From Rhabdothermincola salaria (GTDB lineage Bacteria > Actinomycetota > Acidimicrobiia > Acidimicrobiales > Acidimicrobilacustridaceae), in assembly GCF_021246445.1 (NCBI RefSeq), contig NZ_JAJQXW010000002.1, forward strand, positions 558,001 to 622,000: a DNA stretch of 64,000 nt, written 5' to 3'. The notes below the pieces were generated by a model. It did not search any database. It was not told where the DNA came from and saw only the letters and a program-made list of their open reading frames with translations. A program made the translations under genes and the position numbers. Of the stretch, positions 1 through 64,000 are shown one piece after another (the first letter of the stretch is position 1; each line of letters begins with the position of its first letter).

Positions 1-949
1 TGTCGACCAGCTCTTGGAGGATGACGAGCACGGTCGGGGACGAGCAGTTGCCGTGGTCGCGGAGGACCCGGCGCGATGCGGCGAGGTCGTCCGGGTCCAG
101 ACCCAGCCGGTCGCCCACGACGTCGACGATCCTGGGCCCGCCGGGGTGGATGGCCCAGCCGGCGACGTCACCGACGGCCAGCGCGTGCGGTGACAGCAGC
201 TCGCTCACGACGTCGGCGACGTGGCGGGCCAGCGCCGCCGGGACCCGGGGGGAGAGGCCCATGCGGAAGCCGTGGTCGGTGACGTCCCAGGTCATCTGGT
301 CGGCCCGGGTGGAGTCGGTGCGGGCCACCACGTCGACCATCTCGAACCCGGAGCCTCCGGGCGTCACGGCGACGGCGGCGGCCGCATCGGCGAAGAGGGC
401 GTGGGCGACGACCTGATCGAGCTGGTCGGAAGGTGGTTGCACGTGGAGGCTGCACAGCTCGAGGCACAGCAGCACGGCCGTCTTGCCCCGTGCGGTGGCC
501 GCGTCGGCGACGGTGGCGAGTCCCGGGATGGCGGCGTAGCAGCCCATGTGGCCGATGTGGACCCTCTGGGTGGAGACGTCCATGCCGAGGGTGTCGGCCA
601 GCCTGATGTCGAGCCCGGGCGTGCCGTAGCCGGTGCAGGACACGACGGCGAACAGGTCGACGTCGGTCGGCTCGAGGCCGGCGTCGGCCAGGCAGCCCTG
701 CACCGCTTCGGCCCCGAGCGGCATCGCCTCCTCCATGAACCGTTCCATGCGGGCGCCGGTGCCCCAGGTGCTCACGTCGGTGTCGGTCGGTACGACGACG
801 CCGCCCCGGGCCTCGACCCCGGAGTTGGCCCAGACCTGCTCGGCCCCACGGCGCTCGCCGAAGCGAGCCGCGAAGAACCGGTCCCACAGCTCGCCCTGGT
901 CGGTCGACGGGGGGAACGCCGAACCGAAGCCGGTGACGGTGCCCCTCAC
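1..949 (-). CDS. Type III polyketide synthase (C-terminus beyond window edge)
   Basis: A chalcone/stilbene-synthase family enzyme that would condense malonyl-CoA units onto an acyl-CoA starter. All three catalytic residues are visible: Cys137 in HMGCYAA, His268 in WAIHPGGPR and Asn301 in HGNCSSPT. 316 codons lie in the window; family members are usually 350-390 residues, so roughly the last 40 or more are missing. The GTG start at 949 overlaps the stop of the upstream dehydrogenase (GTGA), so the two are probably translationally coupled; a GTG at 952 is the alternative. Neighbouring methyltransferase, flavoprotein and prenyltransferase genes suggest a phenolic or quinone-like lipid product, as in the srs operon of Streptomyces griseus. 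The product cannot be read from sequence. Confidence 0.93.
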   Translation of the reverse strand, partial: MRGTVTGFGSAFPPSTDQGELWDRFFAARFGERRGAEQVWANSGVEARGGVVVPTDTDVSTWGTGARMERFMEEAMPLGAEAVQGCLADAGLEPTDVDLFAVVSCTGYGTPGLDIRLADTLGMDVSTQRVHIGHMGCYAAIPGLATVADAATARGKTAVLLCLELCSLHVQPPSDQLDQVVAHALFADAAAAVAVTPGGSGFEMVDVVARTDSTRADQMTWDVTDHGFRMGLSPRVPAALARHVADVVSELLSPHALAVGDVAGWAIHPGGPRIVDVVGDRLGLDPDDLAASRRVLRDHGNCSSPTVLVILQELVD

Positions 950-2121
950 CACGGGGGATCCTCCAGCGTGGTGGCGGGATCCAGACCGAGAGCGAGGGTT
1001 CCCAGGTGGTCGGCGCAGACGTCGCTCCGGGGCGGCATGACGGCGCCGAGGCGGGCGTCGCGCAGCATCCGCTCGAGCGGGTGGCCCCGCTGCAGCACCC
1101 GGAGCCCGCAGGCCTCGGCCACCGATCCGGCCGCGTCCATGGCGGCATCGCCGGCGAGCAGCTTGGCCCGGTAGACCCAGCGGTTCGTCTCCGGCTCGCC
1201 GGGTGCCCGGTCGACGGCGAGCGCCGCTCGTTCGACGGCCAGGACGGCCGCCTGAGCCGAGGCATCGGCGCGGCCGAGTCGGGAGCGGACGGCGCTGCTG
1301 ACGCCGGGGCGGTCCGTCAGCTCCTCCGCGCCCAGGCGCACGGCGGCCAGCGCCACGCCGGCGTAGACGGCGGCATAGGACGCGACGAGCCACTGGGGCA
1401 TCAGGTGGGCCAGGGCCACGGCGACGCCCTCGACGCCGAGGAGCGCCTGACGCGGCACCACGGTGTCGAGGGTGACGGTGAGGCTCTCGGTGGCGCGCAT
1501 CCCATGCGGATCCCATACCCCTGCCACCTCCACCCCATCGCCGGCGGGGACCAGGAAGTACGAGATCTTCCGGGGCTCGTCGCTCCGGGATCTCGCTGCC
1601 ACGAGGTAGGCGTCGGCGTGCGACGCCCCCGACGACGGCGACTTCACCCCCTGCAGCAGGTAGCCGTCGGGGTGGGGTTCGTAGGTGGTGCGGACCTGCG
1701 ACAGCCGTGAGCCGATGCCCGGTTCGCTGATGGCGACGGCGTGGAAGGACCCGTCGGCGGCGCGCCGCAGGGCCTGCTCGCGTTGGTCGCTGAAGTGCTC
1801 GTCGGCACCCAAGGCGGCGGCCACCTCGGGCGTGAGCCCGGCGAGGCCACCGGTGACCGACACGTGCATGTTGAACAGCAGGGCCGTGGCCGGGCTGGCT
1901 TCGGCGAGGACCATGGCCACCGCGACGTACTGGGCGAACCCGGCGCCGAGCCCGCCCATCTCCGTGGGCACCATCAGCCCGAGGAGGCCGGCGGCTCGCA
2001 GGTCTTCGACGTCGTCGGCGGGGAAGCCGGCGGTGGCGTCGTGGTGTGCGGCTCGCTCCGCCAGCTGGCGGGCCACGGCTGCGGCCCGCTCGGCGAGCTC
2101 CTCGTCGGTCACCGCGGTCAC
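946..2121 (-). CDS. Acyl-CoA dehydrogenase-like flavoprotein
   Basis: 391 residues of the acyl-CoA dehydrogenase fold, probably FAD-dependent. It has the N-terminal helical domain (LGLMVPTEMGGLGAG), a middle beta domain (AISEPGIGSR, then GVKSPSSGASHAD) and a C-terminal helical domain with the usual MLRDAR stretch. Some members of this fold are hydroxylases or oxidases rather than dehydrogenases, which would suit tailoring of a polyketide aromatic ring; a clear catalytic glutamate was not assigned. The GTG start overlaps the methyltransferase stop by four bases, and the stop overlaps the polyketide synthase start, so the three genes form one coupled operon. A longer upstream reading frame exists but lies inside the methyltransferase gene. 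Confidence 0.85.
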   Translation of the reverse strand: MTAVTDEELAERAAAVARQLAERAAHHDATAGFPADDVEDLRAAGLLGLMVPTEMGGLGAGFAQYVAVAMVLAEASPATALLFNMHVSVTGGLAGLTPEVAAALGADEHFSDQREQALRRAADGSFHAVAISEPGIGSRLSQVRTTYEPHPDGYLLQGVKSPSSGASHADAYLVAARSRSDEPRKISYFLVPAGDGVEVAGVWDPHGMRATESLTVTLDTVVPRQALLGVEGVAVALAHLMPQWLVASYAAVYAGVALAAVRLGAEELTDRPGVSSAVRSRLGRADASAQAAVLAVERAALAVDRAPGEPETNRWVYRAKLLAGDAAMDAAGSVAEACGLRVLQRGHPLERMLRDARLGAVMPPRSDVCADHLGTLALGLDPATTLEDPPW

Positions 2122-2828
2122 CGTTTCCGCCCGGTCCCGGCGTAGACCCCGTTGAGCGACCTCGTTCGGACCATGGTCACCCGGCCTCGGCGTCGGACGA
2201 GGAAGCGCAGGTACTCGGGCACCGAGGGCCGCAAGCCGTGCATGGTGACGTCGACGCCGTGGTCGGCGAAGAGGGCGCGGAGTCGGTCGGGAGCGACGAA
2301 GAGGGCTGGGTCGTGGATGCGGGGCGGGGGCCCTCCCGGCAGGCGTTCGGCGACGGTGACCAGCGCCGTCCGGGCGAACCTGGTGTCGTTGAGGGTGTCG
2401 AACACGACGGTGCCGCCGGGGCGCAGCACGCGAGCGATCTCGGCGACGACCGGCTCGAGGGGCCGCACGTGCTCGAACAGCTCGCCGGCCAGGACCACGT
2501 CGGCGGAGGCGGTGGCGAGGGGCACGGCGCGCACGTCGGCCTGGGCCGCCATCACCCCCCTGCGTCGGGCGACGTGGAGCGCAGAACGGGTGAGGTCCAG
2601 GCCTATGTGGTGGTAGCCGTCGAGATGCGCGGCCATGAGGCCGCCGCCCGTGCCCAGGTCCACGGCCACCGCGCCGGGCTCGGGGGCGGGCACCAGGCGC
2701 CCACGGGCTTCGGCGAGCCAGTGCAGGGCCGCGAAGGGGCCGCCGCCGTCCCACCACGTCTCGGCCAGGTCGTCGTACTGGCGCAGGTCGTTGCGGGGTC
2801 GTACCGGTGCAGCTCTCGTCGAGCTCAT
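2118..2828 (-). CDS. UbiG-like class I SAM-dependent methyltransferase
   Basis: 236 residues. The N-terminal DDLAETWWDGGGPFAALH segment and the SAM-binding motif VDLGTGGGLMAAHL (about residues 52-65) match the UbiG/Coq3 group, which O-methylates hydroxylated aromatic lipids in quinone synthesis. Motif II-like VLAGELFEHV and motif III-like LRPGGTVVFDTLN follow. It is first in an operon with the flavoprotein and type III polyketide synthase, so a plausible substrate is the phenolic product of that synthase. The ATG at 2828 lies six bases from a GATACT hexamer, suggesting a leaderless message, and is divergent from the prenyltransferase gene 100 bases away. Confidence 0.85.
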   Translation of the reverse strand: MSSTRAAPVRPRNDLRQYDDLAETWWDGGGPFAALHWLAEARGRLVPAPEPGAVAVDLGTGGGLMAAHLDGYHHIGLDLTRSALHVARRRGVMAAQADVRAVPLATASADVVLAGELFEHVRPLEPVVAEIARVLRPGGTVVFDTLNDTRFARTALVTVAERLPGGPPPRIHDPALFVAPDRLRALFADHGVDVTMHGLRPSVPEYLRFLVRRRGRVTMVRTRSLNGVYAGTGRKR

Positions 2829-2834
2829 CCGCCG

Positions 2835-2840
2835 AGTATC
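2835..2840 (-). promoter_or_regulatory. Putative -10 box, methyltransferase operon
   Basis: GATACT on the minus strand, six bases before the ATG at 2828. It fits the window-wide leaderless pattern with one mismatch to TANNNT. Confidence 0.4.
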
Positions 2841-2915
2841 ACCGCCCCGCGTCGTCGGTGCCGGGCCGACGGCCCGATTCGGTCGGCGGGACCGCTCGCG
2901 CCGCCGGAGCTGGGG

Positions 2916-2921
2916 GATACT
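2916..2921 (+). promoter_or_regulatory. Putative -10 box, UbiA-like gene
   Basis: GATACT seven bases before the GTG at 2929. The same hexamer serves the divergent methyltransferase gene, so the two sides may be co-regulated. Confidence 0.4.
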
Positions 2922-2928
2922 CGCCGGC

Positions 2929-3747
2929 GTGCGAGGCCTGCTGCGGGCGAGCCACTTCCAGCCCACCGTCGTCGTCACCGCCATTACCGCCACGCTGGCG
3001 TCCATCGTCGGACGGGGCGCTCCGGGTGTGGCGGCGGTGGTGGCTGCCGTGCTGGCGGGGCAGCTGTCGGTGGGGTGGAGCAACGACTGGGCCGACCGTG
3101 ACCGGGACCGCAGGGCCGGTCGCCGGGACAAGCCGATCGTGGCCGGTGCGGTGGCGTCCACCACGGTGGGACGAGCAGCGATCATCGCCCTCGTGCTCAC
3201 CGTGCCGTTGTCCATGCTCTCGGGGTGGCGGGCCGGTGTCGTGCACGTCGCCGCCGTCCTCGCCGCGTGGGCCTACAACCTGGGGCTGAAGCGGACGGTG
3301 GCCAGTGCCGCGTGCTACCTCGTGGCCTTCGGGCTCCTGCCCGCCTTCGTGACGCTCGGGCTGCCCGGCCACCCCTGGCCTCCCGCCTGGGCCACCGTCG
3401 CTGCCGCCCTCATGGGTGCCGGTGCCCACTTCGTCAACGGCCTGGCCGATCGGGAGTCCGACGCTCGCACGGGCGTCCGCGGCCTGCCCCAGCGGATCTC
3501 CTACCTCGGCGGGTTGCTCATCGGCGCCGGACTGCTCGGGGTGGCGCTGGCGCTGATCGCCGTCGGGCCCCCGGATGGCCCGTCGGCCGGCACCGCTGCG
3601 CTGCTGGCCGTGGGCTCCGTCGCTCTCGTCGCCGTCGTGGTCGCCGCCTTGACGGGACGTGAGCGCGCCGCATGGTCGCTCACGCTCGTCACCGCAGTCA
3701 GCGCGGTCGTGGCGCTCGTGCTCAACGGCGACGCGCTCGTCGTCTGA
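2929..3747 (+). CDS. UbiA-family prenyltransferase
   Basis: 272-residue integral membrane protein. The first aspartate-rich motif NDWADRDRDRRAGRRDKP (about residues 50-67), which binds the Mg-prenyl diphosphate, and the second motif NGLADRESDARTG (about residues 167-179) are both present, with about eight to nine hydrophobic helices. UbiA enzymes transfer a polyprenyl chain to an aromatic or other acceptor. Divergence from the methyltransferase/flavoprotein/type III polyketide synthase operon makes a polyketide-derived aromatic acceptor plausible, but MenA-like or other acceptors cannot be excluded. The GTG start was chosen because it begins the first conserved helix and follows a GATACT box by seven bases; longer frames run into the divergent gene. 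Confidence 0.85.
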   Translation: MRGLLRASHFQPTVVVTAITATLASIVGRGAPGVAAVVAAVLAGQLSVGWSNDWADRDRDRRAGRRDKPIVAGAVASTTVGRAAIIALVLTVPLSMLSGWRAGVVHVAAVLAAWAYNLGLKRTVASAACYLVAFGLLPAFVTLGLPGHPWPPAWATVAAALMGAGAHFVNGLADRESDARTGVRGLPQRISYLGGLLIGAGLLGVALALIAVGPPDGPSAGTAALLAVGSVALVAVVVAALTGRERAAWSLTLVTAVSAVVALVLNGDALVV

Positions 3748-3813
3748 GGCTGGGGTCCGGGCGGAGCCCCACCGACTGCCCGTGAGAGCGGTGGTCCTGA
3801 CCGACGGCGGCCG

Positions 3814-4212
3814 CTAGAGCGAGCGGCGCCACGTGGACTCGCCGGGCCGACCGCGTTGCAGGATGGAGCTCACCTCGCCTTTGAGGCCACCGTCGAGGGC
3901 GACGAACTCGACGCCGTACCGAAGGATTCCTGACCGCTCGGTCTCCTGGGCGCGCCGGATCCGCACGACCGAGTCGCCACCACAGGCTCGAATCGTCACC
4001 TCGGCACCGGTGCGCAGACCTGATTCGGCCGGTCCTTCGATGGCCGCACCCGTGATGGAGACGTCGAGCACTCGCCCCGACTGCTCCCTGACGACGCGGC
4101 GGCGACGACCGAACCGTCCGGACTCCTCGGCGGGGACGAGCCAGGTGACCTCGATGGGCTCGATCGGAACGCGTTCTCCGATTCGTCGCTCGTAGGGTCC
4201 TGGCCTCTCCAT
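3814..4212 (-). CDS. PilZ-domain protein
   Basis: 132 residues with PilZ hallmarks: an arginine-rich N-terminus (YERRIGERVPIEP) and the downstream LDVSITGAAIEG, matching the D/N-x-S-x-x-G element that with the arginines binds c-di-GMP. No other domain is visible. It is probably a c-di-GMP effector controlling motility, surface attachment or secretion, but the output partner is unknown. An upstream ATG at 4242 would add ten residues; neither start has a clear ribosome-binding site. It lies just downstream of the AAA+ ATPase on the same strand's far side, and convergent with the UbiA-like gene. Confidence 0.75.
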   Translation of the reverse strand: MERPGPYERRIGERVPIEPIEVTWLVPAEESGRFGRRRRVVREQSGRVLDVSITGAAIEGPAESGLRTGAEVTIRACGGDSVVRIRRAQETERSGILRYGVEFVALDGGLKGEVSSILQRGRPGESTWRRSL

Positions 4213-4306
4213 GCAATGAGACGTCGGCGCGTTGCGCGCCATTCTGAAACACCGGCCCAGTCCAGGTCGTCGCAGATGTCGGGCACGGGCCCCGTGGGAC
4301 CGTGGC

Positions 4307-5725
4307 TCAGGCTCTGTTGGCGGCGACGCTGGCTTCGATCGCGGCGGCCACCTGCTCGCGGCGCTGGGCGGGTGTGCGCTCGGCGGGTGAGATCGTGGAA
4401 TCCTGCAGGAACGCCGGCATGGTGACGGGCCGCCGCGCCGACGCCGCCACGGGTATCTCGCCACCCCGGTCGTCGGTGTGGGTGAAGTACATGTGGGCGA
4501 TGCGGTTGATCATCTCGGCGTGCAGCTCGAGGGGCAGATCCTCGAAGCTGCAGATCGAGCTGAGGATCTTGCAGACCGCCGCCGGGAGGTAGGGCCGCAG
4601 GTCGCCGTCGCCGAGCTCGCGGCTGGTGCGGCGGAGGTGCTCGGCGGCGCCGGGGGCGAGCGTGACCCCGGTGTGGTCACAGACGCGGCGCAGGATCTCG
4701 TCGAACGCCTGGTCGTCGATGGACGGGATCAGCACCTTGGACTGGATGCGGCGGAAGAACGCCTCGTCGCCGAGCGTCTCGGGCTGGAGGTTGGTCGAGA
4801 ACACGATCTTGACGTCGAAGGGGATGTCGAACTTCACGCCGTGGTCGAGCATCAGGTGGTCGCGCTGGCGGTCGAGGGGGACGATCCAGCGGTTGAGCAG
4901 CGCCTCGGGGCTGAGGTGGGCCTGGCGGCCGAAGTCGTCGATCACCAGGATCCCGTTGTTGGCCTGCATCTGCACCGGCGCCACGTAGGTGCCGCTGTCG
5001 CGCTGGTACTTGAGGTCGAGCATCTCCGGTCCGAGCTCGCCTCCGAGGATGAGGCAGGGGCGGTGGCACAGGACCCAACGGGGGTCGATGCCGCTGGGCT
5101 GGGGATCGACCGGTGTGTGCACGACGGGATCGAGCACCGTGATGATCTGGCCGTCGACCTCGACGGCATGGGGGACGAGGACGAGGTCTCCGTAGATCCG
5201 CAGGAGACGCTCGGCGATGGACGACTTGCCGGTGCCGGGTGGGCCGTAGAGGAACATCGCCCCGCCGGCGATGGCGGCGGGTCCCAGCTCGCGCAGGAGG
5301 TCGTCGCTGATGACGAGGTCCGAGAAGGCTGTCCTCAACGCCGCCAGGTCCACCTTGGGGCTGGCGTGCTGCTTGCGGATCACGTCGGTGTAGGCCGCCA
5401 GGGGCACCGGGACGGGCCCGACGTAGCGCGAGAGCTGCATGCGGTCGTTGGCCTGCTGGCGACCGGCGATGGTCGGCGCGAGCAGGTAGTCGCGGCCGTC
5501 GATGCCCTGCACCTCGACGAACTGCAGGTCGCGCAGCTCCTCGACCACCTTGGTCATCAGCCAGGGCCCGATCCGCAGCTTGGCACTCAACCGGGTGGTG
5601 GAGGTCCGGCCCATGGCCACTGCTTGGCGGAGCACGATGTCGTGCACCAGCGCTTCCGGAACGCCCAGGTCCTCGAGCGTGCGCGGGTGGCCGACGTCGA
5701 TGTCGGCGGCCGGTTGCCAGTCCAT
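4307..5725 (-). CDS. AAA+ ATPase with N-terminal winged-helix-like region
   Basis: 472 residues. Walker A is GPPGTGKSS near residue 165, Walker B is GILVIDDFG near 260-270, and a sensor-1-like VFSTNL follows near 310. The first 100 residues include a helical region (TRLSAKLRIGPWLMTKVVEEL, then a FVEVQG/DYLLAPT hairpin) that looks like a winged helix. MoxR-like or motor ATPases of unknown partner share this layout. The ATG is preceded by AGGAG at a good distance (about 5735-5740 on the minus strand), which fixes the start. The gene sits beside a PilZ protein, hinting at a surface-apparatus or c-di-GMP role, but no pilus genes are in the window. Confidence 0.8.
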   Translation of the reverse strand: MDWQPAADIDVGHPRTLEDLGVPEALVHDIVLRQAVAMGRTSTTRLSAKLRIGPWLMTKVVEELRDLQFVEVQGIDGRDYLLAPTIAGRQQANDRMQLSRYVGPVPVPLAAYTDVIRKQHASPKVDLAALRTAFSDLVISDDLLRELGPAAIAGGAMFLYGPPGTGKSSIAERLLRIYGDLVLVPHAVEVDGQIITVLDPVVHTPVDPQPSGIDPRWVLCHRPCLILGGELGPEMLDLKYQRDSGTYVAPVQMQANNGILVIDDFGRQAHLSPEALLNRWIVPLDRQRDHLMLDHGVKFDIPFDVKIVFSTNLQPETLGDEAFFRRIQSKVLIPSIDDQAFDEILRRVCDHTGVTLAPGAAEHLRRTSRELGDGDLRPYLPAAVCKILSSICSFEDLPLELHAEMINRIAHMYFTHTDDRGGEIPVAASARRPVTMPAFLQDSTISPAERTPAQRREQVAAAIEASVAANRA

Positions 5726-5884
5726 CAAAAGGGGGCTCCTAAGGTCATGTGACGCGTTCCTTGACATCGGCGCGCCGCGCCGCCGGGTTGAGTGCAGCCC
5801 CGGAGCGTGGCGGCGTCCCTGGTGGTCCTCGGCACAGCCGCCCGAGCTGGTTCGTCGTCGGTGCGTCGCAACGGGAAGCGTGTC

Positions 5885-5890
5885 TACGGT
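5885..5890 (+). promoter_or_regulatory. Putative -10 box, crotonase gene
   Basis: TACGGT nine bases before the ATG at 5900, consistent with a leaderless or near-leaderless transcript. Confidence 0.4.
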
Positions 5891-5899
5891 GTCGCACCC

Positions 5900-6721
5900 A
5901 TGAGCGCTGATCGCAACGACCTCGTCCTGATCGACAAGCCGCGGCCCCACACCACCGTCATCACGCTGAACCGGCCCGAGCGGATGAACTCGATGGCCTT
6001 CCAGCTGATGGTGCCCTTCGCCGAGGCGCTCGAGGAGGTGGGGGCCGACAACGACACCACCTGCGTGATCCTCACCGGTGCCGGTCGTGGCTTCTGCTCC
6101 GGAGCCGACACCAGCGACGACGGCGGCCCGCCCCCCAACATCGACGGCCTGACCCTCACCCGCATCGCCACCAAGTCGATGTCGCTGCTGGCCGACCTGG
6201 TGCCGGCCATGCAGCGCATGCAGCAGCCCGTGATCTGCGCGGTCAACGGCGCCGCCATCGGCGGGGGGATGTGCCTCACGCTGGGCGCCGACATCCGCCT
6301 CGCCGGCGAGTCCGCCTACTTCCGTGCGGCGGGCATCAACAACGGCCTGACCGCGACCGAGCTCGGTCTCAGCTTCTTGTTGCCCCGGGCCATCGGGTCG
6401 TCGCGGGCGTTCGAGTTCATGCTGTCCGGGCGTGACATCGACGCCCACGAGGCGGCCGAGATCGGTCTCGTGTCTCGGGTGGTCCCCGACGAGGACCTGA
6501 TGACCGAGGCGCTCGATCTCGCCGACCGGATCAACGGCTGGAGCACCCAGGGCATCTCGCTGACCAAGCGGGCCATGTGGGCCGGCCTCGAGATGGGCAG
6601 CCTGCGGGCCGCCATCGAGATGGAGACGCACACCCAGCTGTTCGTGCGCCTCACGACGAAGAACTTCGAGGAGGGCGTGCGGGCCCGCAAGGAAGGCCGC
6701 CCACCCGAGTTCCAGGACTGA
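5900..6721 (+). CDS. Enoyl-CoA hydratase/isomerase (crotonase) family protein
   Basis: 273 residues of crotonase fold. The oxyanion-hole segments are clear (GRGFCSGAD and NGAAIGGGMCL). The two catalytic glutamates of classical enoyl-CoA hydratase are absent: the E144 position is Cys in GGGMCL and the E164 position is Gly in the AAGINNG segment. The following LTATELGLSFLLPRAIGSSRAFE is typical of a mycobacterial EchA subgroup, where the Glu of TATELG may serve instead. The exact reaction on the acyl-CoA is uncertain. It stands alone on the plus strand, divergent from the AAA+ gene. Confidence 0.85.
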   Translation: MSADRNDLVLIDKPRPHTTVITLNRPERMNSMAFQLMVPFAEALEEVGADNDTTCVILTGAGRGFCSGADTSDDGGPPPNIDGLTLTRIATKSMSLLADLVPAMQRMQQPVICAVNGAAIGGGMCLTLGADIRLAGESAYFRAAGINNGLTATELGLSFLLPRAIGSSRAFEFMLSGRDIDAHEAAEIGLVSRVVPDEDLMTEALDLADRINGWSTQGISLTKRAMWAGLEMGSLRAAIEMETHTQLFVRLTTKNFEEGVRARKEGRPPEFQD

Positions 6722-6867
6722 TCTCGCGCTCGCCCCGCCGTGGTCGGGCCCCGCTGGGCGGCGGAACGAACGGGGTGCGGGCGCGTCAGGAGCCTTGCGC
6801 CACGGTGACACGGCGCGGCGTGACAGCGATCGGAGTCAAGAGGACTCGTTGGGTCGACCCGCTGCCA

Positions 6868-6899
6868 ACAGCCCGGACCGTGATGCAGGTCCGGACTGT
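6868..6899 (-). terminator. Hairpin terminator after tRNA-Gly
   Basis: A 12-bp inverted repeat (6868-6879 with 6888-6899, loop of eight) with one G-U wobble on the minus strand, starting about 28 bases beyond the tRNA 3' end. There is no T-run. Confidence 0.5.
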
Positions 6900-6927
6900 C
6901 CTCGATGTCTCGCGACATCACAATGGA

Positions 6928-7001
6928 TGGAGCGGGTGACGGGAATCGAACCCGCGTTCTCAGCTTGGGAAGCTGATGTTCTGCCTCTGAACTACACCCG
7001 C
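6928..7001 (-). tRNA. tRNA-Gly (anticodon CCC)
   Basis: 74 bases including an encoded CCA end (6928-6930). The acceptor stem GCGGGTG pairs with CACCCGC, the anticodon arm is TCAGC-TTCCCAA-GCTGA giving anticodon CCC, and the T arm carries GGTTCGATTCC. It reads GGG glycine codons. Confidence 0.95.
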
Positions 7002-7155
7002 GGGTGTCGCCGTGGCGACGACCTACGCCGCAACTCTAGACGACCCTCCTGTGGTCGGAGCCAGCGCCGCACCCGGTGACCGGGCGGGTCGTCGCTCCGC
7101 CACGATCCCTAGAGTGTCGCCACCGACCACACACACACCCGGGGGAAGCGCACCG

Positions 7156-7602
7156 ATGACCATGAGCCTGCAGGAGATCTCCGACCGCATGGAGATCCAG
7201 GACCTGTTGGTGGCCTACAGCTACGCCATCGACACCCGCGACTGGGACGCCCTCGACGGGATCTTCACCCCCGACGCCCACATCGACTACACGGCCTTCG
7301 GGGGCAGCGCCGGGAACGTGGCCGAGACCAAGGCGTTCCTGGCCGAGGCCATGCCGATGTTCAGCTCCTTCCAGCACATGGTGTCGACCTCCAAGATCGA
7401 GATCGACGGCGACACCGCCCACGTCAAGACCATCTGCCACAACCCGATGGTCATGAAGCTCGGCGACGACAAGGTGCAGGTCTTCTACTGCGGGCTCTGG
7501 TACGTCGACGAGATGGTGCGGACCTCCGACGGCTGGCGCATCAAGCACCGCGCCGAGGAGAAGTCCTACGTGCACAACATGCCCGGCGTCGGCGACTCCT
7601 GA
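7156..7602 (+). CDS. SnoaL/NTF2-like fold protein
   Basis: 148 residues. The opening EIQDLLVAYSYAIDTRDWDALDGIFTPDAHIDY is the signature of SnoaL-like polyketide cyclase/limonene-epoxide-hydrolase type NTF2 proteins, and the tail DGWRIKHRAEEKSYVHN closes the barrel. Such proteins act as small hydrolases, isomerases or dehydratases on hydrophobic substrates; the substrate here cannot be told. A TAGAGT hexamer at 7110-7115 could be the -10 box, giving a short leader, and a purine-rich stretch precedes the ATG. It is convergent with the PhyH gene, with a shared hairpin between. Confidence 0.75.
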   Translation: MTMSLQEISDRMEIQDLLVAYSYAIDTRDWDALDGIFTPDAHIDYTAFGGSAGNVAETKAFLAEAMPMFSSFQHMVSTSKIEIDGDTAHVKTICHNPMVMKLGDDKVQVFYCGLWYVDEMVRTSDGWRIKHRAEEKSYVHNMPGVGDS

Positions 7603-7624
7603 GCGGTCGCGGAGCCCGGCTGGG

Positions 7625-7646
7625 GGCCGACCCGTCAGGGTCGGCC
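7625..7646. terminator. Bidirectional hairpin between convergent genes
   Basis: Perfect 9-bp stem (7625-7633 with 7638-7646) and a GTCA loop, between the SnoaL-like and PhyH genes. No T-run. Confidence 0.5.
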
Positions 7647-7674
7647 GGGGGCCGGGGGAGCGCGACCGTCGAGC

Positions 7675-8511
7675 TCAGCGGATGCGGTCCCAGACCAGGT
7701 CGCTGGCCGTGTCGGGGTCCAGCCAGGTGGCCGGGTCGACCTGGTCGACGTGGCCGATCAGCCCCCGGTAGATCCCGTAGCCCACCATGCGCCGCAGCCG
7801 CGGCGGGAAGGCGGCCACCTGCTCGGGTGAGAGGGCCAGCAGCTGGTTCTCCTCGTGGCGCACCCAGCCGGCGCAGTAGTTCGACACGAGGCCCATGCGG
7901 CGGGCATCGGAGCGGTTCTCGCCGCCCCCGTGCCACACCGACCCGTTGTAGACGAGCACGCTGCCGGCCGGCATCGTCGCCTCCACCAGCTCGTCGGGCT
8001 GCTCACCCTTGCGGGGGATGCGGTCGGCCCGGTGCGAACCGGGCACCAGGCGGGTGGCCCCGTTCTCCTCGGTGAAGTCGGTGAGCGCCCAGATGGCCAC
8101 GCACGTGATCGGCACGTGCGGGCGGGGCAGCGGGATGGACCCGTCGTCGGCGTGGAACGGCTGGGGTGCCTGGCCCGGGTTCATCTCGATGGCGGTCATC
8201 GACGACACCAGCAGCCCCTCGTCGAGGACGCCGGAGGCCACGTCGAGCACCGGTTCGAACACCGGCACCCGGGCGAACGCCGGATCGCGGGCCAGCAGGT
8301 TGAACAGCCGCCGGGTGTGGTGGCCGAGGAAGGTGTTGGTGCCGTAGGCGGTGCCCTGGCGGGCCATGGCGACGTCCACCCGCTCCACCAGCTCGGCCAC
8401 CAGGTCGTCGGGCACCACCCGCTCGAGGATGGTGTAGCCGTCCCTGGTGATCTGCTCGACGGCCTCGGCCGTCGAGGGGCGGGTCGTGTCGCTGGTCGTC
8501 TCGTCGGTCAC
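7675..8511 (-). CDS. Phytanoyl-CoA dioxygenase (PhyH) family protein
   Basis: 278 residues. A non-heme Fe(II)/2-oxoglutarate dioxygenase: the HxD pair is in PFHADDGS, the distal histidine is in [11 protein letters not shown], and [11 protein letters not shown] contains the arginine-rich strand typical of PhyH. It would hydroxylate a lipid or small metabolite; nothing nearby names the substrate. The GTG at 8511 follows a G-rich stretch about nine bases upstream and is preferred over longer frames that enter the divergent dcd gene. Only 72 bases separate the two divergent starts. Confidence 0.85.
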
Positions 8512-8569
8512 GGTCGTGGTCCCCCTTCGTGGCCCCAGGGTGCCACGCCGCCGACCCGCCGACGGCGAG

Positions 8570-8575
8570 TAGCGT
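8570..8575 (+). promoter_or_regulatory. Putative -10 box, dcd
   Basis: TAGCGT eight bases before the dcd GTG at 8584; no ribosome-binding site lies between. Confidence 0.5.
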
Positions 8576-8583
8576 GCCCCAAC

Positions 8584-9144
8584 GTGATCCTCTCCGACCG
8601 CACCATCCGCGAGGAGCTCGCCGCCGGGCGCATCGAGATCGACCCGCTCGACGAGACGTGCATCCAGCCCTCCTCCGTCGACTTGCACATCGATCGCTAC
8701 TTCCGGGTGTTCCGGAACCACACGATGGGCTACATCGACGTCAAGGCCAACCTCGAGGACCTCACCGAGCTGGTCGAGATCAACGCCGAGGACGTCTTCA
8801 TCCTCCACCCCGGCGAGTTCGTGCTGGGCTCCACCAGCGAGCGGGTGCGCCTCCCCGCCGACCTGGTGGCCCGCCTCGAGGGCAAGTCCAGCCTCGGTCG
8901 CCTGGGTCTGCTCATCCACTCCACCGCCGGGTTCGTCGACGCCGGTTGGGACGGCCAGCTCACGCTCGAGCTCTCCAACGTGGCCAACCTGCCCATCACC
9001 CTCTACCCGGGCATGAAGATCGGCCAGATCAGCTTCATCCGCATGACCAGCGAGGCCGAGCACCCGTACGGCTCCAGTTCGGTCGGCTCGAAGTACCAGG
9101 GCCAGGTCGGCCCTCGGCCCAGCCGGTACTGGGAGAACTTCTAG
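8584..9144 (+). CDS. dcd: dCTP deaminase, probably dUMP-forming
   Basis: 186 residues. It turns dCTP into dUTP/dUMP for thymidylate synthesis. Signature stretches are [42 protein letters not shown] and [15 protein letters not shown]. The sequence closely follows the mycobacterial enzyme, known to be a bifunctional dCTP deaminase/dUTPase, so bifunctionality is likely here. The glutamate of LTLELSN occupies the catalytic position. The GTG start is supported by the conserved [12 protein letters not shown]-terminus and by the adjacent TAGCGT box. Confidence 0.95.
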
Positions 9145-9191
9145 GCCCACGCCTGCTCGGGCCATCCGTCGACCATCCGTCGAGCGGAGGG

Positions 9192-9647
9192 TCAGGCGGG
9201 GGCGTCGGGGACCGTGAGCCCGATCTGGCCCTGGCGATGGCCGTCGCGCTCGGCGGCGGGCCGGTCGACGGCGGCGCGCAGCTGCTCGATCAGGTCGTCG
9301 GCCCGGAAGGGCCGGGTGAGGAACCCGTCGGTGCCCGAGATCCAGGCCTGGGCCCGGATGTCGTCGCGCCAGCTGCAGATCACCAGCGGGGTGGCGCCGG
9401 CGGCGCCGGGGACACCCCGGGTGCGGTGCAGCATCTCGAGGTTGCCGGCGCCGGCGTCGGCGGCCATGTCGACCACGATGCCCACGTAGGCGGGCGAGGC
9501 GTCGGCCAGCTCCTCGACGGCGGCGTCGATGGAGAAGGCCAGGTCGGAGCGCCAGCCGGCCCGATCGATCAGCCGGGAGAGCAGCTCGCCGGCGTCTCGG
9601 TCGTCGGCGACGACCAGGACCTTGGGGGCCTCAGTCGTCCACGACAC
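9192..9647 (-). CDS. Degenerate response-regulator receiver domain protein
   Basis: 151 residues, a stand-alone CheY-like fold. The acidic pair is in VLVVADDRDAG and a likely phospho-acceptor Asp in VGIVVDMAAD, but the invariant lysine of the KPF motif is replaced by Arg (FLTRPFRADDL). Phosphorylation-dependent switching may therefore be impaired. There is no output domain. The GTG start lies 17 bases inside the 3' end of the Fe-S reductase gene, so both are on one transcript, and the protein may modulate or report on that enzyme; this is inference. Confidence 0.75.
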   Translation of the reverse strand: MSWTTEAPKVLVVADDRDAGELLSRLIDRAGWRSDLAFSIDAAVEELADASPAYVGIVVDMAADAGAGNLEMLHRTRGVPGAAGATPLVICSWRDDIRAQAWISGTDGFLTRPFRADDLIEQLRAAVDRPAAERDGHRQGQIGLTVPDAPA

Positions 9648-11844
9648 CGGCGGGGACCTCGGTCGTGGCCTTCTCCCCGGCCTCGATGGCGTCGAGGATG
9701 TGCATGGAGATGTCGGCCACCTCGACCTCGCCCTCTTCGAGGCCCTCGCCCTTCACGCCGTCGTCGATCATGATGTAGCAGAAGGGGCAGGCCACCGCGA
9801 TCTTGCTGGCGCCCGTGGCGATGAGCTCCTGGGAGCGCTCCACGTTCACCTGCTTGCCAGTGTGCTCCTCCATCCACATGCGGGCGCCGCCGGCGCCGCA
9901 GCACATGCCCTTGGTGCCGTTGCGCTCGGCCTCGACGATCTCGATGCCGGCCAGCGAACCGATGACGTTGCGCGGCGACATGTAGACGTCGTTGTGGCGG
10001 CCGAGGTAGCAGGAGTCGTGGTACACGATCCGCTCCTCGAGCTTGGCGGTCGACAGGTCGAGCTTGCCCTGGTCGATGAGCCACTCGAGGAACTGGCTGT
10101 GGTGCACGACCTCGTAGTGGCCGCCCAGGTCGGGGTACTCGTTGGCCAGCGTGTTGAAGCAGTGCGGGCACTGGGTGATGATCTTCTTGACGCCCATGCC
10201 GTTGAGGGTCTCGACGTTCTGCATGGCGAGCATCTGGAAGATGTACTCGTTGCCGGAGCGCCGGGCGGGGTCACCGGTGCACATCTCGGAGGGGCCGAGG
10301 ATGGCGAAGGAGACCTCGGCCCGCTGCAGCAGCTGGGCCATGGCCTGGGTGACCTTCTTGTTCTTGTCGTCGAACGACCCGGCGCAGCCCACCCAGTACA
10401 GATAGTCGGCTTCGAGGGGGCTGGTGCCGTCGAGGATCTCGATGCCCTCGATCTTGTCGGCCCAGTCGGCCCGCTCGTTCTGGCTCATGCCCCACGGGTT
10501 GCCGGAGTTCTCCATCGAGCGGTAGGCGTTGCCGAGCTCGGTGGGGAAGTTGGACTCCATGAGCGACAGGTAGCGGCGCATGTCGAGGATCTTGTCGAGG
10601 ATCTCGATGTTGACCGGGCAGTTCTCGTCGCAGGCCTTGCAGGAGGTGCAGGCCCAGATCTCCTCGGGGGTGATGCGCTCGAACACCGAGTTGGCCGAGA
10701 TGATGATGTCGGGGTCGGTGCCGATGGGGGGCGACACCTGCGGCGTGCCGGTGGCGGCCATGACCTCGCCCGTCTTGAGCACGATCTCGCGGGGATCGAG
10801 GGCCTTGCCCGTGTTCTGGGCGGGGCACACGGCGGTGCAGCGACCGCACATGGTGCAGGCGTCGGTGTCGAGGAGTTGCTTCCAGGTGAAGTCCTCGATG
10901 GTGGAGGCGCCGAAGCTCTCGAGCTCGGTCTCCATCAGGTTCGGCATGGGCTTCATGGCGCCCTTGGGCCGATCGCGGTCCTTCAGGTACATGTTCAGCG
11001 GCGAGGTGAACATGTGGCGCAGCATGGTGACGGGCAGGATCACGAGGAAGGCCACGAAGCTGAGCACGTGGACGATCCACCAGAACTGCTGCCAGCCGGC
11101 GATGTTCGACGACCCGTCCACCAGCAGCGCCAGCGGGTATCCGACGAACGACCACTTCTCGAAGTCGGGGGTGCCGTCGAGGGCGATGCGGTAGGCCTCG
11201 GCCAGGAAGCCGGTGACGGCCAGCGCCAGGAAGACGCCGAGGATGATGGCGTGCTCGGGCTTGGTCTTGATGCGGATGCGGTACGGGCGCTGCACGTAGC
11301 GGCGCACGATGGCCCACACCACGCCGACGAGCAGCATGAGGCCGGCGGCATCGCCGATGAAGGAGTAGCCCTGGTACACGCGGCCGTTGAGGAACTTCCA
11401 GCTCCCGGGGAGCTGGTGGTTGATCTCGAGGACGGTGGTGACGGCCAGCAGGATCAGGAACGAGAAGTAGATGAGCGAGTGCATGATGCCCGCGGCCGGG
11501 TCGCGCAGCAGCGTCTGCATGTAGACGCCGGCCCGGAAGTCGGCCAGGCGGCGCTTGACGTTCTTGGACGTGGTGCTGCGGTTGTCGGGCTTGCCCCGCG
11601 TCCAGTTCTGCACCCGGTGGCTGAACAGGACCGCCCCGTAGACCAACAGCACGGGGATGATCACGTAGAAGGTGATCTTCACCGCCGACGGGATGCCCCC
11701 GAAGACCTCACGGGTGACGGTGGAGTCGTCGTGTTGGTCGAACACCGCGGAGGCGATGCCCGAGATCCCGGTGACCGCCGCGAAGGCGATACCGATGATC
11801 AGGACGAGATGGGGGGCCTTGAGGCGGGTCTTCTTGGCGTCCAT
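9631..11844 (-). CDS. Membrane-bound heterodisulfide-reductase-like Fe-S oxidoreductase
   Basis: 737 residues. The N-terminal third has several membrane helices of a NarI-like quinone/heme domain. Two 4Fe-4S motifs follow, CTMCGRCTAVCP and CTSCKACDENCP. The C-terminal half has two CCG-type (HdrD/GlpC) domains, including VGCAGSFDDKN, HDSCYLGRHN and MCCGAGGARMW. The layout matches the mycobacterial iron-sulfur-binding reductase Rv0338c. It probably passes electrons between a cytoplasmic donor and the quinone pool; donor and acceptor are unknown. The downstream receiver gene overlaps its end. The ATG at 11844 follows a TACGTT box by ten bases. Confidence 0.88.
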   Translation of the reverse strand: MDAKKTRLKAPHLVLIIGIAFAAVTGISGIASAVFDQHDDSTVTREVFGGIPSAVKITFYVIIPVLLVYGAVLFSHRVQNWTRGKPDNRSTTSKNVKRRLADFRAGVYMQTLLRDPAAGIMHSLIYFSFLILLAVTTVLEINHQLPGSWKFLNGRVYQGYSFIGDAAGLMLLVGVVWAIVRRYVQRPYRIRIKTKPEHAIILGVFLALAVTGFLAEAYRIALDGTPDFEKWSFVGYPLALLVDGSSNIAGWQQFWWIVHVLSFVAFLVILPVTMLRHMFTSPLNMYLKDRDRPKGAMKPMPNLMETELESFGASTIEDFTWKQLLDTDACTMCGRCTAVCPAQNTGKALDPREIVLKTGEVMAATGTPQVSPPIGTDPDIIISANSVFERITPEEIWACTSCKACDENCPVNIEILDKILDMRRYLSLMESNFPTELGNAYRSMENSGNPWGMSQNERADWADKIEGIEILDGTSPLEADYLYWVGCAGSFDDKNKKVTQAMAQLLQRAEVSFAILGPSEMCTGDPARRSGNEYIFQMLAMQNVETLNGMGVKKIITQCPHCFNTLANEYPDLGGHYEVVHHSQFLEWLIDQGKLDLSTAKLEERIVYHDSCYLGRHNDVYMSPRNVIGSLAGIEIVEAERNGTKGMCCGAGGARMWMEEHTGKQVNVERSQELIATGASKIAVACPFCYIMIDDGVKGEGLEEGEVEVADISMHILDAIEAGEKATTEVPAGVVDD

Positions 11845-11854
11845 ACGGTCGCCC

Positions 11855-11860
11855 AACGTA
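11855..11860 (-). promoter_or_regulatory. Putative -10 box, Fe-S oxidoreductase
   Basis: TACGTT on the minus strand, ten bases before the ATG at 11844. Confidence 0.4.
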
Positions 11861-11937
11861 CTCGCGAGGGGCGAGCGGGGACCCAACCGGCTCGTCGGAG
11901 CCGCTCAGCGGAGCCCTGGGAGGGCACCGCGGCCGGG

Positions 11938-12360
11938 TCAGCCGTAGGCCTTCTCGTCGAGCTCGCGCATGCGCCCGGCGAGGTCGTGCAGCACCCGGTT
12001 GGCGAAGCCGGGGATCTCCTCGAGCAACCCGGCGAACTCGCGTTGGCCGATGACGAGCAGCTGGAGGGGTCCGACCGCGGTGACGCTGGCGGTGCGAGGC
12101 CCACCGGTGAGCGGGGCCAGCTCGCCCACGACGTCGCCTGGTCCGAGCACCGCGACCTGCTGGCCGTTGCGGACGACCTCGGCCTGGCCGTCGACGATGA
12201 TGAAGCACTCGTGGCCGGGCTCGCCCTCGCGGACCAGCACCTTGCCGTCGTTGACCTCCAGCTCGATGGTGGCCTGGGCCACCTGCTGGAGCTCCTTGTT
12301 CGAGCAGTGGGCGAACATCGGGACCTGGGCGAGGTGGGTGAGCCATGCGTCACGTGCCAT
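11938..12360 (-). CDS. Single-domain cyclic-nucleotide-binding protein
   Basis: 140 residues forming only a cNMP-binding beta-roll: VREGEPGHECFIIVDGQAEV, then LGPGDVVGELAPLTGGPRTASVTA containing the GE...R-x-A phosphate-binding cassette. There is no helix-turn-helix, so it is not a Crp-type repressor or activator in itself. The C-terminal helix (LLEEIPGFANRVLHDLAGRMRELDEKAYG) could mediate dimerisation. It is upstream of the Fe-S reductase on the same strand, 93 bases away, possibly sharing transcription. Confidence 0.82.
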   Translation of the reverse strand: MARDAWLTHLAQVPMFAHCSNKELQQVAQATIELEVNDGKVLVREGEPGHECFIIVDGQAEVVRNGQQVAVLGPGDVVGELAPLTGGPRTASVTAVGPLQLLVIGQREFAGLLEEIPGFANRVLHDLAGRMRELDEKAYG

Positions 12361-12366
12361 GGCGGC

Positions 12367-12372
12367 AGCATA
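12367..12372 (-). promoter_or_regulatory. Putative -10 box, cNMP-binding protein
   Basis: TATGCT on the minus strand, six bases before the ATG at 12360; a close match to TANNNT. Confidence 0.5.
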
Positions 12373-12447
12373 GGTTCGGCCGGCGGGCGGTGCTCGCGGT
12401 ACGGAGCGGCCGGTGCGGTGGTGTGGCCCCCGTCTCTTCACCACCGC

Positions 12448-12463
12448 GAAACAATCCGGTAAC
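12448..12463 (+). promoter_or_regulatory. GlnR-type box pair upstream of the winged-helix regulator
   Basis: GAAAC, six bases, GTAAC. The pentamers and spacing match the actinobacterial GlnR half-sites (GaAAC / gTnAC, 11-bp period). The pair lies 10 bases upstream of the TACGGT -10 box of the regulator, over the -35 region, so binding would directly affect its transcription. The same arrangement recurs before the ammonium transporter gene. Confidence 0.55.
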
Positions 12464-12473
12464 AGCCGGTTCC

Positions 12474-12479
12474 TACGGT
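12474..12479 (+). promoter_or_regulatory. Putative -10 box, winged-helix regulator
   Basis: TACGGT seven bases before the GTG at 12487, a leaderless arrangement. Confidence 0.5.
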
Positions 12480-12486
12480 CGCCGTC

Positions 12487-13008
12487 GTGGATGTCGAACT
12501 CCTGCGTTGGCCGCACGAGCAGGAGCGTCGGGAGGACCTGCGTTCCCAGGGGCTCCCGAGGTTGCTGCTCGTGGACCCGGACCAACCGCCCCCCGTGGTG
12601 ACCGACCCGGTCGAGGACTGGGTCCGCCTGCCGGCCAGCGACGACGACGTGCAAGCCCGGGTGCGGACCCTGCTGCACCGCAGCGGTCGTCCGCTCGAAG
12701 GTCGTCCCACCCTGGACCCCGACGGTGTGCTGCGCCACGGCGACGCGTGGGTCTCGCTGCCCCCGGTGGAGGCCCGTCTGATGTCGGCGCTCCTCGGCCG
12801 CTTCGGGGCGGTGGTGAGCCGGGAGCAGCTGGCCCGGGCCGGCTGGCCGCAGGGGGCCCCGGGCCGCAACGCCCTCGACGTGCACATGTTGCGGGTGCGG
12901 CGGCGCATCGCCCCGCTCGCACTGGTGATCCGCACCATCCGTTCTCGGGGCTACCTGCTCGAAGGCGTGGAGTCCGGGGCCGCCCTGGCGGCTCGGACCT
13001 CGGCGTGA
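12487..13008 (+). CDS. Orphan OmpR/PhoB-type winged-helix regulator, GlnR-like by context
   Basis: 173 residues. The C-terminal ~95 residues form an OmpR-type DNA-binding domain: VSLPPVEARLMSALLGRFGAVVSREQLARAGW, NALDVHMLRVRRRIAPL and IRTIRSRGYLLEG. The first ~70 residues are too short and too divergent for a full receiver and show no acidic pocket. Actinobacterial GlnR is an OmpR-type orphan regulator that works without phosphorylation and controls amtB-glnK; this gene lies directly upstream of those genes with GlnR-type boxes at both. That makes a nitrogen regulator likely, but the assignment rests on context. The GTG is seven bases after TACGGT. Confidence 0.8.
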   Translation: MDVELLRWPHEQERREDLRSQGLPRLLLVDPDQPPPVVTDPVEDWVRLPASDDDVQARVRTLLHRSGRPLEGRPTLDPDGVLRHGDAWVSLPPVEARLMSALLGRFGAVVSREQLARAGWPQGAPGRNALDVHMLRVRRRIAPLALVIRTIRSRGYLLEGVESGAALAARTSA

Positions 13009-13027
13009 GGCGGGCGACGGCGGCTCC

Positions 13028-13087
13028 GAAACAGGCCCGACACAAACGCGACGGCAACACGTAACAGTCAGCAAACAGTCGGGAAAC
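13028..13087 (+). promoter_or_regulatory. Array of six 11-bp phased GNNAC-like boxes upstream of amt
   Basis: Six pentamers, each six bases apart: GAAAC (13028), GACAC (13039), GACGG (13050), GTAAC (13061), CAAAC (13072) and GAAAC (13083). The last three are best. This is the spacing of GlnR binding sites, which alternate gTnAC and GaAAC on one face of the helix. The array ends ten bases before the TACGGT -10 box at 13098, a typical activator position. Confidence 0.6.
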
Positions 13088-13097
13088 GACTCGTCCG

Positions 13098-13103
13098 TAC
13101 GGT
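13098..13103 (+). promoter_or_regulatory. Putative -10 box, amt-glnK operon
   Basis: TACGGT ten bases downstream of the box array. Transcription from about 13110 would give a leader of roughly 98 bases before the ATG at 13208. Confidence 0.5.
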
Positions 13104-13207
13104 CATGAACGAGTCAGACAAGGAGCCCCCCGGTCGGCGTGGATCGGGTGGTCGACCGGTGGCTCCCCACCCAACAAGTGTCCGAAACACCCCCAACAGG
13201 AGGAAGC

Positions 13208-14650
13208 ATGCGCAGGAAATTGCTCACGGGAGGAGGTCTGGTCGCAGCGTTGCTCGTGCTCGCCGCCGTCCCGGCCCTCGCCCAGGAAGGATCCGGTCCC
13301 GACGTGGTCGTCGTCGAGGCCGAGTTGCTCGACCGGTTCACGGGCACCGCCCAGGACGTGGCCCAGACCGTGATCCTGGACAACATCTTCATCTTCATCT
13401 CCGGCGTGCTGGTCTTCTTCATGCAGCTGGGCTTCGCCCTGCTGGCCTCGGGGCTCACCCGGGCCAAGAACTCGGCCAACATGATGATGAAGAGCCTCAT
13501 GGACGCCGCCCTCGGCGTGCTGGTCTTCGCCCTCGTCGGCTGGGGCCTCGCCTACCCGGGCTTCGACGGCGGTGGCTTCATCGGCTTCGCCGGTTGGGGT
13601 GTGCCGGGGCTGATGGACCTGTCACCGGACCTCTCGGCCCTCGGTGACGGCTTCTATCCGTTGAGCGTGTCCACGGACTTCTTCTTCCAGGCTGCGTTCG
13701 CCGCCACCGCCGCCACCATCGTGGCCGGTGCGGTCGCCGAGCGGACCCGCTTCGTCGCCTACATCGTCTACACCATCGCCATCACCGGCTTCATCTACCC
13801 GGTGGTCGTCTCCTGGCAGTGGGGCGGCGGCTGGCTGGCCGAGCGGGGCTTCATGGACTTCGCCGGCTCCGGTCTGGTCCACATGACGGGTGGTGTCGCC
13901 GCCTTCATGGGTGCGCTCATCCTCGGTCCTCGCCTCGGCAAGTTCGGTCCGGACGGCAAGCCTCGGGCCATCCCGGCCCACAGCATCCCGCTGGCCCTCA
14001 CCGGTGTGCTGATCCTCTTCATCGGTTGGTTCGGCTTCAACCCCGGTTCGGCCCTCCAGGCCGACATGTCGGTGCCGATCGTGGCTGTCCTCACCCTCTT
14101 CGCCGCCTGTGCGGGTGCGGTGGGCGCCATGATCTCGGCCTGGCTCCTGCTCAAGAAGCCGGACGTCTCCATGGCCGGCAACGGCCTGCTGGCGGGCCTG
14201 GTGTCGATCTGCGCCATCGTCGGCAACGTCAACCCGGTCCCGGCCATCATCGTCGGCTTCGTCGCCGGGCTGGTCGTGGTCCCCGCCGCTCTCTTCATCG
14301 AGCGGGTCCTCAAGGTCGACGATCCGGTCGGTGCCGTGGCCGTGCACGCCGTGTCCGGCTTCTGGGGTCTGACCGCCGCCGGCCTGTTCGCCATCGAAGA
14401 CGGCCTCTTCGACGGCGGCGGGGCCAGCCTGCTCGGCACCCAGCTGCTCGGTGCCCTGGGCATCCTCGCCTGGGTGGCCGTCACGACCGGCATCCTGTTC
14501 GGCGTGCTCAAGGCCGCCGGCATCTTCCGGGTCTCGCCCGCCGAGGAGATCGAGGGTCTCGACCTCTCCGAGCACGGTTCCCCCGGTTACGCACCCGACT
14601 CCCTGGCCGGCATGAGCGAAGACATGCTCGTCGGCTCGGCCAAGAGCTAG
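13208..14650 (+). CDS. amt: Ammonium transporter (Amt/MEP/Rh family)
   Basis: 480 residues. An N-terminal signal-like segment (RRKLLTGGGLVAALLVLAAVPALAQ) precedes eleven predicted membrane helices. Family landmarks: FFMQLGFALLASGLTRAKN, then AFAATAATIVAGAVAERT, then a helix containing GSGLVHMTGGVAAFMGA with the pore-region histidine, and AVHAVSGFWG with the second. It imports ammonium at low concentration. AGGAGG lies at the right distance from the ATG at 13208, which is preferred over an upstream GTG/ATG frame. glnK follows 12 bases later, so the pair forms the usual amtB-glnK operon in which PII blocks the channel. Confidence 0.97.
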   Translation: MRRKLLTGGGLVAALLVLAAVPALAQEGSGPDVVVVEAELLDRFTGTAQDVAQTVILDNIFIFISGVLVFFMQLGFALLASGLTRAKNSANMMMKSLMDAALGVLVFALVGWGLAYPGFDGGGFIGFAGWGVPGLMDLSPDLSALGDGFYPLSVSTDFFFQAAFAATAATIVAGAVAERTRFVAYIVYTIAITGFIYPVVVSWQWGGGWLAERGFMDFAGSGLVHMTGGVAAFMGALILGPRLGKFGPDGKPRAIPAHSIPLALTGVLILFIGWFGFNPGSALQADMSVPIVAVLTLFAACAGAVGAMISAWLLLKKPDVSMAGNGLLAGLVSICAIVGNVNPVPAIIVGFVAGLVVVPAALFIERVLKVDDPVGAVAVHAVSGFWGLTAAGLFAIEDGLFDGGGASLLGTQLLGALGILAWVAVTTGILFGVLKAAGIFRVSPAEEIEGLDLSEHGSPGYAPDSLAGMSEDMLVGSAKS

Positions 14651-14662
14651 GAGATCGATCAC

Positions 14663-15004
14663 ATGGCAACACTCGTGACCGCAGTCATCCGTCCCCACGC
14701 CCTCGACACGGTGAAGGCCGCCCTCATCGACAGCGGCATCACCGGCATCACCATCACCGAGGTGAAGGGCCACGGCCGCCAAGGCGGCCACACCGAGACC
14801 TACCGAGGAGCGGAGTACACCGTCGATCTGCTCCCCAAGGTGAAGGTGGAGGTCATCGTCGCCGAGGCCCAGACCGCGGCGGTGGTGGAGGTCATCTCCG
14901 CCGCCGCCCAGTCCGGCAAGATCGGTGACGGCAAGATCTGGACCACGGCCGTCGGGTCGGTCCAGCGCATCCGTACCGGAGAGCTCGGCGACGACGCTCT
15001 CTGA
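14663..15004 (+). CDS. glnK: PII nitrogen regulatory protein
   Basis: 113 residues. The T-loop GRQGGHTETYRGAEYTVDLLPK contains the Tyr of YRGAEY, which is adenylylated or uridylylated in other bacteria. The C-terminal signature ISAAAQSGKIGDGKIWTTAVGSVQRIRTGE is complete. PII senses 2-oxoglutarate, ATP and ADP and gates the ammonium channel. A good AGGAG site sits before the ATG, 12 bases after amt. Here it is presumably co-regulated with amt from the boxed promoter. Confidence 0.97.
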   Translation: MATLVTAVIRPHALDTVKAALIDSGITGITITEVKGHGRQGGHTETYRGAEYTVDLLPKVKVEVIVAEAQTAAVVEVISAAAQSGKIGDGKIWTTAVGSVQRIRTGELGDDAL

Positions 15005-15038
15005 GCCACCGGGCCGTCCATCGGCCCCCTGGACACGC

Positions 15039-15070
15039 AGGAGGGCCCGGCCGTCAGGCCGGGCCCTCCT
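15039..15070. terminator. Strong hairpin between convergent glnK and gpmA
   Basis: A perfect 14-bp GC-rich stem (15039-15052 with 15057-15070) with a GTCA loop, placed to end transcription from both directions. No T-run. Confidence 0.8.
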
Positions 15071-15109
15071 CGCGTCCGGGCGGTGGTGCCCCTCGAGCGG
15101 TCGGTGGTG

Positions 15110-15868
15110 TCAGCCGGCCTGGCGGGCCACGGCGTCGGCGGCGGCCTTGGCCGCCTCGGCGTCGCCGAGGTAGCGGTCGGGGAGGGCCTTGGCCTCGGCG
15201 GGCATCATGGCGTCGTCGAGCTCGTAGAGCATGGGGACGCCCGTGGGCAGGTTGACCTCGGCGATGTCGGCGTCGGAGATGCCGTCGAGGTGCTTGATGA
15301 GGGCTCGCAGGCTGTTGCCGTGGGCCACGACGAGCACGGTGTGGCCGGCCCGCAGGTCGGGCACGATGCCGTCGTACCAGTAGGGCAGCATGCGGGCCAC
15401 GACGTCTTCGAGGCACTCGGATCGAGGGAGCACGTCCGGGGGGAGGTCGGCGTAGCGGGGATCGAAGCGAGGGTGGCGCTCGTCGTCCATGTCGAGGGGC
15501 TCGGGCGGGGTGTCGTAGCTGCGGCGCCACTCGAAGACCTGCTCCTTGCCGAACTGCTCGGTGGCCTCCTTCTTGTTCTGGCCCTGGAGCTGGCCGTAGT
15601 GCCGTTCGTTCAGGCGCCACGAGCGCCGCACCGGCAGCCAGAGCAGGCCCATGGCGTCGAGGGCCAGGTTGGCGGTGCGGATGGCCCGCACCTGCAGCGA
15701 GGTGTGCAGCACCGTCGGCGTGATCCCGGCGTCGGCCATGGCCGGCCCGGCGGCCTCGGCCTCGGCGCGGCCCTGGTCGGTGAGGTCGGCGTCGTACCAG
15801 CCGGTGAAGAGGTTCTCGAGGTTCCACGTGCTCTGGCCGTGGCGGAGCAGGACGAGGCGTGCGGTCAT
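15110..15868 (-). CDS. gpmA: 2,3-bisphosphoglycerate-dependent phosphoglycerate mutase
   Basis: 252 residues. It interconverts 3- and 2-phosphoglycerate in glycolysis. The phospho-histidine motif is [20 protein letters not shown] at the N-terminus; the second histidine is in [31 protein letters not shown] carries the usual substrate-binding glutamate and arginine. The length matches the family. It is transcribed alone, convergent with glnK and sharing its terminator, and divergent from dnaK. Confidence 0.95.
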
Positions 15869-15988
15869 GGCGACAGTCTGCCCGACGCTGCCGGCGCGCT
15901 CCGACCTCTCTGGCGGTGACGCCGGGTCGCCTCGGACGTGGCCGATGTCACCGCCGAGGTGCGGTGGGTGGGCCCGCCCCGGGGAATG

Positions 15989-16016
15989 TTGGAACGGCCG
16001 GAGAAGTTGTTACGAT
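15989..16016 (+). promoter_or_regulatory. dnaK operon promoter
   Basis: TTGGAA at 15989-15994, 16-base spacer, TACGAT at 16011-16016: a vegetative-sigma-type promoter. The start would be near 16023, leaving a leader of about 88 bases with an AGGAG site at 16099-16103. Confidence 0.55.
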
Positions 16017-16026
16017 CACACTCAAG
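16006..16026 (+). promoter_or_regulatory. HAIR-like HspR operator
   Basis: The HspR operator consensus is CTTGAGT-N7-ACTCAAG. A perfect right half ACTCAAG (16020-16026) is preceded at N7 by GTTGTTA (16006-16012), which keeps only part of the left half. It overlaps the -10 box, as expected for repression by the HspR encoded in the same operon. Confidence 0.5.
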
Positions 16027-16110
16027 TTTCCTGGTGGTGTCGTGTGGCAGTGCTGCTGGCGCCCCGGAACCGTCCCTGAACCACACCCCCGAACCCCAGG
16101 AGCAACGCTC

Positions 16111-17948
<1,838 letters not shown>

Positions 17949-17952
<4 letters not shown>

Positions 17953-18506
17953 GCTCCTCCGAGGGCGGTGCCGCCGGGCCTGACCCGGCGGCCACCTCCG
18001 ACGACGACCACCTCGAAGACGATCTGCTCGAGGCGGCCGCGGCTGCCGAGAGCGGCTTCGACGGCCCGCAGGCCGGCGACGACGACCTGGTCGACGTCGC
18101 CGCCCTGGTCGCCGAGCGCGACGAGTACCGCGACACGCTCCTGCGCCTGAAGGCCGATTTCGACAACTTCAAGAAGCGCTCCGCCCGCGAGGCCGGCGAC
18201 GTGCGCGAGCGAGCCGCCGAGTCCCTCGTGGAGAAGCTGCTCGTGGTGCTCGACGCCTGCGACGCGGCCATGGGCCACGGCGCACCCGATGTCGAGCCCA
18301 TCGCCAAGATGCTGCTCGAGGTGCTCGGGCGCGACGGCCTGGAGCGCATGGAACCCGAAGGCCAGCCCTTCGATCCCAACCAGCACGAGGCGGTGCTCCA
18401 CGAGCCCGGCGACGACGGCGAGTCCATCGTCGTCGACGTGCTCCGCACCGGCTACGTGCTCAAGGGTCGGGTCCTGCGACCCGCCATGGTGAAGGTGCGG
18501 GGCTGA
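17949..18506 (+). CDS. grpE: Nucleotide exchange factor GrpE
   Basis: 185 residues. An acidic disordered N-terminus is followed by the long-helix signature [22 protein letters not shown] and the beta-domain [38 protein letters not shown]. It releases ADP from DnaK. The GTG start overlaps the dnaK stop (GTGA), giving translational coupling. Confidence 0.97.
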
Positions 18507-18555
18507 CCCCGCCCGTCCACCCCCACGACGACGAGGAAGGCAACGGTAGGAACCG

Positions 18556-19707
18556 GTGACAGCGCAGCGTGAGTGGTTCGAGAAGGACTACTACAAGGTC
18601 CTCGGCGTCTCGGAGACGGCGACGGCCAAGGAGATCACGCGCGCCTACCGCAAGCTGGCCCGGGAGCTCCACCCCGACGCCAACCCCGGCGACGAGGCGG
18701 CCGAGGAGCGCTTCAAGGAGATCTCGGCCGCCTACGACGTGGTGGGCGACGAGGCCAAGCGCAAGGAGTACGACGAGGTCCGCCGGCTCGGTCCCATGGG
18801 GGGCATGGGCTTCGGCGGGCCGGGCGGCGGGTCCGGGTCCGGTCCGGGTCCCGGCGCCGGTGGCGCCCCGTTCGGCTTCGACGGCGGCGACCTGGGCGAC
18901 ATCCTCGGCGGGCTCTTCGGCCGCCGGGGACGCCCGGGCGGCGGCGCCTCCCGAGGTCCTGGTCCCCAACGTGGCGCCGACCTCGAAGCCGAGCTGCACC
19001 TGCCCTTCCGTGAGGCCGTCACCGGTGTCACCACCAGCCTGCACCTGACCTCCGACGCGGCGTGCTCCACCTGCCACGGCAGCGGGGCCAAGCCCGGCAC
19101 CGTGCCCACCACCTGTGGGCAGTGCCAGGGCCGGGGCGTGCTCGACGACAACCAGGGCCTGTTCTCGTTCTCCACGCCGTGCGCCAACTGCGGGGGCACC
19201 GGCACCGTGGTCACCGATCCGTGCCCCACCTGTCGTGGCGCCGGCGTCGAGCGGCGGGCCCGCGAGGTCAAGGTGCGCATCCCGGCCGGCGTCGACGACG
19301 GCCAGCGCATCCGCCTCAAGGGACGAGGCGGTGCCGGCCGCCACGGAGGCCCCGCAGGCGACCTGTTCGTGCTGGTGCACGTCGACCCGGACCCGGTGTT
19401 CGGACGCGACGGCACCAACCTCACGATCACCGTGCCGGTCACCTTCACCGAGGCCGCCCTCGGCACCAACCTCACCGTGCCCACCCTCGACGGCTCCACG
19501 GTCACCCTCAAGCTCCCCGGCGGCACCCCGTCGGGCAAGGTGATGCGGGTGCGGGGTCGCGGGGTCGAGACCAAGAAGACCACGGGCGACCTGTTGGTCA
19601 CGGTGCAGGTCGCCGTCCCCGACACCCTCACCGACGAGCAGCGCCAGGCCGTCGAGGCGCTGGCCGCGGTGTTCCCCGACACGCCACGCACGCACCTGGG
19701 GGTCTGA
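18556..19707 (+). CDS. dnaJ: Co-chaperone DnaJ
   Basis: 383 residues. The J domain (EKDYYKVLGVSETATAKEITRAYRKLARELHPDANPG) has the HPD motif. A Gly-rich linker follows to about residue 140, then four zinc-binding repeats CSTCHGSG, CGQCQGRG, CANCGGTG and CPTCRGAG, then the C-terminal substrate domains. It stimulates the DnaK ATPase and delivers clients. The GTG start is 50 bases after grpE. Confidence 0.97.
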   Translation: MTAQREWFEKDYYKVLGVSETATAKEITRAYRKLARELHPDANPGDEAAEERFKEISAAYDVVGDEAKRKEYDEVRRLGPMGGMGFGGPGGGSGSGPGPGAGGAPFGFDGGDLGDILGGLFGRRGRPGGGASRGPGPQRGADLEAELHLPFREAVTGVTTSLHLTSDAACSTCHGSGAKPGTVPTTCGQCQGRGVLDDNQGLFSFSTPCANCGGTGTVVTDPCPTCRGAGVERRAREVKVRIPAGVDDGQRIRLKGRGGAGRHGGPAGDLFVLVHVDPDPVFGRDGTNLTITVPVTFTEAALGTNLTVPTLDGSTVTLKLPGGTPSGKVMRVRGRGVETKKTTGDLLVTVQVAVPDTLTDEQRQAVEALAAVFPDTPRTHLGV

Positions 19708-19714
19708 TCCGCTC

Positions 19715-20140
19715 ATGGCCGACGCGCACAGCTCCGAGACCGACCCGAGGCGCCAGCGGGCGGTGTACGTCATCTCGGTGGCGGCCGAGCTGGCCGGCGT
19801 CCATCCCCAGACCCTGCGCATCTACGAGCGCAAGGGGTTGGTCGAGCCGGCGCGCACCGTGGGCGGGAGCCGCCGCTACAGCGACGACGACATCCACCTG
19901 TTGCAGCGCATCCAGACCCTCACCGACGAGGGCCTCAACCTGGCCGGGGTGAAGCGGGTGCTCGAGCTCGAGGGTCGCATCGCCGACCTGGAGGCACGGC
20001 TGGCCCAGGCCCGCCACGAGGCCAGCGCGGCGGTCGACGCCACCCATCGCACCTATCGGCGCGATCTGGTGCCCATGCGCCAGGCCATGGTCCGCTACGG
20101 CGAGACGGCCAGCGTGCTGCGCCATCTGCTCGAGCAGTAG
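19715..20140 (+). CDS. hspR: MerR-family heat-shock repressor HspR
   Basis: 141 residues. The N-terminal winged helix is VYVISVAAELAGVHPQTLRIYERKGLVEPARTVGGSRRYSDDDI, the HspR form of the MerR domain, followed by a coiled dimerisation helix. HspR represses the dnaK operon by binding HAIR sites, with DnaK as co-repressor; a HAIR-like site overlaps the dnaK promoter here. It ends the dnaK-grpE-dnaJ-hspR operon, seven bases after dnaJ. Confidence 0.93.
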   Translation: MADAHSSETDPRRQRAVYVISVAAELAGVHPQTLRIYERKGLVEPARTVGGSRRYSDDDIHLLQRIQTLTDEGLNLAGVKRVLELEGRIADLEARLAQARHEASAAVDATHRTYRRDLVPMRQAMVRYGETASVLRHLLEQ

Positions 20141-20168
20141 CGGCGAAGGCCCGGTCGTCGGAACAAAG

Positions 20169-20174
20169 TTGACA
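20169..20174 (+). promoter_or_regulatory. Putative -35 box upstream of clpB
   Basis: A consensus TTGACA. No convincing -10 box lies 16-18 bases on. No HAIR-like site was seen, so HspR control of clpB is not supported by this sequence. Confidence 0.35.
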
Positions 20175-20243
20175 ATGCCGTTGTTAGGTTTTGTGACTGC
20201 CGAGCGGCAGGTCTGAACGACTGTCAGGAGAACGACACCCCCC

Positions 20244-22724
<2,481 letters not shown>

Positions 22725-22760
22725 CCCGGCCCGGCAACGGCCGCCGAGCCCCAACCCCAT

Positions 22761-22788
22761 CCGTCGTCCGGGTCCGCCCGGGCGACGG
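22761..22788 (+). terminator. Hairpin terminator after clpB
   Basis: A 12-bp stem with one U-G wobble (22761-22772 with 22777-22788) and a TCCG loop, 37 bases after the clpB stop. No T-run. Confidence 0.55.
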
Positions 22789-22882
22789 GCGCGTCCGGGG
22801 CACGGGCTCCACGGTCATGGGTCGAACGGTTCATTGTGGACGCAGAGTGGTGATTCCGCTTCCCCTACGTGAGATCCGTTGG

Positions 22883-22888
22883 TACGGT
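22883..22888 (+). promoter_or_regulatory. Putative -10 box, adhesin gene
   Basis: TACGGT, the hexamer seen at many starts here, but about 170 bases from the start codon, so this message would carry a long leader. Confidence 0.35.
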
Positions 22889-23007
22889 GCTCGTGGGTTT
22901 CGTGACCTGGACCGATCGAAACCTGGGGAAGCAACGATCCGCCGGACGTCATTGGTCGCTTAGGCCGGCGAGGAGCTAGAGCGAACCCGGCCCCGACGCA
23001 CCTGGAC

Positions 23008-23039
23008 GTGCGCGCGGGCATTTCGTCGCCCGCGTGCAC
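23008..23039 (+). other. Hairpin in the adhesin 5' leader
   Basis: A 12-bp inverted repeat (23008-23019 with 23028-23039, loop of eight) with one G-U pair, ending 21 bases before the ATG. It could act as an attenuator or control ribosome access. Confidence 0.5.
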
Positions 23040-23060
23040 CATGCAACGGGAGACGAGCGG

Positions 23061-26000
23061 ATGTCACAGTTGGACGCGAGGCACAAGCGACGGGCGGGAG
23101 CGATCTTCGCCCTGTTCGCCTTGTTGGCCTCATTGATGGTCGGGTTCGCCAGCCCGGCCTCGGCGAACTCCGAGGTGGTGCCCAAGGGCGTCTCCGTCGG
23201 AGGCAACGTGTTCGGCACGTGGAACGGCCAGCAGCGCACGTTCTACGCCGGGCTGATCGGTGTCGACACCGACAACAACGGTTCGGTCGACGCCTACGCG
23301 TACTGCATCGACCTCGGTACGAACCTGGCCAACAACAAGACCTACACCGAGGGCACCTGGAACCAGGCGACCGTGCCGAACCTCGGCAAGATCACCTGGA
23401 TCCTCCAGAACTACGACCCGAGCGTGCCGGCCAACCGCACCGAGGACGTGGCCAAGGCCGTGCAGGCCGCCATCTGGCACTTCAGCGACGGGTTCAACCT
23501 CGACCTGGGCAACCAGTCGGGCAACAACCAGGCCGTGCGCGACCTCTACAGCTCGATCCTGGCCAACGCCCAGGACGTGCCCGAGCCCTCCCCGACGCTG
23601 TCCATCGCGCCGGCCGACCAGAGCGAGGAAGCCGGCACCGGACTCGTCTACAACGTCTCGTCCACCGCCCCCGGCCCCGTCGCGCTGTCGCTCGGCGGCA
23701 GCATCCCGGCCGGCACCAAGATCGTCCCTGCCGCCGGCGGCGTCTGCGACGCCGGTGCCGCACCCATCACCTCGGTCACCCTCACCGGGGGCAACGCCCA
23801 GGTGTGCGTCTACTCCGACCAGCCCGGCGGACCCGCCGAGCTCACGGGCACGGTCAGCCAAGCCACGGCCAGCGGCCGCGTCTTCCTGCGCCCCAACGCC
23901 CAGAAGCTGATCTTCGCCGGCGGTGGCACGGTCTCCGCCAACGCCAAGGCCAAGGGCTCCTGGTCCGACTACTCCACGTTCACGATCGACGTCACCTGCG
24001 ACACGGTGACCATCACCTCCAACGGCAAGGACCTGTCCAACATCGTCTGGCAGGGCGTCACCGGTCCGTCCGAGAAGGCCGACGGCCTCAGCGGCAAGAC
24101 CTACGTCATCCCCAACGATCCGGCCAACCCCGTGGCCGAGGTCTGGATCAAGGCCGGCAACAACAAGAACGAGGGGCCGCAGCCGCGTCCCCCGCACAAC
24201 GGCAACAACGGGCTCGGTGCCTACTTCACCGTCGCCGCCCCTGAGGGCTGCGTCCCCGATCCCGGCGCCAGTGCCGCGGTCGAGTGCGTCGACAACGACG
24301 GCACCATCACCGTCACCCTGAACAACACCGGCTACGGCGAGGTCACCTTCGACGTGACCAACCCCGTCACCAGTGAGGTGACGTCCAAGGTCGTCGGGGC
24401 CAAGGGCACCGACACCGTCGTCTTCACCGACGTGCCCGACGGCACCTACGACGTGCCCGTCACCGCCAAGGTGGCCGGCCAGCCCGACGAGGACCTGACC
24501 ATCGAGGGACTCACCGTCTCCTGTGACGCCCCGGGCACGCCCGAGGTGCTCCAGGACGTCGAGTGCGTCGACTTCGACGGCACCGTCACGCTGACCCTGG
24601 CCAACACCGGCACGCCGGGCAAGGCCAAGCCGATCCACTACGTGGTGAAGGACCTCGGCGACAACGTCGTGTTCGACGGCCCGGTCGCCCCCGGCGCCCA
24701 GCAGGTCGTCACCATCGACGACGTGCCCGACGGCGTCCATGTCTTCCCGGTCACCGCTGACGGCGTCGACAAGAACCAGACCGTCACCGTCGACTGCGAC
24801 GCCGACGGCACCGCCGAGGTCACCGAGAAGGTGGAGTGCGTCGACTTCGACGGCACCGTCACGCTGACCCTGGCCAACACCGGCACGCCGGGCAAGGCCA
24901 AGCCGGTCCACTACGTGGTGAAGGACCTCGGCGGCGCCGTGGTCTACGACGGCAACGTCGCCGCCGGTGACTCCGTCCCCGTCGTCATCAACGGCGTGCC
25001 CGACGGCGAGTGGACCTTCCCGGTCACCGCCGACGGCACCGACAAGAGCCAGACCGTCACCGTCGACTGCGACGGCCCGGGCACCCCGGTGGTCGAGAAG
25101 CTCGTCGAGTGCGTCGACTTCGACGGCACGGTCACGCTGACCCTGAAGAACACCGGCATCCCGGGCAAGGCCGAGCCGGTGGCCTTCGTGGTGGAGAACA
25201 CCGACGGCTCCCCGAAGTGGGAGGGCACCGTCGCCGCCGGCCAGCAGGAGGTCGTCACCTTCACCGGCGTCGCCGACGGTGAGCACACCTATCCGGTGTC
25301 CGCCGACGGCGAGGACATGGACCAGACGGTCACCGTCGACTGCGATGCCCCCGGCACCCCGTCGGTGGCCGGTGACGTCGAGTGCATCGACTTCGACGGC
25401 ACCATCACCGTCACCCTGGCCAACACCGGCACCCCGGGCAAGGCCAAGCCGGTCGCCTTCGTGGTGAAGGACCCGGTCACCGACGCGGTCGTCTTCGACG
25501 GCTCGCTCGAGGCCGGCGAGACGAAGATCATCGAGTTCGACGGGCTGGCCGACGGCGACTACACGGTCCCCGTCACCGCCAACGGTGACGACGAGAGCCT
25601 CGCCCTCACCGTCGACTGCGACGGCCCGGGCACCCCGGTGGTCGAGAAGCTCGTCGAGTGCGTCGACTTCGACGGCACGGTCACGCTGACCCTGAAGAAC
25701 ACCGGCATCCCGGGCAAGGCCGAGCCGGTGGCCTTCGTGGTGAAGAACACCGACGGCTCCCCGAAGTGGGAGGGCACCGTCGCCGCCGGCCAGCAGGAGG
25801 TCGTCACCTTCGCCGACGTGGCCGATGGCGTGCACGCCTACCCGGTGTCCGCCGACGGCGAGGACATGGACCAGACGGTCACCGTCGACTGCGACGGGCC
25901 CGGCACCCCGGTCATCGAGGACTCGGTGGAGTGCGTCGACTTCGACGGCACCGTCACCCTCACCCTGAAGAACACCGGCACGCCGGGCAAGGCCAAGCCG

Positions 26001-27167
26001 GTCGCCTACGTGGTCCGCGACCTCGATGGTGAGATCGCCTGGGCCGGCAACGTGGCCCCGGGGGCCGAGCACGTGGTCACCTTCGACGGCATCGCCGATG
26101 GCACCTGGACCTTCCCGGTCCTCGCCGACGGTGAGCCCGACGACGTCACCGTGACCGTCGACTGCGACGGCCCGGGCACCGCCCAGGTCACCTCCGCAGT
26201 GGAGTGCGCCGACAACGACGGCACGGTCACGCTGACCCTGGCCAACACCGGCACGCCGGGCAAGGCCAAGCCGGTCGCCTACGTGGTCCGTGACCTCGAT
26301 GGTGAGATCGCCTGGGAAGGCGATGTCGCCGCCGGTGACGAGAAGCTCGTCACCTTCGAGTCCGTGCCCGACGGCACCCACACCTACCCCGTCACCGCCG
26401 ACGGCGAGGACGTCGACCAGACCGTCACCGTCGCCTGCGACGCCCCCGGCATCCCCGAGGTCGACAGCGTGGTCGAGTGCACCGCCGCCGGCGGTGAGGT
26501 GACCATCGTGCTCGGCAACGAGGGCGTCGACGCCAAGAACCTCCCGATCACCTACCGGGTGACCGACCCCCGCGACGGCACCTCCCAGGACGTGACCGTC
26601 GAGCCGGGCGAGTCCCTCGAGGTGGTCTACGACGACGTCGCCGACGGCGAGTACACCTTCGGTGTCGACGTCATCGAGGGTGACGAGGTGGTCGAGTCCT
26701 TCGACCAGACCGTCACCGTCCTCTGCGCCGAGCCCGAGGTCCTGGGCATCAGCGTCGAGTGCGCCGAGGGTGGCGTGGTCGTGGTCCTCGGCAACCCGGG
26801 CACCAACCCCACGGAGATGACCGTCCGCAAGGGCGACACCGTCATCGCCACCGAGGTCGTCGCTCCCGGCGACGAGGTGCGGGTGCTCGTCCCCATGGAG
26901 GAAGGCGAGACCGCGACCATCACCGTCTCCGACGGCGATGAGGTCCTGAGCTCGCAGACCATCACCCTGGACTGCGAGGACCCGGCCCCGCCCACCACCC
27001 CCAGCACGGCCCAGGTGGCCGGCGTCACCCAGACGCCGACCGCGGTGAGCCCCACCGGGGCGCTGCCGTACACCGGTGGCGACGTGGTGCGCACGCTGGG
27101 CCTCGGCCTGCTCCTGGCCGCCGCCGGCTTCGGTCTGGTGCTGGCCACCCGGCGCCGCCGCTCGTAG
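23061..27167 (+). CDS. Sortase-anchored thioester-domain adhesin with ten ~91-residue repeats
   Basis: 1368 residues. A signal peptide ends near ASA-35. The next ~170 residues form a TQXA-type thioester domain: Cys82 in YAYCIDLG and Gln135 in AVQAAIWHF are the expected pair for an internal Cys-Gln thioester that can bond covalently to a host or surface target. A domain to about residue 400 follows, then ten repeats beginning VEC(V/I)D at 24279, 24558, 24831, 25104, 25377, 25653, 25926, 26199, 26472 and 26754, mostly 273 bases apart. A Pro/Thr-rich stretch leads to LPYTG near residue 1335, a hydrophobic helix and RRRRS: a sortase signal. Repeats presumably form a stalk. The ATG at 23061 has a GGGAG site; an upstream GTG at 23034 is possible. 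Confidence 0.9.
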   Translation: MSQLDARHKRRAGAIFALFALLASLMVGFASPASANSEVVPKGVSVGGNVFGTWNGQQRTFYAGLIGVDTDNNGSVDAYAYCIDLGTNLANNKTYTEGTWNQATVPNLGKITWILQNYDPSVPANRTEDVAKAVQAAIWHFSDGFNLDLGNQSGNNQAVRDLYSSILANAQDVPEPSPTLSIAPADQSEEAGTGLVYNVSSTAPGPVALSLGGSIPAGTKIVPAAGGVCDAGAAPITSVTLTGGNAQVCVYSDQPGGPAELTGTVSQATASGRVFLRPNAQKLIFAGGGTVSANAKAKGSWSDYSTFTIDVTCDTVTITSNGKDLSNIVWQGVTGPSEKADGLSGKTYVIPNDPANPVAEVWIKAGNNKNEGPQPRPPHNGNNGLGAYFTVAAPEGCVPDPGASAAVECVDNDGTITVTLNNTGYGEVTFDVTNPVTSEVTSKVVGAKGTDTVVFTDVPDGTYDVPVTAKVAGQPDEDLTIEGLTVSCDAPGTPEVLQDVECVDFDGTVTLTLANTGTPGKAKPIHYVVKDLGDNVVFDGPVAPGAQQVVTIDDVPDGVHVFPVTADGVDKNQTVTVDCDADGTAEVTEKVECVDFDGTVTLTLANTGTPGKAKPVHYVVKDLGGAVVYDGNVAAGDSVPVVINGVPDGEWTFPVTADGTDKSQTVTVDCDGPGTPVVEKLVECVDFDGTVTLTLKNTGIPGKAEPVAFVVENTDGSPKWEGTVAAGQQEVVTFTGVADGEHTYPVSADGEDMDQTVTVDCDAPGTPSVAGDVECIDFDGTITVTLANTGTPGKAKPVAFVVKDPVTDAVVFDGSLEAGETKIIEFDGLADGDYTVPVTANGDDESLALTVDCDGPGTPVVEKLVECVDFDGTVTLTLKNTGIPGKAEPVAFVVKNTDGSPKWEGTVAAGQQEVVTFADVADGVHAYPVSADGEDMDQTVTVDCDGPGTPVIEDSVECVDFDGTVTLTLKNTGTPGKAKPVAYVVRDLDGEIAWAGNVAPGAEHVVTFDGIADGTWTFPVLADGEPDDVTVTVDCDGPGTAQVTSAVECADNDGTVTLTLANTGTPGKAKPVAYVVRDLDGEIAWEGDVAAGDEKLVTFESVPDGTHTYPVTADGEDVDQTVTVACDAPGIPEVDSVVECTAAGGEVTIVLGNEGVDAKNLPITYRVTDPRDGTSQDVTVEPGESLEVVYDDVADGEYTFGVDVIEGDEVVESFDQTVTVLCAEPEVLGISVECAEGGVVVVLGNPGTNPTEMTVRKGDTVIATEVVAPGDEVRVLVPMEEGETATITVSDGDEVLSSQTITLDCEDPAPPTTPSTAQVAGVTQTPTAVSPTGALPYTGGDVVRTLGLGLLLAAAGFGLVLATRRRRS
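24279..26995 (+). repeat. Tandem coding repeats, ten units of about 273 bp
   Basis: Units start at each VEC codon triplet with spacings 279, 273, 273, 273, 276, 273, 273, 273 and 282. Units 2-8 share DFDGTVTLTL, NTGTPGKAKP and a VTVDCD end; units 1, 9 and 10 are diverged. Units 4 and 6 are almost identical in DNA. Confidence 0.95.
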
Positions 27168-27182
27168 CGCCGGCCGGCACCG

Positions 27183-27212
27183 CACCGGTCGGGGGGCCAG
27201 CCCCGACCGGTG
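27183..27212 (+). terminator. First terminator hairpin after adhesin
   Basis: A perfect 12-bp stem (27183-27194 with 27201-27212), loop of six, 15 bases after the adhesin stop. Confidence 0.7.
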
Positions 27213-27222
27213 AACCGTGACA

Positions 27223-27250
27223 GGAGGGGAGCCCGAGAGGGCTCCCCTCC
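27223..27250 (+). terminator. Second terminator hairpin after adhesin
   Basis: A perfect 12-bp stem (27223-27234 with 27239-27250) and a GAGA tetraloop, ten bases after the first hairpin. The two in tandem should isolate the adhesin transcript. Confidence 0.7.
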
Positions 27251-27313
27251 GTCGCGTCCGGGCCGTTCGCCGGGTCCCGGCAGGGGTGCGCAACCTCGTC
27301 CGCGCCGCCGCAG

Positions 27314-27319
27314 TACCGT
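27314..27319 (+). promoter_or_regulatory. Putative -10 box, first acyltransferase
   Basis: TACCGT 36 bases before the ATG at 27356, with a GGGGAGAG ribosome site between. Confidence 0.35.
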
Positions 27320-27355
27320 CTCGCCTCGGTCGTCCACCGGGGGGAGAGCGGTCAG

Positions 27356-29470
27356 ATGGGGCAGTCCACGGCGCCTGGCGCACCGGTCGCCGCGGGTCCG
27401 GGCCGGGTCCACCTGTCCGGTCTCGACGGTCTGCGCGGCCTGGCCGTGGTGCTCGTGGTGGTCTTCCACTTCTGGCCCGAGGTCCTGCCCGGTGGGTTCC
27501 TCGGCGTCTCGCTGTTCTTCACCCTCTCCGGGTACCTGATCACCGGCTTGTTGCTGGCCGAGCACGAGCGCCACGGCCGCGTCGACCTGCGGGCCTTCTG
27601 GGGCCGCCGGTTCCGGCGGCTGCTCCCCGCCGCCCTCGTCACCCTCGCGGGGGTGGCGGTGCTGGCCATCTGGCTCACCAGCCCCGCGGACCTCGCCGAC
27701 GAGATCGTCGCCGCGCTGGCCTACGTCTACAACTGGTACCTCATCGCCACCGGAGGCGACTACGGGGCGCTGTTCAGCCAGCCGTCGCCCATCGAGCACT
27801 TCTGGTCGCTCGCCATCGAAGAGCAGTTCTACGTCGTGTTCCCGGCCGTGGCCGTGGTGGCCCTGCGGGCGGGGCGACGTGGCCTGGGCGTCGTCGTCGG
27901 GGTCCTGCTCGCCGGGTCGGTGGCGCTGAACCTGAGCGGCGCCCTCGCCCCCGCCGAGGCCTACCTGTCGACCCTGACCCGAGCGGCGGAGATCCTGGTC
28001 GGCGCCCTCCTCGCCGTGGTGGTGCCGGTCGACCGCGTGCGGGCCGCGGTCGAGGGCCGGGTGGTGCGCTGGGTGGCCGCGACGATGGGCGCGGTCGCCG
28101 TCGTCGCCGTCGTGGCGTCGTCGCGGTGGTTCGACTACGACGAGGTCGTGGCCCAGCGGGGCTTCCTCGTGATGTTCGCCTGCGTGTCGGCGGTGGCCAT
28201 CGTCGGGGCGGCGTCGGTGCCCGTCACCCGGGTGCTGGGCACCGCCGTGCCCCGATGGCTGGGACAGCGCTCCTACGGCATCTACCTCGTCCACTGGCCG
28301 ATCGAGGTATGGATGCCCGCGCCCGGCGCGGTGAAGGTGGTCGTCACGCTCGCCCTCGCCGAGCTCTCCTATCGCCTGGTCGAGACGCCGATCCGGTCGC
28401 GTCGGGTCCTGGTCGCGACCCCTCGGGCCCTCGTCGCGGGGGTGGTCGCCGTGTCGTTGGTCGCCGTGGTGGCGATCGCGCCCGTCGGGTTCGGCGCCGG
28501 TGACGCATCGAGCGCCTCGTCGGTCGTCACGGTTCCTCCGAGGGACCTCGAGTCGCCGGCCCCGTCGACCGCGGGGGGCGCGGTCGACCCGGGGGCTCCT
28601 CCGCCGAGCGCGGTGCTCGGGGCGGTCGAGGAGGCGGCCGCGGCGGCGTCGCTTCCGGAGTCAGCTGCACCCCCGGCGCCCGCCGCGCCCGCTGCGGTTG
28701 CCGGACCATCCGTGGTGTGGGTGTTGGGGGACTCCCAGGCCCACGGGCTGCTCGACTGGGTGACGGGCCGGCGCGACCCGCAGCACGAGCTGCTGTGGGG
28801 TCGAGAGGCGCCCACCGCCGCCTACCCCCAGGCGGGCTCCGACGGGGAGATGGTCGTCGTGGACCTGGCCATGCCCGCCTGCGAGGGCGGCCGCGGCGTG
28901 GTGAAGCTGCGCTACGAGGGTCGCGCCGTCGACGAGAACCCCCGTTGCCAGGACTGGCCGACGAGGTGGGGCGAGGCCCTGGCCGCCTACGGCGCGCCCG
29001 ACGTGGTCGTGTGGATCGTCGGTGGGGCGACCGTCTGGATCCCCCGCTCCTTCGATGCCGCCCCCGAGGAATTCGCCGTGCCGACCGACGAGGCGTGGCA
29101 GCGCTGGTGGCCCGGTTCGGTCCACGAACGACTCGACTGGATCACCGTTCACGCCCCCGACGCCCGGGTGGTGTGGACCACGCCGGTGCTCCCGACGCGC
29201 TCGGAGTACGTCGGCGCCGGGAGTCCCGACGACGAAGCCTGGCACCGGATCGTCGTCGCGACCGATGTGGTGGCCGACCTCCAACGACGCATCGCCCGCG
29301 ATCGGCTGCGGGTGGTCGTCGCTGACCTCGGGGGCTGGGCCGAGACGGCGGGGAGCGACGGCGGGCCGCTCGGTGGCACCTTCGACGGTGTGCACTGGGA
29401 CCGTCGGACGTCGGTCGAGCGGATCTGGCCGTGGCTGCTCGATCAGGTGTCGACGTCGCGAGGCCGCTGA
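27356..29470 (+). CDS. Acyltransferase-3/SGNH fusion (OafA/OatA type)
   Basis: 704 residues. The first ~400 are a multi-helix acyltransferase-3 domain beginning LSGLDGLRGLAVVLVVVFHFWP with the catalytic-region histidine and FFTLSGYLITGLLL, then HFWSLAIEEQFYVVFP. A Pro/Ala/Ser linker leads to a C-terminal SGNH hydrolase/transferase domain: WVLGDSQAHG near residue 458 and FDGVHWD (D-x-x-H) near 677. Such proteins move acetyl or other acyl groups across the membrane onto extracellular glycans or peptidoglycan. It is separate from the adhesin by two terminators and convergent with the GT39 pair. Two paralogues are nearby. Confidence 0.9.
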   Translation: MGQSTAPGAPVAAGPGRVHLSGLDGLRGLAVVLVVVFHFWPEVLPGGFLGVSLFFTLSGYLITGLLLAEHERHGRVDLRAFWGRRFRRLLPAALVTLAGVAVLAIWLTSPADLADEIVAALAYVYNWYLIATGGDYGALFSQPSPIEHFWSLAIEEQFYVVFPAVAVVALRAGRRGLGVVVGVLLAGSVALNLSGALAPAEAYLSTLTRAAEILVGALLAVVVPVDRVRAAVEGRVVRWVAATMGAVAVVAVVASSRWFDYDEVVAQRGFLVMFACVSAVAIVGAASVPVTRVLGTAVPRWLGQRSYGIYLVHWPIEVWMPAPGAVKVVVTLALAELSYRLVETPIRSRRVLVATPRALVAGVVAVSLVAVVAIAPVGFGAGDASSASSVVTVPPRDLESPAPSTAGGAVDPGAPPPSAVLGAVEEAAAAASLPESAAPPAPAAPAAVAGPSVVWVLGDSQAHGLLDWVTGRRDPQHELLWGREAPTAAYPQAGSDGEMVVVDLAMPACEGGRGVVKLRYEGRAVDENPRCQDWPTRWGEALAAYGAPDVVVWIVGGATVWIPRSFDAAPEEFAVPTDEAWQRWWPGSVHERLDWITVHAPDARVVWTTPVLPTRSEYVGAGSPDDEAWHRIVVATDVVADLQRRIARDRLRVVVADLGGWAETAGSDGGPLGGTFDGVHWDRRTSVERIWPWLLDQVSTSRGR

Positions 29471-29483
29471 CCCGTTCGGGGGT

Positions 29484-30923
29484 TCAGTGGCTGATGGGTT
29501 CGCCGGTTGGGTCGTCGTCGGCGTCGGCCGGGGCCGAGGTCGCCCGCCGGCTCCTCCACCGCCACCACAACGCCTCGATGGCGACGGCGGCCATGAGGGC
29601 GATGGCCCCCTCGGCGACGGCGCGGTAGCGGGCCTGACCGAAGAACATGGTGACCACCACGGCCACCACCAGCACCGGACCGAGCACGGGTGAGATCGGC
29701 ACCCGTCGCCGGCGCAGGATCACGGCTCCGGCGATGGCGAGGCCGGCGACCGGATACCAGGTGACGGCCGCGGATTGGATGACCCACGGGGTCATGCGCT
29801 CGTTGAACTCGTCGAGCTCGACCTGCTGGGTCGGCTTCCACAGCCCGGTGATGCGACCCCAGCGGGCCAGCACCACGACCGGGAGCCGATCGAGGTTGTC
29901 GCCCATGAAGTCGAGCGTCTCGCGGCGCAGGATCTCGGCACGCACGGACTGGTCGCCGGTGGCCTCGTCGAACCCATTGCGTTCGAGGTAGTCGAGGGAG
30001 CACTGCAGGCTCCAGTACCCGGTGGTCGGCCCGTAGAACGTGTACTCGCAGTTGGACGTGGCCAGGGTGATCTCGAAGCCGTTGGACAACAGCACGGGCT
30101 GCTCGAAGCGGGTCATGTTGTAGGTGACCCATGGGGCGAGGACCACGATGCAGGCCAGGGCCGCCGCGCCCAGCCGCAGGATCCGGTCGCGCCAGGGGGT
30201 CGTGCCGGCGAGCAGGCACAGCGGCACGATCACGAACACGCTCAGCAGCAGCAGCTCGGCGCGGCTCAGCGCGGCGAGGGCCACCGCGGCACCGACCGCG
30301 GCCGCCGGCCACAGCCCGGGCGCCCGCCAGAAGCGGTAGGCCAGCCAGATGGTGAGGGCGGTGGTGAAGATGGCCATCGTCTCCGACAGCAACAGCCCGT
30401 CCCAGTTCCACACGCCGGGGTAGACCGCCACCACGCCGGCGCCCACCAGCCCGAGGCGCCAACCGCCGATCTGGCGGCCGGCGAGGCCCGAGAGGAACAC
30501 CGAACCGGCCCCGATGACGGTGGAGGCCAGCAGGTGGGAGGTCACCCCGGTGCGGCCCAACCACGAGAAGCCGCCGAGGTAGAGGATGTAGAGCGGTGGG
30601 TGGTCGGCGGCCTGGTTCACCGAGTCGCGCAGGAAGTACGCGAACGGGTTGATCCAGCCCTGGCCGCCGGCGAGGAGGTTGGCGGCGTGGTGGTAGAAGT
30701 AGCCGTCGCCCCACACGACCATGTCGCGACGCCAGATCCACACGTAGGCCACCCGCAGGACGAGCCCGGCCAGGGTGATGCCGATCAGCCAGGCGTAGAA
30801 GCGGCGGTCGCGAGCGACGATGGGCTCGCGCAGGCCACGGGTGGCCGGTGGTTCGGTGGTCGGGTCGGCCTCCACCGGGGTGCCGGCCGTCGCCGGGTCG
30901 GGGGGCGCGGTGGTCTCAGACAT
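29484..30923 (-). CDS. GT39/ArnT-like membrane glycosyltransferase (copy 1)
   Basis: 479 residues, about 10-12 membrane helices. The GT-C signature WGDGYFYHHAANLLAGGQGWINPF follows the first helix, and ADHPPLYILYL comes next. GT-C enzymes of this type use polyprenyl-phosphate sugars to glycosylate proteins, lipids or wall polymers outside the membrane. The ATG overlaps the stop of the upstream paralogue by eight bases, so the two are coupled. The likely donor enzyme is the GT2 gene at about 41 kb. The acceptor is unknown. Confidence 0.85.
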   Translation of the reverse strand: MSETTAPPDPATAGTPVEADPTTEPPATRGLREPIVARDRRFYAWLIGITLAGLVLRVAYVWIWRRDMVVWGDGYFYHHAANLLAGGQGWINPFAYFLRDSVNQAADHPPLYILYLGGFSWLGRTGVTSHLLASTVIGAGSVFLSGLAGRQIGGWRLGLVGAGVVAVYPGVWNWDGLLLSETMAIFTTALTIWLAYRFWRAPGLWPAAAVGAAVALAALSRAELLLLSVFVIVPLCLLAGTTPWRDRILRLGAAALACIVVLAPWVTYNMTRFEQPVLLSNGFEITLATSNCEYTFYGPTTGYWSLQCSLDYLERNGFDEATGDQSVRAEILRRETLDFMGDNLDRLPVVVLARWGRITGLWKPTQQVELDEFNERMTPWVIQSAAVTWYPVAGLAIAGAVILRRRRVPISPVLGPVLVVAVVVTMFFGQARYRAVAEGAIALMAAVAIEALWWRWRSRRATSAPADADDDPTGEPISH

Positions 30924-32340
30924 GGTCGCTGGTCTCTGGGCTCGGATCGGGGCCGGCGCCGACGGTGGCTCCGGAGAGGGGTGGGGCGGCGGGAGGTGGG
31001 GGCGCGTCGCCGTCGGGGGTGGCGTCACCGCCGGCCGTGCGCCGGCGGATGGCCGCGACGATGGCGACCAGGCCCACGGCGGCGAGGACGGCGAGCGGCC
31101 CCTCGGCCAGGGCGCGGTAGCGGGGTTGGCCGAAGGTGACGGTGGCGGTGAACCACACGGTGAGGAACGGTGCGGCCAGGGGGTACACCAGCTTCCCTCT
31201 GCGCCGCAGCGCCAGGCCACCGACCACGGCCAGCGGGGCCATGACGAGGAAGGAGACGGCCCCCGCCCAGGCCACCCAGAGGGTGCGGCCGGCGTCGAAG
31301 CTGTCGAGTTGCACGCTCTGCTCGAAGTTCCACAGGCCCAGGGCCCGACCCCAGCGGGCCACGATGACGGTGGGGAGGCGATCGAGGTTCTCCTGGATGT
31401 AGTCGATCGACTCGTCGCGGAGCACCTGGCCCCGCTGGGACTCGTCGCTGTTGAGCGGGTTCAGGCCGGTCGGCTCCAGGTAGCCGAAGACGCACTCGAG
31501 GCTCCAGTAGCCGGTGAGCTCGCCGTAGTAGGTCTTGTCGCAGCTCACCGTGGCCAGGGTGATCTCGAAGCCGGACGACAGGTACACCGGTTCGTCGAAG
31601 CGGGTGGCGTTGAACGCCACCCACGGGGCCAGCACGGCGAGGCAGGCGGCACCCGACGCGGCCAGCCAGCCGATGCGGGAGCGCCAGCTCGTGAGGTTCG
31701 ACCGGCGCAGCACCAGCGGCACCACGATGAAGACGGCCAGCAGGCCGAGCTCGGCCCGGCTGAGCGTGGCCAGGCCCACGGCGGCACCCAGCAGCACGAT
31801 GCGGACCAGGCTGGGATCGTCGACGAAGCGGTAGGCCAGGAAGGCGGTGAGCATCACTGCGAACAGCGCCATCGGCTCGGACAGCAACATGCCGTCCCAG
31901 GAGAAGGTGTTGGGGTAGAAGGCCACCAGCACGGCGGCGACGATGCCGGTGGTGTTGCCGGCGATGCGTCGTCCGATCAGGCCGGCCAGCACCACCGACG
32001 CCGTGCCGACCAGGGCGGTGGCCAGCATGTGGCCGGTGGGGGATCGCACCCCGAGGGTGGAGAAGAGGAACAGGTAGACGGTGTAGACGGGAGGGTGGTC
32101 GGCGGCCTGTTGGATCAGGCCGTCGATGAGGAACCGGAACGGGTTCACGAAGCCGTACCCGTCGGCCAGCAGGTTGGCCCCGTGGTGGTAGAAGTACGCG
32201 TCGCCCCACACCTGGTGGTCCCGACGCCAGACGAGGATGTAGACGGCCCGCCACGCGAAGGCGGCGGCGGCGACCGCGGCCAGCCCGAACCACCAGCGAC
32301 GATCGACGCGCGGCGATGCCTCGGTGCGGGTGGTGGTCAA
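30916..32340 (-). CDS. GT39/ArnT-like membrane glycosyltransferase (copy 2)
   Basis: 474 residues, the same layout as its neighbour, with WGDAYFYHHGANLLADGYGFVNPF and ADHPPVYTVYLFLF. The TTG at 32340 was chosen because GGAGGAG lies seven bases upstream; a GTG at 32367 without a ribosome site would add nine residues. It is upstream in a two-gene unit with copy 1. The C-terminus is a Pro-rich cytoplasmic tail. Sequence between the two copies is clearly homologous but too diverged for recent duplication. Confidence 0.85.
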   Translation of the reverse strand: MTTTRTEASPRVDRRWWFGLAAVAAAAFAWRAVYILVWRRDHQVWGDAYFYHHGANLLADGYGFVNPFRFLIDGLIQQAADHPPVYTVYLFLFSTLGVRSPTGHMLATALVGTASVVLAGLIGRRIAGNTTGIVAAVLVAFYPNTFSWDGMLLSEPMALFAVMLTAFLAYRFVDDPSLVRIVLLGAAVGLATLSRAELGLLAVFIVVPLVLRRSNLTSWRSRIGWLAASGAACLAVLAPWVAFNATRFDEPVYLSSGFEITLATVSCDKTYYGELTGYWSLECVFGYLEPTGLNPLNSDESQRGQVLRDESIDYIQENLDRLPTVIVARWGRALGLWNFEQSVQLDSFDAGRTLWVAWAGAVSFLVMAPLAVVGGLALRRRGKLVYPLAAPFLTVWFTATVTFGQPRYRALAEGPLAVLAAVGLVAIVAAIRRRTAGGDATPDGDAPPPPAAPPLSGATVGAGPDPSPETSDHV

Positions 32341-32434
32341 CGCTGCTCCTCCGGTGCGGGACCCCACGCGCGCCGGCGTTCGCCCCGGGTGATCGTAGCC
32401 CTCGGCGGCGCCAGGACCCGACCGCCCCGGGTGG

Positions 32435-35975
<3,541 letters not shown>

Positions 35976-36006
35976 ACCACCGATCCCCCAGGAAGGTCCC
36001 CCAGCC

Positions 36007-37221
36007 ATGAAGGTCTGCGTCGTCGGTTCCGGCGGCCGGGAGCACGCGCTCGCCGCCGTCCTCGGTCGCCATCACGAGGTGGTCGTCACCCCGGGCAGCC
36101 CGGGCATCCCCGGCTCGGTGGGCACGCCTCCGGAGCAGATCGACGCCGACCTGTTCGTGATCGGACCAGAGGCGCCGCTCGTCGACGGGCTGGCCGACCG
36201 CCTGCGGGCGGCCGGGCGCCTGGTGTTCGGCCCCGGCGCCGACGGGGCCCGCCTCGAGGGCTCCAAGGCCTGGATGAAGGAGGTGCTCGTCGAGGCCGGC
36301 GTGCCCACCGCCGCGCACGGCACCTTCACCGATCTCGACCCCGCCCTGGCCTTCCTCGCCACGATGGCGCCGCCGTTCGTGGTCAAGACCGACGGTCTGG
36401 CCGCCGGCAAGGGCGTCGTCGTCACCGACTCCCTCGACGAGGCCCGCGCCGCGGTGGGCGACTACCTCTCGGGCGAGGCGTTCGGCGACGCCGGTCGCAC
36501 CGTGGTCATCGAAGAGGGGCTCACCGGGCCGGAGCTGTCGATCCTCGCCGTCTGCGACGGGACCCGGGCGGTGGCCCTCGCCCCCGCCCAGGACTTCAAG
36601 CGGGTCGGCGACGGCGACGCCGGCCCCAACACCGGCGGGATGGGCGCCTACTCACCGGTGCCCGTGGCCGGCGACGACGTGGTCGAGATGGTGATGCGCG
36701 ACGCGGTCGAGCCCACCCTGGCCGCCCTGCGGGCCCGGGGCATCGACTACCGGGGGGTCCTGTACGCGGGGCTGATGCTCACCCCGGCGGGCCCCAAGGT
36801 CCTCGAGTACAACGTGCGCTTCGGTGACCCCGAGACCCAGGTCGTGCTGCCCCGGATGACCAGCGACCTCGGGGCCCTCCTGGCCGCCGCGGCTGCTGGT
36901 GCGATCGAGGAGGCCCCCACCTTCGACGACGGGGCCGCGGTCACCGTGGTGTGCGCCGCCGAGGGCTACCCCCGCCAGGTCCGCAGCGGCGACGCCATCG
37001 AGGGGCTCGACGAGGCGAGGGCCCTCGAGGGTGTCAGCGTGTTCTGCGCCGGCGTGGGTGCCGGTGCCGACGGTCGGCTGGTGACGGCCGGCGGTCGGGT
37101 GTTGGCGGTCACCGGGCAGGCGGCCACGATCGCCGAGGCCCGGGCCCGGGCCTACGAGGGCGTGGCCCGGCTGTCCTGGCCGGGCCTGCACCACCGCACC
37201 GACATCGCCGCCGGGCAGTAG
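36007..37221 (+). CDS. purD: Phosphoribosylamine-glycine ligase
   Basis: 404 residues, ATP-grasp fold; step two of purine synthesis, joining phosphoribosylamine and glycine. Motifs include VVGSGGREHALA at the N-terminus, KTDGLAAGKGVVV in the ATP-binding domain, AQDFKRVGDGDAGPNTGGMGAYSPVP and LEYNVRFGDPETQVVLPRM. Length is slightly below the usual ~420. It follows purA on the same strand, with a large hairpin after it. Confidence 0.97.
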   Translation: MKVCVVGSGGREHALAAVLGRHHEVVVTPGSPGIPGSVGTPPEQIDADLFVIGPEAPLVDGLADRLRAAGRLVFGPGADGARLEGSKAWMKEVLVEAGVPTAAHGTFTDLDPALAFLATMAPPFVVKTDGLAAGKGVVVTDSLDEARAAVGDYLSGEAFGDAGRTVVIEEGLTGPELSILAVCDGTRAVALAPAQDFKRVGDGDAGPNTGGMGAYSPVPVAGDDVVEMVMRDAVEPTLAALRARGIDYRGVLYAGLMLTPAGPKVLEYNVRFGDPETQVVLPRMTSDLGALLAAAAAGAIEEAPTFDDGAAVTVVCAAEGYPRQVRSGDAIEGLDEARALEGVSVFCAGVGAGADGRLVTAGGRVLAVTGQAATIAEARARAYEGVARLSWPGLHHRTDIAAGQ

Positions 37222-37276
37222 CCACCCCGAGCCCGCAGCACCCCGCCTGAGCCCGCCCGCGGCCCGCCCCGCGTAG

Positions 37277-37319
37277 CTGTCGGACTTGGGCGCTGGGGGG
37301 TGGCGCTCCAGTCCGACAG
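37277..37319. terminator. Large hairpin between convergent purD and acyltransferase
   Basis: A perfect 10-bp outer stem (37277-37286 with 37310-37319) with partial inner pairing (GGGCGC / GCGCTCC). It can serve both converging genes. Confidence 0.6.
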
Positions 37320-37351
37320 GTTCGTTCTCTTCGGCGTGGGGGTGGGGGTGC

Positions 37352-39502
37352 TCAGCCGCCGACGTCGGCGGTGGCGCGCACGGTGGCCGGGACCGACAGC
37401 ACCGACGGGGGCACGACGGGCGGCGGCTGGGTCACGACCCCGCCCACGTCGGCGCAGGCGTCGGCCGACGCGGTCGCGGCGATCGGGACGTCGCGCTGGA
37501 TCTCGGCCCACGCCGTCTGCACGTCGTTGCGGGTGATCTCGGCGAGGATGCGCTCGCCCTGGGGGGTGAAGTGCAGCCCGTCGGCGGAGCGCACCTCCAC
37601 CTCGGCGCCGGTGGCGTCGGGCAGCGTGCGGGTGAAGACCCCGTCGGGTGTCATGGGCCCCCAGTCGACGAAGCCGCTCCCCGGACGGCACTCCACCACG
37701 TGGCGGTAGAAGTCGCGGAGGTAGCGGACCCGGTCCTCGATGGGGCCGTAGAAGCCGTTGGTGGCGGCGTCGGGGGCGAGGATCCACAAGGTGAGAGCAC
37801 CGGCCTCGCGGGCGATGTCGGTGGCCGCGACGGCCCGCTGGGTCCACAGGGCGGCGTCCTCGGTGGCGGGCCAGTCGGTGACGGGATCGGAGTTGCCGCG
37901 CCGCAGGTCGCTGCCGCAGCACGCCTCGAGCACGACGACGTCGGGGTCGAACGCCTCGATGCCCTGTCGCAGGTCGTCGAGCCAGGCGCCGTCGTCGGTG
38001 AGGAAGTTCTCGCCGGGGCCGCCGATGGCCATGGATGCGATGCCGCTGTCGGCGAGGACCTGCTCGATGGTGGGGAAGCCCTGGTGGACGAGGGAGTCGC
38101 CGAGGAAGAGGACCCGTTCGAGGGGCACCAGCGGACCGGGGACCGGTGCCGCCGCTTCGGGGGCCACCGCCTCCAGGAGGTCGGGCTGCTCGGCGACGAC
38201 GTCGCGTGATGCCGCCAGGGAGTTGGCCCAGAAGCCGCCGACGAGGAGGGCGGAGATGGTGACGACGAGCGCCGGAGCCACCCGCCACGGGGTGAGCTTC
38301 CAGCGTCCCTGGCGGATCGGTTGCTCGAGCAGCCAGTAGGACGCCAGGGCCAGGGTGAGCGTGGCCGCGGCCCGCGCCGCGAAGAGCCCGAACCCCTCGA
38401 GCCCGGTGCGATCGGTGTCGATGAGGCCCATGAGCGGCCAGTGGTACAGGTAGACCCCGTAGCTGATCAGGCCGAGCCCGACGAGCGGGGGCCACGACAG
38501 GGCCCGGGCCAGCGGACCTCGGCCGAGGATGGACAACAGCACGGTGGCGGTGAGGGCGGCCGCGAGGGGGAGCCCGCCCCGCACGAGCAGGATCGACCGG
38601 TCGTCGACGGTGAACATGGCCACCACCAGCGCGGTGAGGCCCACGGCGCCGAGGACGGTGACCAGCAACCGGCTGTGGCCCGTGCTGTCGGGCTCGCCGT
38701 CGCCGTCGGGGTCGGCGTCCGCGTCGGCGTGTCGGCGCCGCAGGCGCGACGGCAACGTGGCACCGACGGCGAGGGCCAGCGCCATGCCGGCCGCCAGCTC
38801 GAACGAGCGCGTGTCGGTGCCGAAGTAGACCCGGTCGATGTCGTCGTTCCAGCTGAACCAGACCGTGGAGACGACCGAGAGGGCCACGATGGCGCCGGTG
38901 AGGATCCACCAGGCCCGCTTGCGTCGGGCCCGGCGGGCGATGAGCCAGGCCGCCGTGCCCAGCACCAGGTAGAACTGCTCCTCGATCGCCAGCGACCAGA
39001 AGTGCAACAGCAGCGACGGGCTCTCGAAGCTGGCGCCGTACTCCTGGCCCTGGGCGATGAAGTGCCAGTTGGCCACGTAGGCGAGGGCGCTGGTGACGTC
39101 GCCGCCGAGGGTGCGCAGCTGGTGCCCGTCGCCGGCGACGATGGTGATGGCGATGGCCACCGCGATGCCGGCGAAGGCGGCGGGGAGCAGGCGTTTGGCC
39201 CGCCGGGCCCAGAAGCGCCGGGCGTCGATGGAGCTGGTGGCGGTCCACTCCGACACCAGGAGGTTGGTGATCAAGAAGCCCGAGAGGGTGAAGAAGATGG
39301 AGACGCCGAGGTAGCCGCCCGGGACCAGCTCGGGCTCGAAGTGGTACACGACCACTGCGAGCACGGCGAGGCCGCGCAGGCCGTCGAGGGCCCGGTTGCG
39401 GGGCAGGTGACCGCCCGTCCCGGCGGGCCGGGGAGGGGGGTCGGCCGCCACGTCCTGTGGGGCGCTTCGAGTGCCCTCGTCGATCACGGACGGCATTGAC
39501 AT
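37352..39502 (-). CDS. Acyltransferase-3/SGNH fusion (third copy)
   Basis: 716 residues. It has the acyltransferase-3 domain (NRALDGLRGLAVLAVVVYHFEP; FFTLSGFLITNLLV; HFWSLAIEEQFYLVLG) and the SGNH domain with LFLGDSLVHQGFP near residue 467 and DGLHFTPQGE near 640. It stands alone on the minus strand, divergent from the third GT39-like gene at a distance of 104 bases. The ATG at 39502 is nine bases after a TACGAT box; a second ATG at 39496 is possible. Confidence 0.9.
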   Translation of the reverse strand: MSMPSVIDEGTRSAPQDVAADPPPRPAGTGGHLPRNRALDGLRGLAVLAVVVYHFEPELVPGGYLGVSIFFTLSGFLITNLLVSEWTATSSIDARRFWARRAKRLLPAAFAGIAVAIAITIVAGDGHQLRTLGGDVTSALAYVANWHFIAQGQEYGASFESPSLLLHFWSLAIEEQFYLVLGTAAWLIARRARRKRAWWILTGAIVALSVVSTVWFSWNDDIDRVYFGTDTRSFELAAGMALALAVGATLPSRLRRRHADADADPDGDGEPDSTGHSRLLVTVLGAVGLTALVVAMFTVDDRSILLVRGGLPLAAALTATVLLSILGRGPLARALSWPPLVGLGLISYGVYLYHWPLMGLIDTDRTGLEGFGLFAARAAATLTLALASYWLLEQPIRQGRWKLTPWRVAPALVVTISALLVGGFWANSLAASRDVVAEQPDLLEAVAPEAAAPVPGPLVPLERVLFLGDSLVHQGFPTIEQVLADSGIASMAIGGPGENFLTDDGAWLDDLRQGIEAFDPDVVVLEACCGSDLRRGNSDPVTDWPATEDAALWTQRAVAATDIAREAGALTLWILAPDAATNGFYGPIEDRVRYLRDFYRHVVECRPGSGFVDWGPMTPDGVFTRTLPDATGAEVEVRSADGLHFTPQGERILAEITRNDVQTAWAEIQRDVPIAATASADACADVGGVVTQPPPVVPPSVLSVPATVRATADVGG

Positions 39503-39511
39503 GGGGTGAGG

Positions 39512-39517
39512 ATCGTA
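39512..39517 (-). promoter_or_regulatory. Putative -10 box, third acyltransferase
   Basis: TACGAT on the minus strand, nine bases before the ATG at 39502. Confidence 0.45.
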
Positions 39518-39593
39518 GCGCTGAGGGTGGCCCGGCCCACCCCCGGGCGGTGCCCTCGGCAGCACGGAACCGAGCTCCGGTGAGGCCGCTGGC

Positions 39594-39599
39594 TACGTT
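39594..39599 (+). promoter_or_regulatory. Putative -10 box, third GT39-like gene
   Basis: TACGTT seven bases before the ATG at 39607, a leaderless arrangement. Confidence 0.5.
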
Positions 39600-39606
39600 G
39601 GCGGCC

Positions 39607-40950
39607 ATGGCGACGAACCCCGAGACGCTCGGGTCCCGGGCCACGCCGCCACCACGGTGGACGCCGGCCACCCGACGCTTCGCGATGGGGCTGGGGCTGC
39701 TGGCGTTCGCCGGCGCCGTGCTGCGCTGGGCCTACATCTGGTTCGATCGTCGCCACGCCGAGGTCTTCAACGACGGCTTCTACTACCACCACGGCGCCAA
39801 CCTCCTCGCGCAGGGGGAGGGCTTCGTGAACCCGTTCGCCCTGCTGCTGGAGGGTCGGGCGGTGGAGACCGCCGACCACCCCCCGCTCTACCTGCTCTAC
39901 CTGGCGCTCTTCTCGCTCGTCGGGCTGACCTCGGTCACGGCCCACCTGTTCGCCGGATCGCTCCTGGGCATCGGCTCCATCGTGGTCGGGGGGCTGGCCG
40001 GCCGGCGCATCGCCGGCGACCGGGCCGGCCTGCTCGGCGCCGCGCTCATCGCCTTCGCGCCCAACACGTGGCGCTACGACGGCGCCCTGTTGTCGGAGGT
40101 GGCGGTGATCTTGTTGGTGCTGGTCGTGGTGGCCCTGGCCTACCGCGGTTGGGATCTGCACCAGCCTTGGCTGTTGGTGGCGATCGGCGTGGTGATCGGG
40201 GCCGCCACCCTGGCCCGCCCCGAGCTGTTGTTGCTGCTGCCCCTGCTGGTCGCCCCGCTGGCCTGGTGGTCGACGGGGCCGTCGATGTGGCGCCGACTCG
40301 GCTGGATGGCCGCGTCGGGGGCCGCGGCGCTGCTGGTGATCGCCCCCTGGGTGATCTTCAACCTGGCCCGGTTCGACGAACCGGTGCTGCTCTCCCAGAA
40401 CCTGGGCGGAACCCTGGCGGGGTCGTACTGCGAGACGACCCTCGAGGGCACCTACATCGGGTACTGGGACTTCAACTGCGCGCCTCGGGTCCTCGACGCC
40501 GCCGGCATCACCGAGCTCGGCGACGAGCGCATGGACGCGGTGGCCCGTGACGAGGGCCTGCGGGTGGCCCGGGAGAACCTCGACCGGCTCCCCGTCGTGG
40601 TCGCCGCCCGCCTCGGTCGGGTGGCCGGGGTCTTCCGTCCGGGGCAGCAGCGCGACCTCGACGCCGAGACCGAGGGCGTCAGCTCGTGGGTGGCGACCGT
40701 CGGCATCGTCACCGTGCCGGTCACCCTGGCGGCCGCCGCCGCCGGGGCCGTCGTCCTGCGCCGGCGGGGTCGGCTGGTCCTGCCCCTGCTGGCGCCGGTG
40801 GTGGTCGTCGTGGTGACCGTCGTGGTGTTCTACGGTGCCACCCGCTTCCGCTCCACGGCCGAAGGCCCCCTGTACCTCCTGGTGGCGGTGGCCGTCGACG
40901 CCGCCTGGCGGAGGTGGGGCCGGGGTCGCGAGGAGAAGGTGGTCACGTGA
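39607..40950 (+). CDS. GT39/ArnT-like membrane glycosyltransferase (copy 3)
   Basis: 447 residues, homologous to the two minus-strand copies: FNDGFYYHHGANLLAQGEGFVNPF, then ADHPPLYLLYLALFSL. The GT-C acidic residue lies in FNDG rather than WGDG. About ten membrane helices. Its stop overlaps the GTG start of the GT2 gene (GTGA), so acceptor-side transferase and donor synthase are made together, which strengthens a polyprenyl-phosphate-sugar pathway. Confidence 0.87.
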   Translation: MATNPETLGSRATPPPRWTPATRRFAMGLGLLAFAGAVLRWAYIWFDRRHAEVFNDGFYYHHGANLLAQGEGFVNPFALLLEGRAVETADHPPLYLLYLALFSLVGLTSVTAHLFAGSLLGIGSIVVGGLAGRRIAGDRAGLLGAALIAFAPNTWRYDGALLSEVAVILLVLVVVALAYRGWDLHQPWLLVAIGVVIGAATLARPELLLLLPLLVAPLAWWSTGPSMWRRLGWMAASGAAALLVIAPWVIFNLARFDEPVLLSQNLGGTLAGSYCETTLEGTYIGYWDFNCAPRVLDAAGITELGDERMDAVARDEGLRVARENLDRLPVVVAARLGRVAGVFRPGQQRDLDAETEGVSSWVATVGIVTVPVTLAAAAAGAVVLRRRGRLVLPLLAPVVVVVVTVVVFYGATRFRSTAEGPLYLLVAVAVDAAWRRWGRGREEKVVT

Positions 40951-41741
40951 GCAGCACGCCAGGCGAACGGACGGGTCGGGCCACCGGTCGGGCACCGTCG
41001 TCGGGAGCGACGGGCGACCCGCCGCGGTGCCTCAGCGTGGTGGTGCCCTGCTTCGACGAGGTGGCCACGGTCGCCCAGTGCCTGGCCGCGGTCGTGGCCA
41101 GCCCGTACACGGCCGAGGTGGTCATCGTCGACGACGGCTCCACCGACGGCACCCGTGACGTGCTCGAGGAGCTGGCGGGCGCCGACGATCGGATCCGGGT
41201 GCTGCTCCAACCCGTGAACCAGGGCAAGGGTGCGGCGCTGCGCCGGGGGTTCGCCGAGGCCCGGTCGGAGCTCGTCATCGTGCAGGACGCCGACCTCGAG
41301 TACGACCCGGCCGACTACGGCGCAGTGCTCGGCCCGCTGCTGGACGGCCGGGCCGACGTGGTGTTCGGCTCTCGTTTCAGCGGCGGGGAGGCCCATCGCG
41401 TCCTGTACTTCTGGCACACGGTCGGGAACCGCTTCCTCACTCTGCTCTCCAACGCCTTCACCGACTTGAACCTCACCGACATGGAGACCTGCTACAAGGC
41501 CTTCCGCCGCGAGGTCCTCGACGACCTGGTGCTCGAGGAGGACCGCTTCGGCATCGAGCCCGAGCTCACCGCCAAGGTCGCCGCCGGGGGCTGGCGCATC
41601 TACGAGGTCGGCATCTCCTACTCGGGGCGGACCTACGACGAGGGCAAGAAGATCGGCTGGCGCGACGGGGTGCGGGCCGTGGTCTGCATCGTGCGGTACT
41701 CGTCGTGGGGCCGACGGTTCCGGGCCGTACGCCGGCCCTGA
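40947..41741 (+). CDS. Polyprenyl-phosphate sugar synthase (GT2, DPM1-like)
   Basis: 264 residues, cytoplasmic GT-A fold without C-terminal membrane helices. LSVVVPCFDEVATV opens the fold; VVIVDDGSTDGT, QPVNQGKGAALRRGF and VIVQDADLEYDPADY (the DxD-type motif) follow, then DMETCYKAFRREVLD and RFGIEPELTAKVA as in dolichol-phosphate mannosyl/glucosyl synthases. It would charge a polyprenyl phosphate with a nucleotide sugar to supply the GT39-like enzymes. The sugar is not determinable. Confidence 0.9.
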   Translation: MSSTPGERTGRATGRAPSSGATGDPPRCLSVVVPCFDEVATVAQCLAAVVASPYTAEVVIVDDGSTDGTRDVLEELAGADDRIRVLLQPVNQGKGAALRRGFAEARSELVIVQDADLEYDPADYGAVLGPLLDGRADVVFGSRFSGGEAHRVLYFWHTVGNRFLTLLSNAFTDLNLTDMETCYKAFRREVLDDLVLEEDRFGIEPELTAKVAAGGWRIYEVGISYSGRTYDEGKKIGWRDGVRAVVCIVRYSSWGRRFRAVRRP

Positions 41742-41760
41742 GACGGGCCGGGCCGGGCGC

Positions 41761-42159
41761 TCACCTGGGGTCGTCGTCGGACGAGCCGAAGGGCTCGTCG
41801 AAGAAGGAGAAGGAGTCGGCCGACCCTTCCTCGGCGCCGGGGAACGACCAGTCGATCGGGGGCTGCGGTGGGCTCTCGGCCTCGGCCTTGGCCCGAGCGG
41901 CGGCTTCCTTCTCGCGGCGGCGCAGCTCGCGCCGCGACACCTTCGCCGGTCGGGCACCGCGGACTCGGACCCCGGCGGCGGAGAGCGCGCAGTTGAGGCA
42001 GTAGGGCGGATGTTCGGCGCCGAAGGCGAAGACGAGGCACTCGCCGCAGAACGGCTCGTCGCAGACCCGGCACCGGTCGATCGCCTCTTCGAACTGGTGC
42101 CGCACGCAATGGGTGTCGATCAGCGTGGGTCGGGTCGGCGTGGAGCGGCGTAGCGGCAT
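41761..42159 (-). CDS. B-box-like zinc-binding small protein
   Basis: 132 residues. The N-terminal half has a cluster of potential zinc ligands: THCVRH, RCRVCDEPFCGECLVF and PPYCLNCAL, reminiscent of B-box-type zinc fingers in actinobacterial hypothetical proteins. A basic helix rich in Arg/Lys/Glu (SRRELRRREKEAAARAKAEAE) follows, and the tail is acidic and aromatic. Function unknown. It is convergent with the GT2 gene (19-base gap) and divergent from purB. Confidence 0.7.
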   Translation of the reverse strand: MPLRRSTPTRPTLIDTHCVRHQFEEAIDRCRVCDEPFCGECLVFAFGAEHPPYCLNCALSAAGVRVRGARPAKVSRRELRRREKEAAARAKAEAESPPQPPIDWSFPGAEEGSADSFSFFDEPFGSSDDDPR

Positions 42160-42300
42160 GGGGTGCTCGATCGACGGAGGCGGCGCGACGAAGGTGTCGC
42201 GATGCTCCTCTCCTACTCAACGGCGGGGGGAGCCCGTTGCTTTACCCTGGAGCACGGTATCGGCCCAGGATTGAGCCGAACGGCCCATCCCAGGAGAACG

Positions 42301-43731
42301 ATGTCACCCACCACCGTGCCCAACGTCCTCGCGGCCCGCTACGCCAGCGACGAGATGGCCCGGTTGTGGTCGCCCGAGCACAAGGTGGTGCTGGAGCGCG
42401 AGCTGTGGCTGGCGGTCATGGACGCCCAGCGCGACCTCGGCATCGAGGTGCCCGACGAGGCGCGGTCGGCCTACCGGGCGGTGCTCCACCAGGTCGACCT
42501 GGCCTCGATCGATGCCCGTGAGCGGGTGACCCGCCACGACGTGAAGGCCCGCATCGACGAGTTCTGCGCCCTCGCCGGCCACGAGCACATCCACAAGGGC
42601 ATGACCTCGCGCGACCTCACCGAGAACGTCGAGCAGCTGCAGGTGCGGCGCGCGCTCGAGGTGGTGCGCGGCCGCATGCTGGCGGCCGCGGCCCGCCTGG
42701 CCCAGTTGGCGGCCGAGCACGCCGAGACGGTGCTGACGGGGCGCACCCACAACGTGCCGGCCCAGGCCACCACCCTCGGCAAGCGCTTCGCCAGCGCAGC
42801 CGAGGAGCTCCTCGGCGCGCTCCAGCGGGTCGACGAGTTGCTGGCTCGCTACCCGCTGCGGGGCATCAAGGGCCCGGTCGGCACCCAACAGGACATGCTC
42901 GACCTGCTCGACGGCGACGAGGAGCGCCTCGACGCCCTCGAGGCCCGTGTCGCCGAGCACCTGGGCTTCGGTGCGGTGCTGACCAGCGTCGGCCAGGTCT
43001 ATCCCCGGTCGCTCGACCTCGACGTGGTGTCGGCCCTGGTGCAGGCCGCCGCCGGTCCGGCCAGCCTGGCCCTCACCATCCGGTTGATGGCCGGCCAGGA
43101 GTTGGCCACCGAGGGCTTCCGGCCCGGCCAGGTCGGCTCGTCGGCCATGCCCCACAAGATGAACAGCCGCAGCTGTGAGCGCATCGCCGGCTTCACGGCC
43201 ATCCTGCGCGGCCACCTCACGATGGTGGCCGGCCTCGCCGGCGACCAGTGGAACGAGGGCGACGTGAGCTGCTCGGTGGTGCGCCGGGTCGCGCTCCCCG
43301 ACGCCTTCCTCGCCATCGACGGGCTGTTCGAGACCTTCCTGACGGTCCTCGAGGACTTCGGCGCCTACCCGGCGGTCATCGCCCGCGAGCTCGATCGCTA
43401 CCTCCCGTTCCTCGCCACCACGAAGGTGCTCATGGCCGCCGTCCGCCACGGGGTCGGGCGGGAGCAGGCCCACGAGGCCATCAAGGAGCACGCCGTGGCC
43501 GCCGCCCTGCGGTTGCGCGAGGAGGGGGCGGAGGGCAACGACCTGCTCGACCGGCTCGCCGCCGATCCCCGCTTGGGGCTGGCCCCCGACGAGCTGGCCG
43601 GCGTGATGGCCCGCCCCCTCGACTTCGTGGGGGCCGCTCCCCGGCAGGTGGGGGCGGTCGTCGCTGCCGTCGAGGCGCTAGTCGTGGCCGACCCCGATGC
43701 CGCCGCCTACCGGCCCGCCGACATCCTCTGA
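42301..43731 (+). CDS. purB: Adenylosuccinate lyase
   Basis: 476 residues. It acts twice in purine synthesis, releasing fumarate from SAICAR and adenylosuccinate. The fumarase-superfamily signature GSSAMPHKMNSRSCE contains the catalytic flexible-loop serine; HKGMTSRDLTENVEQLQ and GRTHNVPAQATTLGKRF contribute the other active-site histidines. AGGAGA precedes the ATG at 42301. It begins the main purine cluster and is followed 25 bases later by purC. Confidence 0.97.
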   Translation: MSPTTVPNVLAARYASDEMARLWSPEHKVVLERELWLAVMDAQRDLGIEVPDEARSAYRAVLHQVDLASIDARERVTRHDVKARIDEFCALAGHEHIHKGMTSRDLTENVEQLQVRRALEVVRGRMLAAAARLAQLAAEHAETVLTGRTHNVPAQATTLGKRFASAAEELLGALQRVDELLARYPLRGIKGPVGTQQDMLDLLDGDEERLDALEARVAEHLGFGAVLTSVGQVYPRSLDLDVVSALVQAAAGPASLALTIRLMAGQELATEGFRPGQVGSSAMPHKMNSRSCERIAGFTAILRGHLTMVAGLAGDQWNEGDVSCSVVRRVALPDAFLAIDGLFETFLTVLEDFGAYPAVIARELDRYLPFLATTKVLMAAVRHGVGREQAHEAIKEHAVAAALRLREEGAEGNDLLDRLAADPRLGLAPDELAGVMARPLDFVGAAPRQVGAVVAAVEALVVADPDAAAYRPADIL

Positions 43732-43756
43732 CCCCACCGAGACCTCTGGAGCCTGC

Positions 43757-44635
43757 GTGAGCACCATCGAGCTGCCCCACCTCTACTCGGGGAAGGTCCG
43801 CGACATCTACGACGCCGGCGACGACCGGTTGCTGCTCGTCACCTCCGACCGCCTCTCGGCCTTCGACGTCGTGATGGGTGAGCCCATCCCCCACAAGGGG
43901 CGGGTGCTCACCGCCATGTCGGCCTTCTGGTTCGAGCACCTGGCCGACGTGGTGGGCAACCACCTCCTCTCCACCCGGCTCGACGACCTCCCCCCGGCTG
44001 CCCGGCTGGCGCAGTGGGAGGGCCGGATCATGCTCTGCCGGCGGGCCGAGATGCTGCCCATCGAGTGCATCGTGCGGGGCTACCTCACCGGGTCGGCGTG
44101 GAAGGAGTACCGCGCCGACGGCACCATGCACGGCCAGGCCCTCCCGCCCGGTCTCCTGGAGGCCGCTCGGCTCCCCGAGCCGGTGTTCACGCCGTCCACC
44201 AAGGCCGACGCCGGCCACGACGAGAACATCTCCTTCGCGGCCGCGGTCGACCTCGTCGGCGCCGAGATGGCCGAGCGGGCCCGGGCGGTGTCCCTCGAGC
44301 TCTACCGGCGGGGCGCGGCGTGGGCGGCCGAGCGGGGCATCCTCATCGCCGACACCAAGTTCGAGCTCGGTGTCGTCGACGGCGAGCTCGTGCTGGCCGA
44401 CGAGGTGCTGACCCCGGACTCGTCGCGGTTCTGGCCGGCCGACGCCTGGGCGCCCGGTGCCACGCCGCCGTCGTTCGACAAGCAGCCGGTGCGCGACTAC
44501 CTCGACGGGCTCGACTGGGACAAGCAGCCGCCCCCGCCGCCCCTGCCCGCCGAGGTCGTCGAGGCCACGTCCGAGCGCTACGTGCGGGCCTACGAGTGGA
44601 TCACCGGTCGGCAGCTGTCGGACTGGCGGGGCTGA
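43757..44635 (+). CDS. purC: SAICAR synthetase
   Basis: 292 residues. It joins CAIR and aspartate using ATP. [29 protein letters not shown] forms the ATP-binding N-terminus; [16 protein letters not shown] and [32 protein letters not shown] are diagnostic. The length fits the longer (yeast-like) PurC group seen in actinobacteria. A GGAG site precedes the GTG. Confidence 0.97.
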   Translation: [292 protein letters not shown]

Positions 44636-44640
44636 GAAGC

Positions 44641-44646
44641 TACGGT
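44641..44646 (+). promoter_or_regulatory. Putative -10 box, purS-purQ
   Basis: TACGGT seven bases before the purS ATG, in the 18-base gap after purC. It suggests an internal leaderless promoter. Confidence 0.5.
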
Positions 44647-44653
44647 TCTGCCA

Positions 44654-44926
44654 ATGATCTTCTCGGTGCACGTCGAGGTCCGGCTCCGGCCCGGGATCGC
44701 CGATCCGCAGGGCTCCACCATCGAACGGGCCCTGCCCACCCTGGGCTTCGACGGGGTGAGCGGCGTCCGGGTGGGCAAGAGCATCCGTCTGACCGTCGAG
44801 GCCGCCGACGAGGCCGCGGCGCGCGCCGAGGTCGACGACCTGTGCCGCCGCTTCCTCACCAACCCGGTGATCGAGGACGCCGTGGTCGAGCTCGAGGCCG
44901 TCGACACCGCCGGGACGGGCTCGTGA
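44654..44926 (+). CDS. purS: FGAM synthase subunit PurS
   Basis: 90 residues. PurS bridges PurQ and PurL in the three-part formylglycinamidine synthase. VHVEVRLRPGIADPQGSTIERALPTLGF and VRVGKSIRL are characteristic. Its stop overlaps the purQ GTG (GTGA). No Shine-Dalgarno sequence is present before the ATG, consistent with leaderless initiation. Confidence 0.93.
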   Translation: MIFSVHVEVRLRPGIADPQGSTIERALPTLGFDGVSGVRVGKSIRLTVEAADEAAARAEVDDLCRRFLTNPVIEDAVVELEAVDTAGTGS

Positions 44927-45579
44927 GCCGCCGGGTCGGGGTCGTCCTGTTCCCCGGCTCGAACTGCGAGCAGGACATGGTCGAGGCCGTCGCCCTCGTC
45001 GGCGGCGAGCCCGAGGTGCTGTGGCACGGCGACGCCACGGTCAACGGGGTCGATGCGGTGGTCGTGCCGGGTGGTTTCGCCCACGGCGACTACCTGCGTC
45101 CCGGGGCCATCGCCCGCTTCTCGCCGGTGATGCCGGCGGTGGCCGACTTCGCCCGCGACGGCGGTGCCGTGGTGGGCATCTGCAACGGGTTCCAGGTGCT
45201 CACCGAGGCGGGCCTCCTCCCCGGTGCGCTGCAGAAGAACCGTGGTCTCAAGTTCGTGTGCGACACCGTCGAACTGCGTGTCGACCGGTACGGCACCGCT
45301 CTGACCGAAGGGGTCCATGTCGGCACCACGCTGCGCATCCCGATCAACCACTTCGAGGGAAATTACACCTGTGACGAGGACACCCTCGCCCAGTTGATCG
45401 ACGAGGACCGGGTGGTGTTCCGCTACGTGGACAACCCCAACGGGTCCGTCGACGACATCGCCGGGATCTGCTCGACCGACGGCAACGTGGTGGGGCTCAT
45501 GCCGCACCCGGAGCGGGCGTCGAGCGAGCTACTGGGCAGCGCCGACGGCCTGCCCCTGCTGCGCTCCCTCGTGGGCTGA
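44923..45579 (+). CDS. purQ: FGAM synthase glutaminase subunit PurQ
   Basis: 218 residues, class I glutamine amidotransferase. The nucleophile Cys lies in [21 protein letters not shown] and the His-x-Glu of the triad in [33 protein letters not shown] is also typical. It supplies ammonia to PurL. The GTG start overlaps purS. Confidence 0.96.
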
Positions 45580-45631
45580 ACCCCACGGCGGCGGCGGGCA
45601 GGGGCCCGGCCTCGTTGCGGTGCGGGCGGCC

Positions 45632-46048
45632 TCAGCTGCTGCGGCTGATGCCGGCCGCCTTGAGGGTGGTGGCGGGCACGCCGAGCTCGCGCCAGGCGTC
45701 GTAGGAGATGCCCTTGCGCTCGCCGTAGCCCTTGGCGGCGGCGACGAACTCGGTCTCGAGGGCGTCGAGGTCGACGGTCTCCTCCGAGGCCGACAGGTCG
45801 CGCTGCAGGTCCAGTCGTTGCTGGATCAGCTGCAGGCGCTTCAACGGATCTGCGGTGGGGATCTCCGACTCGATGCGGTCCAATTGCTTGCGCATCGACT
45901 CCGGGGTCCGCTTGCGGCCTCGTTTGGGTTTGTGGGCTTCGAGCGCCTCGAGATATCGACGCACTGCTCGCCCCTGTGCACGACCTTCCGCCAAGGCCGC
46001 TTTGTGCTCTTCGGACATCCCGTCACTGCCACGTTTGGTGGTAGCCAT
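45632..46048 (-). CDS. Conserved hypothetical basic protein, possible DNA-binding
   Basis: 138 residues; not recognised as a named family. The N-terminal half is basic with [17 protein letters not shown], containing an AT-hook-like RGRK core, then a leucine-rich amphipathic helix region ([19 protein letters not shown]) and a C-terminal segment [27 protein letters not shown] that resembles a small helix-turn-helix. A nucleoid-associated or regulatory role is possible but unproven. It lies antisense-oriented between purQ and purL, breaking the purine run. The surrounding ~400 bases are visibly less GC-rich than the neighbours. Confidence 0.7.
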
Positions 46049-46257
46049 GCCCGGCACTCCATCACACATCTCATCGCGATGCAATCAGGGGTGTCGCCCC
46101 CGCTTGTCAGAGGTGAATGCCGACGGGGCCATTTCCGAATCGCCCGCGGCGCCATTTCGCGTTCTCGTGGCGTCGCGGCGAACCCATTCACCGAGACGCG
46201 TCGCGACACCGGCGCGACACGGCCGCCGCGCCGGATCGGCAGGTTGCCGCGGCCGGG

Positions 46258-46263
46258 TAGCGT
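46258..46263 (+). promoter_or_regulatory. Putative -10 box, purL
   Basis: TAGCGT seven bases before the purL ATG at 46271. Confidence 0.5.
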
Positions 46264-46270
46264 CGGCGCC

Positions 46271-48514
46271 ATGGAGGACGGCATCCACCGCTCACTGGGA
46301 CTCACCGACGACGAGTACGCCGCCATCGAGCGCATCGTCGGGCGAGCCCCGAACCACCTCGAGCTGGCCATGTACGCGGTGATGTGGTCGGAGCACTGCT
46401 CCTACAAGTCGTCGCGGATCCACCTCAAGCGCCTCCCCACCGAGGCCCCCTGGGTGCTGGTGGGTCCGGGCGAGAACGCCGGCGTGGTCGACGTGGGCGA
46501 CGGCATCGCCGCCGCCATCCGCATCGAGAGCCACAACCACCCGTCGGCCATCGAGCCCTACCAGGGCGCGGCCACCGGGGTGGGAGGCATCCTCCGCGAC
46601 ATCTTCACCATGGGCGCCCGGCCCATCGCCTTGATGGACCCGCTGCGCTTCGGGCCCCTCGACGACGCCCGCAGCCGCTGGATCGCCGAGGGCGTGGTCA
46701 GCGGGGTGTCCGGCTACGGCAACTCGGTCGGCGTGCCCAACGTCGGCGGCGAGACCGTCTTCGACGAGACCTACAAGGGCAACCCGCTCGTCAACGTGCT
46801 GTGCCTCGGCCTGTTGCCCACCGAACGGCTGGTGCTCGGACAGGCCACCGGCGTCGGCAACCTGGCGGTGCTGCTCGGCTCCACCACCGGCCGCGACGGC
46901 ATCGGCGGCGTGAGCGTGCTGGCCTCGGCCGGGTTCTCCGACGAGGAGTCCGACGCCGAGAAGCGCCCCAGCGTGCAGGTCGGCGACCCCTTCGAGGAGA
47001 AGCGGCTCATCGAGGCGTGCCTCGAGCTGCTCGACGCCGGCCTGGTGGTCGGCATCCAGGACCTCGGCGGGGCCGGGCTCACCTGCGCCACCAGCGAGAC
47101 CGCCAGCCGCGGCGGCATGGGCATGGACGTCGACGTCACCGCGGTGCCCCTGCGCGAGCAGGGCATGGAGCCCTTCGAGACGATGACCTCCGAGAGCCAG
47201 GAGCGCATGCTCGCCATCGTCGAGCCGGCCGACCTCGACCGCGTGCTCGAGATCTGCGAGCGCTGGGAGGTGCGGGCCTCGGTCATCGGCAAGGTCACCC
47301 CGGGCCCGGCCACCGGCGACCCCGACGGCGGCCGGCTGCGCATCCTCGACGGGTGGGAGGGCGACGTGCTCGCCGACATCCCCGCGGCGTCGCTCCACGA
47401 GGACGCCCCGCTCTACGACCGGCCCTGCGTGTGCCCCACGAACTTCGACGAGGTCACCCGCGTCTCCGCCGTCGACGCCGAGCCCATGCCGGCCAGCGCC
47501 GACGCCGGCGCCGAGCTGCTCGACCTCCTCGGCGACAGCCGCTGGGTGTGGTCCCAGTACGACCACCAGCTGTTCCTCAACACGGTCGAGGGCCCGGGGG
47601 GCGACGCCGCCGTGCTGCGCCTCAAGCACCCCGCCACCGGCGCCGACACCGGCCGGGGCCTGGCCCTCACGACCGACGGCAACCACCGGTGGTGCGCCGT
47701 CGATCCCCGTCAGGGCACCGCCCTGACCGTCGCCGAGTCCGTCATGAACCTGGCCTGCGTGGGGGCCCGTCCCCTGGCGGTCGTCAACTGCCTCAACTTC
47801 GGCAACCCCGAGCACGCCGAGGTGATGTGGCAGCTGTCGGAGTCCATCGACGGCATGGCCGAGGCGTGCAAGGCCTTCGACGTGCCCGTCATCGGCGGCA
47901 ATGTCAGCCTCTACAACGAGGCCCAGGGCGCCAACATCGATCCGACACCGGTCATCGGCCTGCTGGGCGTCGTCGACCGGCTCGACCGACGTCCGCCCGG
48001 GGTCGGCCTCGTCGACGGCGGTCGTCTGATCCTCATCGGGGTCACCCAGCCCGAGCTGTCCGGTTCTCGCTGGGCGCGGGCCCGCGGCCACCGGGGCGGC
48101 AAGCTCCCCGGCCTCGACCACGCCCACCACCTGGCCGTGGCCGACGTGGTGCGCACCCTCGTGGCCGGTGGCCTGCTGGCCGGCGCCCACGACGTGTCCG
48201 GGGGCGGCCTGGGCCTGGCCCTCGCCGAGATGGCGGTGCGGTCCGGGCTGGGCGTCAACGTGGCCCGCGTCGCCGATGCCGCCGAGCTGTTCAGCGAGAG
48301 CCCGTCACGCGTCGTCGTGTGCGTCGCCCCCGACGACGTCACCACCGTGCTCAACGTCTGCGAGCAGGCGGGCGTCCCCACCAGCCGCATCGGCGTGGCC
48401 GGTGGCGACCGCATCGCCGTCAAGGGCCTCCTCGACATCGCCCTGGCCGAGGCCGAGGCGACCTGGGCGAACCGCCTCCCCGATGCCCTGGGCGCCGGCA
48501 CCACCCAGGGGTGA
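46271..48514 (+). CDS. purL: FGAM synthase large subunit PurL
   Basis: 747 residues, the small-type PurL that needs PurS and Pur[51 protein letters not shown] and [21 protein letters not shown] are its ATP- and substrate-binding motifs, and [18 protein letters not shown] lies in the second half. It forms FGAM from FGAR with ammonia from PurQ. It is leaderless by position and followed 53 bases later by purF. Confidence 0.97.
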
Positions 48515-48555
48515 CACGCCCGTCACACCCCGACGGCCCGCCCTCCCGGCACCGC

Positions 48556-48561
48556 TACGCT
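48556..48561 (+). promoter_or_regulatory. Putative -10 box, purF
   Basis: TACGCT six bases before the purF GTG at 48568. Confidence 0.45.
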
Positions 48562-48567
48562 GACGCG

Positions 48568-50226
48568 GTGAGCTCCGAGGGCATGAGCGTTCCGTCGTCC
48601 ACGTCGCCGTCGACAGCCGTCGAGGCCGACGGCGACCCCGACGCCGACACCCCCAAGGAGGCCTGCGGGGTCTTCGGGGTCTACGCCCCCGGCCAGCCGG
48701 TCTCCCACCTCACCTACCTCGGCCTCTACGCCCTTCAGCACCGCGGCCAGGAGGCCGCCGGCATGGCGGTGAGCGACGGCAACACCATCACCGTGGTCAA
48801 GGACATGGGCCTCGTGTCCAACGCCTTCGACGACCGCACGCTCGCCGCCCTCAACGGTCACCTCGCCATCGGCCACACCCGCTACTCGACCACCGGGTCG
48901 AGCACGTGGCGCAACGCCCAGCCCGTCTACCGCGACATGGGCGACCACACCGTCGCCCTGGGCCACAACGGCAACCTGGTCAACACCGAGGAGCTGGCCG
49001 AGGAGGCCGGCATGCTGCCGGGCACCGTCACCAGCGACAGCGACCTCATGGCCGAGCTCATCGCCGCCGAGCTGGGCAAGCACCCGGACTCCTCCTCCGA
49101 CGGCCGGGCCCTCGAGCGGGCCATGTTGGCCGTGCTGGGTCGCCTGAAGGGCGCCTTCTCCGTGGTGGCCATGGACGAGGGCCACGTCATCGGGGTGCGC
49201 GATCCCCACGGGTTCCGACCGCTGTGCCTGGGCAAGCTCGACCAGGGCTGGGTGCTGGCCTCGGAGAGCCCGGCGCTCGACGTGCTCGGGGCCCACTTCG
49301 TGCGCGAGCTCGAGCCGGGCGAGATGATCGTCATCGACGCCACCGGCTACCGGTCGGTGCGGGTCTTCCCGGCCGGGCAGGTCGATCCTCGCCTCTGCCT
49401 GTTCGAGTTCGTCTACTTCGCCCGGCCCGACACCCGCCTCTACGGGCGCAGCGTGCACGGCGCCCGGGTGCGCATGGGCGAGCAGCTGGCCGAGCAGGCC
49501 CCGGTCGAGGCCGACCTGGTGATGGGCGTGCCCGAGTCGGGCATCCCCGCGGCCGAGGGCTACGCCCGCCGCAGCGGCATCTCCTACGGCCAGGGGCTGG
49601 TCAAGAACCGCTACATCGGCCGTACCTTCATCGCACCCAACCAGGAGATGCGGGCCCTCGGCGTGCGCATGAAGCTCAACCCGCTGCGCGACAACATCGC
49701 CGGCAAGCGCTTGGTGGTCGTCGACGACTCCATCGTGCGGGGCACCACCACGCGGGGCATGGTGTCGATGCTGCGTGAGGCCGGGGCGCTCGAGGTGCAC
49801 CTGCGCATCTCGTCGCCGCCCTACAAGTGGCCGTGCTTCTACGGCATGGACACCGGTGCCCGCTCCGAGCTGCTGGCCGCCCACATGAGCGTGGACGAGA
49901 TCCGTGAGTACCTCAACGTCGACTCCATCGCCTACCTGAACCTCGATCGCCTCATCACGGCCACGGGGGCGGTGGGGGCCGGGTTCTGCGACGCCTGCCT
50001 CACCGGCGAGTACCCCGTCGAGGTCCCGGTCAGCCTCACCAAGGGCGTGCTCGAGGTGGCGGCCCCGGCGGCGGCGGAGGTGTCCGAGTCCACGTTCTCG
50101 GCGTTGCTGCGGGGCGAGGGCGAGCTCCCGGCCGACCGGGCCCGCGCCCATCGAGACGGTGGCGACGGCGTCGAGGTCATCTCCGACGGATCCGGTGGGT
50201 TCGACGACGGGCCCGCCCGTGGCTGA
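48568..50226 (+). CDS. purF: Amidophosphoribosyltransferase
   Basis: 552 residues, first committed step of purine synthesis. The N-terminal propeptide (about 32 residues) ends before the catalytic Cys of ACGVFGVYAPG. GHTRYSTTGSSTWRNAQP and HNGNLVNTEEL belong to the glutaminase domain; LVVVDDSIVRGTTTRGMVSMLREAGA is the PRPP-binding loop. Cysteines near GAGFCDACL fit the Fe-S-type PurF group. The GTG start is preferred over a later ATG at 48581 because of the adjacent -10 box. Its stop overlaps purM by eight bases. Confidence 0.96.
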   Translation: MSSEGMSVPSSTSPSTAVEADGDPDADTPKEACGVFGVYAPGQPVSHLTYLGLYALQHRGQEAAGMAVSDGNTITVVKDMGLVSNAFDDRTLAALNGHLAIGHTRYSTTGSSTWRNAQPVYRDMGDHTVALGHNGNLVNTEELAEEAGMLPGTVTSDSDLMAELIAAELGKHPDSSSDGRALERAMLAVLGRLKGAFSVVAMDEGHVIGVRDPHGFRPLCLGKLDQGWVLASESPALDVLGAHFVRELEPGEMIVIDATGYRSVRVFPAGQVDPRLCLFEFVYFARPDTRLYGRSVHGARVRMGEQLAEQAPVEADLVMGVPESGIPAAEGYARRSGISYGQGLVKNRYIGRTFIAPNQEMRALGVRMKLNPLRDNIAGKRLVVVDDSIVRGTTTRGMVSMLREAGALEVHLRISSPPYKWPCFYGMDTGARSELLAAHMSVDEIREYLNVDSIAYLNLDRLITATGAVGAGFCDACLTGEYPVEVPVSLTKGVLEVAAPAAAEVSESTFSALLRGEGELPADRARAHRDGGDGVEVISDGSGGFDDGPARG

Positions 50227-51262
50227 CCCCACCGGGGAGACCTACGCCGCGGCCGGTGTCAGCATCGACGCCGGCGAGGAAGCCGTCTCGCGCATCAAGG
50301 ACAAGGTCCGCTCCACCTTCCGGCCCGAGGTCATCGGCGACATCGGTGGGTTCGGCGGGCTCTTCGAGCTCGACCTGGCCCGTTACCGCCGACCGGTGCT
50401 GGTGTCCTCCACCGACGGTGTCGGCACCAAAGCGCTGGTGGCGCAGGCCACCGACCGCTTCACCACCATCGGCATCGACCTGGTGGCCATGTGCGTCGAC
50501 GACCTGGTGTGTCAGGGGGCCGAGCCGCTGTTCTTCCTCGACTACATCGCGGTGGGGCGCCTCGACCCCGACCACATCGAGCAGCTGGTCGAAGGGGTGG
50601 CCGAGGGCTGCCGCCAGGCCGGGTGCGCGCTCGTCGGTGGCGAGATGGCCGAGCACCCCGGCGCCATGGAGCCCGGCGAGTTCGACCTCGTCGGCTTCGC
50701 CGTCGGCGTGGCCGAGCGCGATCGCCTCGTCACCGGGCAGACCGTCAGCGTGGGCGACGTGCTCATCGGCCTGCCCTCGCCGAACCTGCGCTCCAACGGG
50801 TACTCGCTGGCGCGGCGGGTGCTGCTCGAGCGGGCCGGACTGCCCCTCGACGGTCCGGCCTACGACGGCGCCCACCACTCCCTCGCCGACGAGCTGTTGG
50901 CCCCCTCGGTCATCTACTCGCCCACCGTCACCGCGCTGCTCGAGGCGGTCGACGTGCGAGCGGTGGCCCACATCACCGGTGGTGGCATCCCCGGCAACCT
51001 CAACCGGGTCCTGGCGCCGGGCACCGCCGCCGAGGTCGACCGGGGCTCGTGGGAGTCGCCGCGCATCTTCGGCGAGATCCAGCGTCTCGGCCAGGTGTCC
51101 GACGACGAGATGGCCAAGGTGTTCAACCTCGGCATCGGCATGGTCGTCGTGGTGCCCCCCGACGACGCCTACAAGGCGCTCGACCTGGCCCGCGCCCGGG
51201 GCCACCGGGCCATGGAGCTGGGTCGCATCATCGAAGGCGACGGCACCGTCCGCCTGATCTGA
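50219..51262 (+). CDS. purM: AIR synthetase
   Basis: 347 residues. It closes the imidazole ring, making AIR from FGAM. TYAAAGVSIDAGEEAVSRIK, STDGVGTKALVA, VAMCVDDLVCQGAEPLFFLDYIAVG and AHITGGGIPGNLNRVL are PurM motifs. The GTG start overlaps the purF end (GTGGCTGA), giving translational coupling. Confidence 0.97.
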   Translation: MADPTGETYAAAGVSIDAGEEAVSRIKDKVRSTFRPEVIGDIGGFGGLFELDLARYRRPVLVSSTDGVGTKALVAQATDRFTTIGIDLVAMCVDDLVCQGAEPLFFLDYIAVGRLDPDHIEQLVEGVAEGCRQAGCALVGGEMAEHPGAMEPGEFDLVGFAVGVAERDRLVTGQTVSVGDVLIGLPSPNLRSNGYSLARRVLLERAGLPLDGPAYDGAHHSLADELLAPSVIYSPTVTALLEAVDVRAVAHITGGGIPGNLNRVLAPGTAAEVDRGSWESPRIFGEIQRLGQVSDDEMAKVFNLGIGMVVVVPPDDAYKALDLARARGHRAMELGRIIEGDGTVRLI

Positions 51263-51338
51263 CCGGCTGGTCCGGCCGCCGGGACTGAGGTCCGTCGGGT
51301 CGCGCCGGTGCCTCGGGAGGCCGCACCCGGCCCTCCGG

Positions 51339-51344
51339 TACGGT
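51339..51344 (+). promoter_or_regulatory. Putative -10 box, pyrE
   Basis: TACGGT eight bases before the pyrE GTG at 51353. Confidence 0.5.
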
Positions 51345-51352
51345 CGTTGGCC

Positions 51353-51916
51353 GTGACCGAGACAGTTGATCCCAAGCAGGCCCTCGTCGACCACCTCCTG
51401 CGCCACTCCGTGCGCACCGGGGACTTCACGTTGAAGTCGGGCCGCAAGAGCAGCTGGTTCATCGACTCCAAGCAGACGGCCTGTCGTCCCGACGGCCTGT
51501 TGCTCATGGCCGACGTGGGTCTGGACCTGGTGCCCGACGACGTCACCGCGGTGGGTGGGCTCACCGTCGGCGCCGATCCGGTGGCCTACGGCCTGGCGGC
51601 CGTGGCCGCCACCCGGGGTCGGGCGCTGAAGTCCTTCACCATCCGCAAGGAGGCCAAGGACCACGGGGTGGCCGGGCGCCTGGCCGGCGCCCTCGAGCCG
51701 GGCGACAAGGTGGTGATCACCGAGGACACCGTCACCCGCGGCACCTCCTCGATCGAGGCGCTCCGGGTGGTGCGCGAGCTGGGCGCCGAACCGGTGATGG
51801 TCCTCGTGCTCGTCGATCGGGGCGGCACCTGTGCCGCCATGGCCGACGCCGAAGGGGTGGCCTTCCGGGCCATGGTCACCGCCCCCGAGCTGGGCTTCGA
51901 CTACGAGGGCGTCTGA
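51353..51916 (+). CDS. pyrE: Orotate phosphoribosyltransferase
   Basis: 187 residues. It attaches PRPP to orotate in pyrimidine synthesis. DFTLKSGRKSSWFIDSKQT is the orotate-binding segment, VGGLTVGADPVAYG and IRKEAKDHGVAGRLAG the dimer-loop region, and KVVITEDTVTRGTSSIEALR the PRPP-binding motif. The GTG at 51353 is favoured by the nearby -10 box over a GTG at 51308. It follows the purine genes but is likely transcribed from its own promoter. Confidence 0.95.
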   Translation: MTETVDPKQALVDHLLRHSVRTGDFTLKSGRKSSWFIDSKQTACRPDGLLLMADVGLDLVPDDVTAVGGLTVGADPVAYGLAAVAATRGRALKSFTIRKEAKDHGVAGRLAGALEPGDKVVITEDTVTRGTSSIEALRVVRELGAEPVMVLVLVDRGGTCAAMADAEGVAFRAMVTAPELGFDYEGV

Positions 51917-51987
51917 CCGCCGACCTGACGCCGACCTGACGCGCCGCCGCGGCGGCCGATCGCTTCGCCCCGCTGCGGCGAGGCCGG

Positions 51988-51993
51988 TAGCGT
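51988..51993 (+). promoter_or_regulatory. Putative -10 box, malic enzyme
   Basis: TAGCGT ten bases before the ATG at 52004. Confidence 0.4.
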
Positions 51994-52003
51994 CTGGGTC
52001 CCT

Positions 52004-53407
<1,404 letters not shown>

Positions 53408-53527
53408 AGGCACCGCGGCGCTCCGCCCGGGGGGGGGTCGGCACCGGGGTGCCGTCTGGTGGCGAGGGGAAGCGCAGCGACCGAGCCACATCGCGGCGCT
53501 CCGCGACGCCATGAACATGGCAGAGTG

Positions 53528-53557
53528 AACGGCGGCCGGGGGATCCCGGCCGCCGTT
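53528..53557 (+). terminator. Hairpin terminator after malic enzyme
   Basis: A perfect 13-bp stem (53528-53540 with 53545-53557) and GGAT loop, followed by TCGCTT. It lies 120 bases after the malic enzyme stop. Confidence 0.75.
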
Positions 53558-53577
53558 TCGCTTCCAGGGGGACAGAC

Positions 53578-54498
53578 GTGCCGTTGCATCCGCAGGCTCA
53601 GATGGTGATCGATTTCCTCGGCTCCACGGGGTTCTCGTTCTCGGGCGACCTCTCGCCCGACGAGCTGAGGAACCTCGGGGGTGCGTCCATCCCCAGCCCC
53701 GTCGAGCTGGCCAGCATCGTCGACCGCACCATCCCCGGACCGGGGGGAGAGCTCCCGGTGCGCATCTACCGGCCCAACGACGACCAGTCGCTGCCGGTGG
53801 TGGTGTTCTTCCACGGTGGCGGGTGGGTCATCGGTGGTCTCGACTCCCACGACCACCTGGCGCGGGTGCTGGCCAACAAGGCCGACTGCGTGGTGGTGGC
53901 CGTCGACTACCGGTTGGCTCCCGAGGCCAAGTTCCCGGCGGCGGCCGACGATGCGGTGGCCGCCTTCGAGTGGGTGCTCGACAACGCCGCCGAGCTCGGT
54001 GTCGACACCGACCGGGTGGCCGTCGCCGGCGACAGCGCCGGTGGGAACCTGGCCGCGGTGGTGGCGGTGCACGCCCGTGACACCGACCGGGTGGAGGTCG
54101 TCCAGCAGGTCCTCATCTACCCGGTCACCGACGGCACCTGCGACCGACCGTCGATGACCGACAACGCCGAGGGCTACTTCCTCACCCGTGACGGCATGGA
54201 GTGGTTCCACGGCCACTACGCCAACGACGACGCCGACCGCACCCATCCCCGCTACTCGCCCATCCTGGCCGACCTGAAGGGCGTCGCCCCGGCCGTGGTG
54301 GTGACCGCCGAGTACGACCCGTTGCGCGACCAGGGGCGGGCGTTCGCCGAGGCCCTCACCGAGGCGGGCGTCGAGGCCGAGTACCACGAGTTCGAGGGCA
54401 TGTTCCACGGCTTCTTCTCCATGGATGCCGGCATCGACGCCGCCGGCGACGCCCAGGACAAGGTGGCCGCCGCCCTGCGCGAGGCCTTCTCGGCCTGA
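53578..54498 (+). CDS. Alpha/beta hydrolase, HSL (hormone-sensitive lipase) family
   Basis: 306 residues. [16 protein letters not shown] is the oxyanion-hole HGGG motif, [15 protein letters not shown] the nucleophile-elbow serine (GDSAG), EYDPLRDQG the acid and MFHGFFSMD the histidine. These are esterases or lipases acting on short acyl chains. A G-rich stretch precedes the GTG start. It stands alone after the malic-enzyme terminator. Confidence 0.92.
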
Positions 54499-54833
54499 CG
54501 CACGCCGCGAGCCGGCCGTACCTGGGGACGGGCTCAAACGGCCGGCGCGCGGCTCCATCGTTGGCGTGGGAACGCAGAGTCCGGGGAGAGACGGGAGCAA
54601 GCGTTGTCCACGTCGGTCAGTGATCGAGCGGGTTGGCCACGTGGATGCCTCGTCGATGAGGTCCTCGGTGATCTCGACCAGGCTCATCTCCTCGACGAGC
54701 TCAGTGAGGTCGGCCTTGGCTCGCTTCAGTTGCCCTGGTGTGAGGCGGCCGTTCCGTTCGGCGGCTGCGAGCACGGCCCGACCCTCGACGACGACGGGCG
54801 AATCGGGCGCCGGAGGTGGTCGGCGAAAACGAA
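54499..54833. other. Intergenic stretch between esterase gene and tRNA cluster
   Basis: 335 bases with no intact gene. The only feature seen is the PIN-toxin fragment on the minus strand; the tRNA cluster terminator follows directly. Confidence 0.5.
54643..54816 (-). pseudogene. Probable VapC/PIN toxin fragment
   Basis: About 55-58 codons on the minus strand read DSPVVVEGRAVLAAAERNGRL, then TPGQLKRAKADLTELVEEM and EITEDLIDEA. This matches the middle of PIN-domain VapC toxins. The N-terminal metal-binding start and the C-terminal RGYDAVHLA-type segment are both missing, and no antitoxin gene is adjacent. Codons beyond both ends do not continue the family. It is most likely a decayed remnant in the non-genic stretch beside the tRNA cluster. 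Confidence 0.45.
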
Positions 54834-54860
54834 CGAAACCCCTGCGGAGCAGGGGTTTCG
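54834..54860 (-). terminator. Terminator of the tRNA cluster
   Basis: A perfect 12-bp stem (54834-54845 with 54849-54860) and 3-base loop, five bases past tRNA-Phe. On the minus strand it is followed by a T-rich TTCGTTCGTTTTCG, giving a fair intrinsic terminator. Confidence 0.8.
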
Positions 54861-54864
54861 CAGG

Positions 54865-54937
54865 TGGTCGGGACCGGCGTCGATCCGGTGACCTATCGCT
54901 TTTCAGGCGATCGCTCTGCCAACTGAGCTACCCGACC
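54865..54937 (-). tRNA. tRNA-Phe (anticodon GAA)
   Basis: 73 bases. The acceptor stem GGTCGGG pairs with CCCGACC, and the anticodon arm ATCGC-CTGAAAA-GCGAT gives GAA. CCA is not encoded. Last in the Glu-Asp-Phe cluster. Confidence 0.95.
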
Positions 54938-54973
54938 CGGTGTCGCCACACGCCTCGTGAGTTGTGTGGCAAC

Positions 54974-55051
54974 TGGCGGTCCCGACGGGATTTGAACCCG
55001 CGACCTCCGGCTTGACAGGCCGGCGTGCACTCCAAACTGCACCACGGGACC
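54974..55051 (-). tRNA. tRNA-Asp (anticodon GTC)
   Basis: 78 bases including an encoded CCA. The acceptor stem GGTCCCG pairs with CGGGACC, and the anticodon arm CCGGC-CTGTCAA-GCCGG gives GTC. Middle of the cluster. Confidence 0.95.
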
Positions 55052-55086
55052 ACTGTTGCAACCCGACCTCGCGGCCGGGGACTGCG

Positions 55087-55159
55087 TACCCCCAACGGGA
55101 TTCGAACCCGTGTTACCGCCTTGAAAGGGCGGCGTCCTAGGCCACTGGACGATGGGGGC
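55087..55159 (-). tRNA. tRNA-Glu (anticodon TTC)
   Basis: 73 bases. The acceptor stem GCCCCCA pairs with TGGGGGT (G1-U72 wobble), and the anticodon arm CCGCC-CTTTCAA-GGCGG gives TTC. CCA is not encoded. First in the cluster. Confidence 0.95.
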
Positions 55160-55258
55160 TCTCTGCCGTGAGGGCTCGGTCACCATAGCAGCACGCCCCC
55201 CGGCCTTCGCCAGACGAGCCCGTCGCCCGCCCGACCCCGGAGGTCCCCGGCGCGTCGG

Positions 55259-55264
55259 TACGGT
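55259..55264 (+). promoter_or_regulatory. Putative -10 box, metalloprotease gene
   Basis: TACGGT six bases before the ATG at 55271. Confidence 0.5.
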
Positions 55265-55270
55265 GAACCC

Positions 55271-56797
55271 ATGACCGCGACGTACCCGCCCGGGCCACCG
55301 TCCCCGGTGGGTGCCTCGCCCAGCGGGCCTCCTGGTCGAGATCCCGACCGGGGCCCGCGGGTCGTCACCACGCTGGCCGTGGCCGCGGGTGCGCTCCTCC
55401 TCGTGGTCGCCGGCGCCGTGTCGGTGCTGGCCCTGCGCGCCGACGGGGGCCCACCCCCCGAGGTCGTGGCCCGGGGGGTCGACGAGGGCACCGACGCCGG
55501 CGCCGACGGCTGGGATCCCCGCCTCGAGGTCTTCGCCGAGTTCGTCGCCGAGTTCCGGGGCCGGCCCTTCCTCGAGCCCGTTCCCGTGGAGTTCCTCGAT
55601 GACGACGACTTTCGAGCCGCCGTCACCGACGCCAGCGGCGACCTCGACGACGAGGACCGTGCCGCGCTCGACGTGAGCACCGCCCAGCTCCGGGCGCTCG
55701 GCCTCATCACCGCGGAAGAGGACCTCCTCGACCAGTACGACCAGCTCATGGGCGAGGGCACCCTGGCCTTCTACGACACCGAGACCGACGCCGTCACCGT
55801 GCGGGGCACCGAGATCGACGCCGCCACCGGGGTCACCCTCGTCCACGAGCTCACCCACGCCTGGCAGGACCAGCACCTCGGGCTCGACCGCCTCGACGAC
55901 CTCGACGACCAGCCCGCGGCCAACCTGCGCACCCTCGCCGAGGGCGACGCCAGCCGGGTCGAAGACGCCTACGTGGCCACCCTCGACTCGGCCGAGCGCC
56001 GCGACTACGAGGCGCGCATGTCCCAGATGGGGTCGGCGGCGATGGGCGCCCTGGCCGGTGTGCCCGACGTGCTCCAGGCCGGCTTCGCCCTGCCCTACGC
56101 GGTCGGGCCCCCGTTCGTGGCCATCCTCGCCGACGAAGGCGGCAACGGCGCCGTCGACGACGCCCTGGCCGACCCACCCACCACCGACGCCGAGCTGCTC
56201 GACCCCGCCGTCTTCTTCGGTGGCTTCGAGCCGGTCGAGGTCACCAACCCTGCTCCCCTCGACGGCCAGGAGATCCTCGACGAGGGGCCCTTCGGCGCCA
56301 TCTCGTTGCTGATGGCGCTGTCCGAGCGCCTCGACCCCCGCGAGGTGCTCGTCGGGCTCGAGGGGTGGGCCGGCGACGCCTCCACCACGTACCGCCTCGA
56401 CGACCGACCGTGCACCGAGATCGTGGCCACCGGCACCGACGAGGCCGCCACCGCGGAGCTGGCCGAGCTGTTCACCGCCTGGGCCGATGCCGGCCCGCCC
56501 GGAGCGGCCTCCGCCGGGCTCGAAGGCGACCGGGCCTCGCTGCGGTCCTGCGAGCCCGACGGTGGCACCACGCCGTCAGGGGAGCGGGTCATGCTGGGCG
56601 TGCAGTACGCCGCCCTGCGCCTCACGCTCGTCCAGCAGGCCCTCGGCGAGGCCCACCTCGACATCGACGAGGCCACCTGCTTCGCCAGCGAGCTCACCAC
56701 CCAGATCAGCCCCGACGAGCTGACGGGCGGCGGGACGCTCTCCGAGGCCGAAGCCCAACGACGAGGCACCCAAGCGGCCATCACCTGCTTCCGCTGA
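55271..56797 (+). CDS. Membrane-anchored HExxH metalloprotease-like protein
   Basis: 508 residues. A Pro-rich cytoplasmic N-terminus of ~30 residues precedes one membrane helix (VVTTLAVAAGALLLVVAGAVSVLAL), so most of the protein is extracellular. LVHELTHAWQDQHL near residues 195-208 is a zincin motif, and the downstream NLRTLAEGDASRVED may supply the third ligand (Glu). Cysteines near the C-terminus (CTEIVA, LRSCEPD, ATCFASE, TCFR) could form disulfides. The substrate is unknown. A leaderless start is likely. Confidence 0.85.
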   Translation: MTATYPPGPPSPVGASPSGPPGRDPDRGPRVVTTLAVAAGALLLVVAGAVSVLALRADGGPPPEVVARGVDEGTDAGADGWDPRLEVFAEFVAEFRGRPFLEPVPVEFLDDDDFRAAVTDASGDLDDEDRAALDVSTAQLRALGLITAEEDLLDQYDQLMGEGTLAFYDTETDAVTVRGTEIDAATGVTLVHELTHAWQDQHLGLDRLDDLDDQPAANLRTLAEGDASRVEDAYVATLDSAERRDYEARMSQMGSAAMGALAGVPDVLQAGFALPYAVGPPFVAILADEGGNGAVDDALADPPTTDAELLDPAVFFGGFEPVEVTNPAPLDGQEILDEGPFGAISLLMALSERLDPREVLVGLEGWAGDASTTYRLDDRPCTEIVATGTDEAATAELAELFTAWADAGPPGAASAGLEGDRASLRSCEPDGGTTPSGERVMLGVQYAALRLTLVQQALGEAHLDIDEATCFASELTTQISPDELTGGGTLSEAEAQRRGTQAAITCFR

Positions 56798-56833
56798 CCA
56801 GCCGCCCGACCGACGGTCGCCGCCGGGCACGGG

Positions 56834-57313
56834 TCAGAGGGTCTCGCCGAGGGCCTCTACGATGTCCTGCAGCAGGGCGCCGAGGAAGTGGTACACGATC
56901 AGCGCCGGGGTCTCGGGGTCTTCGGGGTCGAGGGCGTCCGGCTCCTCCTCCCCGACGTCGAGGGTGGTGCCGAACACCAGGCGCACGGCGTTGATGGCCG
57001 TCATCCACTGCTCGAGCGCCTCGCGGTCGAGCTGGGTGGCCTGGGCCCCGTCGATCAAGGTGGTGAGGTCGGCGAGGCGCTTGGTGCGCAGGTCGTCGTG
57101 CACCATCTCCTGGTACTGCGCCTCCTGCTCGGCGTCGGAGGCATGGGCCATGGGGAACAGCCGGCGCAGGGCGGGGGTGGCGTCGTCGTGCTCGATCGCC
57201 ACCCGGAGCTGCTCGCACACGTCGGACAGCACGGCCCGTTCGGTGTCGTCGAGACGGATGGTGAAGGTGTCAGAGTCGACGGCACGCACCCGCCGTCGGG
57301 AGAACAGGCCCAC
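56834..57313 (-). CDS. DUF2017 protein
   Basis: 159 residues matching DUF2017 in context and features: FTIRLDDTERAVLSDVCEQLRVAI at the start, PMAHASDAEQEAQYQEMVHDDL in the middle, and a helical C-terminus with AINAVRLVFGTTLDVGEEE. The family regularly sits next to clpS in actinobacteria, and here it follows clpS by one base. It may assist ClpS or the ClpCP protease; no activity is known. An AAGGA ribosome site lies within the clpS end. Confidence 0.85.
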   Translation of the reverse strand: MGLFSRRRVRAVDSDTFTIRLDDTERAVLSDVCEQLRVAIEHDDATPALRRLFPMAHASDAEQEAQYQEMVHDDLRTKRLADLTTLIDGAQATQLDREALEQWMTAINAVRLVFGTTLDVGEEEPDALDPEDPETPALIVYHFLGALLQDIVEALGETL

Positions 57314-57314
57314 G

Positions 57315-57641
57315 TCAGTCCTTCTGCATGGTGGCCCACAGGCCGTGCTCGTGGAGGCGGAAGACGTCGAGCTCGGCCTTCTCCTTGGTGCCGGTGGACA
57401 CCACCGCCCGACCCTTCTCGTGCACGTCGAGCATGAGCGACTCGGCGTGCTCGCGGCTGTAGCCGAAGAGCTTCTGCAGCACGAAGGTGACGTAGCTCAT
57501 CAAGTTGATGGGGTCGTTCCAGACCAGCACCACCCACGGCTGGTCGAGCTCGGCGAGGTCGTCGGGCGTGGCCTCCTCGACCTCGACGGGGCTCTCCACC
57601 GGAGCCGCGCCGGCGAGACGGAGCGACGAGAGGGGTGACAT
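57315..57641 (-). CDS. clpS: N-end rule adaptor ClpS
   Basis: 108 residues. ClpS hands substrates with hydrophobic N-terminal residues to the ClpC/ClpA unfoldase. [27 protein letters not shown] is the core with the NDxxN-type motif, and [18 protein letters not shown] follows with the conserved histidine region. The first ~30 residues are a flexible extension. It is paired with DUF2017 downstream. No clp protease gene is in the window. Confidence 0.93.
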
Positions 57642-57687
57642 CACCGACGATCTTCCCCCAGCCGCGACGCTCGGGCCAGGCCTGCGC

Positions 57688-58635
57688 TCACCCGGTGGGA
57701 GCGACAAGGCTGTCGGTCGGGGGAGTGACGGTGGTGGGGCGGTGGCCCTCGGGCGGCTCGAGCGGGTGGGCGGTGAGCCCCAGGTGGAAGCGCAGCACGG
57801 CCACCCACACCACGATGCTGCCCACGATGTGCAGGGCCACGACGAGCGGCGGGACGCCCCCGAAGTACTGCACGTAGCCGATCGCCCCCTGCACCACGAT
57901 GGCGCCGACCAGCACCTTGGCCCGACGGTCGACCCCGAGCGGCGCGCCGCTGCGGTGCAGCTCCCACAAGGTCCACAGCGCGAGAGCCAGGAACGCCCAC
58001 ACCAGCAGCGAGTGGATGCGGGCCACCTCCATGAGGTCGAAGGGCAGGCGCTCGACGGTCTCGTCGCCGCCGTGGGGACCGGTGCCGGTGACGATGGTGC
58101 CCGACACCAGCACCACGGCGGCAGCCGCCACCAGCGTCCGCCCGAGCATGCGGACGCGCCGCGGGACGAGCGGGAGGCCCTTGGAACCGTCGTGGCCGGC
58201 CCGCTCGTGCAGCACCACCGCGTTCCACATGAGCACCATCGACAGCAGGAAGTGGCCGATGACGAACGGCGGCGAGAGGTGGAACAGCACCGTGAGGCCA
58301 CCGAGCACGATCTGGGCGAGCACCCCGGCCACCAGGCCCAGCGACCACCAGGTCAGGTCCCGGCGGCGCGGGGTGCGCAGCAGCGAGCCGAGCACGGCGA
58401 GGGCCACCGCCGCCGACACCAGGCCGGTGATGAGCCTGTTCACGAACTCCACGAGGGCGTGGTACTCGAGCGGGGCGACGAACTGCGTCTCCTCGCACTT
58501 GGGCCACGTGGAGCAGCCGAGGCCCGAGCCCGTCAGGCGCACACCCGCGCCGGTGACGATGATGAAGGCCAGAGCCAGCGCCGCCAGCAGGGTGATGCGC
58601 TGGTAGGCCCGGGGGGAGAGACGCGGCAGGCGCAC
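57688..58635 (-). CDS. ctaA: Heme A synthase
   Basis: 315 residues, eight membrane helices. [26 protein letters not shown] has the cysteine pair and basic heme-edge segment of CtaA/COX15; [35 protein letters not shown] and [11 protein letters not shown] carry the four heme histidines. It converts heme O to heme A. The GTG at 58635 follows a TACCAT box by seven bases. ctaB is divergent, 111 bases away. Confidence 0.93.
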
Positions 58636-58642
58636 GCCCGAG

Positions 58643-58648
58643 ATGGTA
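58643..58648 (-). promoter_or_regulatory. Putative -10 box, ctaA
   Basis: TACCAT on the minus strand, seven bases before the ctaA GTG. Confidence 0.5.
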
Positions 58649-58731
58649 CGGGAGGGCCCCTGGGGCTCCCCAATCAGGCCGGGCTCACCTCGCCGCGCCG
58701 CCGCGATTGTCGGCCCGAGAGGGGGGCGACC

Positions 58732-58737
58732 TACCAT
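58732..58737 (+). promoter_or_regulatory. Putative -10 box, ctaB
   Basis: TACCAT nine bases before the ctaB ATG. The identical hexamer serves divergent ctaA. Confidence 0.45.
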
Positions 58738-58746
58738 CGGTGTGCG

Positions 58747-59643
58747 ATGAAGACTGCGGCGCGAGCCTCATTCCGTACGCGTCTGCAGGGCTATGTGGCG
58801 CTCACCAAGCCCCGCATCATCGAACTGCTCCTCATCACCACCGTCCCCACCATGATCGTGGCCGAGGAGGGGCTCCCGTCGGTGTGGCTGATGGCGGCCA
58901 CCGTCATCGGCGGCACCTTCTCCGCCGGCGGGGCCAACGCCATCAACATGTACGTCGACCGCGACATCGACGCGTTGATGAAGCGCACCGCGAAGCGCCC
59001 CCTCGTCACCGGGGTGCTCACCCCCCGGGCCGCCCTCACCTTCGCCGTCGGGCTCGAGGTGGTCGCCTTCGCCTGGCTCTGGCTGTTCGTGAACCTGCTG
59101 AGCGCGGTGCTGGCCGTGGCCGCCTGCCTGTTCTACGTGTTCGTCTACACGCTCTGGCTCAAGCGCCGCTCGACCAGCAACATCGTCATCGGCGGCGCCG
59201 CCGGCGCGGCACCGGTGCTCATCGGGTGGTCCGCCGTCACCGACTCGCTGGCGTGGCCCCCCGTGGTGCTGTTCGCCATCATCTTCTTCTGGACCCCGCC
59301 GCACTTCTGGGCCCTCGCCATCCGCTACAAGGACGACTACTCCGCCGCGGACGTGCCCATGCTGCCGTCGGTCGCCACCTTCCGGGACACCTCGATCCAG
59401 ATCCTGGCCTACACGGTGCTCGTCTGGGCCCTGACGCTCGTCTTCGCGCCCGTCGCCGGCGTGGGGTGGATCTACGTCGTGTCCGCCGTCGTGCTCGGTG
59501 CGGTGTTCACCGCCCTCGCCGTGCAGCTGCTGCGCACCGGCTCGAGCGCGGTCGCCATGCGCCTGTTCACCTTCTCCATCACCTACGTGACCTTGCTGTT
59601 CGGGGCCATGGCCCTCGACGTGCTGGTTCGCAACGGCCTGTGA
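58747..59643 (+). CDS. ctaB: Protoheme IX farnesyltransferase
   Basis: 298 residues, UbiA-superfamily with about nine helices. ANAINMYVDRDIDALMKRTAKRPL is the first Asp-rich motif; IFFWTPPHFWALAIRYKDDYSAADVPMLP the CtaB-specific second region. It converts heme B to heme O for cytochrome oxidase. It is divergent from ctaA and upstream of the oxidase cluster, so heme A should be made together with the oxidase. Confidence 0.95.
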   Translation: MKTAARASFRTRLQGYVALTKPRIIELLLITTVPTMIVAEEGLPSVWLMAATVIGGTFSAGGANAINMYVDRDIDALMKRTAKRPLVTGVLTPRAALTFAVGLEVVAFAWLWLFVNLLSAVLAVAACLFYVFVYTLWLKRRSTSNIVIGGAAGAAPVLIGWSAVTDSLAWPPVVLFAIIFFWTPPHFWALAIRYKDDYSAADVPMLPSVATFRDTSIQILAYTVLVWALTLVFAPVAGVGWIYVVSAVVLGAVFTALAVQLLRTGSSAVAMRLFTFSITYVTLLFGAMALDVLVRNGL

Positions 59644-59692
59644 GCCCCATCGGGTGCTCCCAGGCGTTTTCGATCGCCCTTATCCCCGTGTG

Positions 59693-59698
59693 TAGAGT
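59693..59698 (+). promoter_or_regulatory. Putative -10 box, oxidase cluster
   Basis: TAGAGT about 94 bases before the ATG at 59792, with TTCGAT 18 bases upstream as a weak -35. The message would have a leader; a GAGGT lies 13 bases before the ATG. Confidence 0.3.
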
Positions 59699-59791
59699 CC
59701 ATCGCCGTACCGCGTCCTCGGACGCTCGGTCTGGTGCCGCCGGTCCCCGAACCGGCCCGAGTGCAGTCGCTCGAGCGAGGTCCCCACAGCT

Positions 59792-61351
59792 ATGGCCATA
59801 ACCGACACGAGACCCGAGGTCGCACCCGAGGCGGAAGCGTCGGCGATCACGACATCGCCGAACACGGTGTTCGGCACCGGCGACCACACGACCCTCGGGC
59901 GCATGTGGATCGGTGCCGCCCTCCTGCTCGGCATCGCCGGCTGGGTCCTCACCGCCCTCGTCGGCGTCCACGAGATCGGCGACGCCGACGTGTTCAGCGC
60001 GGATGCCGCCTTCACCATGTTCACCCTCGGCCGCGTCGGCCTGGTGCTGCTGGTCGTCGTGCCCCTCCTGCTCGGCATCGCCACCCTGGTGGTCCCGCTG
60101 CAGGTCGGCGCCAACACCCTCGCCTTCCCCCGAGCCGCAGCCATGGCCTTCTGGACCTGGCTGATCTCGGCCGGCGTCCTCGTCGTGGCCAACACCATCG
60201 ACGGCGGCTTCGGCGGGGGGCGCATCGAAGCCAACGACATGATGCTCGCCTCGCTGCTGGGCCTCGTCTTCGCCTTGATGGTCGCCACCATCTGCCTGCT
60301 CACCACCGCCATCACGCTGCGCACCCCCGGCATGAGCCTCGACCGGGTCCCCGCCACCACCTGGGCCACCCTCGTCGGTGGATCGCTCTGGCTGCTCACC
60401 CTCCCGGTGCTGGCCGCCAACGTGCTGCTCATCTACATCGACCACCGCTACGGCGGGCCCAGCGAGTTCGGCCTCGCCGACAACCAGTGGGCCCAGGTCT
60501 CCTGGCTCGTCGGCCAGCCCCAGATCTACGCCTTCGTCATCCCCGTGCTCGGCATGACCACCGACGTGTTCACCACGCTCGGCGGCGTCCGCCAGGCCAA
60601 CCGGGGCTTCGTGCTCTTCGGCATCGGTGCCTTCGGGGCGCTCAGCTTCGGCGCCTACGCCCAGCCGTTCTTCTACCCGGACGTCGCCGACCAGGCCCTC
60701 TGGGCCGGCATGTCGCTGCTGATCGTGCTGCCCACCCTGTTGCTGGTGGGTGGCTGGGCCGCCACCCTCAAGGGCGCCCGTCCCCCCGCCAAGGCCGCGG
60801 TGGGCGCCGCCGGCGTGGCCGTGCTGTTGCTCCTCCTCGCCGTGGTGGCCGGGGCCCTCTACGTCATCACCCCGCTCGAGCTGCGCCAGTCCGGCGCCTT
60901 CTCCGCCGGCCACTTCGCCCTCGTCGTGGCGGCCGGCCTGGCCGGCGGCATGGCCGGCATCTACTACTGGTCGCCCAAGCTCCGCGGGCGCTTCGCCAAC
61001 GAGGCGCTGGCCAAGCTGTCGGTCCTCGCCGTGCTCGGCGGCGGCGCCCTCGCCGGCCTGCCCTTGCTGGTACTCGGCTTCGCCAACCGCTTCGACGGCC
61101 TGGCCGACGCCTCCGACGCCCTCAACGGCATCGCCGTTGCCGGCGCCGCCCTCATGGCCCTGGCCCTGCTCGCCACCATCGGCGCCCTGCTCACCGCATC
61201 CGGCGACACCCCCGCCGACGATGCCTGGGGCACCGGCCAGACCCTCGAGTGGGCCACCGCCTCACCCCCCGTGCCCGGCAACTTCGGTGAGCTGGCCGTC
61301 GTCCGATCCTCCGAGCCGCTGCTCGACGCGCCCGAGACCCAGGAGGCCTGA
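59792..61351 (+). CDS. Degenerate cytochrome oxidase subunit I homologue lacking most metal ligands
   Basis: 519 residues, about 12 membrane helices. CoxI landmarks are clear: LVVPLQVGANTLAFPR, ITLRTPGMSLDRVP, LPVLAANVLLIYIDHRYGG and a C-terminal GQTLEWATASPPVPGNF. Yet canonical ligands are missing: the helix-2 heme a His site reads TLGRVG (about 78-83); HPEVY reads QPQIY (242-246, Tyr kept, CuB His lost); the HH pair reads AYAQ (288-291); and HFHY reads HFAL (374-377), keeping only the presumed a3 His. It cannot be a normal oxygen-reducing subunit. The reading frame is intact with good codon use, so it is not a decaying pseudogene. The next gene starts three bases on. Confidence 0.85.
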   Translation: MAITDTRPEVAPEAEASAITTSPNTVFGTGDHTTLGRMWIGAALLLGIAGWVLTALVGVHEIGDADVFSADAAFTMFTLGRVGLVLLVVVPLLLGIATLVVPLQVGANTLAFPRAAAMAFWTWLISAGVLVVANTIDGGFGGGRIEANDMMLASLLGLVFALMVATICLLTTAITLRTPGMSLDRVPATTWATLVGGSLWLLTLPVLAANVLLIYIDHRYGGPSEFGLADNQWAQVSWLVGQPQIYAFVIPVLGMTTDVFTTLGGVRQANRGFVLFGIGAFGALSFGAYAQPFFYPDVADQALWAGMSLLIVLPTLLLVGGWAATLKGARPPAKAAVGAAGVAVLLLLLAVVAGALYVITPLELRQSGAFSAGHFALVVAAGLAGGMAGIYYWSPKLRGRFANEALAKLSVLAVLGGGALAGLPLLVLGFANRFDGLADASDALNGIAVAGAALMALALLATIGALLTASGDTPADDAWGTGQTLEWATASPPVPGNFGELAVVRSSEPLLDAPETQEA

Positions 61352-61353
61352 GC

Positions 61354-61950
61354 ATGGAAGCCGCCACCCACGCCCTTCCCCCGGCCCCGCCCCTGCAGCG
61401 GCCCCGGGTGCTGATGGTGGGCACCGCCTTCGCCTCGGCCGCCGCCATCATGGTGCTGCTGGGGATGCTCGGCGTCTACCTCACCCAGCGCGGCGCCGTG
61501 CTGGCCGCCGGCGACACCTGGCTCCCCGACGGCGTCACCATCCCGCTGAGCCAGCCCAACATCATGCTGTCCACCCTGCTCATGGGGTCGGTGGCGGTGC
61601 AGTGGGCGGTCTACGCCATCGCCCGCGACGACCGGATCAACGCCTACATGGCGCTCGGCCTCACCATGCTCTTCGGGTTCATGGTCATCGTGATGACCAC
61701 CTACCTCTACAGCATCATGGAGCTCGAGATCGCCGCCAGCCCCCAGGGCGTGCTGCTCTACGCCATCACCGGCGGCCACCTGGCGTTCCTCATCGGCACC
61801 ATGGTCTTCCTGGCGCTGATGTCCTTCCGGGCCCTGGCCGGCCAGTACACCAGCCGCCAGCACGACGGCGTGTCCGCCGCCGCCCTGGCCTGGCACGCAC
61901 AGGTCGCCATCTTCTTCGTCATCTGGCTCGCCATCTACATCACCAAGTAG
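61354..61950 (+). CDS. Cytochrome oxidase subunit III-like membrane protein
   Basis: 198 residues with five predicted helices, the length and shape of CtaE/CyoC. The terminal helix reads ALAWHAQVAIFFVIWLAIYITK, reminiscent of the YWHFVDxVW helix of subunit III, and GGHLAFLIGTMVFL resembles the GxHxxHV helix with one His lost. Homology is moderate. It begins three bases after the degenerate subunit I and is presumably in complex with it. Confidence 0.75.
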   Translation: MEAATHALPPAPPLQRPRVLMVGTAFASAAAIMVLLGMLGVYLTQRGAVLAAGDTWLPDGVTIPLSQPNIMLSTLLMGSVAVQWAVYAIARDDRINAYMALGLTMLFGFMVIVMTTYLYSIMELEIAASPQGVLLYAITGGHLAFLIGTMVFLALMSFRALAGQYTSRQHDGVSAAALAWHAQVAIFFVIWLAIYITK

Positions 61951-61957
61951 GCCACTG

Positions 61958-62812
61958 ATGCTCCGATCCCGCGCCTTCACCCCTGCCTTCCGGTTCTTCG
62001 CCGGCCTGGCGGTCTTCTCGCTGGTCGCCGCCTTCGTGGTCGGCTTCTCCAGCGAGGCCCAAGCCCCCATCGACCGGGTGCTCGGCCCGCTCACCATGGG
62101 CTGGAAGGGCGGCGTCGGCAACCACGTCGCCTACACCCTCTTCGTCGGCCTGTTCGGGGTCTCCGCCGGGCTCGCCGGCATCCTCGTGGCCTTCCGCGAC
62201 GCCGACCCCGAGGCCGACGCCGAAGTCTTGAGGGCCGAGAGCGTGCCCCTCACCCGGGCTCCGGCCGGCATGAACTACCTCCCGGCCATCGCCGCGGTCG
62301 CCGTCGTCGTGGCGCTCATCGGCACCAGCACGGCCAACACCGGCCTGGCCCTGGCCGCCGTCGCCACCCTCGTGGCCGTCGGCCTCACCTGGATGCTGCG
62401 GGCCTGGGCCGAGCGGGCCACCGGCGACGACACCACCAACGCCGAGCTCTACCACCGCTTCATCGACCCGCTGCGCCTCCCGATCGTGTCCGTCGTCGCC
62501 ATCGCCATCGTCGTGCTCGGCGTCTCCCGGGTGCTGCTGGCGGTCTCCAAGACCGGCTCGGTGATCGTGTTCTCGGTCATCGCCACCGTGATCTTCGGCA
62601 TCACCATCCTGCTCGCTCTCGTGCCGAAGTCGGGCCGCTACGTGGTCACCGGCCTCGTGGTTGCCGGAGCGCTGCTGGTCATCGCCGGGGGTGTCATCGG
62701 AGCCGTCGCCGGAGAGCGCGACTTCGAGCACCACGGCGGCGAGCACGGCGCCGAGGAGACCGGCGGCGCCACCGAATCCGGCTTGGCTCCGCTGGTGGTC
62801 GGCCCCTCATGA
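61958..62812 (+). CDS. Unrecognised polytopic membrane protein in the oxidase cluster
   Basis: 284 residues with about eight hydrophobic helices (for example FFAGLAVFSLVAAFVVGF, VAYTLFVGLFGVSAGLAGILVAF, IVSVVAIAIVVLGVSRVLLAV). The C-terminus ends in a His/Glu-rich segment (FEHHGGEHGAEETGG) that might bind metal or face the outside. I do not recognise the family. Its tight placement after the subunit III-like gene (seven bases) and before ctaC suggests an oxidase-specific subunit or assembly factor. Confidence 0.8.
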   Translation: MLRSRAFTPAFRFFAGLAVFSLVAAFVVGFSSEAQAPIDRVLGPLTMGWKGGVGNHVAYTLFVGLFGVSAGLAGILVAFRDADPEADAEVLRAESVPLTRAPAGMNYLPAIAAVAVVVALIGTSTANTGLALAAVATLVAVGLTWMLRAWAERATGDDTTNAELYHRFIDPLRLPIVSVVAIAIVVLGVSRVLLAVSKTGSVIVFSVIATVIFGITILLALVPKSGRYVVTGLVVAGALLVIAGGVIGAVAGERDFEHHGGEHGAEETGGATESGLAPLVVGPS

Positions 62813-62994
62813 CCGTCCTCGCGGCAACCCCTTCGCTCTGCGTCCGCGGACCCGTGCCCGGAATGGCGCGGCAGTCGGCCCGTGGGCGACACTTCAACTG
62901 CGTCATCGCCGGTCGTACTCGTGTCGAGGTCGTTGGTTCGGGCCCGATCCCCTCGTCCCACGTCGAGGCCGTCACCGCCCTCGGAGGAGAGTAA
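62813..62994 (+). other. Intergenic region before ctaC
   Basis: 182 bases. A 61-codon reading frame from 62809 (ATGA overlap) to 62994 shows no family and is probably chance. GGAGGAGA at 62983-62990 is the ctaC ribosome site. Confidence 0.4.
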
Positions 62995-64000
62995 ATGCCC
63001 CGCCGTTCCGTCCTCGTCCGGATCCTGCAGGTCGTGACCCTCGTGGTCGTGACCGTGCTCTTCGTGGTGCTGATCATCGACAGCTTCCTCAACGATGGCA
63101 AGCCGCTCACCACGCTGCGCCCGGAGGGACCGGCCGCCCAGGACATCCAGAACCTGGTGTGGCCCGTCTTCCTCGTGGCCGGCATCGTGTTCGTCGGGGT
63201 CTTCGGGGCGATCGGCTTCATCATCATGAAGTTCCGCCAGCGCGACGACGACGATCCCGAGCAGTTCCCCGAGCAGGTCCACGGGCGCACCGGCCTCGAG
63301 ATCGGCTGGACCATCCTCCCGGCCCTCATCCTCGCCGGCGTGGCCGTGGGCACGGTCATCACCATCATCAACCTCGACAAGCGCGCCGACGACGCCATCC
63401 CGGTCAAGGTCGTCGGCCAGCAGTTCTGGTGGAGCTTCCACTACGACCTGAACAACGACGGCAACTTCGAGGGCCCCGAGGACCTCACCACCGCCGGTGA
63501 GCTGGTGGTGCCCGTCGGCCGCGAGATCGAGATCGTCACCACCTCCAACGACGTCATCCACTCGTTCTGGATCCCGGGCCTCAACGGCAAGAAGGACGCC
63601 GTGCCCAACCTCTTGAACCCCATCAAGCTCGAGGCCGACGTCGAAGGCGTCTTCCTGGGCCAGTGCACCGAGTTCTGCGGTCTGTCGCACGCCAACATGC
63701 GGATGCTGGTGCGCTCGGTGTCCCAGGACACCTACGACGCCTGGCTCGAGAACCAGCTCACCGACAAGTCGGCGGAGCCGACCGATCCCGACGCTGCCGA
63801 GGGGCGTGAGATCTTCACCCAGCAGTGCGCCGCCTGCCACCTCGTCGACGGGGTCAGCGATCCCGAGGACGTGCCCTTGGTGGCGGGTGTGGCGCCCGAC
63901 CTCACCCACCTCATGACCCGAGGCACCTTCGCCGGGTCGATCTTCAACCTCTACGCCCCCGACGGTGAGCCCATCGGCGGCAACCCCGAAGAGGTGGCCA
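62995..64000 (+). CDS. ctaC: Cytochrome oxidase subunit II with fused cytochrome c (truncated by window)
   Basis: At least 335 residues; the C-terminus is beyond the window. Two N-terminal membrane helices are followed by a cupredoxin domain with a complete CuA site: His codon at 63559 (HSFWIPG), then C-x3-C-x3-H-x2-M in GQCTEFCGLSHANMRM (Cys 63664 and 63676, His 63688, Met 63697). A heme c motif CAACH at 63826-63840 begins a fused cytochrome c domain, as in caa3 oxidases. It can accept electrons normally, unlike the subunit I homologue upstream, so a canonical ctaD probably lies downstream. Confidence 0.93.
   Translation, partial: MPRRSVLVRILQVVTLVVVTVLFVVLIIDSFLNDGKPLTTLRPEGPAAQDIQNLVWPVFLVAGIVFVGVFGAIGFIIMKFRQRDDDDPEQFPEQVHGRTGLEIGWTILPALILAGVAVGTVITIINLDKRADDAIPVKVVGQQFWWSFHYDLNNDGNFEGPEDLTTAGELVVPVGREIEIVTTSNDVIHSFWIPGLNGKKDAVPNLLNPIKLEADVEGVFLGQCTEFCGLSHANMRMLVRSVSQDTYDAWLENQLTDKSAEPTDPDAAEGREIFTQQCAACHLVDGVSDPEDVPLVAGVAPDLTHLMTRGTFAGSIFNLYAPDGEPIGGNPEEVA

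Follow-up and report, generated by a model that had tools for sequence, protein, structure and literature searches.

The window analysed here, a stretch of 64,000 nucleotides from Rhabdothermincola salaria, contains an intact open reading frame of 519 amino acids (59792..61351, plus strand) encoding a homologue of cytochrome oxidase subunit I (CoxI) without conserved metal ligands, in the following termed D*. Together with the two downstream genes, E* and X, D* forms one unit, a point missed by a preliminary description of this DNA. As far as can be read from the sequences, the ligand loss, the predicted fold, the conservation, the purifying selection, the gene order, the make-up of X and the existence of graded forms could be documented, and from this we infer that D*-E*-X assembles with the real oxidase and has a scaffold role. 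The best explanation, to which we give about an even chance, is that D*-E*-X is a pseudo-oxidase core derived from an ancient second oxidase, which lost its redox sites stepwise and was kept as a structural partner of the caa3 oxidase.

Organization of the oxidase locus

The cluster comprises, in this order, ctaA on the opposite strand, ctaB, D*, E*, X, ctaC, ctaD and ctaE. The divergent ctaA (57688..58737, minus strand) encodes heme A synthase (COX15-CtaA; PF02628, E 2.6e-20) and ctaB (58747..59643, plus strand) heme O synthase of the UbiA family (PF01040, E 5.4e-64). D* is followed after only 2 nt by E* (61354..61950, plus strand), a degenerate subunit III (COX3) homologue of 198 amino acids, and after another 7 nt by X (61958..62812, plus strand), a protein of 284 amino acids with predicted membrane helices, which was assigned by profile comparison. 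The gaps on both sides of these three genes are 148 nt (ctaB-D*) and 182 nt (X-ctaC). E* scored above the cut-off of the Pfam COX3 profile PF00510 (E 2.4e-14) and under the NCBIfam cut-offs for subunit III. The subsequent ctaC, encoding subunit II with a CuA domain and a fused cytochrome c, starts at 62995 on the plus strand, reaches the window end at 64000 and continues to 64200. Accordingly, a cluster with a subunit III-like protein and subunit II, as described before, is present, while the membrane protein regarded there as unknown can now be explained (see below).

The preliminary description also proposed to look for a canonical ctaD beyond position 64000. This gene was found past the window end at 64270-66309 (window numbering), directly after ctaC, and is followed by ctaE at 66302-66934 (window numbering). 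All ligands are present in the encoded CtaD, and the two COX1 matches of the genome are D* and this canonical CtaD. The C-terminal extension of CtaD (L003:10270-12309; residues 587-631) matches the end of the subunit IV family PF12270.

Since D* is located between the genes of heme a synthesis (ctaA, ctaB) and the structural genes, it could, together with E* and X, also act as an assembly factor, i.e. as a subunit I decoy that binds CtaC, CtaE or heme a while the real oxidase is being built and then leaves. The heme a ligands kept in the early-branching forms described below would fit this idea as well. However, homologues of SURF1 and Caa3_CtaG already exist in the genome, and partners resembling subunits III and IV would be unneeded for such a task. 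An assembly decoy is the main rival to the reading as a structural half, and we consider it rather unlikely. A replacement of the known assembly factors by D* is not supported, since both homologues are present.

Ligand sites and fold of D*

The ligand positions of D* were read from alignments with CtaD of M. smegmatis (E 1.7e-41, residues 28-512 aligned) and with CtaD of the own genome, and their roles are taken by us to be those of canonical CoxI. In agreement with the preliminary description, other residues stand in for five of the six metal-ligand histidines in both alignments. The helix-II heme a histidine corresponds to Gly80 (60029-60031), the histidine of HPEVY to Gln242 (60515-60517) and the second histidine of HFHY to Ala376 (60917-60919), all codons lying on the plus strand. 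Both histidines of the HH pair are gone, as stated before, but the replacement is Gln291-Pro292 (60662-60667) and not the one given there. His374 (60911-60913) aligns with the heme a3 histidine. At this position, D* of another species of the genus (L005) carries a Met, the residue varies elsewhere, and a His was determined in only 10 of the 132 distinct relatives. Since this sixth histidine is not conserved, in effect all six ligands are lost. The histidine reported before as remaining is thus present in the window's D*, but is no conserved remnant. At the Tyr position of HPEVY, 120 of the 132 distinct D* have a Tyr or a Phe.

Not only the ligands, but also the channel residues are missing. 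Compared to the own CtaD, the D-channel Asp is Thr109 and the K-channel Lys is Leu318, and among the 132 distinct D* neither Asp nor Lys belongs to the commonest residues at these positions. Of the 73 distinct neighbouring CtaD, 72 have RR as the heme-propionate Arg pair, as opposed to 1 of 132 distinct D*. Histidines that are shifted but equivalent were excluded, since the whole protein comprises only four (positions 32, 60, 218 and 374). It is assumed from these sequence data that the window's D* contains no heme.

A heme or another cofactor that is bound via other residues and still passes electrons would be conceivable from the conservation of the HPEVY Tyr/Phe and from the early forms, in which both heme a histidines occur together with a type-1 copper domain on X. 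This appears improbable, since only one of the four histidines of the window's D* is near the former heme site and is itself not conserved, and since the propionate RR is nearly absent from D* and also missing in the early forms that were examined. For the same reason, namely the lack of conservation of the remaining histidine, the earlier suggestion of a heme-poor electron module is not supported for the window's D*.

Gln takes the place of the second CuB histidine in 106 of the 132 distinct D* and that of the first in 78, so that the empty site appears to have gained a conserved polar group. This would be in line with an independent membrane complex that has taken on a new function outside redox chemistry, such as the passage of protons, water or a small molecule through the emptied core. 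Against this stands the loss of both channel residues as well as the connection of the unit to one oxidase type, as three relatives in which only another type was found (G027, G032, G039) showed no D*. We judge such a complex to be improbable too, if slightly less so than the hidden cofactor; both a separate transport role and a hidden cofactor are less likely than the structural reading.

D* is predicted to retain the CoxI fold over its whole length. Pfam COX1 matched residues 35-432 with an E of 1.1e-39, while each of the five NCBIfam subunit I models matched by D* has a cut-off far above the score reached (best score 179.9 bits compared to a cut-off of 670.75). The AlphaFold model, based on an alignment of 23 sequences, reached a pLDDT of 86.6 and a pTM of 0.90. 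Among the Foldseek and VIA-align matches listed for this model, all were oxidase subunit I chains, with a Z of 39.5 and an rmsd of 3.1 over 485 residues for 6adq_F in VIA-align. Altogether, AlphaFold, Foldseek, VIA and Pfam COX1 point to the twelve-helix fold of subunit I. The invariant residues of D* include canonical CoxI motifs, e.g. the C-terminal LEW..(A)..SPP region.

Composition of X

The window's X matched no Pfam family. Among 38 relatives of X, the subunit IV family PF12270 was the most frequent one (6 of 38, best E 1.6e-4), and a comparison of X with ten CtaF proteins by hhalign gave a probability of 96.6% and an E of 6.5e-10 over CtaF columns 2-133 of 139. Judged by sequence, residues ~1-150 of X are subunit IV (CtaF)-like. 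The second half matches the membrane part of a separate gene located near ctaD-ctaE in other classes of the phylum. Of 17 such ORFs, 15 end in one or two cupredoxin domains (determined by eye). Residues ~150-262 of X are therefore, by the same kind of evidence, a homologue of the anchor by which a cupredoxin protein is held in the membrane. In four loci of other classes (L236, L244, L248, L251) the gene for the membrane-anchored cupredoxin near ctaD-ctaE apparently encodes two cupredoxin domains in tandem. The type-1 copper domain itself (His-Cys-His-Met) is absent from the window's X.

In one genome (G441) the two parts are found beside two different oxidases, a CtaF gene (C1:54856-55221) beside one CoxI (C1:55233-56804) and a cupredoxin gene (C1:1133755-1134039) near another (C1:1136105-1137652), which indicates that X joins parts that elsewhere belong to two oxidases.

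Structure comparisons added little. The model of X showed a moderate pTM of 0.48, and VIA yielded no match with a Z of at least 8; the rows were mostly ferritins, with the CtaF chains 7q21_F (6.8) and 8hcr_H (6.6) among them. When the X profile was compared with solved structures, the matches were chance-like only. In family f7, X carries an extra tail of ~120 residues with conserved Cys and without copper ligands at 11 loci (L146, L147, L149, L150, L151, L156, L159, L163, L165, L166, L168). We do not claim this tail as a cupredoxin remnant, as the comparison of ten tails with cupredoxins resulted in a profile probability of 5%.

Distribution, gene order and selection

At E 0.001 all 41 genomes (the own and 40 relatives) matched D*, canonical CtaD matches included. 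From the collection scan the best 80 of 173 loci were used, the class search gave more, and 40 further stretches were taken by place. Repeats (L001, L002, L114-L121, L125, L136) and ORFs below 300 amino acids were dropped before counting. Merging identical cores reduced 158 rows to 132 distinct D* or early forms, 130 of which are readable at the ligand region. Among these 130, none of the six histidines is kept in 93, one in 22, two in 8 and three in 7, and no sequence keeps more than three. A D* row never contained more than one CuB histidine. In comparison, no readable ligand is missing from the 73 distinct neighbouring CtaD. The search of relatives for the same losses, suggested in the preliminary description, thus gave no sign of recent decay.

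The order ctaB-D*-E*-X-ctaC-ctaD was found in 53 of the 56 loci with enough flank. In the first exception (L059), D*-E* is present and X is represented by a short ORF only, and the remainder of the stretch yielded neither ctaC nor ctaD. In the second (L161), ~4.7 kb lie between X and ctaC and ctaD is located past the distance limit of the script, while in the third (L177) E* is too divergent for the threshold. The interval of the early-branching L161 (L161:2357-7053) contains several ORFs.

Using full-length X as a marker, the unit was detected in 95 of 395 genomes of the class, all of them labelled as own, same family or same order. In a search of the phylum with X, 113 of 396 genomes matched, and the matches listed outside the order comprise partial X only, mostly its C-terminal half. 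Among the genomes searched, full-length X is therefore confined to the window's own order. Four contigs titled 'Bifidobacterium breve' (L035, L048, L049, L103) carry a D*-E*-X-ctaCDE arrangement typical of the order, and these titles look mislabelled. Five relatives with a single canonical-type match were examined: in G027, G032 and G039 no D* and only another oxidase type was found, and in the other two the contig ends before the place of D*. A sixth relative in doubt, G028, was found to carry D*-E*-X.

The median dN/dS, calculated from 16 loci, was 0.16 for D* (61 pairs), 0.20 for E* (102) and 0.25 for X (71), compared to 0.094 for CtaD (112), 0.086 for CtaC (53) and 0.061 for CtaE (85); since dS is high in the pairs, these values are rough. 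Based on the mean distances, the rate of evolution of D*, E* and X is two- to threefold that of ctaD and ctaE. This faster rate together with the progressive loss of sites could be taken as a sign of a decaying pseudogene. However, no internal stops occur in the D* matches listed for the relatives, the dN/dS is low, both the location and the motifs have been preserved and the divergence dates far back, so that a pseudogene is highly improbable. Recent decay was ruled out by the dN/dS of D* and by the many relatives with the same losses, and as judged from these sequences D* is maintained by purifying selection. A mirror-tree analysis of 54 loci gave partial correlations of 0.46-0.63, which were alike for all six pairs, D included, and did not single out D*-E*-X.

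Early-branching forms

Six loci from six families (L161, L169, L177, L178, L180, L181) keep both heme a histidines in the D* slot, and five of them also the a3 histidine, while no CuB histidine and neither channel residue is present. In all six, the C-terminus of X is a cupredoxin domain that has the copper ligands (PF13473 in 6 of 6, where the cut-off is exceeded in 5). A seventh early locus (L274), from the same genus as L169, likewise combines the type-1 copper domain on X with a CuB-less D* that has both heme a histidines. In total, 11 of the 132 distinct D* keep both heme a histidines. Six of these have the copper domain on X, two a complete X without it, and in three X is cut or was not found. 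None of the 104 D* with one or no heme a histidine and a complete X has the domain; X is cut by the end of the locus for 18 of the 132. The copper domain was thus found only where D* keeps both heme a histidines. In L275 (G028) both heme a histidines are kept, while the a3 histidine and the copper domain are absent.

In the trees of D* and E*, L161, the clade of L169, L177, L178 and L181, and the L180 branch separate before the rest, in an order that is compatible between the two trees if the root lies on the canonical side. Read from these trees, in which four of the copper-domain loci represent one clade, the simplest order of events would begin with the loss of CuB and the channel residues, continue with that of the copper domain and end with that of the heme ligands, which took place more than once. 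The early-branching form may still be redox-active, even though the presence of heme is not certain there, since the propionate Arg pair is missing in the early forms too.

These forms open a further possibility, namely that the order has a heterodimeric oxidase, in which X connects a live core to a dead one. The half that is dead to oxygen would, in the early families, still be a working electron branch from the type-1 copper on X to a D* with two hemes and no CuB, by which the live half is fed or gated, and in the lineage of the window only a structural or proton-side role would be left. We regard this as possible but doubtful.

Origin of the unit

Without the early forms, D* represents one clade (support 100/100) on a long branch apart from the neighbouring CtaD, and E*, early forms included, one clade (100/98) on a long branch apart from the neighbouring CtaE. 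The trees comprised 84 and 52 rows for CoxI and 43 rows for subunit III. A recent tandem copy of the neighbouring ctaD was rejected as the source of D*, because D* and the early forms fall outside the sampled canonical CoxI on a long branch; the same holds true for E*. Due to the long branches the exact sister of D* is not fixed by the trees.

Outside the order, the profile of the early D* scored best with eleven CoxI loci (L254-L264; 487-526 bits), all of which have the full set of six histidines. Downstream of these CoxI genes, subunit III and a CtaF-like gene follow in four cases and a CtaF-like gene directly in six, and one stretch contains neither. The D-E-F order of the four loci matches D*-E*-X. 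In four loci of other actinobacterial classes (L255, L256, L257, L259) the six histidines are kept and a Leu occupies the K-channel Lys position, and the CoxI of L254 has HPAVY in place of HPEVY. D*-E*-X probably descends from an oxidase set of the D-E-F type that was placed before the caa3 operon and lost its own subunit II, an interpretation kept tentative by the long branches.

Proposed role and significance

The favoured explanation of a pseudo-oxidase core would imply that an ancient second oxidase unit became positioned ahead of the caa3 oxidase operon, was stripped of its redox sites step by step and was maintained by selection. D*-E*-X would then be built into the CtaC-CtaD-CtaE membrane complex as a scaffold or a permanent half without catalytic activity, in which X would link the pseudo-core to the real oxidase. 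A location in the caa3 complex is most likely because X is a fusion of a subunit IV-like part and the anchor of a protein that is encoded in the caa3 operon in other classes. The data call for a role that depends on the fold, on partners III and IV and on the neighbouring caa3 oxidase, and not on a conserved redox site, and a structural half fits this best. Of the interpretations offered in the preliminary description, which are partly supported, a structural or assembly partner is the leading one.

Compared to CtaD/CoxA of the aa3/caa3 type, D* shares the predicted fold over its whole length, the LEW..SPP motif and the position in an oxidase operon, but lacks conserved ligands of heme a, heme a3 and CuB as well as the D- and K-channel residues and the propionate Arg pair. 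E* is homologous to CtaE, but forms a clade of its own. The first half of X is homologous to CtaF (PF12270), from which X differs by its fusion to the anchor of a cupredoxin protein. The second half is homologous to the anchor encoded by the membrane-anchored cupredoxin gene after ctaD-ctaE of other actinobacterial classes, whose copper domain is kept in seven early-branching X and absent in the window's X.

Inactive enzyme homologues that are kept inside a respiratory complex are represented by the core proteins of mitochondrial complex III. In contrast to these, the dead paralogue described here is one of the metal-bearing catalytic subunit itself and is accompanied by dead partners III and IV, and its membership in a complex is putative. 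We know of no other conserved subunit I homologue without conserved metal ligands. In the literature searched, which covered subscription journals and preprints only in small part, none of the papers listed appeared to describe a ligand-less subunit I. While the CoxI fold is known, a conserved subunit I homologue free of metal ligands with its own degenerate partners is apparently new, as far as these sources reach.

For the annotation of genomes, the locus demonstrates that a COX1 match well above the Pfam cut-off does not necessarily indicate a terminal oxidase. Moreover, it offers a natural series from the live oxidase via a CuB-less form with heme ligands and copper domain to the metal-free form. 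This series allows the scaffold role of a heme-copper oxidase to be tested apart from catalysis, and it bears on the question whether oxidases can work as unequal dimers.
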